DNA of 64,000 nt from Linnemannia hyalina (Eukaryota; Mortierellomycota; Mortierellomycetes; Mortierellales; Mortierellaceae): the NCBI GenBank assembly GCA_019671135.1, contig JAHRHY010000010.1:62001-126000 (forward strand). Reading direction: 5' to 3'. The translations under genes and the position numbers were made by a program. Position 1 is the stretch's first letter, and each line of letters opens with the position of its first letter. A model generated the notes under the pieces. It had not been told where the DNA came from, did not search any database, and worked only from the letters and a program-made list of their open reading frames with translations. Positions 1 through 64,000 of the stretch are shown here, piece by piece.

Positions 1-440
1 TTTAAATACTCATTACCGACACGTGTCATAGCAGCGTAGATTTTTAATCCGTATGCAACGTTTGCAGTGTTATAGCAAGGATGTTGTTTGTACCTAGTAA
101 TGGTGTAAAGGGAGCATTTATTTTCCTTTATTTTCTTTTATTTTCCAATTAGCAAGCAAAAATAACAAAGATAAAAGAGTGAGGCTCTTTGCTGTTGTTT
201 CTGTCAGCATTTATTATTTTGATTTCGCTGCTATTCGCATAGGTGTCACAGATCGCTACTTATGTATGCTAATTGCTCTTCGGTCATATCCGAGGGTGAC
301 ATAGGTTCGAGGTTGCGTCTGACAGTCTCCGGTGATGGAGGTGCGAAGGAAAGAAACAAATGCAATCGCTCGATTAGGAACTCAACATCGACGAAAATAC
401 TAGAGATAGTGTTTATTTCTATTGAAGCATCATACACAAC
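1..440. other. No gene seen, left edge
   Basis: AT-rich sequence with several T-rich runs around 119-150. Short reading frames here overlap each other on both strands and show no family features. This is probably the 3' flank of the minus-strand gene that ends at 441. Confidence 0.4.
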
Positions 441-1034
441 CTAAGGATTAGACTGCGTACGGGAGTTAAGGTACGTCAGGCGCTGCTCGTATGTACGGGC
501 GAAAGATTCCCAGGCTTGTCGTGCTTCCAACATGTATCGAAGCTCCTTTTCTTTCTGATCTAGGTGTTGCCTCACCAACGTCAGCTGATCGTATTCCTGC
601 TGCGAGGTGCAGGAGAGAAGCCTCTCGTACACCCGCCCGGCCTGAGCAAAGAGCTCTTGCTGTTGCTGAGTGTAGGCCACTAGCTGTTCTTGTTGGAGAG
701 AGGTCCACCAAGCCTGAGGAATGTTCTCCGAAGATGGTGCCGGTGCAGACAACAGTACAGGTACAGGTGAAGAGACGGGTATAGGCGAGGAGACTGGTGG
801 AGGCGATCGGTCTTCCGCGACTTGCGAGAGCGGGTCCTGTGAGAGACAAACCGTCTCATCGGCCTCATGATCGATACAGTCTTCATGCTCAATACTGTCC
901 TCTTGCTCGATGCTGTCCTCCTTGGACCAGTTGTTAGACGCAGACAGTTGCTGTTGTGACGACTCCAGCTCGTGTGCAAAGCGAGTGTTCTTGACTGGCC
1001 TTTTGGTGCCATGGGTGGAGCGGGTTGAGGTCAT
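441..1034 (-). CDS. Hypothetical protein with C-terminal coiled coil (ORF A)
   Basis: A 197-residue frame, taking the ATG at 1034 (MTSTRSTHG). A longer frame opens at 1112 but adds a Ser/Thr/His-rich stretch that looks like 5' leader. The protein has an acidic stretch built of EDSIEQEDSIEHED-like near-repeats (about residues 40-60), a Pro/Ser/Val-rich linker (about 80-110), and a C-terminal half rich in Gln, Glu and Leu with heptad-like spacing, probably a coiled coil. I do not recognise the family. It lies on the same strand as the interrupted ORF B and the Gag-like gene, and the three may be a cluster. The layout of ORF B (disordered Pro/Ser N-terminus, an aromatic pair, then a helical C-terminus) is similar, so the two could be distant paralogues. 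That similarity is weak and was judged by eye. Confidence 0.5.
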   Translation of the reverse strand: MTSTRSTHGTKRPVKNTRFAHELESSQQQLSASNNWSKEDSIEQEDSIEHEDCIDHEADETVCLSQDPLSQVAEDRSPPPVSSPIPVSSPVPVLLSAPAPSSENIPQAWWTSLQQEQLVAYTQQQQELFAQAGRVYERLLSCTSQQEYDQLTLVRQHLDQKEKELRYMLEARQAWESFARTYEQRLTYLNSRTQSNP

Positions 1035-1599
1035 TGTGAAAGTTGGTAGTGAAGGGTGTTTGTGTGAATGGGATGGAAAGCGAAGAATGTGGAAAGAAGT
1101 TGTTTCTTTCATCCTCTCTCTCTTTTCTCATTCTTTTTATGTCTCTTCCTTTTCTTTTCCTGAATGCCAATTGGATCAAGGAAATCAGGACGTGGTGCAT
1201 GGTGATTGGTCGAGACACTCATGCAAAGATGGCGTGCTTGTAAAAGCGAAAAGAAAAACAACTCATTCTCATGCATACATGTCTTGTGCCAACAGCGCTT
1301 GCATCATCCGCGGAGAAGATAAATAAAAAATATAACACGATGCATGATGACATCGATTTTTCTACATCATCTACTGATGAGGGTGATGACATCGTCTTTC
1401 ATTGTGCATCCTGTGATCTGCAGGTGAAGACTCACCTTCGATGACGCGCAGGAGCAAACATGCTATTGTGCGGGAGTATATTTTATCCTTGTGATTAGGC
1501 TTGAGTCATGAGGGAGAGAGAAGTACAACGATTCAAGAGAGAAAACAAAACTGTATTAGTCAGTTCTTTTTATTTAGAGTTGTGTTTGAGATCTTGTTA
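1035..1599. other. Spacer between ORF A and ORF B, with repeated GATGACATC motif
   Basis: This is the presumed promoter and leader of ORF A on the minus strand. It contains GATGACATCG twice (about 1346 and 1385). The second copy continues into a stretch of about 34 bp that closely matches 13869-13904, upstream of ORF B. The sharing suggests common regulation or common ancestry of the two units. No ORF with recognisable features is present. Confidence 0.4.
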
Positions 1600-2038
1600 C
1601 TACTGATCCTGCCGTGGCGACACAACTTGCTGATGTTGTTCTTCCGTCTCCTCGTGCGTGGAGTGTTGTTCAGCGTCAGGTCTGTTTGTTTGTACAGCCG
1701 AACTCCTTTTTGTGACGTATGGCCGATGAAAGTAGTTGTGCGTGTCGAGGCGTCGAGAGGGAGGAAATGCGACTCTCCTCTGCCAATAATCATCGAAATG
1801 GGATAGGGTGCGCTTGACAACCTGTATTTTTGTCTCCAATCCTTCCATCATATGATTGTATTTCCAGTACTCCTGGTCCTGGAGGTCGATGGTGGTACCG
1901 ATGTCAATGGGTGGCTCGGTTTCCGAGTCGAACATGCCGTGCATATCGCACAGTCGGTGGATGGTTTGGGCGGCAGCGTATGTCTTCGAGGATTGAAGGT
2001 GTACAAGAAGGGATTGGGCGTTTCGTATCGCTACAGTG
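1600..2038 (-). pseudogene. ORF B, downstream part, interrupted by the retrotransposon
   Basis: About 145 codons open on the minus strand from the LTR boundary to the stop at 1600. If the element at 2039-13407 and one CAGTG copy are removed, this frame joins in register with the minus-strand frame at 13408-13648, giving one protein of about 226 residues. The piece is helical in character with many Gln, Tyr and Trp (WKYNHMMEGLETK region), then Arg/Pro/His-rich near the end. I do not recognise the family. The frame shows no extra stops, which fits a very recent interruption. Confidence 0.55.
2034..2038. repeat. Target-site duplication CAGTG, left copy
   Basis: CAGTG immediately precedes the 5' LTR and is repeated at 13408-13412 immediately after the 3' LTR. 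A 5-bp duplication is the normal size for Ty3/gypsy integrase. Confidence 0.9.
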
Positions 2039-2245
2039 TGCAACATATTAGGTTTATCATTGCTCTCTAGTTAGTCATTCCTTGTCACTCTCTATCATCT
2101 CTGACTCACTATGACACTACACCTAGAAACCTAGTTGGCGACTTTGTATATATATTTAGTTGTACCATAGTAATAACATCAATCATCACTGCTTCAACTC
2201 TCGTCCCCGTTCTATACTTCTCTGTCCCAGTCTTCGCCTGTTGCA
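2039..2245 (+). repeat. 5' LTR of the chromovirus
   Basis: 207 bp, starting TGCAAC and ending GTTGCA, identical by eye to 13201-13407. It contains a TATATATATTTA stretch near 2147 that could serve as the TATA element for the genomic transcript. It cuts the minus-strand ORF B. Confidence 0.95.
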
Positions 2246-2263
2246 TGGTAGCAAAGGTTCCCT
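2246..2263 (+). other. Primer binding site (tRNA 3' end complement)
   Basis: TGGTAGCAAAGGTTCCCT begins at the first base after the 5' LTR. TGG pairs with the CCA tail, and TGGTAGC matches the complement of the usual initiator tRNA-Met 3' end. The match weakens after seven bases, so the primer tRNA identity is tentative. Confidence 0.7.
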
Positions 2264-2449
2264 CGTTCCACTGACCTCTTGATTTTTCCCTCCTCGTTTT
2301 CACTGCCCGCGTTTTACTTTAATTTTCCCTCGTCCCAGCTCTCTCTGCACACCAGCCCTGAATTTCATTCCCTGCCCCTATTTTCCTTCGTACCCTCTTA
2401 CACTCTGGACATTTTTGACCTCTCCGCACTTCTCTCTGCACTACCAGTC

Positions 2450-3448
2450 ATGGTTACCCCTGCCCGCCTTAACCCCCCTCCTGTCTTTACAGGCGCCCGC
2501 GACGGTTTCTCTGCCTTGGCCTGGCTCGTTGCGGTTAACCGCTACTTCAACCTTGCTAAGATAAGTGAGACTGAACGAACACCCCACGCTCTCTCGTACT
2601 TGGGCACGCCTGGCCCTGCCCGATGGTTTGATGGATGTGGGCTCCCTGATACTTGCAACTTCGAGACCGAGTTTACTCCTGCTTTTAAGCTAGAGTACAT
2701 TCCCAACAACTTTGCGGGCTCCTGTCGACGACACCTCACCAATCTTCGCATGACCACCAACTTTTCGACCTACTTATCTACATTCAAGGAACTTTTGGGC
2801 GCCCTTCTTGGTTATGCCTCCACCGACGCTGCCAAGACCACGGTCAACGAGTTCGCCCAAACATCCTTTATCGACAACTGCCCCTTGGTTCTTCAACAGA
2901 TGATCGAAGGACACATTATTCAAAACCCCAATATCACCCTCATTCAGATCTTTCAATACGCCCAAGAGATGGACCGCATTTACTCCTTCAAACCCGACAC
3001 CGGCCCCAAGACCAACTCGCTCGCCATCGCCTCCGCCCCCATCATTTCTTCCTTCACCTCTTCCTCCGCTCTCTCTCAAGCCACCCCCATGGAAATCGAC
3101 AACATCCAGATCGCCCTCAACAATATCACCCAACGATTTAATCGCCTAGAGAGAAACATGGGTCATAACAATAACTACAACCGCAACAACAATAACAACA
3201 ACGGCCCCCGAAACAACAACAACGGTAATCCCCCTTCCCTGACCCCTCAGGAACGCGAATGGTGTAAAAACAACAATGCTTGCCGTCGCTGTCGCCAACC
3301 TGGACATTATGCAAAGGAGTGCCCCATCTACGGCGACAACAACAATACCAACCGTGGCAACAACAACAACCGCCAAGGACGATGGGTTTATCAAGTAGCC
3401 GTGGGTGATTCCCCCGAGTCGGGAAAAGCCTCCGACGATCAGGCTTAG
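2450..3448 (+). CDS. Gag polyprotein of the chromovirus
   Basis: A 332-residue protein starting at the ATG at 2450 (MVTPARLNPPPVFTGARDG). The frame is open further upstream to 2279, but that part is untranslated-leader-like and has no domain features. The first about 200 residues are the Ty3-type capsid region, opening with the typical PPPVFTG motif and followed by a Trp- and Leu-rich helical domain. A low-complexity Asn-rich segment (from about 3166) surrounds one CCHC zinc knuckle, CRRCRQPGHYAKEC, at about 3281-3322, the nucleocapsid RNA-binding motif. The stop TAG at 3446-3448 lies inside the frameshift structure, so most product is Gag and a minority is Gag-Pol. Confidence 0.92.
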   Translation: MVTPARLNPPPVFTGARDGFSALAWLVAVNRYFNLAKISETERTPHALSYLGTPGPARWFDGCGLPDTCNFETEFTPAFKLEYIPNNFAGSCRRHLTNLRMTTNFSTYLSTFKELLGALLGYASTDAAKTTVNEFAQTSFIDNCPLVLQQMIEGHIIQNPNITLIQIFQYAQEMDRIYSFKPDTGPKTNSLAIASAPIISSFTSSSALSQATPMEIDNIQIALNNITQRFNRLERNMGHNNNYNRNNNNNNGPRNNNNGNPPSLTPQEREWCKNNNACRRCRQPGHYAKECPIYGDNNNTNRGNNNNRQGRWVYQVAVGDSPESGKASDDQA

Positions 3449-3466
3449 TCCAGGACTTGATCGTCG
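3421..3466 (+). promoter_or_regulatory. Programmed -1 ribosomal frameshift site
   Basis: The heptamer GGGAAAA (3421-3427) is in the exact register G|GGA|AAA relative to the gag frame, which is the canonical X XXY YYZ form. A 5-nt spacer (3428-3432) is followed by a perfect 8-bp stem, CGACGATC (3433-3440) with GATCGTCG (3459-3466), enclosing 18 nt that include the gag stop codon. The pol frame is -1 to gag and is open from 3409, so the two frames overlap by 40 nt around this site. Heptamer, spacer length, stem and overlap all agree. Confidence 0.85.
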
Positions 3467-6400
3467 ACGTTCCCTCCCTTTCTCCTCTGGACAAAGGGAG
3501 TGTTTCCTTACCAGAGTTAAGTTACAGTTCCAAGAATAAAAATTCTGCTATCAAAAACACTCCCCCCTCTGTATCCATTATTCGCACTACCACATCCGCA
3601 CCTCGTAGCCTACACAAACTCTCCTTCTCTCCTCCTCCACTCTCCCTTTTTCCCTCATCCATCCCTGCCTCGCCTCGTACTCCCTCCTCAATTGCCATCG
3701 ACTCGACCACCACTGCCCCCAACACTCACTCCACCACGGTACCCTTTGACGATGAGTTACAACTCACCGACGACGTATCTGATACCTCGCCTGTTGGTCT
3801 TAGCCCATCAGAAGAAGTGGACCTGGACCCACTCTCCTCTCCTGCTGCTTTAGACCAACCCATGTCCAAGCGCAGGACCAAACGCTTGCGACACAAATCC
3901 GTCCGTCTGCACGCTTTCACGGCTGAGAAAGCCTCCCGTACACTCTTGTCGTTTATTGGTAATGTGGCTGGTGCCCCTGCGCGTATTTTAATCGATTGCG
4001 GTGCGGAAGGGAACGTCATCAGTTCTTCTTTTTGCAAACAACACTCCCTCACTCGCACTCCTGGCCCCTCCATCCCCATCATCCTTCCAAACGGTTCCTC
4101 TTCCATTTCATCATCCACCTCCACCTTTACCATCGACCGCGACCACTACTCCGACAAACTGGAAGCACTCATTTACCCCCTCTCCAACTACGACCTCATC
4201 CTTGGAAAACCCTGGCTAACGACCATCAACCCTTTCATCAACTGGCGAAACAACGACCTTCACTTCACCCACAATGGACACACTGTTCTCTGGCGCTGTC
4301 GTGGTGCCAACGCCAACTCCATCTCCGCTCGCACACAAGGGAAACTCCTCTCTCACCTTCACTTTCACTCCCTTGCTACCCAACCTGGAAACGCTGTCTA
4401 CCTCGCCCTCGTCAACATCGCTAAAAAGACCAACGACAACAACAGTAATGACAACAAACCGACCTCCCCTCCACTCTCACCCGACATTCACAACATCGTC
4501 CACAACGAGTTCCCCGACGTTTTCCCTTCCTCCCTCCCCTCTGGCCTTCCCCCTGACAGAGGCGATGCAATGAAGATCGAAACTGATCCGAGCGCTGATC
4601 CCCCCTTTCGCCCTGTTATACGTCTCTCGATTGCTGAATTGGATGAACTAAGGAAGCAACTCGACGACCTACTTGGCAAAGGCTTTATCAAACCCTCTAC
4701 CTCCCCTTATGGTGCCCCTGTATTGTTTGTGAAAAAGAAGGATGGTTCCTTGCGTATGTGTGTTGATTACAGAGGGTTAAACCGGATTACAAAAAAGAAC
4801 AGACACCCCCTTCCCCGCATTGATGAACTTATCGACCGTTTCCGCGGGGCACGCTACTTTACCAAACTTGACCTCCTCTCCGGTTACCATCAGCAACGTA
4901 TAGCAGAAGAGGACACACACAAGACAGCCTTCCGTTGCCGCTACGGCCATTTCGAATTTAATGTGGTCCCTTTCGGGTTAACGAATGCACCGGCGTCCTT
5001 CTCCAATATGATGCTACGAGTATTAGACCCTGTTCTCGACAAGTGGGTTGTTGTTTACCTCGACGACATTCTTATCTACTCGCGCACCGAGGCCGAACAT
5101 CTACAACATCTCCGATCCGTCCTCACGCTCCTCCGCAAGTACGGTCTCTACGCCAAGTTGAGCAAGTGCTCCTTTATGCAGAAAGAGACCGAGTTCCTCG
5201 GCCACGTCATCTCCAAGGACGGTATCCATACGAGCGGCGGTCTCGTTCGTGCCATCCGTGAATGGCCCCGTCCCCAGAAGCAGAAAGATGTTCAGCAGTT
5301 TGTTGGTCTTGCACAGTTCTATCATCAGTACATCGCTAACTTTGCCTCGATCGCCCTACCGTTGACCGCTCTCTTAGGTGAAGGCGTTCCTTTCTCTTGG
5401 TCTCAGGAGCAGGAAGTAGCGTTTACGACTCTGAAGGAGGCCATCAGTAAAGCACCTGTTCTACGTATCTTCGACCCCGACCTTCTAACAACCGTCGAAA
5501 CCGATGCCTCCGGCTTTGCTCTCGGTGCCGTTCTCTTTCAGACCGATGAGCATGGCGAGTCGCGCCCCGTCGCCTTCACCTCCCGCAAGCTGAACTCTGC
5601 CGAACGCAACTACCCAACACACGAACAGGAACTGTTGGCTGTTGTACATGCATTGAAGACATGGCGCTACTATCTGGACGGATCCCACTTCATCGTATAC
5701 ACCGACCATGCCACCCTCCAACACTTCCCCACTCAACCCAAACTCACCCGCCGTCAGGCCCGCTGGATGGAACTGTTGCAGGAATACAACTTCACCTTCA
5801 AGTACAAGAAAGGAGCCGACAACATTGTCCCAGATGCCCTGTCTCGCCGACCGGACCATAGAGAGATTAACACACTCTCAGTACAGCTCGACCCCAGGCT
5901 CCGGCAGCGCCTGATGGATGGTTACAAAGAGGATCACCGCCTCAAACCGATCTATGAAAGCTGCCTCCAGGGAAGTCCACCGTCTAATTACTCTCTTGTT
6001 GATGGTGTTCTTTGCATTCAACGTAATGATCTTTTACTTGTTTGTATCCCCTCGAACTCTGACCTTCGGCTTTCTCTTCTTCACGATGCACACGACTCCG
6101 CTATAGCTGGTCACTTCGGTTTCGAGAAGACGTACGGTCATCTCCACTCGCGGTTCTTCTGGCCATCTATGGCGAAGGACACCCGGCTGTATGTGCAGAC
6201 CTGTGAGTCGTGCCAAAGGACTAAGCCCAGCAACCAACCACCTGCTGGCCTCCTCCAGCCCCTACCCATTCCCGATCGACCCTGGCAAACGGTGACAATG
6301 GACTTTGTCGGCCCCCTACCCAAGACCCCACGCGGCTTTGACTCCATTACGGTCTTTGTTGACAAACTCACAAAGCAAGTGCACTTTGCCCCCTGCCACA

Positions 6401-7365
6401 CCACCGACTCCGCCTCGCAAGTTGCACGCATTTTTTTCGACCATGTTTTCCGCTTGCACGGCATGCCAACCACCATTGTCTCCGACCGCGATACCAAGTT
6501 CACGAGCCGCTTTTGGAAAGAATTGAGCCGTCTGATGGACGTCCACCTTGCCATGTCGACTGCCTTCCACCCTCAGACCGATGGCCAGACCGAGCGTGCC
6601 AACCGCACCCTTATCACCATGCTCCGTAACTTTGTCGACCAACGGCAGTCTAACTGGGACCTCTTACTTTCCGCCGCCGAATTTGCCACGAACAACGCCA
6701 CCAATGCCTCCACTGGAGTCTCCCCGTTCTTCTTGAACTCCGGAGCCCATCCCAACATGCCCATGTCATTGTTGACCCCTACTCCCGGCCCCAACCCATC
6801 GGTTAACGAGTTCGTGCAATCTCGAAGCGAAGCCCTCACCCTCGCTAAGGAGTCCCTTGCTGCCGCCCAAGAACGTCAAGCAGCCAACGCCGACATCCAT
6901 CGGCGAGAGCATGATTTCAAGGTTGGTGACCACGTTCTCCTTAACCTTGAGAATATCACCTTACCCTCGGACCGCACCCGCACGTCGCAGAAACTCTTGG
7001 CTCGCTTTGCCGGCCCCCACACCATTGTTGAACAGCTGTCCCCGGTCTCCTTCCGCCTTGATCTTCCACCGTCCATGAAGATTCACCCCGTCTTCCACGT
7101 CGACCGATTCCGACGCTACCAACCATCACCTGCGACGCTAGGACCAAGAACACCAGCACGGCCACCACCGGTTATCGTTGAAGACGAGGAAGAGTATGAG
7201 GTCGAGGCCATTGCAGATCATAGGAAGGTTAACAACAACATGGAGTACCTTCTACAATGGCAAGGATACCCGCGCGAGGACTGGACATGGGAACCAGAGA
7301 GTGAACTGGCACACTGTAAGGACATCCTCAACAAGTACAAGCGCGACCATGGCCTTAGGACTTAG
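3427..7365 (+). CDS. Pol polyprotein: protease, reverse transcriptase, RNase H, integrase, chromodomain
   Basis: About 1310 residues, translated by -1 frameshift from gag; no ATG is needed. Order: a Ser/Thr/Pro-rich linker; a retropepsin-like protease with LIDCGAEGNVI at about 3988-4020 (DCG in place of the commoner DSG); reverse transcriptase with YLDDILIYS at about 5056; RNase H with TDASGFALG at about 5500; and integrase. The integrase has an HHCC zinc domain at about 6085-6230 (H-x-H then CESC), catalytic Asp in TMDF (about 6297), Asp in VSDRDTKF (about 6478) and Glu in TDGQTERAN (about 6590). A C-terminal chromodomain, YLLQWQGYPREDWTWEPE, lies at about 7246-7300 and would bind histone H3 methyl-lysine to direct integration. 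All catalytic residues are present and there are no stops. The stop TAG at 7363-7365 abuts the insertion point of the nested element; the reconstructed empty site keeps the same stop. Confidence 0.95.
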   Translation, partial: SLRRSGLVQDLIVDVPSLSPLDKGSVSLPELSYSSKNKNSAIKNTPPSVSIIRTTTSAPRSLHKLSFSPPPLSLFPSSIPASPRTPSSIAIDSTTTAPNTHSTTVPFDDELQLTDDVSDTSPVGLSPSEEVDLDPLSSPAALDQPMSKRRTKRLRHKSVRLHAFTAEKASRTLLSFIGNVAGAPARILIDCGAEGNVISSSFCKQHSLTRTPGPSIPIILPNGSSSISSSTSTFTIDRDHYSDKLEALIYPLSNYDLILGKPWLTTINPFINWRNNDLHFTHNGHTVLWRCRGANANSISARTQGKLLSHLHFHSLATQPGNAVYLALVNIAKKTNDNNSNDNKPTSPPLSPDIHNIVHNEFPDVFPSSLPSGLPPDRGDAMKIETDPSADPPFRPVIRLSIAELDELRKQLDDLLGKGFIKPSTSPYGAPVLFVKKKDGSLRMCVDYRGLNRITKKNRHPLPRIDELIDRFRGARYFTKLDLLSGYHQQRIAEEDTHKTAFRCRYGHFEFNVVPFGLTNAPASFSNMMLRVLDPVLDKWVVVYLDDILIYSRTEAEHLQHLRSVLTLLRKYGLYAKLSKCSFMQKETEFLGHVISKDGIHTSGGLVRAIREWPRPQKQKDVQQFVGLAQFYHQYIANFASIALPLTALLGEGVPFSWSQEQEVAFTTLKEAISKAPVLRIFDPDLLTTVETDASGFALGAVLFQTDEHGESRPVAFTSRKLNSAERNYPTHEQELLAVVHALKTWRYYLDGSHFIVYTDHATLQHFPTQPKLTRRQARWMELLQEYNFTFKYKKGADNIVPDALSRRPDHREINTLSVQLDPRLRQRLMDGYKEDHRLKPIYESCLQGSPPSNYSLVDGVLCIQRNDLLLVCIPSNSDLRLSLLHDAHDSAIAGHFGFEKTYGHLHSRFFWPSMAKDTRLYVQTCESCQRTKPSNQPPAGLLQPLPIPDRPWQTVTMDFVGPLPKTPRGFDSITVFVDKLTKQVHFAPCHTTDSASQVARIFFDHVFRLHGMPTTIVSDRDTKFTSRFWKELSRLMDVHLAMSTAFHPQTDGQTERANRTLITMLRNFVDQRQSNWDLLLSAAEFATNNATNASTGVSPFFLNSGAHPNMPMSLLTPTPGPNPSVNEFVQSRSEALTLAKESLAAAQERQAANADIHRREHDFKVGDHVLLNLENITLPSDRTRTSQKLLARFAGPHTIVEQLSPVSFRLDLPPSMKIHPVFHVDRFRRYQPSPATLGPRTPARPPPVIVEDEEEYEVEAIADHRKVNNNMEYLLQWQGYPREDWTWEPESELAHCKDILNKYKRDHGLRT

Positions 7366-7860
7366 CAGCCCCTTCATGTGCAGAGGATATAAAAAGGCAT
7401 ATAAAAAATATCCAAAGCCCAAGGAACGGAGTGTTTACTTCCATAACTGACATATCTCTTCATAGTGGGCAACAGAACACAGAATAAAATAGCAATAGAC
7501 AGCACATGTTTTTTTAAAATGTAATCTCTCCCCTGTATTTCGCCCCAAAGATACAGTTGAGAGTACAAGTGCTTTAGATGATGACATACAAGAACTACTC
7601 TGGCGAATCTTGCAGTGAGGGTTACAGGTTAATAGTAGATGGACATATTCAAGAGTGTGGTGTGCGAAAAATAAGAAGACTTTGTTGTTTGGAGAATAGG
7701 TTGGTGTTTAGTAGGATAGTTAAACAAAAAATGTTACAATGGTTGTCTTATATGCTTGGTATCATATATACATTCTCATCCCATAGTCGCTATGGATATT
7801 GTCGAGATCTACAGAGATGTAACAAACACCATATGATAACTTGGACCTGAAAGGCCTCCT
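7363..7860. repeat. Left long direct repeat of the nested element
   Basis: A 498-bp block identical by eye to 12675-13172, same orientation, constant offset 5312. The element-specific part is about 7365-7859. Each copy on its own begins GCAGCCCCTTC and ends GAAAGGCCTCC, so each is bounded by the same imperfect inverted termini and looks like a small non-autonomous transposon. It contains TATA-like strings (TATAAAAAGG at 7388). Only the outer flanks form a duplication; the inner flanks (TAG at 7860 and GTA before 12677) do not match. Confidence 0.9.
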
Positions 7861-7905
7861 AGGTGAATGTTTTAAAAAAATATGGGTAATGCAATAATGG
7901 TGAGG

Positions 7906-8144
7906 GTGCATGCATTGTGGAACGTCTCAGATGAAGTTATCGTGGTTTTTATAATGTTTGATGTAACATACTTTGTAGGAAGTTACGATTGTTATAATAT
8001 TTGTTGATATGCGGCCTCCTATACAGATCGTTGGTAAACATGCCAATGGTGAAAAAATAAATGTCATAAAGAGTGCATGCATTGTAGAACATATTAGATA
8101 TAGTTATTGTAATTTTCGTAATGTTAAATATAAGTAGATTGTGG
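7906..8144. repeat. Imperfect duplicated block downstream of the 753-aa gene
   Basis: Two diverged copies of a segment of about 73 bp, 7906-7979 and 8073-8144, both starting GTGCATGCATTGT and continuing in alignment (GTTAT..T...TTT..TAATGTT). A shorter pair, TTTTAAAAAA.ATGGGTAAT at about 7870 and 8203, lies outside them. The block is in the 3' flank of the transposon gene and could be subterminal transposase-binding repeats. Confidence 0.5.
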
Positions 8145-8332
8145 ATAAACACCACTGTGATCAAGAAAGAAATATTGTAAATTGTGCAAAGGATGGTGGA
8201 AGTTTTTAAAAAGATGGGTAATATATCTGGTGAATCTCATTGGAAGGGACGAGGATAATATTACATGTGTATTCCATATATAAAAGCTTTATTTGTGCAA
8301 GTGGTATATCTACAGTTTTTAAAATTCTTGAT

Positions 8333-10594
8333 CTACTCTTCTGCGGTCTCAAATGTTACTTCAAGAGGCTTCTTTTCTTCCATCGTACTTTTCTCTTTGG
8401 CTTGAATACTATCTAATACACTTTGCACTATGGTTTTTCTGTTGTTAGATCCTTCTTTTGCAAACTTACATAATATATCGGAATGTGGTTCGCGGGAACC
8501 AAACTTATCCATGTGCCATGTTTCGTAGTTGGAATAATCTTTCTCCAACAAACCTAGGTGAAAAATTAGTTCTTTTTCTTCTGCATTACCATCTGCCGAA
8601 ACGTATTCCTCGCGGAGTTCTTCTTCGATAGCTGTTATTTTGCTATATACTTCTCCCATTGCCTTCAGAAAATCATGATGGTCTTTTGTAGTGTAAACAC
8701 TTGAGGCATTCACATTTTCGCTTTCCATAGGTCCACCATCTTCTAGAGTTTTCTTAACATCCGACTCTTGCACCTCATCATCTACTTTTTCTACAAGTTC
8801 ATCTAAAGTTTCCTTAATATTCGACTCTTGCACCTCATCATCTATTTTTTCTACCGGTTCACCTTTCTCTGTCGACCTATCCTTAGACCATTGTGGCTTA
8901 AAGCCCATAGCAAAGATCTTTTCTTTTTCCTTTTGGTTAAGATTATCATAGTCGACATTCTCTGCACCAATGTGGTCATCAGTCACCAAGCCAACTACAA
9001 TGTTTTGCTTGCGGATCTTGAGAATGTGCTTTCCATTTACAAGTACATTCTTGGAATACTCCAATTGCTGCTTGTGAAACCTTTTCCATTTCATCTTGGA
9101 TATATCTGTCGGTCCTTCCACTGGTAGTTCCTCTTCTACTTCGACCTCCTCGTTGAAAAGCATCTTTCTCTCTTCATCAGACATTTCTTGAAGTTTCATC
9201 TTGCTAAGCATGGAGCGTTCCAAGATATCCATCTCTGGAACATCACCACCGCCACGCAGATGATCAAGCGTAAACAGGCCAACGTATGTATTCTTTCCAC
9301 ATAGCTTGACAATGTACTTAGCCTTCATCGTAAAGTTAGTTGCATACTCAAGCATGTCGTTATTAGGATGAACCATCCATCCTCCATCCTTTGCAAGTGG
9401 TATGTCTTTCTCTGATCTAATGTTACGCACCGTTGTGGCCAGTGCAAATGTGTGTTCATCTTTTTCATCCTTAGAAACATCTACATTAGAAGATGGCTCT
9501 GCATTTTTGGGCATCTCTGAATGCCTTTTCTTTCGAGAAGTCTTCTTCTCATCATCCTTAGATGGCTTTTTATGAGATAGTTTTTCATCAGGGTTATCCT
9601 TAGAGGTATCATCTCCAGATTCTACATCAGGTCTGTTATTGGACTTGCCATCATCAGAGTCTTTATCTTTAGAGGAATCATCCTCAGAGTCAGCATTATC
9701 AGACGTATCACCATCATCTGTATCATCGTCAGAATTCTCATCAGCAGAAGACTCTTCTATTTTTTCTACATCTGCTGAAGTTGCCTCTTGAAGACCCATC
9801 TTGGCCAATATGCGTGCCTCTTTCTCAGATATTTCTGGCGCAGGGAGATTCTTGCCCATGAGCTTAGGTGGACACAATGCAATGTAGAGATTCTTTTCCT
9901 TTAGCCTAATAATGTACTTGCCATTTACAGTAAAGCTTTTTGCATACAGGAAAGCTGGATTAGTTGCATAACGCGTCCATATACATGTATTAGCGAGTGG
10001 TACATTTTTCTTGGACGTTATGTCAACTACCTTTGGACTCAACGGAAAGGAGACGGCAATTATATCTTCTTCATCATCATCATCGGACGGCTCTTCATCC
10101 GATGACTCCTGCTTGTTTCTCTTTCGCTTCTTTGGTTCTTCATCCTCGGAAGTCATATCGTCATCGGAAGACACAAACTTAGAAGTATGTGTCTTCTTTA
10201 AAGCCTTGGAAGACTTAGTACGCTTGTCGACAGGTGCGTTGTTGTTACTACGTTTTATATAACCTCTATCTTGATCTTGATGACGTCCACAGTATGTTTG
10301 ACCAAGTTTGGCTACACTACCACAATTAGCACCCTTAATAGTTGTGCCTTGACACTTGCGCGCAGGATCGTGGACATAACAATGCATGCCTTCATCATCA
10401 ACTTCCTTCATGCATTTGCGCTTGGACTTGGTGCACTTTTCTCCACAAAAGTAGTATCTCTCTACTTCCTCATCCTCATCAAGCGCCTTAAAGATCTTAT
10501 TTGCATCTTTCTTGTTAAACTCCACTCCCTTCTTAGAGGAGAATGTCTCAAAGGCCTTGGTGATGAGCTCGATTGTAAGCTGAACGTACTTCAT
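8333..10594 (-). CDS. 753-aa transposon accessory protein: Cys/His modules plus three copies of an unknown domain
   Basis: Single open frame, start ATG at 10594. Residues 1-45 are charged and helical. Residues 50-105 hold two tandem zinc-binding-like modules: C54-x6-C61-x10-C72-x2-H75 and C81-x9-C91-x10-C102-x2-H105. A nuclear-localisation-like stretch, KKRKRNK (about 155-161), sits in an acidic Ser/Asp region. Three diverged copies of a domain of about 75 residues follow (about 190-270, 395-470, 497-566). Each has a pattern of A-x-x-F-T-x-x-x-K-Y-I-x-x-L, then N-x-Y-x-x-L, and ends in a Lys-Met-x-Leu-Gln-like helix. Long Asp/Ser/Lys linkers separate them. Near 581-618 a 19-residue segment is directly repeated (VEKIDDEVQES...). 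The C-terminus is helical. I do not know the family. Such C-x-C-x-C-x2-H modules occur in DNA-binding and viral proteins, so a DNA-binding partner of the transposase is a reasonable inference. A TATAAATA box lies about 215 bp upstream. Confidence 0.75.
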   Translation of the reverse strand: MKYVQLTIELITKAFETFSSKKGVEFNKKDANKIFKALDEDEEVERYYFCGEKCTKSKRKCMKEVDDEGMHCYVHDPARKCQGTTIKGANCGSVAKLGQTYCGRHQDQDRGYIKRSNNNAPVDKRTKSSKALKKTHTSKFVSSDDDMTSEDEEPKKRKRNKQESSDEEPSDDDDEEDIIAVSFPLSPKVVDITSKKNVPLANTCIWTRYATNPAFLYAKSFTVNGKYIIRLKEKNLYIALCPPKLMGKNLPAPEISEKEARILAKMGLQEATSADVEKIEESSADENSDDDTDDGDTSDNADSEDDSSKDKDSDDGKSNNRPDVESGDDTSKDNPDEKLSHKKPSKDDEKKTSRKKRHSEMPKNAEPSSNVDVSKDEKDEHTFALATTVRNIRSEKDIPLAKDGGWMVHPNNDMLEYATNFTMKAKYIVKLCGKNTYVGLFTLDHLRGGGDVPEMDILERSMLSKMKLQEMSDEERKMLFNEEVEVEEELPVEGPTDISKMKWKRFHKQQLEYSKNVLVNGKHILKIRKQNIVVGLVTDDHIGAENVDYDNLNQKEKEKIFAMGFKPQWSKDRSTEKGEPVEKIDDEVQESNIKETLDELVEKVDDEVQESDVKKTLEDGGPMESENVNASSVYTTKDHHDFLKAMGEVYSKITAIEEELREEYVSADGNAEEKELIFHLGLLEKDYSNYETWHMDKFGSREPHSDILCKFAKEGSNNRKTIVQSVLDSIQAKEKSTMEEKKPLEVTFETAEE

Positions 10595-10801
10595 GTTTTT
10601 GGATATGAATAATATGGATTGTACTTGTGGTATGGTGGGTGTGAATGAGTTTTCAGTTTATGTGTGGTAGATTGCAGCTGCTTAGTACACTGATATAAAG
10701 AATTGCAATAAAAGATGGTTGTATAGGTATGGATGGTTGTATAGATATGGATAATTGTTGGTTGGTTACTAGATAAAGATTAAGCAAGAGGGAAGTGGAC
10801 T

Positions 10802-10816
10802 CCTTTATTTATACTA
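10802..10816 (-). promoter_or_regulatory. TATA-like box for the 753-aa gene
   Basis: On the minus strand this reads GTATAAATAAAG, about 210 bp upstream of the ATG at 10594. The spacing allows a leader of roughly 180 nt. Confidence 0.4.
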
Positions 10817-10851
10817 ATTCAGGAACACTGCCACAATGGACATTAATAGCG

Positions 10852-11023
10852 CTTGCTTATTAGCACTGCTTGGCGCTTAGTAACAAAAGAGTTTTAAAAA
10901 GGCATCTAAGTGGTTAATAATGTAGTGTTCCTCGTATGACGTAGATCTTGCTTATTAAGACTGCTTGGCATTAAAGACGGGGTTTAAAAATGGTTAAGAA
11001 TGTAGTATTATTTTATGACGTAG
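10852..11023 (-). promoter_or_regulatory. Tandem promoter repeats each ending TGACGTAG
   Basis: Two imperfect copies, 10852-10944 and 10947-11023, share CTTGCTTATTA..ACTGCTTGGC at one end and TGACGTAG (10937-10944, 11016-11023) at the other. TGACGT is the half-site of CRE/ATF-type bZIP factors. They lie between the two transposon genes, upstream of the 753-aa gene, and could be an enhancer or transposase-binding array. Confidence 0.5.
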
Positions 11024-11225
11024 GTTTGTACATGTGTTTATCCTCTGTGTTAAATAAAAAGGAATGCTGTAGAATAGCATAGAATAGCATCCGATCTACT
11101 ACAATAATACCATGGCTTTTAATAATAGATACCGGTGCATATTAGCGTCTTGGCAGTTAATACCGTATCTTAAAGCTGACTAAATAGGCCATGTATGTCT
11201 ATTCTTTTAAAAACCTGCAATAAGT

Positions 11226-12605
11226 CTACAGATTACCATTAACATCCATTTGTCGCTTCGTACCTCTAAGCTCAATGGAAAGACCGGGTTGCATTATTAC
11301 TGCTTGATCCATTGGTGTGTCCTCATCAACATTAACATCAACATCACCATGAAGATTAATACCAAGAAATTTGTTCTGGAGTTGTGCCATTGTATTTCCA
11401 TCCTCCACTAGCGCACCAACATCAACATATCCCATTGGTTGCTCAACGTCGTTCTCTGTCGTCGGATACTCGAATCCTTCGCGAAGCCAAGCTGTATGAA
11501 TTGGTTCTGCAGAAATCTTCAACAAAGCAACCATCTTTTTCATGTTTAAGAGTAACAAAGATAACTTCAACTGCAAATTATATGTTTGTTTCTTATCCAC
11601 CAACACAGGAGTACGGTTGTTGTGTTTCTCAAATGTGGAACCAAGGTCTGCAAACAGAGATTCCATCTGCGAGCGGAAACTACCAAAGGTGGTATTGTAT
11701 AACGCTTCTTCCTGTGTAAGTTCCTTGTTCTTCTGTTTACGGTATGGATGAGCGAAATTTTGGACTTTAAGAGTATCAGACTCATCTATAAGCCTCCTTA
11801 AGAACTGTGGATACCCTCCATCGAGAGCAATGCAATCCATCTCATGCACTCTCTTGTCCAACTTCATCGTTAGCAGCATTGTTCCATCAGCATTGTTCTT
11901 GCAAGATGCAGATTTGGAGACAAATAAGGCCATGCCATTACAATCCATTGCTACCTGTGTGCGTAACCCTGACTTTTTCAGCTTGTAAGAGTACATATCA
12001 GCACTGCTCTCACCTTTGTATGTTGCTCTTGTATCATGACCATCAAGATGCAATGTAACATGCTTAAATAATGGAGGATTCTTTTCCTTTGCAGACAATA
12101 GGCGTATTTTAATTGTGGAGAACATTGTTGCAATACAGTTGGTGATGTACTTGTTGTGCAAAGTATATTCTTTCTTATAAAACACAGAGTGCATTGCATG
12201 AAAACTACTTTTTGGCATGTGTGGTTCCATTGCTTCCATAGACAGTCCTTTGACAAGATGATAGAGCATTAAAAGACCTTTCTCCACTTCTTTGTATGGA
12301 CCAGGATACTTAACCTTTGGCCAGATGTCAACAAGAAAGAAGTACACTGGAATAGGACCAAGGCGTCGATTTAGGGTTTCTTTTATTTCTGGCATATACC
12401 CAATTTCCTTGCTTACAGTACGATGATTATTACGTGGTGTAATTGTTGGCCATCCAGCGTTGAGGAAAGTCCAATGGTCATCAAGCAGTTGTTGGAAGTG
12501 TTTTGTTAGATCCATAATAATATTTATGTATTGGATTGTCATGACGTTAACCAACAATAACAATTTTTTAAAAAGGCTTATACTTAACTGCATACACAAC
12601 AGCAT
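11226..12605 (-). CDS. DDE transposase, IS5/PIF-Harbinger-like (DDE_Tnp_4 type)
   Basis: The frame is 459 residues from 12605. The first 30 residues are hydrophobic and unlike a transposase, so the ATG at 12515 (MDLTKHFQQ, residue 31) is the likelier start. The catalytic core follows the DDE_Tnp_4 layout: D188 in HLDGHD; a YSYKLKKSGLRTQVAMD stretch equivalent to the usual Y-x-x-K-x-G-x-x-x-Q-x-x-x-D; D262 in ALDGGY; and E315 in SQMESLFADLG. Spacings are 74 and 53 residues. These residues would cut and join DNA ends in cut-and-paste transposition. The frame is intact and its ends are TTA-flanked, so activity is plausible. An N-terminal DNA-binding helix is not obvious; the partner protein encoded downstream may supply that role, as in Harbinger elements with a second Myb-like protein. 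The family assignment is by motif only. Confidence 0.75.
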   Translation of the reverse strand: MLLCMQLSISLFKKLLLLVNVMTIQYINIIMDLTKHFQQLLDDHWTFLNAGWPTITPRNNHRTVSKEIGYMPEIKETLNRRLGPIPVYFFLVDIWPKVKYPGPYKEVEKGLLMLYHLVKGLSMEAMEPHMPKSSFHAMHSVFYKKEYTLHNKYITNCIATMFSTIKIRLLSAKEKNPPLFKHVTLHLDGHDTRATYKGESSADMYSYKLKKSGLRTQVAMDCNGMALFVSKSASCKNNADGTMLLTMKLDKRVHEMDCIALDGGYPQFLRRLIDESDTLKVQNFAHPYRKQKNKELTQEEALYNTTFGSFRSQMESLFADLGSTFEKHNNRTPVLVDKKQTYNLQLKLSLLLLNMKKMVALLKISAEPIHTAWLREGFEYPTTENDVEQPMGYVDVGALVEDGNTMAQLQNKFLGINLHGDVDVNVDEDTPMDQAVIMQPGLSIELRGTKRQMDVNGNL

Positions 12606-12674
12606 GTAGGATGGTATCTATCATACAGCAAGCACATAGTTGAGAATACAAATATATTTTTATATTTTATTCGG

Positions 12675-13172
12675 TAGCAGCCCCTTCATGTGCAGAGGAT
12701 ATAAAAAGGCATATAAAAAATATCCAAAGCCCAAGGAACGGAGTGTTTACTTCCATAACTGACATATCTCTTCATAGTGGGCAACAGAACACAGAATAAA
12801 ATAGCAATAGACAGCACATGTTTTTTTAAAATGTAATCTCTCCCCTGTATTTCGCCCCAAAGATACAGTTGAGAGTACAAGTGCTTTAGATGATGACATA
12901 CAAGAACTACTCTGGCGAATCTTGCAGTGAGGGTTACAGGTTAATAGTAGATGGACATATTCAAGAGTGTGGTGTGCGAAAAATAAGAAGACTTTGTTGT
13001 TTGGAGAATAGGTTGGTGTTTAGTAGGATAGTTAAACAAAAAATGTTACAATGGTTGTCTTATATGCTTGGTATCATATATACATTCTCATCCCATAGTC
13101 GCTATGGATATTGTCGAGATCTACAGAGATGTAACAAACACCATATGATAACTTGGACCTGAAAGGCCTCCT
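12675..13172. repeat. Right long direct repeat of the nested element
   Basis: Identical by eye to 7363-7860 and in the same orientation. It lies upstream of the transposase gene, so its minus-strand A/T-rich left end and the TATAAAAATATATT stretch just inside (about 12650-12668) could provide the promoter for leftward transcription, in the manner of an LTR. Confidence 0.9.
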
Positions 13173-13188
13173 TAGCGGATTTTTTTTT

Positions 13189-13200
13189 AAGAGGGGAAGG
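13189..13200 (+). other. Polypurine tract of the chromovirus
   Basis: AAGAGGGGAAGG ends at the base before the 3' LTR, where plus-strand DNA synthesis is primed. Its distance from the 3' LTR shows that the nested element did not disturb the retroelement's replication signals. Confidence 0.9.
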
Positions 13201-13407
13201 TGCAACATATTAGGTTTATCATTGCTCTCTAGTTAGTCATTCCTTGTCACTCTCTATCATCTCTGACTCACTATGACACTACACCTAGAAACCTAGTTGG
13301 CGACTTTGTATATATATTTAGTTGTACCATAGTAATAACATCAATCATCACTGCTTCAACTCTCGTCCCCGTTCTATACTTCTCTGTCCCAGTCTTCGCC
13401 TGTTGCA
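13201..13407 (+). repeat. 3' LTR of the chromovirus
   Basis: 207 bp, TGCAAC...GTTGCA, identical by eye to the 5' LTR. It is followed directly by the second CAGTG target copy. Confidence 0.95.
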
Positions 13408-13412
13408 CAGTG
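13408..13412. repeat. Target-site duplication CAGTG, right copy
   Basis: Matches 2034-2038. The pair defines the insertion as one event into ORF B. Confidence 0.9.
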
Positions 13413-13648
13413 CCTATCCTGCCTTCATCGGGTTGAACCGCCCAGAAGTGCGGTGGAGCAACGTCATGAAGATAGTTGTGAGTCGGTCGCTGGGGCGTTG
13501 TAGTGCTGTTCCTTCTGTCAGCGTATGGGTGCGCGCGTGTGGGCGACGTCCTTCGTGGCGGTGTTCTGCCGCTGTCGCTAGTAGAGCGAGGAGGGGACGG
13601 GGTATTGTCTCCTTGGGGACCAGATGAGGGAGCGTTGTCATCGTTCAT
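13408..13648 (-). pseudogene. ORF B, upstream part with start codon
   Basis: From the ATG at 13648 (MNDDNAPSSGPQGDNTPSPP) about 80 codons run to the LTR edge. The stretch is rich in Pro, Ser, Thr and Arg and probably disordered, ending in an HFWAV aromatic patch. In the empty-site arrangement the codon split by the insertion reads in frame into 2038-1600, so the retrotransposon truncates a previously intact gene. Translation now continues into the LTR and ends at 13271. No family was recognised. Confidence 0.55.
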
Positions 13649-14118
13649 GATGTGTGTGTTTTGTTGCGCTGTCGAGAAGGAGAGTTGTTGGGAGATGGTA
13701 AAGGTGTGTTGACAAAGTGTTTTACTTTTTCATTCCTCCTCCATCCTTCTCACTTGTGATCTTGTGCAAAGTTCTCACAAAGCGCATTCATCGCTACCTG
13801 ATGGTCATCTGCCATTGGTTCATGCTTGAATCACGCCATCCCATAGAAAATCTTGAGAATCAACAAACGATGACATCGTCTTTTATTTTCAACATCATGT
13901 GACACTAATCGTCAGTGGAGATCTTACCTGCGGTGAGGTTTTGTCTCTGCTCAAGCATCACAATCGATGCGAGGTCGTGCTTTTGATACCCTTGAGTATA
14001 AGCGGTAGTGGTTCCAGTGTTTTCAGACTGGAGTGGTGCCAGTAGTGAGACGGTGCTCTGTCAGCTGCATGGCTGACCTTCCATACGGTGATGGGTGTGC
14101 ATTCATTCCTTTCGTGTC

Positions 14119-14149
<31 letters not shown>

Positions 14150-14299
14150 AAGTGAATGCGTGTAGGGGTGTGTGAAGTGGGGAAGATCCCTATTGTGAAT
14201 TCGTTAAGAAAAATGGAGAATAATAACCGGGGTTGTGATAGTAAAGGTTATGATGGGAATAGGGATAACGAAACAAAGAGAGGGATCTGTTTAATTCAG
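13649..14299. other. Spacer between ORF B and the Gag-like gene
   Basis: Presumed promoter of ORF B on the minus strand. It carries the GATGACATCGTCTTT-containing stretch (13869-13904) that is shared with 1385-1418, and a run of about 25 T at 14121-14145. No supported gene. Confidence 0.4.
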
Positions 14300-14329
14300 G
14301 GACGAAGAGTCCTTATGTACTCTTCGTCC
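14300..14329 (-). other. Perfect 11-bp hairpin touching the stop codon of the Gag-like gene
   Basis: GGACGAAGAGT (14300-14310) pairs with ACTCTTCGTCC (14319-14329), with an 8-nt loop. On the transcript the hairpin starts at the last base of the UAG stop. Stop-adjacent structures can affect read-through, but the downstream frame closes within about 12 codons, so a termination or mRNA-stability role is likelier. Confidence 0.5.
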
Positions 14330-15222
14330 TAATGATACACGTGATTATAGCACAGTGAAAACTCGGCAAAGGTAGGTGGCTCGGGGTAGTTTGCCATGGC
14401 TTCTTGAACAGACTCCTTCAGGCCGAGGCGGAACTGTGAAATCATTGCGCTATCATTCCATGCTGTATCCGCTGCAAGGTTGACGAAACGGTTTGTATAG
14501 TCGATGGCAGAACCGCGCTGTCTAAGTTGACGGAGTTGGGCTTCTGCTAGGACGTGAGCATTGGAGACTCCAAAGTTCTTACTCATAAGAGCAAAGAACT
14601 GATCCAGGTTAGAAATACATGCGGGTCTCTCCTCGACAGGCAACTTGAAGGACGGAACGTATCTCTGCATGTACTTGAACGCTGCAGTATCACCGAGGCG
14701 CGAGATAGCCAGCACAATGCGGTCGTGGTCGTTCGGATAGAGGGTCTCGTTTGCAACGAAGAAGAGTTCCAGCTGAGCCTGAAACCCTTTCCAATCTTCA
14801 CGCTTGCCGGAGAAGACTGCGGGGGGTGCTACTTTTGGCTTCGAAGGGGAGCTATTGCTGGAGTGAGGTGTAGTTGATTGGAAGATGGCACTCACTGTGT
14901 TGGTGACATCGGTCTTGTGATCATAAAATAGTTTGCCTAGTTCTGCGCGAGTGATGGGTGGTAATTGTGACGTCATCTTCTGGACGTTGGATTCGAGGCT
15001 GAGTAATCGAGGGTTGAGGTTGACGGTCAGGCTTGTGAAGAAATCTTCGTTCGAAAGAATGAAGTCCAGCATATCACGGTACTTCTGAACAGTCTCCTCG
15101 AGTTCGGTGACTTTGGCTTGCAAGGGAGTGACCGTCTGAACTATTTGTTCAAGTGTGGCTACTCGGTCCATCAGTGCTTGGAAGCGCGCGTTGGCTATAA
15201 GGATCTCACTATCGGGTAGCAT
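14329..15222 (-). CDS. Lone Gag-like protein (Ty3-type retrotransposon gag domain), no pol
   Basis: 297 residues from the ATG at 15222 (MLPDSEILIANARFQALMD). An open frame extends upstream through a poly-Lys run made by an A-tract, which is almost certainly leader. A coiled coil occupies about residues 10-90. After a Ser/Pro linker the capsid-type domain opens with PPAVFSGKREDWKGF and continues through the helical core of the Retrotrans_gag family, ending around FSLCYNHVYH. The zinc knuckle, protease and reverse transcriptase expected in a complete element are absent, and I see no flanking LTR pair. It may be a relic or a domesticated gag. Its frame is intact, which favours either recent decay or a retained function. 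It shares strand and spacing with ORFs A and B. Confidence 0.65.
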   Translation of the reverse strand: MLPDSEILIANARFQALMDRVATLEQIVQTVTPLQAKVTELEETVQKYRDMLDFILSNEDFFTSLTVNLNPRLLSLESNVQKMTSQLPPITRAELGKLFYDHKTDVTNTVSAIFQSTTPHSSNSSPSKPKVAPPAVFSGKREDWKGFQAQLELFFVANETLYPNDHDRIVLAISRLGDTAAFKYMQRYVPSFKLPVEERPACISNLDQFFALMSKNFGVSNAHVLAEAQLRQLRQRGSAIDYTNRFVNLAADTAWNDSAMISQFRLGLKESVQEAMANYPEPPTFAEFSLCYNHVYH

Positions 15223-16015
15223 TGTAGTTGATACGGAAAGTGAAGAGTTGTTGTAGTTTCTGAGGGTTGTGGGTTGTGTACGGAAGATGGTAGTAAAAGA
15301 GGAAAGAACTTGAAGAAGATAGGGTTTGGTTTTGTTGTGGAAAAGGCTTTTTTTTTTTTTTTTTTTTTTTTTTGAGCGCTGAAGTATATCAATAGAAAAC
15401 AGACAAAGTTTGATCCAAGGTTCTTTAGGTGTATGACTTGGTATTGTCAAGAAAGCAGACCAAGCAATAGAATGAAGTAGATAAAGAGAACCTTGATCAA
15501 GGACTAAGAAATGAGTATAAGGAATAGGTTAAAGAGTATGTTGTATTGGCGATACCAAGTAAAGAGCTATAGATTTGCTATCTAAGGCCCTTTTATACTC
15601 GTTAGGGCGAAGTCACAAGAGCAAGCTCTTGTCTCGTGACAGACCATCTCTCTCTCATCTCGCTCCAGGGACCGACCTGCCGACCTCATAACACCCGCCT
15701 TGAAACTTCCAAGCTCTCCTTGCATGTCGCTGACCCGGGGTGGTAGGCGCCTTGGCAACACTGACGCCAACGGTGGTCCTGCTCAAGGGCCTTGTCGGTT
15801 TAATGGTTGGATGGATGGATAGCCCCGACGTGTGGATGGAGGAAGGCGTGACTGTTCTTGGAGACGAAAAATGGGAATTGGGAAAGAAAGATTTCTCTCT
15901 TTAAGTGCACCAATTATTTTCACCGATAACCCTCAAGTGCACATATCACGTGGTGTTACACGTGATATGATGAGACACCTTGAGTTCATAATAAGCACAA
16001 AAAATAGGCTTCCAA
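15223..16015. other. Gene-free stretch left of the tRNA
   Basis: It contains an A/T homopolymer (15350-15373), CT-rich sequence and one strong dyad at 15943-15968, listed separately. No coding signal could be supported. Confidence 0.4.
15943..15968. promoter_or_regulatory. Dyad of two CACGTG boxes
   Basis: ATATCACGTG (15943-15952), six bases, then CACGTGATAT (15959-15968): perfect 10-bp arms, each ending in a CACGTG E-box. An outer CTCAAG/CTTGAG pair extends the symmetry. It lies about 50 bp upstream of the tRNA. CACGTG is the bHLH (Cbf1/USF-type) site, so this could be a paired binding site or a small cruciform. Confidence 0.45.
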
Positions 16016-16087
16016 GGTCCATTGGCCCAATGGAAAGGCGTCTGACTACGAATCAGGAGATTGCAGGTTCGAGCCCTGCATGGATCA
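16016..16087 (+). tRNA. tRNA-Arg (anticodon ACG)
   Basis: 72 nt including the discriminator A. Acceptor GGTCCAT pairs with ATGGATC (one G-U). The A box lies in TGGCCCAATGG and the B box is GGTTCGAGCCC. The anticodon loop CTACGAA gives ACG at 16048-16050, read as inosine-CG for arginine CGN codons. The T arm is GCAGG/CCTGC around TTCGAGC. There is no intron. The usual run of four T downstream is not immediate. Confidence 0.93.
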
Positions 16088-17593
16088 TAATAATAACTGT
16101 TATTGCTTTCTCTTCGCAAACGCGTGCCTTTGGCGCGTATTGTGCTCGAGAGGCTTTGCTTTCTTTTTATGAACTGCGAAAGATAGTGTCGCTGCATAAA
16201 TTCCTTTTTTTTATTTGCGAAAGGCGAACACGGACAGTGAGGCGAGATTTAAAGATTTTGTCTCTCCATCGCGTGCGGATTTTTTCGACACGCGATGAAG
16301 TCTCTTTTGCCACCAATTTTTCATAGCAAAGCCGCGATGTGACTGTTAATTATAAATTAAACAACGCTGTTGGAAAGAGGCCAGTCGAGTGCAGGCGGCG
16401 TGTTGGCAGGTAGGACACGGAACAACAAACAACAACAACATCAATAACAATAAGGCAAAAAGGGAAACGCCAACAGTAGCCAACGGGCGATTAAACAAAC
16501 AAACAAACCACATAACAGAAAATAAACACGGATGACAAAGATAGCGGTACAACTCACGGGCACATCTCACTTGTTTTGACGAGACAAGTACCGCCAGTCA
16601 ATTAGTCGTCCGCAAACAACCTGGCATCATCAATTCTAGTTTCCAAGTTCATACGACGACCAGAGAGGCGCCACCAAAAACAATACACGAATCGCTTGAG
16701 TTATCAATCGACTGTGAAGGAAGTAATAAATTGACAAGATGAAAAATGCACTTTTGATGCGGCATGCAGACAGTTGTTCACCAGAGTACAGCTGATAGGT
16801 ATCCCCTTCAAGGTCTCCTTGGGTATGGATGGGTTGTTAGTGCCCGTGTTTCCGGCGTGATTCCGTTGCCTGTTTGTCTCTGAATATGTGTATGTGTGTA
16901 TATGTGTCTATGTGTGTGTGTTTTGTTGAGGGACGTTAATTCCGCCGATGTGTCTGGATTTAGAGCACTCTGTCCCTTCTGTGTCCTCGAGTCGCCTCTT
17001 TTTTTTGTCCTTTGTCCTTTGTCCTGTTTCTTTTCTCTCCTTTCTATCGCCACTCAATCGCTCCCCCTCGGCGTTTGTCTCGTTCTTTTTTTACCTTTTT
17101 GTTTTTGCCACCGACATCATCCTCTTCCCAGCTGATCCTCCATCTGCTCCACATCACACCGACTAGCAGCCAACCAACTCGACCAAATCAACCAGCACCC
17201 AACCGCTATCCCCTTTTTTCACATTCACTCCACCAAATTGGCCATCGTCCATTGATTTCCAACCTTCCTTCTTATCCTTTGTCCGTTTCATCCCCAGTCT
17301 AGACTGATACTACTGGACTCTCATCCCCAAAGGACAACTCTGTCGCGAGAGACCACCTGCAGATTGCACGCTCTCCTTGACAGAGGCATTCCTCCTCCCT
17401 ATCCCTCACCCTCCCTTTCCCATCCACCCACCGAATCTCATCAGCCACTCTTTTTCTGCCGTGATTCGCCTCCCGCTGGCGTGCTCACTCCAACTTTAAA
17501 GAAGGTGCGGCAGAAGCAGCAAGTCAGTCGTCGGTCCTGATTGCGATCCCTCGCTCCCTTCCAACATCCTCCCCCACTCATTTACAACCCTCC
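16088..17593. other. Intergenic region and promoter of the deubiquitinase gene
   Basis: The last about 600 bp are strongly C/T-rich with several ACC/TCC repeats, typical of fungal promoters and 5' leaders. A GT-rich microsatellite lies at about 16885-16922. Short frames here have no family features. Confidence 0.4.
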
Positions 17594-20500
17594 ATGACCA
17601 GCGACAACACTGACTTGGCCGTTCTGGCCGGCGACGACTACCGCCCACCCCAAGGCTCGTTCCGCGGCTTTGTTCATGCTGTTGACCTCGAGCGCACTTC
17701 CTTGAGTCGCAAGTTCGAGAACGTCCAATGTTGGCTCGCCTGTGATGGTACCGTCCTTGTTATTTCCCACCTTTTCCTTCCTGTATTGTTATTGATTGCA
17801 CCTTCCTCAGCTCCCCTTTTTTCACCCTCCTTTGTGCCTTTTCTTCCTCACTTTCCCTGTTTCCTTCGAGCGCGCTCGCTTGTTATTTCCTTTGTATTTC
17901 TGTCTCTTTGCCTGTCTGTCTGTCTGGCGTCAGTTGCTCCCTCAATTGTTCCCTCAATTACCTAGGCAACCTTAGAATGAATAATTCCTATCCAAGATCA
18001 GTCTCTTACTCCATTAATGCACTTTCGTCATCGTTTTCCATTTGGCATTGGCATTGGTTTCTCTTGCCTTTAACCTTTAGATACTGCCTCGGTCAACCTT
18101 TACTTGGATCTTCAAAAGGAGTTGGATTACGTAGAATTTAAGGTAAGGGCGTTTGATGGAGAGGAAGAAGAGTTCAACATTCTGCACTGCCAATTGTGAC
18201 CACATACCATTCCACGTTAGTTCTGCATACACTAACATTGCCGCTATACATTGCATCTTTCTCAGTTGACCCAGAACATTCGACAAGTCTACTTCACCGA
18301 TAAAACGCGTACTGTCAAGTTACATCTGAACAACAAGATGCGGTTAGACATTACCTTGTCAGTCGTGGAGGATGGTCAAAAGTTGTGCGAACAATTGATG
18401 CGGATCAAGGCTCGACGTAAGTGAACAAGCAACCTTTTCAAGACGAGCTGTACCGATGGATCGGCAGATGGCGCTCCTTTTTGCTCTCGTGTTTCTCACC
18501 CTTCTACCGTTTTTCATCACCCTTCCTTCCTTTTTTTCTTTTGTTCGTAACAATTGCTTGCACGTATCTGTATTCCAATGCCGGAACTTTCTTTGCCGCC
18601 ATTCATCTACCATGGCAATAACGCGTAGCTGGCGATTGTGATGACTTTTCGCGCCATCGACCCAAGGCCGGAATTGTCAAGCCGGATGCAAGTTCTGCAT
18701 ATTTAACCGCGAAAAATGACCTTGCACCAAACCTACCGCCTATTGCAGTTGGATCAGCCGAGTCTTCAACCCAATCCAGGAAGAGAGTGATTCAGCATTT
18801 CACCCCTTCGACTGCACCGGAACATACCCTGAAGAAGTCGCGCGCTGTTGCCTCGCAAGACCTCTTCAAGTCTCACCGCCAATCTAATGAAGTGGTCGAT
18901 TCTTTCCTCTCGACATCGCCTCCTGCACCCCAAGCCACGCCTGAGCGATGGCCCATTCCAAGTTCTCCTGCACGCGATGATGTGGGGGTACGTCTCTTTG
19001 GCAGGACATGCAAGCTGGACATGCAAGCGATTGCATGAAAAAGAGATATCGAGACAGCAACCCCCTTGCTCTGAGAAGGTGCACTCACATCTAGCCCTGC
19101 GGTCTTGTTTTAAACTGCTTTTTAGATCATTACCCCTAATAGAACGCAGGTCTTTGACAGGTTTGCACGCATTGGGCACTCTGCACATCACATGCCAGGT
19201 AAGGCGCATTGAGGCACATTGTAATTCTTGTTTTTATCATTTTTGCAATTGTGCAGAGTTCTCACTTTTCACGTCGACATCCCATAGATCCTGTTCCGAG
19301 ACCCCAGTTCCATGCAAAGGTGCCAACTCCAAGGGTTTTACGGTCGATGAACGATAGGTCCAAGAGATATGGCCGTGAGTTGGACCACAAATCTTCTAAG
19401 GATTCAAGGGTGCTTGAGAAGTAAGCAAACTTTTTTATTCACCCTGAAAAAAAGCCCCAACCATTCGTCTTGCTAACATTATCTTTTGCTCTTTTTTTTT
19501 CATCCAATAGGAGATCTAGCGGATCAAAGTGTATCAATGCAGTACTCCAAGCGATACTCTGCCTCAACCCTCTTGTGCCAGATCTGACCGACTCATACTT
19601 GCTACTCATTTGTGGCGTCCAAGATGGGCTATTTCAGTGAGTGTCGATTTCGATGCCTCCTGCAAGGTTCAGTGGAATGCTATTTGATTCGATGCTAATT
19701 TTACTTGCATCTATGTACTCGATAGAATAATTGTTGATACACACACCGCCTACTCAGAGACAGGAAACTTGATGATAAAGGAGGATGAAATCTCAAACAG
19801 AATTGTAAAGAGTTCAACAGGATGCCTCGGAGGAGAGTTCGATGACGCGCGCGGGTTTTTGAACGACTGTCTCAACCAAGTGCGGAAGGAATTCAATGAT
19901 CGGGAAGAGAATCCCATTTCTCAGATGTTCAGGGGGAAAATCGACCGCGTCTCAGAGTGCCCCAATTGTGGAAATATGATCCGCAGCTCAGAACAATATC
20001 AGGATCTTCAGCTGGAGGTGCCTACCCACGATGTCAGCAGTAGCAAATCCAAGTATGTAATGGTACCGTCTCTTTTCTTGCATGCTACATACATTGAATC
20101 GCGTCCCTAATCATCATATTTGATCTATCTGCTATATAGCCAGGATGCTGTGAGCATCGGCAGTCTCGTGCCTCAGCTGTTCGACACAAAGACAGTGGAA
20201 TGCCAAAAGTGCCACTCTGATCAGGCAATTATGCATAGATCCTTGTCACAGTTGCCTGAGGTTCTCGTTTTGTGCTTGAAGCGATTCTCGTCCAGCCCAG
20301 TAGGTGGCTACAAGAAATATCGCAGCCATGTTACCATTGACGCGACGCTCGAGTTCAGTAAGTGTTAGATCGCGTGGTTTTTGACATTCTGTGACGATAA
20401 CTTTTGAACTCATGATTGACAATGATTTTTACTGTCATATTCAACCCTGTAGCGCAATTTTGCAGCGCTGAGGCATTTACTGATGAAGTAGGATCGTTAG

Positions 20501-22186
20501 CTTATTTTCAGGAGGACTTTGGGATGCGCCCGCACATCCCTAGCGACAGTGTCCCTAGTTCCAGCAGCTCGCCATTCTCATCCGTCAGCCCACGAGGACA
20601 GCACGATCACTTGCACACGCCGACACCACCCGCTGAACGATACATGGCACAGCTTCGTGAAGATGGCACGTTTGGAACCACTTCTGATTTTCCTATCCTT
20701 CTGGACAGCGACGGGGAGGATGCAATTATAATGGCAGTAAGTCTGCATGGGATGTCAATTATTTTGATAACCAATATCGCGTCAATTGCTGCACATAGTC
20801 TCATTGTCGCGTTTACTGTTGCCGATATTATAGAGCCAACAGAGTCAGGAGTCACTTTCGTTCTACGAGGCACCGACAGAGGAAGAGCAATATCAATGGG
20901 CGATGGAAGAATCGATCAGGGCCTCGCAGATGACCATGTCTCAGAGCTCCGTCGCGGATAACAAGCTGCAGGATGACGCAGAGGAAGAGGGCGAGGTCAT
21001 TTCGTCCCAGGTTTTTGGTCTCGACAATCCATTTGCTCATCCCGACTTTGCAAGCGGGATCAAACGGGACTCCAGGGGCCTATCTGGATCTCAAAGGACG
21101 AGCGCGCAATCGTCGAATGTCGGTACGCCCAAGATTAGCCCCAAGCTGGAACTGCCCGATCGGGGAGACACCTTTACCGTGCACGAGGATAAGGATAAGG
21201 GCATCGGAAAAGATGAAGGCGACAGAAAGGACAAGGGTGGTGATGGTGATGGCGGCGAAGACGAGGGAGATGAGGACTTCAAGGCTGCAGTGCTGGCGTC
21301 GCTCATGACTGGAGACCCCTCGACATCTCCCACTGAGGCGGACGTCCAGGAGCAGGAAAAGAAGCACGTGGAGGAGGCGATCCGGAGGAGTCTGATGGAT
21401 CAGGAAGAAAATAAGGAGAACATCTCGCCCGACAAGGCCACTAGTCAGAAGAAGTTACTGGAGAAGAAGATGGTAGCGACATTGACACGATCTTGCTCTC
21501 AGCTGGACCGCTCACCCTCGGACCACCACCACCGCCACCAAAATCATCATCTTCGGAAGAGTCTTCCCGCACAGCTCAAGAGGTCCAGCACGATTGATTT
21601 CATTGACCGACAGAGATTCTCTAGAGGCAATGATCAAGCAGCATCGTCCCTTTCTCAGTCATACTCCTTGTCCCAGTCGCCATCCCCGACAGAGACAGCT
21701 TCCCAGCCGCTGCGCCTGGATTCCCCACCTCGGACGCGTCGGACTGACTCTACTGGTACTACTCGTCGTCATGCCGCTCAGGACAGAGATGAGCAGCACG
21801 ACTCGAGATCTTCTGTGATCCGCTTGGAAGGCGACGACGATGACGCGACGTCTTCTCGTCGAGTCACCAGGGCCTCCAAGGGCAAGGACAGAGCGCCATC
21901 CTCCTCACAAACACAGGCAGTAGAAGATCAGAGTCTTGGACTCTTTCAACTTCAGGCGGTCGTCAGTCATACTGGTCTATCCATGTCGTCGTCGTCTCCA
22001 GTGGCCGCTGCAGGACAAAAAGGTCGCTATGTCTGCGATCGACTTGGAACAGATGGAATATGGAGGTGCCACGATGGCGCAAAGACTACTAGGTTAGGAT
22101 CTATCTCTGACCTTACTCGATATCGCGCGCGATCTGGATACCTCTTCTTTTATGTCCGCTGCCACCCCGGTGCCGTCGTTGCTTAA
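17594..22186 (+). CDS. USP37-like ubiquitin-specific protease with three UIMs; catalytic His replaced
   Basis: Ten exons that I could join in frame: 17594-17747, 18081-18142, 18266-18416, 18629-18987, 19257-19420, 19511-19636, 19726-20052, 20140-20357, 20453-20736, 20834-22186, giving 1065 residues. The N-terminus resembles the PH-like N-domain of USP37/26/29. The Cys box is degenerate (SGSKCINAVLQAIL; the usual NLGNTCYMN is missing but Cys remains). A DARGFLNDCL QD-box follows, then two CxxC pairs (SECPNCG, VECQKCH). Ubiquitin-interacting motifs are EEQYQWAMEESIRAS, DEDFKAAVLASL and HVEEAIRRSL, inserted in the catalytic domain as in USP37. Near the end VVSHTGLS is followed by GRYVCD where GHY is expected (CGC at about 22024), and the protein ends in RARSGYLFFYV. 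The family removes ubiquitin from cell-cycle and chromatin proteins in the nucleus. Loss of the His suggests an inactive or altered enzyme. A PIP-like VIQHFTP occurs in the linker. Confidence 0.85.
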
Positions 22187-22511
22187 ACACGACTTCACCT
22201 TGCCTCGCGTGCTCGCATTACCGCCACCACAGCCTCTTTATAACTTTCTTTAACCATCGCGTTTGTAATTACATCTTCTTTTGCCTTTCTTTGTATTTTC
22301 ATGTTTATCACAACTTCCCTTCCCCCCCCTATTCTCGTTTGTACCATTACCCCTCCCCACTATTCTCCTCTCAAGTAAGAAATACCAAAAAAAATAAAAC
22401 TTCACCGCTTTCCTCTCTCTTACAATACTTTATTTCATGGAATAACTCGCTCTCAAATATCAGTTGCCAAAACGCTCAATCGAAGGCGGCTAAGGAAGGG
22501 GTAACGCGGCA
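22187..22511. other. Convergent 3' intergenic gap
   Basis: 325 bp between the stops of the USP37-like and Dicer-like genes, both transcribed towards it. Short AT-rich signals such as AATAAAA near 22390 could serve polyadenylation. Overlapping 3' ends of the two mRNAs are possible. Confidence 0.4.
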
Positions 22512-25500
22512 TCAGGAACTTTCCAAACGGACCCTCTTGAGTCGAGTCAACGAAGAAGGACAGTCACAGAACTGAGTAAGCCATTCGGGGTCCGAGTCGA
22601 GGAGGGCCAGGGTTCGTTTTGCGGCCTCTTTGCGGGCGACTTGGATCAGAGTGTGGGTTGCGGTGGCGACCGGGTGGCCGTGGATCATGACCGCGCATGT
22701 TTGGTCTGGGTGCCCCTGTTCCTGCCCCTGTCCATATCCTTGCCGGTGTTGCTGCGAGTAGGGGATGGTGGAGGACGAGTCGGGGAGTGTGGCAACCGCT
22801 GAGGGGTGAGGAGTTGGTGGCGAGGTAAAGGTAGTGAGAGGTGTTGACGACGAAGACGAGGATTCCGAGGGTTGGGAAGCGACTTGGCCGTCTTCTTCTT
22901 CCTGAGCGACGGTCAGGTTCTTGATCTTGAAGGATTGACATCCGGCTCCCTGGATACGATGATGAAGCTCAATCACAGGATGCTTCGTCAACGTCTCGAT
23001 CGAGAGGTGGTCCCTCAACGTCGGAAGCACGGCTCGATCAAAGAACTCCTTGACGGCGGACCAATCCCAACCAGAATCGACATAGACGGCTCCAAAGACA
23101 CTCTCGAGGACATCGCCCAAGACCTTGGTCATGTTGAAATCGGCCCAGTACTCGCCCATAGGTTCTCCTCTCTCTGTCGTCGTCGCATTTTCATCAGTAG
23201 CGGCTGATGTGAGAGCATCCTCTTTGGCATCCTGGATCTGTTGTGTGGCACGCAAGATGTCGGTCGCAAGAGAAGAGCTGAAATGCAAAATATGTTGATG
23301 GAGCTCCAGTTGGACACAGAGGACGCCCAGGATCTGGTTGTTGATACTCGCAGACTTGATCTCGTGGAGGACACCCGGTCCGGAGACAGGGTACCGTTCG
23401 ACCCAGTAATCCGCCACCAACATGTCGAGGATCGAGTCTCCCAAGAACTCGAGTCGTTGGTAACAGGGAGTCTGAGGCTTGACGGCCGTCGCATGGGTCA
23501 GTGCCTCGACCAAGAGTCGTCTGTTCACGAACTCGTACCCGATCGAGAATTCGACGTTATCCAGGTCTCCAAGAAGCGGGTCTTCTTTGAAGGGTGTAGC
23601 AAGAGGGTGAGCTGGGTGGAGAGGATCGTCTGTTTGGGAGGAGGTGCGGGCAAAGTCGTCCCAGGTATGGATCCCCTCGAGGGGTTCCAGGAGTGCGGCT
23701 GCGGCTTTGAGACCTAAGTCGAAGCCTTGGCTGAGGTAGGCTGCGCCAAGAGTTGATTCGACTAGATCGGCCATCGTCTTTGTCGAGATCGGCCATTCCA
23801 CCTGGGACTTGCGTTGCGGCGGCTGCGGTTGAGACTGTGTCGTCGCTGATTGAGTGAAGTCTTCGGCAGACGCCACCGAACCATTAGGAGGACCAGGAGG
23901 AGGGGTATCGCCAGAGGATGGAGAAGGAGAAGAAGGCCCAGGTGTAGGCACAAAGAAGTGCGTAATGACCGGCAGAAGCTTGTTCAGAAACCGGTGCAGT
24001 TTAAAGCGTGTCGCCCGCTTGAAGAGGTGACTGTTCGAAATCGTGGTCATCCGCTTTAATGTCAACCGACCCTCGTCCAGGAGCGGGTATCGAATAAACA
24101 GGTCGACCGTCATCATAAACTTCAAGAACGTATCGCCCAACAGCTCGAGCCGCTGGTAGTTCATGGCATAACATGTCTCGGTCGCCGTGAGGGCTTCGAG
24201 CATCAGCGGAAGCTTAATCTGATCCTGGAGCCCAAATTCAGTCATAAACTCGATCGCCTTCAACAGATCGTCGATGCGTACAAGAACAGAGACCATCCAC
24301 TCTGCAGATCGGAGAGCGCTCGCGGTGACAGGATACTTCTGAGTAAGTTCTGGAATCAGAAAGTTGGCAGCACCGGATTTGTGTTTAGCTAGAGCCGATT
24401 GTTTGATGGTTTGAAGATGGTCTGCGCGCCGGGGCACCTTTTTGACTTCGATCAGGGGTTGGTCCGGATTGAGAATGTCGAACCCGCGCTTGGTCTTGTA
24501 GTACTGGGTAAAGGTGTTGATCGTTGCCACTGGGTCGGACTCTTCAGCCTGTGAGGCGTCGTCAGACAAAAAAGAAGGTGAAGGAGATGTGGTGGATGTT
24601 GGGATGAGACTGTTGGGCGTCAAATCTGTCCTGAGGGCTGTTGAAGTAAAGAACCGATTCGACTGGCCCTTCTCAAGCAACACCGTATCCTGCAGGCGAT
24701 CCCAGGAGAGGTCGGCGTCCTGTAAGCCGTAGAATGCTGCAGTCGAAGACGAGGAGCTTCCTAGCTGGACCTCGCTCCAGTCAATGAGGGTATTCGCTGA
24801 GAGGTCCTTGTGAAGATCAGAACCAGTGTGGTGTCGCATGAGAGGTGCAATCAGAAGACGGACCCCAGTATCCAGGGATCCGACCTCGACAGGCTTGCGG
24901 AAGACGGTATCAAAGAGCTGCTTGTGGTATTCGTAAAGGTCATCAACTTGTTGCACCGAGAGATCGACGCGACTGTTGAGACGGACGATATCGACAAAAC
25001 GAGAGTCACCATCAAAGAAGAGCTCGATGGGATCGAACTGCGGGAGTGGTGTAGCAGTGAACAGGCAAAGAATCCTGGAGATGGGCAGCGTCTCGTCACC
25101 GCCGGTGCTCGTAGCAGGTTGCTTGAGCGAAAAGAGTGTCGCGTGCAACGACACTGAATCCGATCCTGGGACGAGCTTGATCTTGTTCTCCCAGAAGGTA
25201 GGTTGATGGATCGGGTACAGAGAGACCGGAGGAGCTTGCCCGGCAGATTCCTCATTTTCTTCGTTCAGATCGTCCTTGACAATGGGCGCCTTGCGGTGAG
25301 GCAACAGCCTGTCCGTCAAACCCCCACAGAGATAGAGCTCCTTAATGGCCTGGAATGACACTGCCTTCTTGGCCAGAGACTTTCTGGAGAACGGTCCCGA
25401 GTCGAAATGGGTGACAAGCGCGTTCAAGGGCAAGGTCAGCTCACAGTGAAAGCTACCCTTCACATTCGTGATATTGAACTCAGGCTTCCAAGTCGTGTAG

Positions 25501-27871
25501 ATGTCGGCCGGCAAGGAATCACAGTACCTATGCAGGAGAGATACGGCGGTGTGAAAGATGACCCGAGCGCCGGTGGACTCGACCTTGAAGACAGTCTCGA
25601 CATCAGCCAATTCCTTCATATCCTCCAGCCCAAAGTTGGTGTCCTCATCGTCCTCATCATCGCCGTTCGCAGAAGGGCCTCGAAGGCGGATGACTCGGTC
25701 CTGGGGGAGTTCACTACACCACATTCGCATGTCCGCCTCGGCTCTAGAGATCTTTTCCAGGTAGCCATCGTTTTCGGGCAGCATGATGACGTACTCCGAG
25801 TTGGGATCCCGAGCGCGTCCACGCGACTGGATGTGGCTGATGACCGTGTTCTTGACATCAAACCTATAAAGGTACATCGAACAACGCACACAAAAACGTT
25901 AGCCTATGCCAATAATTTCCATCGCCATTATCGATATGTAACGAAAACTAACATTAATGTACCTGATGACGAGACGGCACCGATCGATATCAATACCTTC
26001 CTCGGCAACATCGGTTGCGATCAAGAGGTTGTACGTTCCCTTTCGGAAACCCTCCAGAATCTTCCTCTGCGCCTTGATGTTCATTAGGTGCTCTTTGACG
26101 TCACCTTTGCCGCCATGACCCGTAAGGACAGCAGACTGGATAAAATCCAACCCATATTCTGGACCGAACTTCTTGCACTCGTCTAGGAAAACCTTCATAG
26201 TATGGGCAGTGGGCCGGCGCTCCACAAAGAGGATCCCACAGAACCCAGGTTGGAGACCGGCCTCCTGCAAGACCTCGACGAGCTTCCGCACTTTCTGCGT
26301 GACCTGGGACAAATCCAAGTCGAGGCGAGACTTGGCCATCGAAGTGGCAATTTGCTCCGCGCGTTGGATCAAATCCAGTCGTTGAGCGAGAAAGTTGGTG
26401 TCAGTCAACTGGATGTCCTCCTTGAGGGTGTCAAGAATGTACCTCCAGCTCTTGGATCCAAACCAAGGTCCTAGCTCGATGATCGCAACTTCATACCAGG
26501 TAATTGCAGGTTTGAGCTTCCTGTCATCCTTGAGCATGGCCACCAATTGCTCACAGGACTGCTGCTCGGCAACGGAGAGTCTTGAAAACTCGCGCGTGAC
26601 ATCCTCAGCCGGGACGGGACCGGTGCCGATTTTCACGCCAGTGTAGTTGACGACACGCTCCCTTGGGCGTTGGGAGAACTTGAGGACCTCATCGTACGAG
26701 GCTGTGATGATGTTACAGTCCATCGTCTTTTCCAGTTCGCTGATGGAGGGTGAATAGCCGATGCAGTGGGTGGTGGCAACAATATGTGATGAGGATAATG
26801 AGCATCAAAAAAGGGAAAGAAAAAGAAAAAGATAGTCGGTGATCAGTGTGTCAATTAGCACAGCAACGTAAAATTATTTTGTTGCTCACGAACCTATATA
26901 ATTCGGTTGTTACTTACACAGCAGCAAACTTCGCAGCGCCCTTGTCTTTTGGAGGGGATGCGGTCATGCCAAAGATCTTGGGTCGTTCCTGGGCCTCTGG
27001 ATAGAACTCCGTCATGATCTTTCGGTAGGGATTATTCTTAGTTGCATGATGGCACTCGTCAAAAATAAAGAGACTGCACTACAAACATTGTTGAGGGAGA
27101 TTGAGAGAGTGAATGAGTGAGTGTGATAAGTGGCAACTCGAAAGTTTAGTCAGGAGCGACGTGATGAACAAACACAGCACAGCAACAGCATGAGGAAACA
27201 ACCAACGTGAGAGAGGCTTACAAGGTCAATTTTGATATAAGCGTGATTGAGGATGTTGAAGAGGATTTGTCCGGTAATAACAATGAGCTCCGATTTTTCA
27301 AAGATAGTGTTCCATCTTTCCTCGTCAAAGTTGTCGGCACCCATCGCACCACAGACGGCTTCTGCCTTGATATCGCTATTGTTGCAGATGTAGGCGTGCT
27401 GTTGGAAGACCAAGGGGACCTTGTTCACGACGAAGAAGGCGACTTTTCTCTAACATGTATAACAATGAAGGTTAGGTGTCTCAGTGATTTTTTGTGTCGC
27501 ATTTTTTTGGCATACAAGCCATCCTTTTTTTTTTTTTGCATACATGCATGCATAAATCCCACGCCCCTGGTCAAAATCGACTGCCAAGCCTTTTCACAAG
27601 CAACCCTTTCGTCCATCGACAATGAATTCAAGTGTGTAGATAGACTGCAAGCAATGAAGGAGGCCATTGAGTCAATGCATCACAGAAAACTAACCTGGCG
27701 CCCGGTTTGTTTGGCTTCTTGGCGCGCTTTGGCCACCATGTGCTTGAGCAGGATGACGGATATGAGGGTCTTGCCGCTTCCAGTGTCGGAGACCGCAATG
27801 ACGTTGCCCTCGATAGCTCGTTTGGCGACCTCCTGCTGGTACGCGCGAGGTTCATCGCGTCGTGTTGCCAT
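22512..27871 (-). CDS. DCL: Dicer-like ribonuclease
   Basis: Five exons: 27871-27695, 27449-27222, 27078-26918, 26739-25963 and 25863-22512, all in phase, 1564 residues. Order: a DExD/H helicase with TGSGKT (about residue 30-35) and DECHH (about 142); helicase C-domain with [17 protein letters not shown] and QSRGRAR (about 460); a Dicer dimerisation domain; a PAZ-like region; RNase IIIa with YQRLELLGD and later [14 protein letters not shown]; RNase IIIb with [10 protein letters not shown] and [14 protein letters not shown]; and a C-terminal dsRNA-binding-like segment. All metal-binding Glu/Asp positions of both RNase III domains are present, so it should cut dsRNA into small interfering RNAs in the cytoplasm. 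The length and domain order fit a complete fungal Dicer. The start ATG at 27871 gives [16 protein letters not shown], the normal beginning of the helicase. It is divergent from the Snu114 gene. Confidence 0.95.
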
Positions 27872-28280
27872 GAAAAAGGAAAGGTGGTTGAAAAAGGGGA
27901 AAAGGAGTATGGGTAAGTGTGTGTGTGTGTTGCTGTGTGAGTATGTGAAGGGTAAAGAAAGAAAAAAAAGGAGCGAGTAGGAAGGAAAAAGGGACAACCC
28001 TTCCTCGCAGTTCGAAAAAAATCACGGCGAAGCTCTATCTGTTGCAGCACCCACGATCAAATCGTGATACAGTGAGATCACGTTTGCACTCAAATCGGTG
28101 TTCGTTCTTATTTATTGCTTTTATCACAGAGTTTGAGCGCCTCCAAAGTACTCCACCGCACCCTCCAACCCTCCCCAATCATCGTCCTTTGCGCGTCGTC
28201 CGAGTCGGGAATCACTACTCAGGAGAAAAAAAACCGAACACATCGACACCCACGAATAACACTACATACAGAAGCTAACC
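27872..28280. promoter_or_regulatory. Shared 409-bp region between divergent Dicer and Snu114 genes
   Basis: The two start codons face away from each other. The region has an A-rich part on the Dicer side (27955-28020) and C-rich tracts on the Snu114 side. Both core promoters must fit here, so partial co-regulation is possible. Confidence 0.5.
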
Positions 28281-31200
28281 ATGGACGAGTCTATGTATGA
28301 TGAATTCGGCAACTACCTCGGCCCTGATCTGTCAGACGAGGAAGAGGACGAGGAGGAGGAGCACTTCCAGCAGCAACAGCAACAGCAGTTGCAGCAGGAC
28401 GATGAAGACCAGGAGATGGACGACGATGAAGACGTTGAAATGCAAGAAGAAAATGTCAGGACCAGCACTGCCTTGTCGCGCATTGGAGGTAACAACCAAC
28501 AACAGCACCTAGTCTTGTCAAAGCTTTGCTTTTTTCTTCTGGAGATCAGTTTTTTTGGTGGTTCAGCCTCCAAAAAAATGGCCTCGCGACGTTGAATGAT
28601 AGACTGACAATTCTCCTATCGTCTTTCTCGGCCTTTTTTTTCTACCCTTGGTAACAGAGATCCCACAGAACCAGATCGTCTTGCACGAGGACAAAAAATA
28701 CTATCCAACAGCTGAGGAGGTCTACGGTGAAGGCGTCGAGGCACTTGTCGAGGAGGAGGATACACAACCCTTGACCGAGCCTATCGTTCAGCCCCTCAAG
28801 ACTAAGAAGTTCCAGCTCGAGGAGAAGGACCTCCCCACAACTCGCTTCCGCAAACAGTACGTGTTCAGCTCAGATCTGGCTAACACTTACTATCTTGTTC
28901 TGTGTTACAGCTACCACAAAAACATTGATCCCGCCTATGAACTCACCTACACCTATGTGTTTGTTTTTTATCACACTTACCAGGTACATGTATGATCTGA
29001 TGGCGTTCCCTCCTCGTGTCCGCAACGTCGCAATTGTTGGCCACCTTCATCACGGAAAGTCGTCGATCATGGACATGCTTGTCAACGAGACCCACGAGAA
29101 GAACTTGAACATTGATCTGCAGGAACGTTACACCGACACTCACCCTTTGGAGCGTGCACGCGGAGTCAGTATCAAGAGCATGCCAATGACACTCGTTATG
29201 CAGGACACCAAGGATGTCTCCTACTTGCTCAACGTCATCGACACCCCTGGTAACGTTACTTCTGGGCAATGGATGTCTTGATCTCAGGATGATAGCTTAT
29301 CCGGATATCTAACGCGGATCGTCCTTCTCGTTTGGTACTATCTCTTTATAGGACATGTTGATTTTATCGACGAGGTTTCGGCTGCATTGAGGATCGCGGA
29401 TGGCGCAGTTCTTGTGGTGGACGCAGTGGAAGGTGTGATGTGCAACACAGAGCGTATTATCAGACACTGTATTCAGGAGAAAGTGGCGCTCACATTGGTC
29501 GTCAACAAGGTCGATCGCCTCATTTTGGAACTGAAGCTTCCCCCTACCGACGCCTACTTCAAGCTCAAACACACTATCGAGGAGGTCAACACTATCATCT
29601 CTCAGACCCCTGGTGGTGAGGGCATTCGACTTTCCCCTGAGCTCGGCAACGTCAGTTTTGCGTCTTCTCAGATGGGCTGGTGCTTCACATTGAAGTCCTT
29701 TGCTAAACTCTACGCCGACTCTTTCCGTAAGTGTTCGCACCGAGTCTTTGACGGCTTGCTGGAATTGGGACGTTGAGCAAATGATTTGGACATGATGGAA
29801 TGGCATTCATTATTCATCTCACTGACTATAGTCGTTGCTTGCCACTCTCTTCCGAACGTGCTTAGCTGGAGTGGACATTGATGGATTCGCCAAGCGCTTG
29901 TGGGGCGATGTGTACTTCAACGCCGAGACCAGGAAGTTTGGACGCAATGCGGCAGATTCCCGCTCCAAGAGATCGTTCGTTCACTTTATTTTGGCACCCC
30001 TGTTCAAGATCTATGGACAGGTTGTCGCTGAAGACAAGGATACTCTCAAGTCGACACTTTCGAGCCTGGGTATCTTTTTAAAGCCCAAGCAATATAATCT
30101 GGATGTTAAGCCCGTGTTGAAGTTGGTCCTGGATCAGTTCTTTGGACCCCCTACAGGATTCGTCGACATGGTCTCACAACACATCAAGTCGCCTACAGAG
30201 AGCGCCGCGATGAAGGTTGAGCATATTTATACCGGACCCATGGACAGCGATCTCGTCAAGGCGATGAAGGCTTGCGACCCCAACGGACCTTTGATGATTC
30301 ATATCACCAAGCTGTACAACTCTGCAGACGGCGAGAAGTTTGACGCGTTCGGTCGTGTCATGAGCGGAACAGTCAGGGCAGGACAGAGAGTGCGCGTTTT
30401 GGGCGAGGGATACACCGTTGACGATGACGAGGATATGACTGTTCAGACAGTCGAGAGCGTGTCTGTCTTTGAGTCGCGCTACAGGATCGACACTCAGAGT
30501 GTGGTGGCCGGTAACTGGGTCTTGCTCGGAGGCGTTGACCAGTCGATCACCAAGACAGCAACCATTACTAGCACAGATATCTCAGAGGAACTTTACATTT
30601 TCCGTCCCCTCCGGTTTATAACCTCAGCTGTGATGAAGATTGCTATTGAGCCCGTCAACCCCTCAGAGCTGCCCAAGATGTTGGAGGGACTTCGGAATGT
30701 CAACAAGTCGTACCCTATTTTGATCACGAGGGTGGAAGAGAGCGGAGAACATATTGTTTTGGCACCAGGCGAGCTTTACATGGATTCTGCGCTTCACGAT
30801 TTGCGCAAGATCTACTCTGAAATCGACCTCAAGGTTGCTGACCCCGTCGTCAGGTTCTGCGAGACAGTTCTTGAGACGAGTAGTCTCAAGTGCTTCGCCG
30901 AAACTCCTAACAAGAAGTATGTGCTATTTTTTGCTCTTGTTCAGGATAGTGATTTGGCAGTGTCTTACGGCGCATTAACCAGTGTCCTTTTTTTTCTCCT
31001 TATCGGCTATCTTTCATCTTAATAGGAACAAGCTGACGATGATCGCAGAACCATTGGAGAAGAAGATTGTGGACGATATCGAGGGACTGAAGGTGTCAAC
31101 AGAATGGACGGCAAGGCAGCTGGGAACTTACTTCCAGGAGAACTATGATTGGGATATTTTGGCAGCACGCAACATCTGGGCTTTCGGACCAGACATGAAC

Positions 31201-31995
31201 GGACCCAACATCCTCATTGATGATACGTTACCTAGTGAGGTGGACAAGGGTCGTCTCAAGCAAGCCCGTGATGCTATCCGTCAGGGATTCCAGTGGGGTA
31301 CCAGGGAAGGACCCCTTTGCGACGAACGTAAGTTTACCTCAGGTCGCTTTTTTTTGCATATGTGCGCTGGTGCTGTCCAAGGTCTGACCAAGGTGATTTA
31401 TTACCATCCTTTGTAATTAGCTATCCGGAGTGTCAAGTTCAGGATTATTGGCGCAGACCTTGCACTAGAACCTATTTACCGCGGTAGCGGACAGATTATC
31501 CCAACAGCGCGTCGTGTGTGCTACTCTTCGTTCCTGATGGCCAGCCCACGGTTGATGGAGCCCGTCTACAACGTGGAAGTGCAAGCCCCCGCCGACTGTG
31601 TATCGGCCGTGTATACAGTCTTGGCCCGTCGTCGTGGCCACGTTCTCAAAGATATCCCCAAGGCCGGTTCTCCACTCTACACCGTCCACGCCGTGATTCC
31701 CGTCATCGAGTCGTTTGGTTTCGAGACCGATTTGCGTACGCATACACAGGGCCAGGCATTTGCACAGCAGATGTTTGATCATTGGCAGACCGTCCCCGGT
31801 GATCCTCTCAACAAATCGATTGTCTTGCGGCCGTTGGAGCCCAGCCCAATGCAGCACTTGGCCAGAGACTTTATGATCAAGACGCGTAGACGCAAGGGTT
31901 TGAGCGAGGATGTGTCGGTCAACAAGTTCTTTGACCAGGACATGCTTCTCAACCTGGCCCAGCTCGATTCTGAGGGCTTTGGTTTTGACCTGTAG
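28281..31995 (+). CDS. SNU114: U5 snRNP GTPase Snu114 / EFTUD2
   Basis: Seven exons in phase: 28281-28488, 28658-28856, 28984-29249, 29352-29726, 29866-30916, 31026-31327, 31421-31995; 991 residues, the usual size for the family. The N-terminus ([19 protein letters not shown]) is the acidic Snu114 extension, here with a Gln tract. The EF-2-like GTPase follows: G1 [10 protein letters not shown]3 DTPGHVDF (split by an intron), G4 NKVD. After it come domain II and the EF-G domains III-V, ending in a typical C-terminus with [21 protein letters not shown]. The protein controls Brr2-driven U4/U6 unwinding and spliceosome disassembly in the nucleus. Start and both ends match the family closely. A second acceptor AG at about 28909 inside the second intron would give an out-of-family reading and was not used. 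Confidence 0.96.
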
Positions 31996-32312
31996 ACGTT
32001 TTATTTTCCTTTAGAAAAAAAAGGGGGAGAAGAAAAAAAAAATAAGAGAGAGAAGGATAAGAGGATGTTATGGAATAAACTGCATATCGTAATTGTAAAC
32101 ACCCACCTCATGGCGCACCAGAATCTTGATTCTTTGGGGCACCATCTTAATTGACTATTACTCAAAAGAGAACTATTGATAATGCAAAGTTTAATTTGAT
32201 GCTGGCAAGTTTTTGTCTTTTTCGGTGAATGATGTTTGATTTTACATAAGGTCTTTTTTGAAGAGAGGTGAAGATAACGCTAGAAAAGTAATCGAGGGTT
32301 GATGCTCTACGC
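31996..32312. other. Convergent 3' intergenic gap
   Basis: 317 bp between the Snu114 and VTC4 stops. It contains an A-rich run (32015-32045) and GGAATAAAC at about 32071, compatible with 3' ends of both genes. No gene. Confidence 0.4.
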
Positions 32313-35148
32313 TTATGGCTTCTTCTTCTCATAGGCCCACTGCAAGAAAAAGTTGGTGAGCATGGCGGTGAGGAGGATAAAGCAGAGGAGCGTAGGTCCA
32401 ATCCGGTCATCAAAGGGCCCCAGCTCACGGTTACGGATCTTGTACGCGCGCCAGTGGTATGTAACGAGGGCATACACCATGAACGACAGAGCCACAAATG
32501 TAAACAGACCGGCACTCACACGCGACACCTTATCACCAAAGTTCAACAGACCCAGCGACAGACCGCCCAACATGACTGTGAACTGGAGCCATGACAGGAA
32601 TGTACGCTCGTTGGCAAAGAACACCTTAGGCTCGACACGGACCAGGGTCGCAATCTTGCGGCCAGGAGGGGTGATGAGGTATGTGGTCTGAGGGCCAGTG
32701 GTGGGTTCGTCCTCGCCGAAGGGGTGGGCGACACGGTCCTTGGTGCGACGGAAGAGGTAGCGGAGGGTATCTGCGCCAGGCTTGAAAGGCGAGATGAGCG
32801 AGTTTTTGCTCCTCATCTGACGACGCTGACCGCCCAAAAGAGGAGTCTGCTCACTCGATGCGCTGCTGGAAGGTCTTGAGGGACGCTGGATCCAGTTATC
32901 CGAAGGCTCCAGTGGGTTCTCCTCATCCTCCTCATCCTCCCACTCGTACTCCTGAGCCTGCTTGGCGCCGCCCTGATAGGCCTCCTCATCATCAACGGCT
33001 GTGATCCTCATGTCATGATCCTCGTCACTGGTCGTGTTGGCTGGGGTGCTGTAGCCGCTAGGATCAGGTCGTGAAATGGACATGTTCTTGGAGGCAGGCT
33101 TGCGGATATCAATGTCCATCTGGTGATACCAGAAGGGGAACAGCTTGACACGGTTCTCGATCAAGGTCGAAACACCATGGATGAACTTGGAGAACTTGGG
33201 GACAGACTCGACCAAGTGAGAATTGACCAGTTCCCGGACCCACTCTGGAGGTTCCTGGCCGTGCTGTGTCTGCAACTTCACCTCGAGAACTGCATAGGGG
33301 AATCGGCAAATGTCGTCCTCCTCCAATTGACTGAAGGGCCAGTCGATACCAATGTCCATACGGCGCCAATTGTCACCACTGCGGGATCTTCCGTCAAGGT
33401 TGTCTTCACGGATCAAGGTCAACTCGGTGTCCAGAGAAATACGGACACGGGCATCTCCTGGCAGCTGGAAAGCAGTTCTGTTGTAGAATGTGCGCATCAC
33501 TAGAATGTAGGAAGGAAATGGGGTTAGAACCATGTAAGAGACGTACAAAACATCAAAACATTTCGTAGAAAATAAAATTCAGGTACCTGGACCGTAGTTC
33601 TTGGTGAGGATGCCGTATTGGCACTCTGCGGCGAGCTGCTCAAACTCGGAAATCTCTTTCTCGGACTTCTTGCCCTCGGCGCGCATCTTGGCGATAGTGG
33701 CATCCATGGTATATTCGCCTCTCAAGAAGGCGTTGACGTACTTTTCCTTGATGGGGAAACGGGCCTTGACAGACTTCTCTCCGGTCCAATCCTCACGATG
33801 GGTCTTGCGCTCGACAAAGATCTGTTGCTGATCCATGCCACCGTACCATCTCAGACGAAGAGCCTCGGCGCCCTCAGACTTTTCGAGACGTCCCATGTAG
33901 AGCTCAAACTCGTCGTTATCAAAGTAGACGGAAGAAATGGCACTGTCCGCTGGGTTGAACTCCTTGTTGGGGTTGAAGACCAAGACTGGGAGATGTTTCA
34001 GGATGATGAGCTTGAGCTCCGTGATGTTGTCAGGATGAACCCAATACTTTGTGGTTTGACGGACAAAGGCCTGCTGGGACCCTCCGGCGGACGAGTCGCC
34101 TCCATGAGCCTTTCCTCGTGTCCTGACGGTGTCGTAGAGGCTCGAAAGTTTGACAATCAGGGCATCGTAGTTTTCCTTGTAGAATGGCTTGGAGTTGAGG
34201 CGGACCATGAAAATGGGACGAAGGATCCAGTGGGTGAGTTTCTAAAGAGGATCAAGCCATCAAGAGTCAAGAATCGAGATGATTAGTATTCCGCTTTGTA
34301 GTGCCGACGAACGAATTCGATTTTGCAAAGAGCCATGGAAGGTTAGCGGTGAAAATCGTGCAACTGTCCATGCACAGCACCACTCTCTTCGGATTGGATA
34401 ATTGCAGAGAAAAAAAATGTTGTCATCGCGAGTGAGCACTACACACTCACGCACTCCTCCCTCCCACGGTGCCCTGTTATCAATTCCCTTTCTTTCACTC
34501 TTTCCTCTTCACGATGTATGTGAAGGTGGTGGTGGTGATGATGGTAGTCGTTCGATGTCCTGGTTGTTGGATACGATGTGGATTGGAATCTTCTCACTCG
34601 CTCCAATCTCTCTCACACTCCCAACCGCTTGATTGTCACCTCCTGTCTTTATCCTGTCCTTGCCTGCCTGTACCCACTCTTTATCAACCCGGTGCCATTC
34701 TAACCATAATAACAAAGAGTATAAAGCAAAGAAAAAGAAAAGAAAGGAAACCTACGTCGTGCTTCTTGATGATCTTGAGGAATCCAGTATAGTTCAATCT
34801 CGTAAACTTGGCCAAGTCATGAACATCCGCAATGATGTGCGACAACTCCTCTTCCAGCAACGCATAATCCTCATTCTGAGCATCATTCGATTTAATAATC
34901 TCCTCGACTTCCTGTTTGGCCGACTGGAGTCGACGCATGATCTCGCCCGACTTGACCTTTTGGAACGAATAGACCTTGTCGAGTTCCTTTTCGAGCAACT
35001 CTGCAAAGGCGGATTCGTCGTCTTCGGTCCAGCCACCTAGGTTCTTGGAGAGACGGGTCTTGAGCTCGGCTTTGAGAGAGTCGTAGGCGAGGTAGTAGTA
35101 GACCCACTCTGGGTAGAGGGATGTCTTGAGTTGGTGGCCAAACTTCAT
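32313..35148 (-). CDS. VTC4: Vacuolar transporter chaperone 4, polyphosphate polymerase
   Basis: Three exons in phase: 35148-34756, 34241-33587, 33499-32313; 744 residues. The N-terminal SPX domain ([15 protein letters not shown]... to KKHDKLTHW) senses inositol pyrophosphates. The central tunnel-shaped catalytic domain has the residues expected of the active subunit: [33 protein letters not shown] and YAVLEVKL. These bind the triphosphate chain and metal, so it should polymerise ATP gamma-phosphate into polyphosphate while moving it into the vacuole. An acidic linker ([11 protein letters not shown]) precedes the C-terminal DUF202/VTC1-like membrane part with three hydrophobic segments. Vtc2/3 paralogues lack the catalytic set, so VTC4 is preferred. 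Confidence 0.95.
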
Positions 35149-38100
35149 TATTGATCAGAACTGATTGAGGCGGAAAGTGGGGGAGGTAATGGAAGTGGGA
35201 GAGACAAAAAGAGGGAAGGGAGAGAGTGGGGAGGAGTGGTGAGATAGTCGTTTGAAGGAGACCAAAGTGGAAAAAAAAAAAAAAAAAAAAAAAGAGGAAG
35301 CTCGTTGGAAGAAGTGAGCTAAATGGGAAGAGAGGGGAGGAGAAGAAGGGCGGAGGGGGTGAAGGGGAGAGGTGAAGAAACAACGAACGAGAAGGGAGAG
35401 AGAAAAGAAGAAGAAAGAGGAGAATAAAATACGGTGAGAAAAAAATACTTTTATTTCGCATTACATGGCTCTAGCACAGGACATTGGAAGAAAAGATGAA
35501 CATTGGCGACATGCGCTCTGTACTATTACATGTGTAAAGGGACAGAGCACGCCCTTTGTACTTCTTCTTATTCGTCTTGCTGTGAACAACAGCAGACACC
35601 TACCATCTGCATCTGCATCATCATCTTCAGCATCAGCAACAGCATTAGAGCTTGACAGCACATATCCGATCGCAGCCATCGACACTTCCTGGTTGGTCAA
35701 GCGGTGCCTTAAAGCGTTTCTACTAATAAAAAGATAACACCGCCTTGCCCTCCAGACACTCTTGCAGCTGTCAATCTCATGGTCGTCTAGAAAAGGCGCA
35801 CATCCGGAGGAAAAAAGAACGTGAATAATAAGCCAATGGTCGGACCCGCAACGGACAATGAACTGTGCCTGTCCGCCTGCACTTGTTTTTCCTTCTTCTG
35901 TCTCTTTTTTTTGATGTTGGTCTTTTTTTTGATCCGTAGATCTATCACTCTGTGTGCTGTCTCCTTTTTATTTTCTCACCATCGCGATCTCCTTTGTTCG
36001 CACAGGTAAATATATGATCTACCACATTCATACTAGAGATTCTCCTTTGCTTTCACTTGACCATGGTGGTCGCTTGTCCTTTTCGCTTTCACTTCTTGAC
36101 CTTTTGCTTACACCCTCCATCCATCTCTTCGTGTCTACACGGATCAGATCATATCTCTCTTCAGGTTTTTCTATCGAAAGCCCAAAAAACACACACAAAT
36201 AAAGTTGTCTGCATGCTCTGAGCATGATCTCAGAGAGTCAAAAACAAGTCCGCGTTTCGCCCTCAAACCCCGGTCGCCAGGAAAAATCGTTGTAGGGCCA
36301 ATCAATGCCGCACGTGTGCACAAACACCACCTATCCATTGCTTTCAACTCTTCCTCTCACCTGTGCACGTTTCTTGCCCCTTGCCTTTCGTTGCAGTTGT
36401 TTGGACACTTGAAGAGAGATATCTAACTTGGAACAAGGGAAGACTGACCATCTAACTCTACCTGAAAGATAGAGATAGAGGGAAAGATGCGAGTGAGAAG
36501 GAGATGTCTACTGTCTAAAAGGTGAAGGATATTCTTTAAAGCATTGATCCCATTGGCCAGCGGATAGGAAGGGAGGTGGAGAGAAGGTAGAATGCAAACC
36601 ATGCTCTCCAGGACCCTTCTCATGCGTACATTCGAAATTTTACAAGGAAATAAAGAAGCCGATCGGATTTGAATGATGTGGGGAAATAACACACCATCCT
36701 CCTCTTTATTTTTTCAAGTCCGAGGGGGTCAGGGACATTTGAGGGAGGGAAAAATAAAGCAGGACGACAACAACAACACACCAACACAAAGGCACACCAT
36801 AATTCTCTCCACAACCATGTTGCACTTCCTCCCTCGACGTCCATTTCACACCTCCTTCCTGCATTTCTCCCAAGGTACTGATTTCTCCCTTTTCTTATAC
36901 CTCTTGCCTTCGTGTTTTGATTCTTTCGCCTCTTTGCTCGAAATACGTATATGAAGGCGAACGGACCCGTCCCACTATTTGTCCCACACGCATGATCATA
37001 GACGCCTATGTTCTTTTGGTTCACACCTCGAATGGGTTTCTTGGTCTTTTGGTTGAAGAAGTAGGAGAAAGAGCAAGGGGGCAAGGCCTAAAAGGGTGTA
37101 ACAAACTAACAAAGCGACCAGACAGAAGGACAAGCAAAGCGGTCAATGCAAAGCGCAATTAGACACTCGCAGTCTATCGTAAGCAACCGACATAAAAATA
37201 ATGGGTCCAGCATCATGACCTCGTCATGCGCTCTTCCTTCCTCCCTTCCTTCCTTGCCACACACACATTGACTCTCACTCTCCTTGGTTTCCTCTTTTCT
37301 TCGATTGATCCATTTCAACTAAAGAAACAATGCAAGGTAAAGCGAGAGCCGTAATACCAACCAATATGCACAACTTGCATGTGTATTCATGGGGAAGAAA
37401 CACATAACAGAGCCCCAGCACCACAAAGAGAGTCAATTGAGAGGGGGAGAGGGAAGGAGAAAGTAAGGCGCCCGTCCCGGCAAGTATGTAAAATGGACCA
37501 ACGATTGACAAAGGCACATGGCAAAGGCAGAAAAGAAGTATGATCATATCCAAGGCAAGGGAAAGTGAAGGGGTGTGACAGTGAAGTGAAGGGAGGAGGC
37601 AGGAGGATGGGTAACATTCATTCATACACACACAGACTCGAAAAATGAATGAATGTCCTGGTTCTGGTCCTGGTTCTCTTTGATCTCTCCCTTGGATTCT
37701 CTCTCCTGAGATCTCTTTTGTTTGTATCTTCGTTTGTTGCTATTTGAGGACATATACACACACACATGCACAAGAAAAGAAAAAATAGACGGAGAGGAAG
37801 AGGAGAGGAGATCGAGAGGAGTGAGCACAACAAACATAGAAAACGATAGTGAGAGATACAAGAGGATATGGCTATGGATTTGCAAATCGTCAATTGCCAA
37901 CATGCACGCTCAACATCTCTCTCTTCCCTCCATGCCTATTCATGTCCCTTATTATATCCACTTCCTCCCCTTCATCTTTCTTCGCCTTATGTTTTCTATG
38001 ACCCTTTCATGGCCGGTGTATTAAAACTTACAAAAAAAAAAAAAAAAAAAAAAAAGACGTGAAAGCGTGTCGCCTTTTCTATCTTTGCGCCTGACCGACG

Positions 38101-39147
38101 GAGTATCTGTCAGTGAAGACGTACGGAGAAATCCCTTTAGTCACAACTGCTAGTAATGAAAATGAGAAGAGTGGAGGAAAAAGATAGCAAAACGAGAAGG
38201 GTGTCTGCAGGGTGGAACGGAGAGGGTCCACTTGACACATCAACTTACATCGCCTCACCTGCAACAAACACACCCCCTTTGGAGGAATGCATGGTGTCGT
38301 CCGGACAACAATGTCCTTTTTGTATCATTTATCGCTCTATACTGTTCAGCTGACCATGGACCTTCATTTTCATTGGATGTGTGTTTGCATACATGTTTGT
38401 GAGAACTGTCAGGCCCACACCATTGGCATTCTGTCCACGCAGTAATTATTTGTCCTAGTAATTCATTCGTATCGAGTCTGCCTATCCGTCTTATTTTCTT
38501 ATTACTCTGTCTACTTGCATTAGTGCCCGATGATGCCTACTTACTCATAACGACGATGTGTTTGGCATGTGTCTATGAGCATTGTATGTCAGCAAGTTGG
38601 ATTCAGAAGGGGTCCCGGCAACTGCGGGCAAGAAAGGCACTGTTGTACACCCTTGAGAAAAAGGTGGAGAAGGAAAAGGGCATGCACGTCGAATTGGTCG
38701 CTTCGCGCTTTTCCTTTTTTATTCTTTTCTTGCATTAGCCATTGGACCAACGGGCTTAGAATGAGTACGGCAATGGGAAGGGTTATATTGATAACGCGAA
38801 CCCTTGCGTTTTTCTCTCCTCGTTCTCATCCTCCCCTTGCCTCCAACATCCCGGTCGTTCAATTGCAATTGATTGCATTGTTGGTTTTGAGTTTTGGCTT
38901 GCATGTTTGCATGAACACGAGGTTATTAGACTATGGAACGTAGGATAAACATGGGAGGATGGTAATAGTTGCCTATCGATCAAATTGAAGTGATTGTGGA
39001 AATAGTGTCAATACGTACTAGTACGCTGTGCTTGCTATTGGTTTTCCTGTTCCGCTCGTTGTCGTTCTGTTCTTCGTGTCGGATGTTATCTTTTGACTCT
39101 TTTTTTTTCTCGTTCGTATTTGAGTTGGGAAAGGAAAAAAAGATGGA

Positions 39148-39176
39148 GAGTGAGTGAGTGAGTGAGTGAGTGAGTG
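39148..39176. repeat. (GAGT)n microsatellite
   Basis: About seven tandem GAGT/GTGA units. Confidence 0.8.
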
Positions 39177-42100
39177 TATGTGAGCAAGAAAAAAAAAAAG
39201 AAGGTTGTGAGTGCCCAGGCTAGTTTCTTTTGTTTTCTTTGTGAGCCATTTTTCTCAGGCACAGGAGGATAAACCCAAACAGGGCAAGCAAGTCAGACGA
39301 AAAGCAAAAAAGAAAAAAAAAAAAGGACCATTCACCGCGCACTATTTCACGCGCGGTGTTTTGTTGGCTGGACGAGAAAAAAAAAAAAAAAAAAAGAATT
39401 CGCCCAAACGACCGACGGACGGTGAACAACATCAACATCACCCCTCTCCTCTCTCTCTGTACCCTCGTCGCTTTTCTCCATGCGAGCTCTCGAGAGAGAG
39501 GGGAAGGAGAGAAGGACAAGCGTCTGAGAGCACTTTTACCTCTTCTCCTTCCTTCTTGCTCAGAGTCTACTCTCTCACTACGTGTTGACAAATCCCTTCC
39601 CCTCGTTTCCACATTCCTTGCACCCTATCTATCTCTTCTATATCTATCTCTCTCTTTCATTGCTCATAGCTTAGACAACCCTTGCCACCATTCTTCACTC
39701 CATCTAATTCTCTTTCTATCTCTCTCTCGCTCTCTCCTTCCACGACCAATGGTCCATTAATAAATCTCGTCATCATTCCAATGATCGTAAACATAAAAAT
39801 AAAACGCGACAGAAAACGAGAAAGAAAACTAATAGATGCTTCAATTTGCCCAACGCAAATTTCTTCCGATCTCGCTCTCTTGTCGACATCTCGTGCTCTC
39901 TGGTCACTGAAGAACCGTTGTTATTTCCTTTCCCCGGAGGATTTTGATTACCATAGGCATTCAAAAAGGGGGTGATGGCGAATGAAAGAGGGAGCAAGAG
40001 AGAGAGAGAAGAGTAGAAAAGGGTGGAAAGAGTAGAAAAGCTAAAAAGAGGGGTTATTCGGCAAAAAGAAGGAGGTGATTGAGAAAAGGGAGGGGTAAGC
40101 GAAGGAACGATCAGTAACATACACGGCACGGCACGACACATATAGTCTTTTCGTTGTCCCAGCCCAGATCGGACTCTCGGGACGAGCAAAAGGGTGTCTG
40201 TCATGGCAGCTGCTGCTATTGTTGATGGTGATGGTTTGTTGTTGTTGTTGCTGTTGTTGTTGATTATGCCACTTGGCCGTTTTCCACAACGACACATGGC
40301 GCATCGATCCATCAATTGTCCTTTCGTTGTCTCTCTTTCTCCCTCTCCTTTTCCTGTTTGAAGTGAACAAAAAAGGAGCAATGGGTTGGGAATGGGACAA
40401 TGGAGCAGAGTAGAATGGAATGTGATGAGAGAGATTCAAAAAGGAGCGAATGACTAAAAAAACGTGGGATGCAGGAATGGTCCTGATTCCACATGCCGTT
40501 GGCCTCCTTCTCGTCATCGTGCCTTTCAAAAAAAAAAAGAGAAAAAAAAAAGACGCGGGAGGCGGTGACCCCAGACAAGATGGAGAAAGAGAGAGACAGA
40601 AAGCGCAATGCAAAGCTGCAAAATGGATCGGCCGCAGGGAAGGAAGCGTTGATTTGATTGTCATCCTGTTCAGTTCGTTTGCGATGCATCTGTTGATTGT
40701 TTGTTGGTGTTGGATGAGTGTTCGTGTATGCCCCGGGACTTTTTTACTTTGTTTGGTTTGGGTTGGTTGGGTTGCGCTTTTCTGTGTTTGCATAACAAGG
40801 TTGGTGTCCATTGAAGTCCAAGTTGAAGTCAGTCGACTACGCCTGTTTGTGTATCTATGTACGGATGAGCAACAAGGAGAGTACTGTTAAGTCATTCAGT
40901 TCAAGTCAGTCGCATGTTTCTCTCCTTTTACTTTTGTCTTTTTCTCTGATTTCCTATTCGCTCCTTTTCCCCTCACCCTCTCTCCTTCAGTCTCTCACTC
41001 TCTGTCTGGCTGTTCCTGATCCCCTTTTTTTTTTCTTTCTTTTTTTCTTTTTTTCCCTCCTCTTCTCTCAGTTCTGGTTGTCTCTCGTACCTGGACCTTA
41101 TTTTTTTTTTTTTTTTTGTTATTTGTGCCCTGATTTCTATTCTTGTCACGACCTTCTTGTGGGATGGACAGAAGAGGCAAACAGACCGACATCCTCTGTA
41201 CTCTTCACTGACTGACTGACTCGTTCTCCTTGGAACAGAAGAACTGGACTTTGAACTAGACAGACTGAACTCTCTTTCACTCTCTCGGTTTTCGTTTTCC
41301 CTCCCTTCTTCTTTCTGCGCTTTTTGTGCTCGTTTTTGGGCCTCTGACCATATTGAGCAAGAGAAGAGATACACGGACAAAGAAACTTTTTTTTTATATA
41401 ATCCGACTGGTTGTTTGTTCATAGGTAAGTGTCATCATCATCATCATCACCATCATCATCGCACACAAAAAAAAAAAAAAAAAGATAACGGTGAACAGGC
41501 AGGACAGACACACGCACACACGCACACACAGACGCACAAAAAAAGCGGCAAAGGTAAGCGAAAAGGAGGAGGTGCGGACAGACCGACAGAACAGACAGAA
41601 GACAGAAGAGGAGGGAAAACGAGAGGCATGCACGCCCGACCGAAATACACGCAAACAAGTACCGTGCTTGCCTTGATTACTACCACCACTACCCCCTTGC
41701 TTTCTTTCTCTTGTCTTTTGGCTCCCCCTACCACCCCCTGGTCATTTGTTCTGCCTCTTGGTTGATCCTACTGGTGTTTTTTCTTTTTCATTGGCTTGAT
41801 TTGACGTGGCCGTGGCCTAGTTGGAACGATGAGATCGAGAAAAGGGATGGGAATGGAGAGGCCATATTTTTTTTCAATCGGGTATCATTATCGTCGATGA
41901 AGGAGCAAGAGAGCATTTGCAAAATGCAAGAAGGAAAAATTTGAGGATTGTATTAGACAATAGGCGACATGGAGAAAAGAGGAGATAGAGCAAAGGGCGA
42001 CAGCACGAACGAGCGACGACGTTCCTTTCCTTGATGATTGGTATAAGTATGTTGTATCCTTAGATTACATACATAACTCGCATGGAGTTGTTTGAAGTGT

Positions 42101-42802
42101 ACCCCATGAATGAGGCATGTTGTCGGAAGAGATATGTCCGTATGGTCGTTGCGTCTTTGCTGCTTAGACGCTTCTAATGCTGTAATATTGCTTTACCCCT
42201 TTGCCATGGTCCATTTCTGATCAGTGGTGTGAGTGATTAGGCCATGAGTGATGAGTTTGATTTTCTGATATTTCTCAATTGAAAATGATATTCAATCATA
42301 TTTCGACCCTTTTTTTTTTGCTTCTTGTCGTCGTTCCTTTTTTTTTCTTTCTCGTTTTTGGTTGCTTGTGTTCGTTGTGTTCGTTCGTTTTGTTTGTTGA
42401 CGGGGGAGGAAGTGGTGGTGGACAACAACAGCGACAGCGGGAGGTAAGGGATAATGGAACATAAAACAATGGACCAAAAGGACCGAAAAGAGCACACACA
42501 GTAGGAACGAAAGAAAGAACGAAAGAAAGGGACGAGAATAGGAGACGACGAGGAATAAGGCTTTCTTACTTTATTATTTTTTATTTAAAAATCGATTCTT
42601 TCTTTACAAGTCATCGTCATGAACTTGAGTATATAATCCACCGGTTGCCGCCCTTCCTTCACCTCTTTTCTCTTATTCTTCTCTTCTTCTTTTCTTTGAT
42701 TCTTCTCTTTCCTTCTTTCTCTCCTTTGTCTTCTTACCAGCACCACTACTACACCCACTTCAACTCACCCTTCCATTCATACTTCCTTCAATTGCCCCTT
42801 CA

Positions 42803-42804
<2 letters not shown>

Positions 42805-42834
<30 letters not shown>
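42805..42834. repeat. (CA)n microsatellite
   Basis: About 15 CA units in the C-rich leader region upstream of the NMNAT gene. Confidence 0.85.
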
Positions 42835-42836
<2 letters not shown>

Positions 42837-43192
42837 ACACAGGCACAACATCACCATTACACGCATAACACCCGCCTTCGCCACCTCACCCCACCTTGTT
42901 GTATCCTGTACACACACCCTCTCAGCCCTTTTTATTTTTTGTATTTTATTCTTAGCCCGTGCAGCCATACATCCATTCTTGTCTCTTTTCCACAACACCA
43001 CCATCACCTCCACTTCTTCGATCTGTCTCTCCCTTTTTTCTTTTCTTTTTAAATCCATTTCGTTCTCTCTCTCTTCTTTATTCCCTTCACCTTCCTCCAC
43101 TCTCTCTCTCCTCTCTCATCGACTAACCTTCCCTTTGCCTTCCCTCCTCCCCTTCTCCCTCCACTCTCCGCAACCTCCCTCCACTATCCCAT

Positions 43193-46100
43193 ATGCTCGC
43201 TCTTCAGTCGGCTCCCCTCCACTTGCGTGACCAAGAGAAGCAAGAGCGGCGGTTTGATCAGCCGCTCCTGTTCACGAGTTTCCTGAAAGCCTCAAACCCG
43301 TCGACCTCTTCCTCCGCTCGCCACCACCACCACCACCACCACCCTCGGCATCACTCCTACCACCACCCTACACCCCCCTCCGTTTCTGCTGTCGCCGCTG
43401 CCGCCGTCGCCGCTGCCGCTGCCTGCGCGGTCCCTTCCCTGATGCCACACTCCCACCACCAACAACAACCACAGAGTCATCACTTGGTCAAACACCAGAC
43501 ACTCTTCTACCGCGAATGCGATCTGAAGCAGGATCTTTCTATTGCCAACGCCAAGGCCCACCACCACCATCCTTACCATATCAACTACAACAGCAACACC
43601 ACCTCGACAGGCAGTAATGGCATCCATAAGAATGTTGCTGCCAGCAACCACCTCGCCCCTCTCTCGGGAACCACATGGGCTCCCCGGATCCAGAATGACG
43701 ACAATGCCGCCTCTGCCTCTGCCTCTGCTGCCCTGACTCCCATTCACAAGATCGAGGCACGCATCGCCCAGATGACGATTGAGGACTGTGCCAAGGAAAA
43801 GATCGTCCTTCTGCTTACAGGTACATACCACATATCCATCTTCCTTCTCTACTCTTTCATCACAAACCTCTTTCTCGACACTTTTGCTTTTTTTTCCCTC
43901 CGGATCGGGGATCTGTTCTTGGGCGACAAAACGAGTAAAAAAAAAGTTCCACCAGCTGCATACGAGCTAGTGAGAGTTCGGACGAGTCAAACGTCGAGGA
44001 CCTGGAAAAACAACATCAACATGCCTCGCTTTCTTTCTATTCCCCTTCCACATCTTTTTTTCTCACTCTCCGAAGTCAACTAAATCCTTGTCTTGGGTAT
44101 GTACTCTTCACTGTCTCTCTGTGTGCGATAACAGTGAAAAAAAAGAGTGTCGTCTGCCTTCTCGGTGTTTGATTAGGTTAGCAAAAAAAAAAAAAAAAAA
44201 AAAAGAGTCATTGCGTCTTCTGAGTGGCGGTCATCGCCCTTCGGTCTGTCTGTTTGTTGTTGTGTTGACATTGGCTCTCCCACCACCGATCTTCTCTTCT
44301 TTGTCCATTTGGTCCTGTCTCTCCCTTTTGGTGAAGGCATATTTTCGGTGTTGTAGTGATCGTTCTTATGTCCGGCTTCTTTTTCTGTCCTTTTTTTCGC
44401 CATGTGTTTATTCAAGGAGTGAATGGCCGCACATACCCTTTAGAAAAAGAGTCAAAAAAAAGGGAAGCGAAACAGTTACAAGTCAAAAGAGAAGCAGTAA
44501 GACATAGAAAAGTGGTTGTTTGTTTAAAGGCTTGACAGTTGCGTTGCGCGCAAAGGATGGTCCCAAAAACCCGAGGGCAAAGCAATAACGCAAAGTAAAA
44601 TAAAAAGAGAGGATGTGGGGTTGGATTGGGACAGGGCGAGAGGAACGACTAAAGAGAGAAGGTTATGTCCGCTTTGTTTGGTAATATCGCCCTTGTTTTG
44701 CTTCCTCCACCCCCCATTCGTCGTTTTTTGTATGTTTCGATGCATGCTCATGCATGTCCCCTTCTTTGAATATACGGATGCATAATTGCCCAATCGAATA
44801 CACAAACACAAACAACAAACAACTCCAACTCTGTTCATTCTTTCTCCGTACCCTCCCCTTTTTTTACCCCTTCTCCCTTTTAAGCATTAACCATGGGAAG
44901 GGAGGGTTCCATTGGGGGTAAGGGAAATGAGGGAGGGAAGAAAGGAAGGGAAGGGTTATTTTTACCCTCCGAGTGCCATGGACCATGGTCAAGGCATTGA
45001 TGGGAAGAAGAAAAAAGGAAAAAGAGTAGAAAGGTGTACATATTCATGTTCGATTGAGTAACATGGATAAGTACAATGGGTCATTGGAACTGTAAGAGAG
45101 TGAGAACAGGGCTTTGGACTAGGATCGGTTACCCTTCTTTTTTTTTTGTTTACTTTTTCTATCCGCCCACTGAATTGAGTTGAAGGGTTTTCTGGCCCCT
45201 GGACCTTCTCATATTTTTTTCAAGGCATCTCTTCTTCCTCCTTGCTGGCGTCGCATCGCTCACAATTGCTCGACTTCTTTTCTGTTCTTCCCCCACTGCT
45301 GACCCCATTGGTTCCCGTCTCCATCAACATCATTCCTTCCCTTTGCCTCAACATCTATTTCTCCTTCCCTCTCATCAAATTACCACCATTCACCCTTCAA
45401 TCCTCTCCACTTTTTTTTATCCGCAACATTGTGTCCAACTCCAATTGCCCCCACAGACACCAAAAAAAGCAGGAGAAGGACATAAACAGCAAGACCAGTT
45501 TGCATGGTCGCACAACTGTTCACCACAGACATCTTGTGATCACTGTCGTGCAAAAAAAAAAAGAGCCAAGAGAAAATCCACCGAGGCACAATAAGCTGCA
45601 GTCAATAGCCATCCCTTCTTCTCCATCCATTTCACCGTCTACGCATAGACACAGAGTCACCTCTTTCCCCACTCCAATCCATCCATCCATGGACTGCCTG
45701 TTCCCCCTGCTCCTCTCTCCTTCGTCTCCTCTCTTCACTCTTCCTCCGTCTCTGTCCTCTGTCCCTTTCCTTCCATTCTCTCCTCCTTCCTCCCTTTCCA
45801 GACACACGCACATCCCTCTCTTACCCCTTCTTCCCTTTACCCTCCTGCCCGCTCGGCGCAAATGGTGTTGTTTCCGTCGTCCGCTTGATCCTATTGCGCA
45901 TTCCTCTGCTCTCTCTTTGTTTTGAATAACCAATTTTTTTTTTTTTTTTTTGGTTTTGGGAATGCTCTTTTTTTTCTGTTAACACTGCACACCCCCTTTG
46001 CCTCTCCTCCCTCATTGTCCTCACTCTGCGTCTGCGCCCGCGTCCGCCTTCACCCCCTTTGATGCAATTCCTTACCCCCTGGGTCATCCCGTCCCTAGCC

Positions 46101-47721
46101 ATTGTCGCAACTCTGACACGCATCATTCTTCAAAGAATAACGCCAACACCACCTTTTTTTTTTTTTTTTTTTTTTTTTTTCAGGGTCACTATCTTTTATT
46201 TTTTGGCGTTCCAATCAGCCCTGTATTTGTTATCGGCTGTTGGGAGGGAAAGAAAGGGGTTGAATATAGGAGAGTGGGACAACGATAGTTCGGCGAATTG
46301 CGATGGGCTGGCTAATCATGTTCTTTGGCGTGTGTTGTGCCCTATGTGCGTTATTTTTATTTGTCCGTCGGCTGACAATGGGTGGTGTTGACGATGATGA
46401 GATGGAGCACGCGTTTAGGCAGTGGCCTGTCGCGAGTGGAGTGGTGAAGAGTCAAAGACGATTATCTTTTTTCAATTGAATTAGTGGTGTTGTTGTGTCA
46501 TGGATCTGCCCAATGTCACTGCTACGTCTACTCCTCCGCTTCCTCTTTGCCCTACTTCGCCTTCTCTCTTCTCTTCTTCAAGGACCCAGGAAACGATATT
46601 GCTTTACAGAACATGACTTACTAACCATATCTTATTCGCTCTCATTTTTATTTTTATGTTTTTTGCTGCATGATCTTGTTCACAAAAAAATAGGCTCATT
46701 TTGTCCGATTCACTTGCACCACACAGAGATGCTCGAGGCAGCCAAGGCAAGGATGGAACAGGAGGATCTAGACCAAGGAATCGCACCCTCAACCTCCACC
46801 TCCAACAACAGTTCGGGCGCAGCGATGATCCTCGGAGGATTTCTCTCCCCCAGTCACGATCTCTACGTGGGTGAGAAACTCAAGGGCGAGGACCTGGTCT
46901 TGAACTCACAGGAGCGTTTAGATCTCTGCCGGCTCCAGACGGCCGACTCTGACTGGATCGATGTTGATGCCTGGGAGGCGAGCCAGGACCGTTTCTACGA
47001 CTACAACAAGGTCACGTCGAGATTGCAGCAGTTCTTGCAGGAGCGGTGTCAGACCGCTCTCCATAACAGGATGAACGCCCTTTTGTCCAAGCAGCAATCG
47101 TCTGTTGTTGGTGGTGGATCAGGAGAGCAATCGGACGAGAAATCTTATGCGTCGATGGTTCCACAACGATCGGGGTCACTCTTGACAAACAACAACACAG
47201 TCAACAACCCCAGTCAGTCAGCAGCAGGCAGGAATCCGTACAATATCAGGGTTGTGTACCTGTGTGGAGCTGACTTTGTCCTCCGGACGGGGGCACGCAA
47301 ACTAGTCGGCGGTATTGTTGTTGTCGATCGACCCCTGGGCGCCCCTTCTTCATCCAACCAACGTCGGTCCATCCTCTTGACCCAAAGCGGAGGATCTATC
47401 TCTGTCCCCGTCTCCAACCAGATCGAAGACCCCTCATCCTCCACCTCTGGCGCATCTGCGTCCAACTCAACAACAACAGGAGAAACGGCGAAGCAGCGAG
47501 TCTTTAAGCGTCTGGAACAGTCTTATGGATCTGAATGGTGCGAAGCCTCGAGGAACAACATCTGGTGGCTACCCGCTCGTAGCCGGACCGAGTCTGAGGA
47601 CATCAGCTCGACCAGGATAAGAGGTCTCCTCTCGGACCGCAAGTCCTGCAAGGGACTGCTACACCCTGCTGTTGCCCAGCGTCTCCTCGAGAAGAAAGCC
47701 CGCCAGGATGCCGGCCTCTAA
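43193..47721 (+). CDS. Nicotinamide/nicotinate mononucleotide adenylyltransferase-like (NAD synthesis)
   Basis: Two exons, 43193-43820 and 46694-47721, join in phase to 551 residues. The first about 190 residues are low complexity (poly-His, poly-Ala, Ser/Asn). The catalytic Rossmann domain then begins, and its key motif is created by the splice: EKIVLLLTG from exon 1 and SFCPIHLHH from exon 2 make G-S-F-x-P-x-H-x-x-H, the nucleotide-binding signature. Further family features are GGFLSPSHDLY, a Cys-Arg-Leu helix, SDWIDVDAWE, VVYLCGADFVLRTG, NNIWWLP and ISSTRIR near the end (the S-x-T-x-x-R motif). The reaction is NMN or NaMN plus ATP to NAD or NaAD. The acceptor TAG at 46692-46693 and donor GTACAT at 43821 imply a 2873-bp intron, far longer than the others here. 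Two long inserts (about 47090-47220 and 47340-47490) add Ser/Asn-rich loops. Confidence 0.85.
43821..46693 (+). other. 2.87-kb intron of the NMNAT-like gene
   Basis: Donor GTACAT, acceptor AAAAAATAG, and a perfect fungal branch-type TTACTAAC about 70 nt before the acceptor (46618-46625). Contents: an A-tract (44183-44204), a G-rich stretch GGGAAGGGAGGG...GGGGG at 44895-44918 that fits a G-quadruplex pattern, a C/T-rich promoter-like block (45240-46140), and T-tracts (45935-45950, 46154-46180). No nested gene could be supported. Confidence 0.6.
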
Positions 47722-49989
47722 CCCCCTTTTCGTTGTCGCTTTTCCCCTTATTTTTTGTCGTTTTATTTCTTTGTTCTTGTATTAAGTGTTTCCTTTTTCT
47801 TTTTGTATAGTACTTTATCGTTGTCATTTTTCCTGTTTGTCTTTTCCTTCTCGTTTTTTGCTACCTTGGTATTTCTGTAAAATAAAACCCTCAATTGCCC
47901 TACTGCATACGCTCTTTGGTTTTACCTTGTCTTGCCTTGCCTTGCCATGCATACCCTCCTCCTCCTCCTTTCGGTCGGGTCTGGCCCAGAGCCTGTTTAT
48001 TTTAACCCCTGACCGGCTTGGCCGGGTTGTACTTACGCCCCTGTCTGTCTTTGCTCTCTCCCCTGACTAATAAAATAAACGCCCTGGCTCCCCCCCAGTC
48101 ACATTTTCTTTTTTATCCTGCCTATTTCCGCTCTTGTGTGTTGTTTGCTTCGCAAGTGAGGTTGGTGTTGTGTTTGTCAGCCCATTCTTGTTTCCCCACA
48201 AACAATAAACCACCACCTCAACTCATTCTGTAAACAACAACAACAACAACAAAAGAGCCGAAGAGAGGTTGGGGTAGAAGCCGGCTCACTCAAACAGGCT
48301 TGACTCGCTGACAACAGCATCCACAACAGGGGCTGTCAGAAAAAAAGAGAAAAAAAAAAAAAAATATCAAACAAAGAACGCACAACGGCGACGATGACGG
48401 CGGCGAAGTGGTTTTTTTTTTTTTTTTACGAACAGACAGGCACAAAAAAAAAATTCACGAACAAAGCGCATACACATAAAACGTATTCACGCATTGTTGA
48501 TCACTCGCATCGCATCCCCCCCCCACCTGTTTGTTGTTGGTTTTTTTTTATTTGTGGACGCATATCGATGCGTAGGGATAAGAGGAGAAGGAGCCCAGTT
48601 CAGCGGGGACGTCAGGTCACATCCCCAATGGAGGACGAAAAAAAAAAAAATACGAGGAAGGGACCGACCATCTGTGCGCAAAATTGCTAAAGTCGAAACA
48701 AAGAGCATCACTTCTCCCCTCCATGTCAACAAAAACCAAGTGTGATTTTTTTAGGCCCATTTTTTTTTCCCTTGCATGCTTCGTGCTTCGGAGAGAGAGA
48801 GAGTGACCAGAAATAACAGTAGTGCGATGAGCGAGCTATGGGAGGAAGGAATAGACCATGCATGACCGAATATGTTGGTTTTGTGTCAGGGTCGATGAAC
48901 AAATGATGTGCATACTGTACTGTTTCTTTTCTTTTTTTTTTTTTGCCGAGCAAAAAGGCAAAAAGTCAGGTTCAGGGACACATTTGTTCAGGCAAAAAAA
49001 AGGGAGAGGGGAGGGCAGGGCAATTTACTGAAATTGGCTTTGTGTTGAGTTGCCTGACGTCCCCTCGGGCTTTGCATTTTCGCATGTTTTTTTTGCATGC
49101 GTTTGGCCTTCTTTGCATTCTTTCTTTGCATGCTTTTTGGTTTTTGGGTCTGCGGTACGATGATGTGTTGTTGCACTTGGCAATTGGTCCATTGGAGAAA
49201 GGGAAAAGGGGATAAGTGGGACGTGAATGTGGAGACATGCTGTTTGTTTGTCACCTGTTTTATTGGGGTTTCCTCATTTGTTGAGTGGCTGGCTGGCTGG
49301 TTGATTCGATGGGGTCTGTCCCAATGCTTCTAATGCCATGTCTGTGCCCCCACCTCCCCTTCCCCAGATAGCTGGCATGCGCATATAGAAACATTTACAA
49401 TTACAACAGGTAAAGTTGCAAACATGCATGCGCACAAGCAAACTCACACCTTCGTATTCATATGGTTCGCGGTGTTCACAATCAACACCTGAATGCAACA
49501 TTTGACATTTGACCCGCCACTTCTAACCCCGCTACAAATCACGGATATGCATCTCTCTCGCGATCACATGAGGCCCCTTAAGAAATATAGTAGCATTGGA
49601 CCATTGCGCCCATTTCACCTCACGACACCATTGACAAGCAAACCAGAGTGGATTTCATAATAGTTTTTAATGGATGGTAGATGATGGTATAGATGGCAAG
49701 AAAAATAATAGCACAAGATCGTACAACAATAATGCAGAATTCATGAAAGTGATTAAGTAAAGAGCGGGAAAAGGGTTACGAAGAAGAGGGGGGAGAGCCA
49801 GAAAACCAGTATGGCTCCCTTTGTCACCCCTTATAGTTCCCCCCCTTTCCCCCTCGATTTGTTCGAAAAGATGCAAAAATAGATGCTAATGAGATATGCT
49901 GTTGTTGTTTTTTCGTTCCTTCGTTTTTCCTTCTGTGCGGGGGCGGGGTTGAGGTGGTTTAGTGCAGCAAGCAAGGCGGGGGGACATAT
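47722..49989. other. Gene-free stretch between the NMNAT-like and CotH genes
   Basis: The 3' end of the NMNAT-like gene has AAAATAAAACC at about 47879. The rest is T-rich and A-rich low-complexity sequence with CTTGCC repeats near 47930. No gene recognised. Confidence 0.4.
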
Positions 49990-51884
49990 CTACTTGATCT
50001 GCTTGGGGACATCAGCGGCACGGTAGTTGATCCAGGGCTTGACACCGTAGGTAATGCCGGTAACGGGGCCGGTCAAGCTTTCGTGGAAAGTGGAAATGGT
50101 GTACTTGGGGTCCTTTCCGGGGTTCTTGGAGCGGTTCAAGGAGAAGTCCCAAGCGGCTTCGGCCTCGATGAACTTCTCGTAGGCAGCAATGCGGGGGTCG
50201 AGGACAGCGTTGTTGAAGACGTTCTGGACAGTGCTCTTGAGGATCGTCTCAAACTCCTTGTTGATCTCTTTGTTCTTGAGGATCAACTTGCTGACGAGGG
50301 GGTGATCCTTGCCCTTGCGGCGGAGACGGCTGGCGGCGAACTGCTTGTAGGGGACAGCGACGTCTGCAAGGCTGCCGTCGCTGAATGTCGAGTCAAAGTC
50401 GGTGGGAATGAACTGCCAGCGGGCCTGGGTGGGATTGAAGTACATGAAGAAGTTGTTACCCTTCCACCAGCTGCCGTCCCAGGCGCCAGCGAGGTACTCG
50501 AGAACCATCGACTTCAAGAACTGGTTGACATCCAGACGAGTGTTCCAGAACTTCAAACCGCCAGCCAAGGTGGGGTCGTATTCGGCAAGATCCTTCATGA
50601 ACGCAGCAAACTGGGCAATGGGCTCGTCTTTGGGGTTATCGCCCAAGTTCTTGTTGGAGTAGACTTCAGGGTTGTAGTTGGCAGTCAAGGAGCCGTTATA
50701 GATCATGGTGCCCTCCTCGCCAACGACGTGCGATCCCATCTGGTAAAGCGATCCCAATTTCTTGGGCTCGGCGCTACCATCGTGGAAGGTGCCGCGGACA
50801 AAGGGAGTCTCGATATCCTCGACCAACAGGTGGAATCCAAAAGGCTTGTTGTTGACATAGACACGGACCCAGGCAGCCTGGGTGGTTCTGGCACCGATGG
50901 CGTTCAAGGAATCAATGTACAGCTTCTCGCGAATGAACGTGGGCTCGGACGACTGGGAGCGAAGCTTGATGACGGGGCGGTCAAAGAAAGTCTCGCCCTT
51001 ATCGTCGTCAAACTTGATTCTCAACGACAACTTCTTGAACTTGCGCGAACCGTGACCAGAGACCTTTAGCTTGACCTCAGCGGCGCTGTAGACAGTGTCG
51101 GCGTTGATGAAGCGGAATCCAGCCTTGATGGCCTTGCGCTCGGTATCAAGTGGGTTGGCGAGCATGTCGGCAACGGTGGCAGGGTCAGCGGTCAAGTGAA
51201 TGGTCGCAATCTGGGTATCGTCAAAGGCCTTGGAGGTCTTGGGGCGGACACTAGGGTAGACCTGGGGCAGGGCAGGGAAGGTCGCGAAGGTGTTCTCGCG
51301 CTGATAGAACTCGTTAGGGGTGTTCCTGGCCTTGACGGTGGCGATGCGACGGAGGAACTTCTCCTTGTCGACGATACCGCCAGCGTCGTCGAGCTTGGCG
51401 TAGCGGTAGCCGGAACTGGGGTTGGCGCCGACGACGTTGGCGGACCAGAGGGGGAAGGTGGCCTCGGTGGTTGTGAGGGGGGTCAACTTGTTGTTGATCA
51501 CGACTCCAAAGGCACCCTTCTCGGTGTCAGGGTAGCCGATAACATTGTACACAACTGTTTTGTTTGTAGGAGAGTTATGAAAGAGTAGCGAAGGAGAATG
51601 TGTATATGTAAGTGGGTTGTTACTTCGATCCCGGTATAAGACAAAGAAATCAAAACAAAGAGGTTGTTGTGGAATGTATGATATTCAGGTACATGAACAA
51701 AAAAATGATGTTCAAATTGGGTAACAGGGGAAGAGTAAGTAGTTCACTCTAACCCTTTTCTTCTTAGAGACTAGTGTTGGTTCCATTGATGTTTCTATTG
51801 TTCTTTGTTGGCTCACTACTTACCATCGGCTAGTGCGCTTGACGCAACAAGGGCCAGAAGGCCAGGGATAATGAAGGAGCGCAT
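49990..51884 (-). CDS. Secreted CotH-family protein (spore-coat CotH kinase fold)
   Basis: Two exons, 51884-51824 and 51554-49990, join in phase to 541 residues. The first exon encodes a clean signal peptide, MRSFIIPGLLALVASSALAD, and the second begins VYNVIGYPDTEKGAFGVVIN, the normal N-terminus of fungal CotH proteins. The body has the CotH domain: SGHGSRKFKKLSLRIKF, then LRSQSSEPTFIREKL, a WVRVYVNNKPFGFHLLVED strand pair, a YQMGSHVVGEEGT segment where the family signature sits, and WQFIPTDFDSTF with the conserved metal-binding-type DFD. Bacterial CotH is a spore-coat protein kinase; in mould relatives CotH proteins lie on the spore surface. The C-terminus ends hydrophilic (VPKQIK) with no hydrophobic GPI-anchor tail, so this member is probably secreted or wall-associated. 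Confidence 0.93.
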
Positions 51885-54147
51885 TCGTGTAGATAAAGAG
51901 AGCTGTGTGTAAGTGCGTTAATAGCCAAAGTTTGGATACTGGGCTGTTTTTGTTGTCGTCGTTGAGAAGGAGGAAGGAGACGGAGAGGATGAAGGTGGTT
52001 GAGGGCGAAGGGAGGGGAGGGAGGGGATCAGTTAGTAGTGGTGGTGGGCCGTGTGGAGAGGTGCAAAGAAAAAAAAACAGGAGTTTGTGGGCATCGAAGT
52101 TCTTTTATATAAAATGCCCGCCCCCACTCCATTACAGCACGAGAATGAAGACTTTTTGTTGTGGAACGGCGTAAAGCAACCAAGGAAGATACCCAGGAAC
52201 AAGGGAAGAAAATGAACCCAACCCTTGCGCAATCAACCTTCCTTCTTCGTTCTTCTTTTACGCTCATGCATATGAATCAAGAGAAGGAAAAGAAGGAGTG
52301 TATGGTGATGATGAAAAAAAGGGAGTGCTCGCTCGTTGTTGTCGTGTTATTCAAGGAGTGGGAGATGGCGGGTTCAACCGGTTCTATTTCAAGATCACGG
52401 AGCTCAACTCTGTTTTTCTGTGCTTCTCGCCCTCGTCCTTCTTGATCGATGCCTTCTTATTTTTTAAAGAATAAACAAACGAGAGCACTAGGTAAGACAG
52501 GAGAGACATCCTCCTTCCCTTTCGTCCATCATTCTTCAGCAAAAAACAACATCAACAAAAAAAAAAAAAAAAAAAAAAACGGAGAGCCCTGTCTGACTTG
52601 TCGTGTGCGAGACACATATACATACAGTCAGCCAGCAAAAAACAGTGAGCAAACAATGTTTGGTCGTGTGGTGTTTGTGTCCTGGGCCGTGTGTGGAATG
52701 GTGAGCGCGATGAATTGCACCGCGCTCGGCTGGACAGGGACTTACAGACATACATGCAGCAGTCATGGCACAACTGCGATAAAAAATAAGACAAGGGGGG
52801 GGGGGAGGAGGTGAGAAAGGTGAGAAGAGGGGCTGGACTGGGGCTGGCTGCATCATGGCTCCCTTAAAACCCCTTTCCTGAGTTTGCAACGCACAAAAGA
52901 GCGGTGACCGGACACCTCGAATGGAGCGAACGATAAAAAAGAGTTCAGAATCGGGAGTCGATCTAGGCATTCAGCCCATCCAGAGACCGCAATCCAATCA
53001 ACAAAAGAGGTAAGGCAAAAACAACAAGGTTCGTTCAGCCGCCTTTCCTTTTATTCCCCCCTTCTTCGCACTGCCTGCATGCCTCCCTTCATTCCATCCC
53101 TTCTTTTCGCACCACCTCGCTCTGATGCCTGTGTTTTCTTTACTTTGCCTCTGTGGACAATCATGGTAATTCACACCGATTAGGCACTTTTCTGTTTCTC
53201 TCTCTTCTACACCCCACCCAACGGTCGACTCAGGGATAGCGGCGTGTGTTGCGTGTCCATGTGTCGTTGGGATGCTCAAGGGCAAGATCTCAGGGTAAGT
53301 GCAAGCTAGTGTTGAGCAAAGATGAACGGTGAACGGCGGATGGGATGTCGTGTCGGTGTCAGTAGACAATTAATCTCTCTTTTTTCGCCCACATGAGAAA
53401 AGTCTGCAATGAAGATCTGAGCACTTCTTTTTTTCACTCCTCTCGCTCCTCGGGTGATTCATGAAAATAGAACTTTACCAGGTTTGCAAGAGTATTTATA
53501 ATTTGTATCCTCAAGGGGCTGGAATGGGCCATGAATTGCATACCCTTTCTGCTCCTGAATGATTACTACATCTATGTAACGAAGTGAGTGGAGAAGGAGG
53601 AGGGAGTGAAAGATATTAAAAAAGGTAAACATCCTGGCACACGCTCAACCACATGCGTTAATTGAGCCAGAAGTATCCCAATTCCAAATGACTTCGATTA
53701 GCACTGTTTCCTGCAAGGAAAGATGGGTTGGTAGACATGGGCTGTTAACAATGGCTTTTTAGCCGAGGCTGGCTGATGAGATGGGATCAGAGGCGACGGG
53801 AGAAGGGGAAGGGATAATCGTAGATCCGGTGGAAAAAAAGAGTTGCAAGCGATCATGGTGCAGTACATACGGACTAACACATTCAGAAAACGCCACGGAA
53901 TGCAAGAAAAATTGAAACAAGATAAAGGTACAGGATAGCAATAGTGGATGTGTATGTTGCGAGCCTCATCCCCTTCTCCTTCTTCTTTTACTCCTGTTGC
54001 CAAGACGACAAACCACTCAACACCCATAGGGGGCAAAAGGGAGAAGGAGAGCACTTTCTGAGGTAAGGTTTCTCTTTTTGCCCTTTTCTTCTGGAGAGAA
54101 AGAAACCATGTTGCGGTTGGAGTGGCGCTCTTTTTCGAGGTGACATT
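51885..54147. other. Gene-free stretch right of the CotH promoter
   Basis: Short frames on both strands overlap and consist largely of translated low-complexity DNA. An A-tract lies at 52558-52579. Nothing coding could be supported. Confidence 0.4.
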
Positions 54148-54228
54148 AGCCTCCCTCCTTTATTAAAAATGGATTTCGATGCTGATTTCAAAAAAAAAAG
54201 ATGCCATTTTTAATAAAGGAGGGAGGCT
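54148..54228. other. Perfect 25-bp inverted repeat with about 31-nt loop
   Basis: The arm 54148-54172 (starts AGCCTCCCTCC, ends AAAAATGG) is exactly complementary to 54204-54228. As RNA it would form a long uninterrupted hairpin. It could be a transcript end, a hairpin small-RNA precursor or paired ends of a tiny element. The loop is AT-rich with an A-run. It lies just beyond the 3' end of the decayed minus-strand frame. Confidence 0.7.
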
Positions 54229-54277
54229 ATTGAGGCACAAGAGTACCATGCAAAGGTTAACATTGGCGCCTACCTTG

Positions 54278-55256
54278 TCAACTTGCCTGTAGACAGGCTG
54301 TTGTACACCGCGATTTTTTTATGGCCACTTTGTTAAGCAAAGTGGCCATATGAAAAGTATCATCACCATCATCGTCGCTATCGTTGTCGCCGCCACTACC
54401 ACTGTTGCTGCTACTTTTGTCCGCTGCATTACCACTGACTCTATACAATCTGTAATCGCCAGTATGGTCCTCATCATCTTTGCCATCACGTTCAATATCA
54501 CCCTCTTTACCGAGTCTAACACCAACCTCACCTTCAAGTCCATCAAGAAGCTCTCTGCCAAAATCAACATAGCTTTGGAGAGGTGCAAGCCCATGTACAG
54601 CTGATACTGTGGTGACACGATGGTGGATGAGGGCCTCCTCGTGGCTGTCGCTGTCATCCCTGGCTATGACGGTAGTGTTGTGGTAGTGGTAGTGGTAGTG
54701 GTAGTGGTTATGGCTGTTGCTCGCTGCTGAGTGCGACTGGTTGTCCGAAAATGCTGACCCTATCGTTGATTGGGCCTTGACCTTAACCCGCACAAGGGCT
54801 TTTATCAATTTTCTGACTTCCTGACATTTCGTCGATCCGCTGCTCGCTGCAACTCTCATCGCTTTGAGACCATCAGCACTCAGAGGGTTGCGTCCTCCTG
54901 CTAGGCTTCGCAGGCATCCGATGCTTGTCCTCCTGAGCCAACCGGCCATTAAGTGTGTTTTGGTGAATATAAATACCGATGTATTTTTCCAAAGTCCTCG
55001 GGCTGAGAACGGGCGCAATCTTTATGTTCCTCTGCACTTTTCTATAACTTTTTTGAATAAAGCGATAGATGTCGATGAGTTCCAGTTTAACGCGGATGGT
55101 GTAGCAAATCCTAGTCATCGGAATGGCGTATTTGCTAGGCTGATGGAGAAGATGAGAAGGAGCCTCTTGGCTGTTCCTGGCACAGTTCAAAAGATCGTCA
55201 TATCTGCGGCAACGCGCATCATGAAACTTGTCGAGTTCAACTTTGGTGTATTTTAG
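54278..55256 (-). pseudogene. Decayed frame, possibly leucine-rich-repeat-like
   Basis: A 246-codon minus-strand frame ends at 54278. Its first part includes SLAGGRNPLSADGLKAMRVA, which resembles the L-x-x-N-x-L-x-x-x-G-x-x-x-L pattern of ribonuclease-inhibitor-type repeats. The same frame continues upstream to about 55250 with three in-frame stops, while an alternative frame (55190-54873) is open but has no recognisable pattern. The second half is His/Tyr-rich (a GTAGTG microsatellite) and Asp/Ser-rich. I read this as a degraded gene of uncertain family; it could equally be a short unrecognised gene or chance. Confidence 0.3.
54320..54350. other. Perfect 13-bp hairpin
   Basis: TATGGCCACTTTG (54320-54332) and CAAAGTGGCCATA (54338-54350) flank a 5-nt loop. 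It follows the larger 25-bp inverted repeat by about 90 bp, and a smaller GCCTG/CAGGC pair lies near 54285, so three hairpins cluster within about 200 bp. Confidence 0.6.
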
Positions 55257-55287
55257 GCTGGGTCGTCGTGAAAGGTCCGCTGTATTT

Positions 55288-55314
55288 GGTTGCTTTGGTT
55301 GCTTTGGTTGCTTT
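55288..55314. repeat. 9-bp tandem repeat (GGTTGCTTT)x3
   Basis: Three exact tandem copies, followed by a degenerate fourth. Confidence 0.8.
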
Positions 55315-55790
55315 GTTGGTTCGGGGTTTTTTTGGCAACCGGTTGGATGGCGCCTGACAACGCCTGTTTACGTGCCATGGTGTAATGAGAGGGTTCACAG
55401 GGAGAAAGATACTTTTTTTTTTTGTTTTGTAAGAAGTTTATTGCGTCGTGGATGGGCGTGCAGAAAACTAATACTCGTCAGCTTCGAGTCACCGCCAAAT
55501 CAAAAGATGTAAAAATAAAATACTTTCCAAGAAAGCACACAAACTACATCTAAACTGAGAAAAACAGATAAACAGAGAACCGGAAAAAGGCAGGGCAAAT
55601 AAAATACAGAGAAAATAGAGTACACATGTTAGGTAGGATGGTTGGTGTCGGTCGGGGGCGGCTCGACCGGGGGAGGGGGTTGGCTAAGAAGGAGAAGGAT
55701 ACTTTGTTTTTCTGAATGAAAAGTGTGGTGGCTTAGCTTCTGGTGGCCATTTCGCTATTTTACGCGCTTGCCTGCGAGTGTCTGGAAAAG

Positions 55791-55916
55791 CACCTTTCTT
55801 CCACGATACGAGCAGGTAGGCACTATGCCCTTTGACCATTGATAGCAATAGTAGTTTCTAGCCTTTGGAGAATAGTTATTGACATAAAACACCTTTCTTC
55901 CACGATACGAGCAGGT
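55791..55916. repeat. 27-bp direct repeat, copies 99 bp apart
   Basis: 55791-55817 and 55890-55916 are identical (start CACCTTTCTTCC, end GAGCAGGT). The spacer shows no obvious structure. On the minus strand both copies fall in one frame and give the same CSYRGRKV peptide, but the frame has no family features. Confidence 0.75.
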
Positions 55917-56036
55917 CTTGAGAGTTACTGTCTTTATTCGCGATATTGAGAGGGAGCACATACACATACACAAACACACACACACATATATATATATATA
56001 CATACATCCTTTTCCTCGTCTGCCGCTATTCGAGTT

Positions 56037-56422
56037 ATGCCCGTTGACCCCGAAGATACTCCTTTGGGTACAGGAGCTGCCGAGAGAAACTCCACTCTCC
56101 CTTCTCCCTCTCCCTCGACAAGTGACCCTGTTCAACCGGGCACTGACGCCAACGACTCGGCCAGCCAAGGGCAACTCCAAGACCCCACAAAAGGGATATC
56201 ACGTGATGGTATGGATTTAATCAGCTTAGGCCACTTCGCTTATCAAAGTAAGAGAACAAAAAATGTGGAGAGAAAGGGACAATTCTAGGGTTCTGTATTT
56301 TGGCCATGCCGGCTTGTTAGGCCCTCTCCCATCATAGTTCCAAGTGCCGTCATGTTCGGGACATCCCTCATCACCTCAAAGTCTCTCCCCACACACAGAG
56401 CACCACTTGATTTTTTATTTTG

Positions 56423-56453
<31 letters not shown>

Positions 56454-57213
56454 TTTTTTTTGTTTCTGGCTCGTTTTCATTTGTGCTGACTTCTGTTTTG
56501 TTTTATTCACGCTTATCGGTCTCTATGCTGGCTTTACAAGGACTAAGGAAAAGAGCGGAGCAGTTTTCATCCCGGTGGTTTGTCACCTCCTTTATGCTTA
56601 CTCAAGTACATAACCTTTGTTTTCGTTTTGAAATGTATCCTATTTATCAAAGCCATTCGTTGTTGTGTTTTCGTAACACCATGACAAAGATGAAAAGCAA
56701 GGGTTGAATGATAAGTGAGGAGTATGAGAAAAAAAACCTAGCGCTCTTGTGCATTCTGGAAAGAAAAAGAGCCCCTTCCCTTTTGGCTTGCATGGAGGCT
56801 TTTTCTTTCACTTTCACTTTTACTATTCGTTCTCAATTGGAAGATTTAAGAGAAAAAGAAGCTGTGTGGTGAATTTGTTTTCTGTAAGATTTTACCCATG
56901 GCATTGAGATTTGGGAGCAATTGGTGGCGCCTTTATGATTATAGGGCTCAAAACTCTAGGGGCGAAGAAGAGGTACAAGGCAAAAGACGCGTCGATGGTC
57001 GGAGGATCCCTACATTGCCTTACCGGTCGGTCATCTACACAAACAGAAGATACAAGTGCCGAACTACACAATGCGAAGAGCTGGTCCATATATCAGGTGT
57101 GCTTTCCTCTCTTATTCGAATCCGATATGTTTTTTGTTTCCAACCATTCCAACTCGACAGTTGGCGTTTCACTCCAGTTTGATAGCAGGCCGCCATGTCC
57201 GATCATTCAATGA
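56037..57213 (+). CDS. Weak two-exon prediction, small protein with one hydrophobic segment
   Basis: Exon 56037-56247 (MPVDPEDTPLGTGAAERNS..., Pro/Ser/Thr-rich) has a GTAAGA donor. An acceptor at 56907-56908 restores the frame into NLGAIGGAFMIIGLKTLG, a possible membrane segment followed by a basic stretch (AKKRYKAK). The frame then runs to a stop at 57213, or splices again at 57097 (GTGTGC). The intron of about 660 bp contains a (TTTTG)n microsatellite. The phases agree, which is the main support. No family was recognised. The frame could be fortuitous. Confidence 0.3.
56417..56450. repeat. (TTTTG)n microsatellite
   Basis: About six to seven TTTTG units followed by a T-run. Confidence 0.85.
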
Positions 57214-59574
57214 AATAGCCCCTTTCGCTCTCCACATACATACATAAACAAAAACGAATGACCCCCCAAAAACATAAACAAGTCTTATCAGTCCAGTTTT
57301 GCTTTGTAGACTCCGGTCCGTGTGTTTACGACTCTGACCCTGAAAAAAGGGCTTGTTGGTTTAGAGTTTTGTTCAGGGCTAAAGGGCAGAGGGGAAGGGC
57401 ACTATCGTCTCACCGATAAATGAAAAACAATGTCGACATTATTATTTTGTTATCAATCGTCAACACAGCATTATAACGCCCTTGACCCCTGGGCGATAGA
57501 GAAAAACCTAGAGAAGGACGAAAACGTGATGTGTCTCTGGCGCTTTGGATGGAACAAAACGCGTTTAGACTAGAGTGTTTTCTATCGATGCACGACATAA
57601 CATAACATAACATAAGCATTGCTTTTGATCGATCAAAGGATAAAAAATCAAGGAGACAGAGATAAGAGACCCAAAGAGTGTAATCCTATCCAATGACCAG
57701 ATCGATGTTCCATTTTTTCCACGCTAGCAAAAGGTCCAAGACACAGACGGTAGATAGGAGATGGAGATAGGCGTCCAGGAGAGTGACAAGAAAAAAGATG
57801 CTAGATAGCGATTTAGTCTTTGGTCTCCACAAGCTGTGTTGGAGGACCCTTATTTTCATTCTCCTACCTTCTCTTCTCTCTCTCTCTGTCGCTATCAGCA
57901 AAAAGCACATCACTCTCCAACACACAGGCTATCTCTCCTTTCCTTTGCTCTCTCCCTCCTCATCAACCTTCTCGCTCCTCTCAATAACATTTCCCTCCAC
58001 CTCCTACATAAGGTCATCACTGACTGAATAAGACCGACAAAGTGTGAAACGAACTGATAAAGCGATATCAATCTCATTTGAGTTATGTGAGAGAGACCAC
58101 AGAACATAGGTACCTGATCAAGCGAAAAAAGGTTTCTTGGTAGAGCGATAAGACGATCGCACTTTTTTTTTTCCACATTGGACGTTCGTGATATGAGATG
58201 GGGATGCAGCTGATACTTTTTTATATTCTTATTTTACTGTTATCACTCACTCGCTCTCTTGTCTTCTTTATTCTGACAAAGAAGAGGAGGCGTTTGTTAT
58301 GCGTTCTGTCCTAAAACGGTTGCTATAGCTTCGCTTACCTTGGCATGATTCTGCCTAACCGTTGGACGATAGTAGTTATCAGCAAAGCAGAGAAGGTATG
58401 TAAGAAGAATAGATCTGAGAGCACCAAAAGACACGAAAAATCTTGAATCGATGAACGCGTTCTTCGTTCTACCTTTATTATTTTCTTATCGATGGAGAGC
58501 AAAAACGAATGGCGATGATGATGAGAGAAGTAAAAATGGAGGGGAACAGACAGAAGCGATGAAGGAGGTGCGAAGAGGAAAATAAAGGCGTTGGTTGTTG
58601 TCGAATGTTGCCATTCCACTCCATCGACAGACCCGAAAAAAAGTTCTGAGCCTACGTACTACGAGAACTCGTTCAGTTTCGTTTGTAGAGGTTCAACTCA
58701 TTCTTTTTTCTTTTTTTTTTCTTCTAAGCTCGCCCTATTGTTTGACTTTGCTCTTGGTTTGCCCATCATTGAACCATTTGTGTTCAACTCTCTTGTTCTC
58801 ATCCTCACTCTTTGTTTATTTCTGTCTCCGTTTTATTTTTATTTATTTTTTCATATCAAATACATGTAGATTTTGTTGAGGACACCTTGCTCCTCTCTCT
58901 CAGTTGGATCGGTGTATCTGGATTGAAGATGGGTCGGTCCGTGGAAAGAAAAAACGACAATCAACAATCGACAACATAGCCCTATTGCCTGATATCGCCT
59001 ATCCGAGTTTGTTTGTGGTGGAGCATTCTGTTTTTTTTTATACTTGTTGTTACTTTGCTATCGATTTTACCTTTCATTCACTCACGTTTGTTTGAAATTT
59101 CATAACGCCATCAGCTTTTCTTTTTATTTGCTTATCGTCTTTGATCATGTTGTATCAACACGTCCGTCCTTCCGTTGTGGATGAGCAAGGGCGAAGGAAG
59201 AAAGAAAGGAGATAATGAAAATAAGGTGATGGCCTTCTGGTCAACCAAAAAAAACAGGGGTCAATGGTCATACCGACGACAAGGTCAACAAGAATGACAA
59301 GGTCAGCTACGCCCTTCTGTCAGACGTGTACTCGACTTTCCTTTCTTTCCACAATCGTCCAGCATGCATCTTTGGGAAGGTGTACTCTACATTGCCCAGA
59401 GTGTTTTTCATCGCCCATCAAGTCAAGCAACCCCATTGAAATGCGAGACGTTGATTATCGGTGCAAAAGTGACGAATCAATGAAAGAAAGAGGAAGGAAT
59501 GGGGTGAGTGAATGTGAGGGTGAGATGAGAAGTGAGCACAAAGAAAAAAAAACGTTGTCGCCGTCCAACCGTTC

Positions 59575-59608
<34 letters not shown>

Positions 59609-62600
59609 AAAAAGCTTCGAATGCAAGGGAAAACAAAGTCCATTGGAGAAGACGAAAGTGAGAGGAAGAGAGATGTTATTAACAAACAGAGCCCTTTCCA
59701 TCCGTTCCATTGCCTCTACTCACTTTCTCTGACCATATACATCTATCCATTCCATCCTACATGATATCTTTGATCGATTGCAAGTTACCTAACTCTGTTC
59801 TGTCTCTCTTTCAGACAGCATCCCATTCGAGCCATAGTAATGTTCTGTTGTTTTTTGTATTTTCGAGAGAGAAATAAAAAGTTGTTTAATTGCGTTGGGG
59901 TTCTTGCTGCACCTTTTTGGTGAGCAAAAGCAAACAAAACAACTAAGGACGGATAAAGGAAGAGAATTAGGGCAAAGGCTGCGCGTGCAGTGTGTCCACA
60001 ACAACAGAGAGAAAAAGCAATGTTGTCAACATGGACGAGTTAAATCACGGCTCTCATTCTCACAATTGCATTACACACAAAGGTGGAGTGGGATGAGAAG
60101 AAGGAGAAGAAATGGCGACAGAAGGGACGAAGGTGACAGGTTCGTTGGTTGGCGGACCGTTCACTCATGTTGTGCCATGGTTGTACAGCCCTCTCAAAGG
60201 GAAAAAAGGAAAATGAGAAGGGAGAGCAGAGAGAGAGAGAGAGTCAGACTGAGAGGGCGAAAAGAGCAATGTTAGGCAAGGCACAATTGCATTCCTTCCT
60301 CTGGCCCCCAACCTTCTATCCCCAAGGTCCCTGCCTGAACGATAAATGAGAGAACGAAGGAGAAGAGAGAAAACTCATGAGTGAGCCCTGCACTAAAAGC
60401 AACCGTCCAACAGAAAACAACGAGGTCGTTTAGTTTGTTGAGTTACGCCCAAGCTCCAATAACCAAGAAACTCATTTTTTTTCTCTTTCTCAACGGATGA
60501 TGCGTTTGTTAGTGTTTTCTTTGTGGTCTCTGAACCAACTCTTCCCATCAAACATGTACACTTGTTCTTGTATCCACCTCATTTCGTTGTCCAACCATGT
60601 TCTTTTCGTCAAGTCATCTGTTGTGGTCCCTTTTTGTTGCTGCTGCCCTCGGCTACACAACAAACACCTATCATGCCCACATCACTTTCTTCGTCCATCC
60701 TTGCTATGTGACATCGTCTTTTATTCAAGTCAGGCCACTACAGTCATTGTTTACAGCGCATTTGCAATTCCTTCCTCCCTCGGGCCTTCTGGGCACATTG
60801 AGACGCGGCGACGAGGGCGTTCGCGCATAGAGTTTTCAAAACCTTAGTAAAACAGGGACGAGCTAACCATGTGTTTGCTTGATTGCTGTGAATGTGGAGG
60901 GTGGCGGGTGGTGGGAAAGTGAGGAGGAAGCATGGAGGGAGTCCACCAAACAGCTCTTTCTTCGAACAAGTCCTTCCGTCAAACATGACTAACTTTTTCC
61001 GGGCTGCTTTTGCCAATCGTTCTTCTCATTTTACGCGTCTCATTCTTGAAGTCATGGTCCACGGGTCACGCCAAGGATTAAACTACCAGCTGCCCAACAG
61101 CCAAGTAGCTAAACAAACAAAAACGTACCCCTTTTTATCTTCGTTCTTTACTTCCTTTTGCCCCAACTATTTCGTTTCTGACCAGAAGGGGCGAGTAAGC
61201 CCCTCCTCGTTTGCTTACGTGTTTTCTGTGCATTCTGTTGGTGTTTGATGTTGCTTTAGTTTCTCACGAGGCGATATGGCCTAAAGAAGAGGAAAGGAAA
61301 AGGGGTTGATGAAGGGTGCTAGCGCGGACATCGTCAGGAATGTCCGCTGACAATTCAACACATGGGCACTCTCCTAATTCACGATACCGTTCGATTCATC
61401 TACAGTAAGACTGGTCAGTCAGCTGGATAATGTCCATCCACCTCCCACCTTTGTTCTTTCTCTCCATCTACTTTTGAACCCTGAACAAACGAAGCAAATC
61501 AATCACAATAAACGCGTGTTTCTCTCTTATTCTTAAGACCTGCGCCTTGATCAATCACAAGCTCCGACAGAAAGCAGCACGCGTGGGATAGTTGAGGTGA
61601 GGAAGCGAAGCCTGTGGTCGGAAAAAGAAGGGAAAAGGCTAGGCAGAGGCGGGTGTTCAAAAACAACAAGAGTCAACAGGAACATCAACTAAGACTCACC
61701 AACTCCCTTCGGGCAGTAGGCGAAATGAAGGGAGGAAGGCAGCAGTAATAGCACCGAGGAAGTTCCATTAAGAGAACACATAGATAGACAAGGATAGGAC
61801 TAGGAAAAACAAGGAAGGAGGTAATTGTATGTTAGGCGATGGAAGGTAGAAGGGTAGAATGTATGGGCTGTGAGATAGGACCATGTCGTACTATTTTCTT
61901 TTCGTTTAACTATTTTCTTGTCATTCGATGCAATTGTTCAAATGAGTGCACTTTCCCATGGGCACTGGCATCAAGAGGAAACAATCGTCATCGTCCCACA
62001 CAGTCTACTTTTAACTCTCCATCATTTCCACCCTCTCCTCCACGTTCATGACTCGTCTTAAAACTGAATTGCAATTCAAGTTTGGGTGACCAAGAAGCTA
62101 AGGTTTTCGCGCTAGAGAGATATTTCTCACAAAGACTTCGAGACTCTATGAACTCTCCCTCCTCCCTCCCACAATTGCCACTCTCGTTGGCTCACCTTTC
62201 CTTTCTTTCTCTTGGACTTAGAGCTGAGATTGACATGGCGTTGTTGAGAAGGTTGGAGGACGATCCATTACAGTTTTGCTTTTCTTCTCAAAGACCCAGC
62301 GAAAAATTAGAAGGAAACCATAATTATCGTCAAAGCGTGCGACTTTTTTTTTTCAGTCCAGTTCGTTGTCGCCGGTGTTATTGTCGTTCGCAATCGATGT
62401 GGGCTGTCGATGGTTGTTGTTATTTTCGTTGACCCCCCCCCCATCTGTCTATCCATTAGACCATGTCTCTTGCCTATGGTTTAGCGATGTCGTTCCTTTG
62501 TTTACACACATACACAAACATTGTGCATAAAAAAACAACATGGGCGAATACACTAGCAACGACTTTGCATCTGTGGGGAAAGTAAGTGTAGGAGTGGGTT

Positions 62601-64000
62601 AAATGAGTACCTGCAAGAGCTAACAGAGCAAAAAAAGGGGGAAGATGGGCGATGACATGACTGACTGACCGCTCTCAGTTGCTACTCCACTAACACGGAA
62701 CGGATGGTACGGCACTCTACTTCTCTGGTGGAACTTCTCCACGTTTTTGATCTTTGTTTTTGTTGTTGGTTTTGAAAACGCCCACGCCCAAAAAAAAGAT
62801 TGGCAATCGCTGGCTCTCTGTCCTTTCCCTTCCCTTGTCCTTCCTTCTGTCTGTCCCGCACTTCTTTTCCGTCTGGCCGTCCAGTCCTTTGTGGGCCTTT
62901 TGTTATGGTGTAAGGTCCCAATCGCTAATTAATCACAATTCACAAATGAGCTATGAGCTATCCCTCTCCCTTCCCTCCATTCCGTCTATCCCTCCGTCTG
63001 TCCGTCATCCATCCCGTAACCTGCCACCAAACTCACCCACCAAAAAAAAAAAAAAACGAGGTGCCTTTACCCACCCTGCAGCTCTCTACTGTCCCCCATG
63101 TATTAGTGCAACCCCATAAAAAAACGGCAAAAAGCCATTAACGCTAATTACTTTTTTTTTTGGATCGAAGAAGCTCTTTTTGTGGGGCGCGAATAAAAGA
63201 CCATAAAAAAACACAAGGTTATGGACTGAGCACACGTTTTCCGAGGAACACTGCCTGATGAGGGATATAGTTATTATCAATCAATGATTGTTCGGCGACT
63301 CACTCCTTCTTTGGGGACATTGATCAAGGAACAATTCTATCAGTCTGGGTCCAATTCATCACTGAACAACTCCATCAGCCTTGGGTCAGTGATCAAGGAA
63401 TAACCCAATCGGTCTTGATTGTGCCACGGCATTTATGACTTCATTTCATCTACACCAAAGAGAGAGAGTGTGTGTGTTTGTGTGCACAACCTCATTTCTT
63501 TGTCGACTACGCTCAAGGCTGCGAACGAAAAATAAAAGGTACTCGCCAACAGTATGATATCCATTAGTCATGGCCGCGTTTTTTTTTGTTCTAGATGTCG
63601 TCTAGAACCTGAGTGATAACAGACAGAGGCGCCTCCAGACGCTTGTTTAAAACACTAATACTGAACGTCTCACCCATTTGTCTGACTCTTCTCCGTATAA
63701 AAAGGCACGCCACTTTTATTTAGATATTTCGCGCGGCTGACGCCTGAACAAGTGCAAGTTTCGTCATAATAAACTGTCCACCGAAAATAGGGGCAAAACG
63801 CAGAACAGAGTATACATAGACGGAATGGAAAAAAACGGACCAACGGTCATGCACATCACGTCGTTTTTTTTTTCCTTTCCTCCCTTCGTCTGATCCTTCT
63901 GTTCTCTTTAGAATCTGTTTGTTGTTCGTGCATGGTGCATAGCCAAGAAACAATTGGATAATCAGCGGCACAAACAACACACTACCAAAGGGAGGAAAAA
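57214..64000. other. Gene-poor right end
   Basis: 6.8 kb without a gene I can support. It contains (CATAA)n at about 57596-57616, an A-run of 31 nt at 59576-59606, other homopolymers, and C/T-rich blocks at about 57.85-58.0, 62.15-62.2 and 62.8-63.0 kb that resemble promoters. Three diverged GATCAAGGAA...-type units occur at 63320-63420. Frames longer than 100 codons here are translated homopolymer or mutually overlapping. Confidence 0.45.

Follow-up and report, generated by a model that had tools for sequence, protein, structure and literature searches.

Introduction

KolobokP transposons, described by Kojima and Bao in 2022 from seven animal phyla, are bounded by long direct repeats which the accessible text of that paper calls "unlike any other DNA transposons", and the upkeep of their composite layout is left open there (PMC9587614). 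From the same paper we take the term long terminal direct repeat (LTDR); INT denotes the internal region. According to that text, KolobokP elements have the structure LTDR-INT-LTDR and occur also as solo LTDRs and as (LTDR-INT)n-LTDR arrays inside duplications; the LTDRs (about 450 or 660 bp) have short inverted ends of their own, and INT codes for a DDE transposase and a second gene (PMC9587614). A unit that is alike in these traits, with LTDRs of 495 bp, is present in the window, the 64,000-nucleotide stretch of the genome of Linnemannia hyalina that was analysed here. Unlike KolobokP as characterised in the accessible text, its host is a fungus, its transposase is of the DDE_Tnp_4 kind and without the Kolobok C/DxxH signature, it starts with GC and ends with CC where KolobokP has RR...YY termini, its 3-bp duplication is centred on A or T, both genes lie on the same strand, and it has no recognised His-Me nuclease (PMC9587614).

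The PHIS groups (PIF/Harbinger, NuwaII, Pangu and others) are defined by their duplications, as set out in the available part of PMC4482050. The fungal unit shares with the elements described there a DDE_Tnp_4-type transposase, a second open reading frame and short inverted ends, and its 3-bp, AT-rich C|TWA|G target resembles the TWA of PIF/Harbinger and the C|TNA|G of NuwaII, with the same tendency in a looser form (PMC4482050). PHIS elements, however, are described in that part as having terminal inverted repeats, whereas the fungal unit has long direct repeats, and their second open reading frame encodes a Myb/SANT or Yqaj protein, whereas the accessory protein of the fungal unit has no Myb/SANT match (PMC4482050).

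LTR retrotransposons likewise have identical direct repeats, solos and arrays, the two repeats of one element being alike; the fungal unit differs from them in having no reverse transcriptase, primer site, purine tract or TG...CA ends and in the length of its duplication. Bacterial composite transposons form from pairs of elements that flank genes. The fungal unit resembles them in its directly oriented flanking units with both transposon ends in each, but its transposase is encoded centrally and not by a flanking unit, and its flanking units are homogenised. In Coe1 of Beta vulgaris, a CACTA-type transposase lies between putative LTRs of 169 bp with 96.4% identity; retrotransposon genes are found inside, and in the accessible text the authors leave a coincidental merging possible (PMC2426827). 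The fungal unit shares with Coe1, as described there, a DNA transposase gene flanked by putative LTRs. No PIF/Harbinger-like or fungal DDE element with long terminal direct repeats was found among the matches listed in the open literature, a scope with most subscription papers and Repbase outside it.

Results

The unit spans positions 7362-13174 of the window. A TTA duplication (7362..7364) is followed by the 5′ LTDR of 495 bp (7365..7859, plus strand), an INT of 4,817 bp (7860..12676), a 3′ LTDR of 495 bp in the same orientation and identical to the first letter for letter (12677..13171, plus strand) and the second TTA (13172..13174). A previous reading of the window from its sequence alone (the sequence-only reading) had placed identical direct repeats of about 495 bp around a DDE transposase and a second gene at 7362..13174, and these coordinates are confirmed. 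INT contains two uninterrupted open reading frames on the minus strand, the accessory gene (8333..10594, 753 amino acids) and the transposase gene (11226..12515, 429 amino acids). The transposase is thus coded in INT; the longest open reading frame listed within an LTDR encodes 90 amino acids. LTDRs start with GC(A/G)GCCCCTTCATG and end with TGAAAGGCCTCC, the terminal bases being GC and CC. The first 20 bases and the reverse complement of the last 20 agree at 13 of 20 positions, an imperfect inverted repeat that was equalled in 20 of 100,000 shuffles. Each LTDR bears both transposon ends, and the suggestion that every repeat is bounded in the manner of a small transposon holds.

The unit sits immediately past the coding region of a Ty3/gypsy retrotransposon, whose open reading frame (3457..7365, plus strand, 1,302 amino acids), as listed, extends one base into the LTDR. 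When the flanks of the unit were fused at a single TTA, the resulting empty site of 189 bases was matched over its full length at 35 places elsewhere, out of 40 scored (127 candidates). The unit therefore arrived by insertion with a TTA duplication, and its nesting in a retrotransposon, as previously proposed, is substantiated.

An exact-pattern search of the 51.5-Mb genome revealed 356 exact-ended LTDRs, of which 117 are joined to the INT start TAGGTG, 108 to the INT end TTCGGTA and 7, in tandem, to INT on both sides; reversed-pattern controls gave zero matches for each of the four LTDR and junction patterns. By subtraction, some 138 LTDRs are solo or otherwise placed, a rough figure since the LTDR patterns are not strictly nested. 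We read 123 full-length LTDRs, derived from 136 matches in fetched loci, in a non-random sample made up of most of the C1-C10 portion of the list and of loci fetched earlier. They comprise 47 solo, 36 5′, 36 3′ and 4 tandem copies, "solo" meaning that an LTDR adjoins neither usual INT end; two LTDRs so classed (C25:29917 and C25:70914) in fact begin another kind of INT. Numerous sites hold whole two-repeat units, and both the flanks and the duplications vary among these sites. Both arrays that were read at both ends (C8:813-10819 and C12:1895988-1906612) have the structure (LTDR-INT)2-LTDR and a single outer duplication each (ATT and TTA). The repeat-bounded unit is a mobile family and no local accident.

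INT 5′ starts number 118 in all. According to a comparison of the lists by eye, 94 of the first 100 listed adjoin an exact-ended LTDR. Four of the other six adjoin the 3′ part of an LTDR (126-137 LTDR bases read), one (L118) abuts a different repeat that itself abuts other sequences elsewhere, and at one (C10:1272411) the LTDR is apparently broken by a nested solo LTDR. A clean LTDR-less INT 5′ start was not found among these 100, a comparison that concerns the 5′ ends of INT. LTDR excision, which is reported for KolobokP in the accessible text of PMC9587614, is therefore not evident here.

Both ends were read for 27 simple units, and in 21 of these the 3-bp duplications match. The other six, some of them probably mispaired or recombinant, are C5:1709165, C6:1795183, C8:30995, C25:20215 and two copies of one C49 segment. 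Among solo LTDRs with both flanks, 36 of 46 have matching duplications, TTA or others, a point that the sequence-only reading had proposed to check, compared with a mean of 4.2 and a maximum of 14 after shuffling. Two of the ten unmatched solos are the LTDRs joined to another kind of INT. The solos C1:53269 and C9:1345201 have flanks in common and are non-independent. At the 57 sites with matching duplications, T occupies the first position in 36, A or T the second in all 57 and A the third in 32; the duplication is preceded by C in 38 and followed by G in 35. Whole units thus insert into a C|TWA|G-like target and duplicate 3 bp of it, with an A/T centre in 57 of 57. Of the duplication given previously as TTA or CTTAG, the TTA stands for the unit in the window, but a fixed motif does not.

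Within the fetched loci, 16 of the 27 units and 19 of the 46 solos had a corresponding empty site, in all cases together with a matching duplication. Identity to the empty site was 94-100% except in two solos, where it was 89% (44 bases) and 92% (38 bases). Such precise empty sites point to recent movement, one of the two possibilities, besides gene conversion, that the sequence-only reading had drawn from the identity of the two repeats. Solo LTDRs with duplications, empty sites and arrays inside one duplication thus all exist. Since the duplication is intact after either event, it is the same for a solo that moved on its own and for one left over from recombination.

The two LTDRs of one unit evolve in concert. 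In 21 units, the LTDRs of a pair differ at 0 bases in 16 units and at 1, 1, 2, 3 and 19 bases in the others, whereas LTDRs of different units are up to about 51 bases apart; the mean difference is 1.2 within a unit versus 24.8 between units. None of 100,000 re-pairings came down to the actual sum of 26 differences (lowest 134), although such shuffles of LTDR pairs leave the relatedness of the copies in place. A topology constrained to separate 5′ from 3′ LTDRs, in which eight sets of identical rows were unconstrained, was rejected by the AU test (p 0.0007). Two LTDR types, C (that of the window) and T, are distinguished by 50 columns. Several units have C/T recombinant LTDRs, with identical breakpoints in both LTDRs of the unit. 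In a wider list of 61 LTDR pairs spaced 4.6-5.9 kb, typed by the first 80 bases, the type agreed in 56 (shuffles: mean 28.1, maximum 46); of the five discordant pairs, two are oddly spaced, at 5,489 and 5,766 bp, and have one LTDR in common with a pair whose spacing fits better. In three of the 21 units (C2:44648, C8:37329 and C10:1304849) the differences are confined to neighbouring diagnostic sites or to one tract, which in C10:1304849 contains all 19 differences in columns 333-411.

INT also occurs in two types. A T-type INT, compared with the C-type one, shows 93.8% identity over 3.86 kb and 98.8-100% in each block of the last 1.4 kb including the transposase, but their first 0.7-1 kb are unlike, and their starts (TAGGTGAATG and TAGGTGGAAG) diverge after six bases. 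LTDR type and adjoining INT can be uncoupled: at C8:18832 the LTDR differs at 50 of 492 bases, but the adjoining last 577 bases of INT at only 4. C8:5816 has 26 LTDR differences versus 2 at the INT end, and C25:25527 has 51 versus 3. This comparison comprised 15 rows, of which C18:12448, C25:47939 and C49:2305519 were not used (286-379 differences; cut or interrupted INT end). The other end of the unit at C8:18832 has the same T-type LTDR and a TTG duplication. Divergent LTDRs next to near-identical INT, with the same type at both ends, indicate that LTDRs were exchanged as a pair relative to INT. The unit C25:20215/25527, by contrast, carries a C-type LTDR on its 5′ side and a T-type one on its 3′ side, and its duplications (TTG/ATA) do not match, the pattern that recombination between two insertions would produce.

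The transposase matches Pfam DDE_Tnp_4 (E 1.4e-7), with DDE_Tnp_4 and DDE_Tnp_1 as its only Pfam matches. DDE_Tnp_4, which we take to be the PIF/Harbinger domain, is found in 28 of 28 aligned transposase proteins, in which D158, D232 and E285 are invariant; a conserved C/DxxH between D232 and E285 is absent from these 28 by eye. Judged by domain and DDE triad, the transposase looks PIF/Harbinger-like (PHIS). Its named relatives, among the 120 of 242 that were listed, are mostly from Mortierella-type fungi, Apophysomyces being among the exceptions. Two more DDE_Tnp_4 families are present in the same genome; one F3 copy, inspected over 1.1 kb on each side, has tandem repeats upstream and no such LTDR.

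For the accessory protein there were no Pfam matches at E ≤ 1, Myb/SANT included, and a His-Me finger nuclease was recognised neither by the Pfam search nor in a low-confidence structure model. Thirteen relatives were found at E ≤ 0.001 (7,999 candidates scored), those named by organism being from Linnemannia, Mortierella and Podila. Close to its N terminus the protein has a conserved Cys/His cluster, and the model, of low overall confidence (pLDDT 58), shows three similar beta-alpha modules; it probably binds DNA. The transposase model is fair (pLDDT 83). Foldseek searches against the PDB gave no matches at E ≤ 0.001 for either protein. A search with PDB sequence profiles gave one match (9u7t, E 0.0023), a second search two matches at E 0.1-0.15, and an NCBIfam search no match near the cut-off. 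In viral contigs, 3 and 9 pattern matches were obtained, none of them a relative.

Discussion

LTDRs with both ends, solos and recurring LTDR-INT-LTDR units bear out the composite-like transposon that the sequence-only reading had considered. Nothing was found in favour of promoter and terminator roles for the direct repeats, as in the alternative that it raised, and the "new class" that it offered with them is too strong, since the KolobokP transposons of animals have the layout with another transposase, as far as they are described in the accessible text of PMC9587614. We regard it as likely that the unit is a composite-like DNA transposon, LTDR-INT-LTDR, with a PIF/Harbinger-like (PHIS) DDE transposase. 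The transposase encoded in INT would cleave two successive LTDRs, the first at its left end and the second at its right end. Solo LTDRs, tandem arrays and, probably, circles with one LTDR, of which none was observed, would arise by LTDR recombination, and a unit excised from an array or rebuilt from a circle would have two copies of one LTDR. Carrying one LTDR twice, such a unit would have its identical repeats regenerated without reverse transcription. We give this restoration of identical repeats through arrays or circles about an even chance.

The same composite-like transposon could also have LTDRs that are kept alike only by gene conversion after insertion, with arrays and circles as by-products. 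This is a serious rival because three pairs differ solely in neighbouring diagnostic sites or in one tract, the kind of trace expected from gene conversion, and because LTDRs combine two types in a mosaic. However, 16 of 21 pairs are identical, although LTDRs of different units can be up to about 51 bases apart; conversion would need to be both rapid and almost exhaustive, and alone it leaves the arrays within one duplication unexplained; we place its probability somewhat below one half. Far less credible is a composite assembled repeatedly from pairs of LTDR-like miniature elements that flanked genes by chance, one type each time. Each LTDR does have both ends, solos with duplications exist, and bacterial composites arise in this way according to the accessible text of PMC9587614. 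Accidents, however, would yield varied junctions, and the inner junctions are constant throughout the 117 starts and 108 ends of INT, with the first bases shared even by the two INT types, so that we hold repeated assembly to be very improbable.

Identical direct repeats, solos and tandem arrays also look LTR-like and could suggest a non-autonomous LTR retrotransposon with a captured transposase gene and a reverse transcriptase supplied in trans. But the ends are GC...CC and not TG...CA, the duplications have 3 bp, a conserved primer site is absent since INT starts differ after six bases, inspection showed no purine tract before the 3′ LTDR, and neither protein is a reverse transcriptase. On these grounds an origin by reverse transcription was rejected, and hardly any probability attaches to it. 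That the second repeat is an assembly error or a local duplication, as the 100% identity of the two window repeats might suggest, has practically no probability left and is ruled out by the other copies, which recur as two-repeat units with different flanks, several LTDR types and duplications of their own; within the Linnemannia hyalina genome, neither such an artefact nor copies with ordinary inverted termini and no repeats were encountered.

Returning to the composite-like transposon with recombining LTDRs, it is conceivable, if a little less than an even bet, that a PIF/Harbinger-like lineage acquired identical LTR-like direct repeats separately from KolobokP and rebuilds both of them from a single one in each round. 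If true, this would parallel LTR regeneration while involving DNA only, without a reverse transcriptase and perhaps also without a nuclease dedicated to it. With two marked LTDR types, recombinants between them and LTDR pairs exchanged against one INT, this family allows a direct test of how the repeats stay identical. Automatic annotation may mislabel such elements as LTR retrotransposons. Known before from one group of animal transposons, the layout has apparently had more than one origin; its occurrence in a different kingdom, together with a different kind of transposase, suggests a recurrent solution.

Internal regions and related transposases

Two long terminal direct repeats (LTDRs) of the L. 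hyalina genome, at C25:29912 (L016) and C25:70911 (L018), are followed by TAGTAGAGACG and not by TAGGTG, the usual start of the internal region (INT). Both LTDRs thus adjoin a third kind of INT, whose transposase is about 90% like that of the window at the DNA level. Among 28 aligned relatives of the window's transposase, a chromodomain is present in five; examples come from Apophysomyces and Lobosporangium.

Besides the family of the window, the genome contains two additional DDE_Tnp_4 families, as seen in 100 scored matches of 301 candidates: 65 of these matches belong to the first, being 75-85% identical to a Linnemannia elongata protein, and the other 35, at 44% identity, to the second (example loci C24:158547, C24:160561 and C13:775167; L121-L123). 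In the first family, two copies are arranged head to head with a palindromic spacer between them, and tandem repeats of about 133 bp are found upstream of one copy of the second.

Arrangement of copies in the genome

Near a contig end, at C44:2819084-2850497, solo LTDRs and LTDR-INT junctions are repeated every ~8.34-8.36 kb; locus L114 (C44:2824200-2826200) is part of this stretch. The spacing is as in a tandem array with an 8.35-kb unit that bears LTDRs and LTDR-INT junctions. All tandem LTDR junctions in the genome (7/7) map to the minus strand of the contig that holds them, but since contig orientation is arbitrary, this is probably due to chance.

Units and solo LTDRs are frequently inserted in other copies of the same family, LTDRs included (C1:20025, C1:35228, C4:1905094, C10:1272494 and others). 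This nesting is the source of many empty sites, in which the target carries a single copy of the 3-bp duplication.
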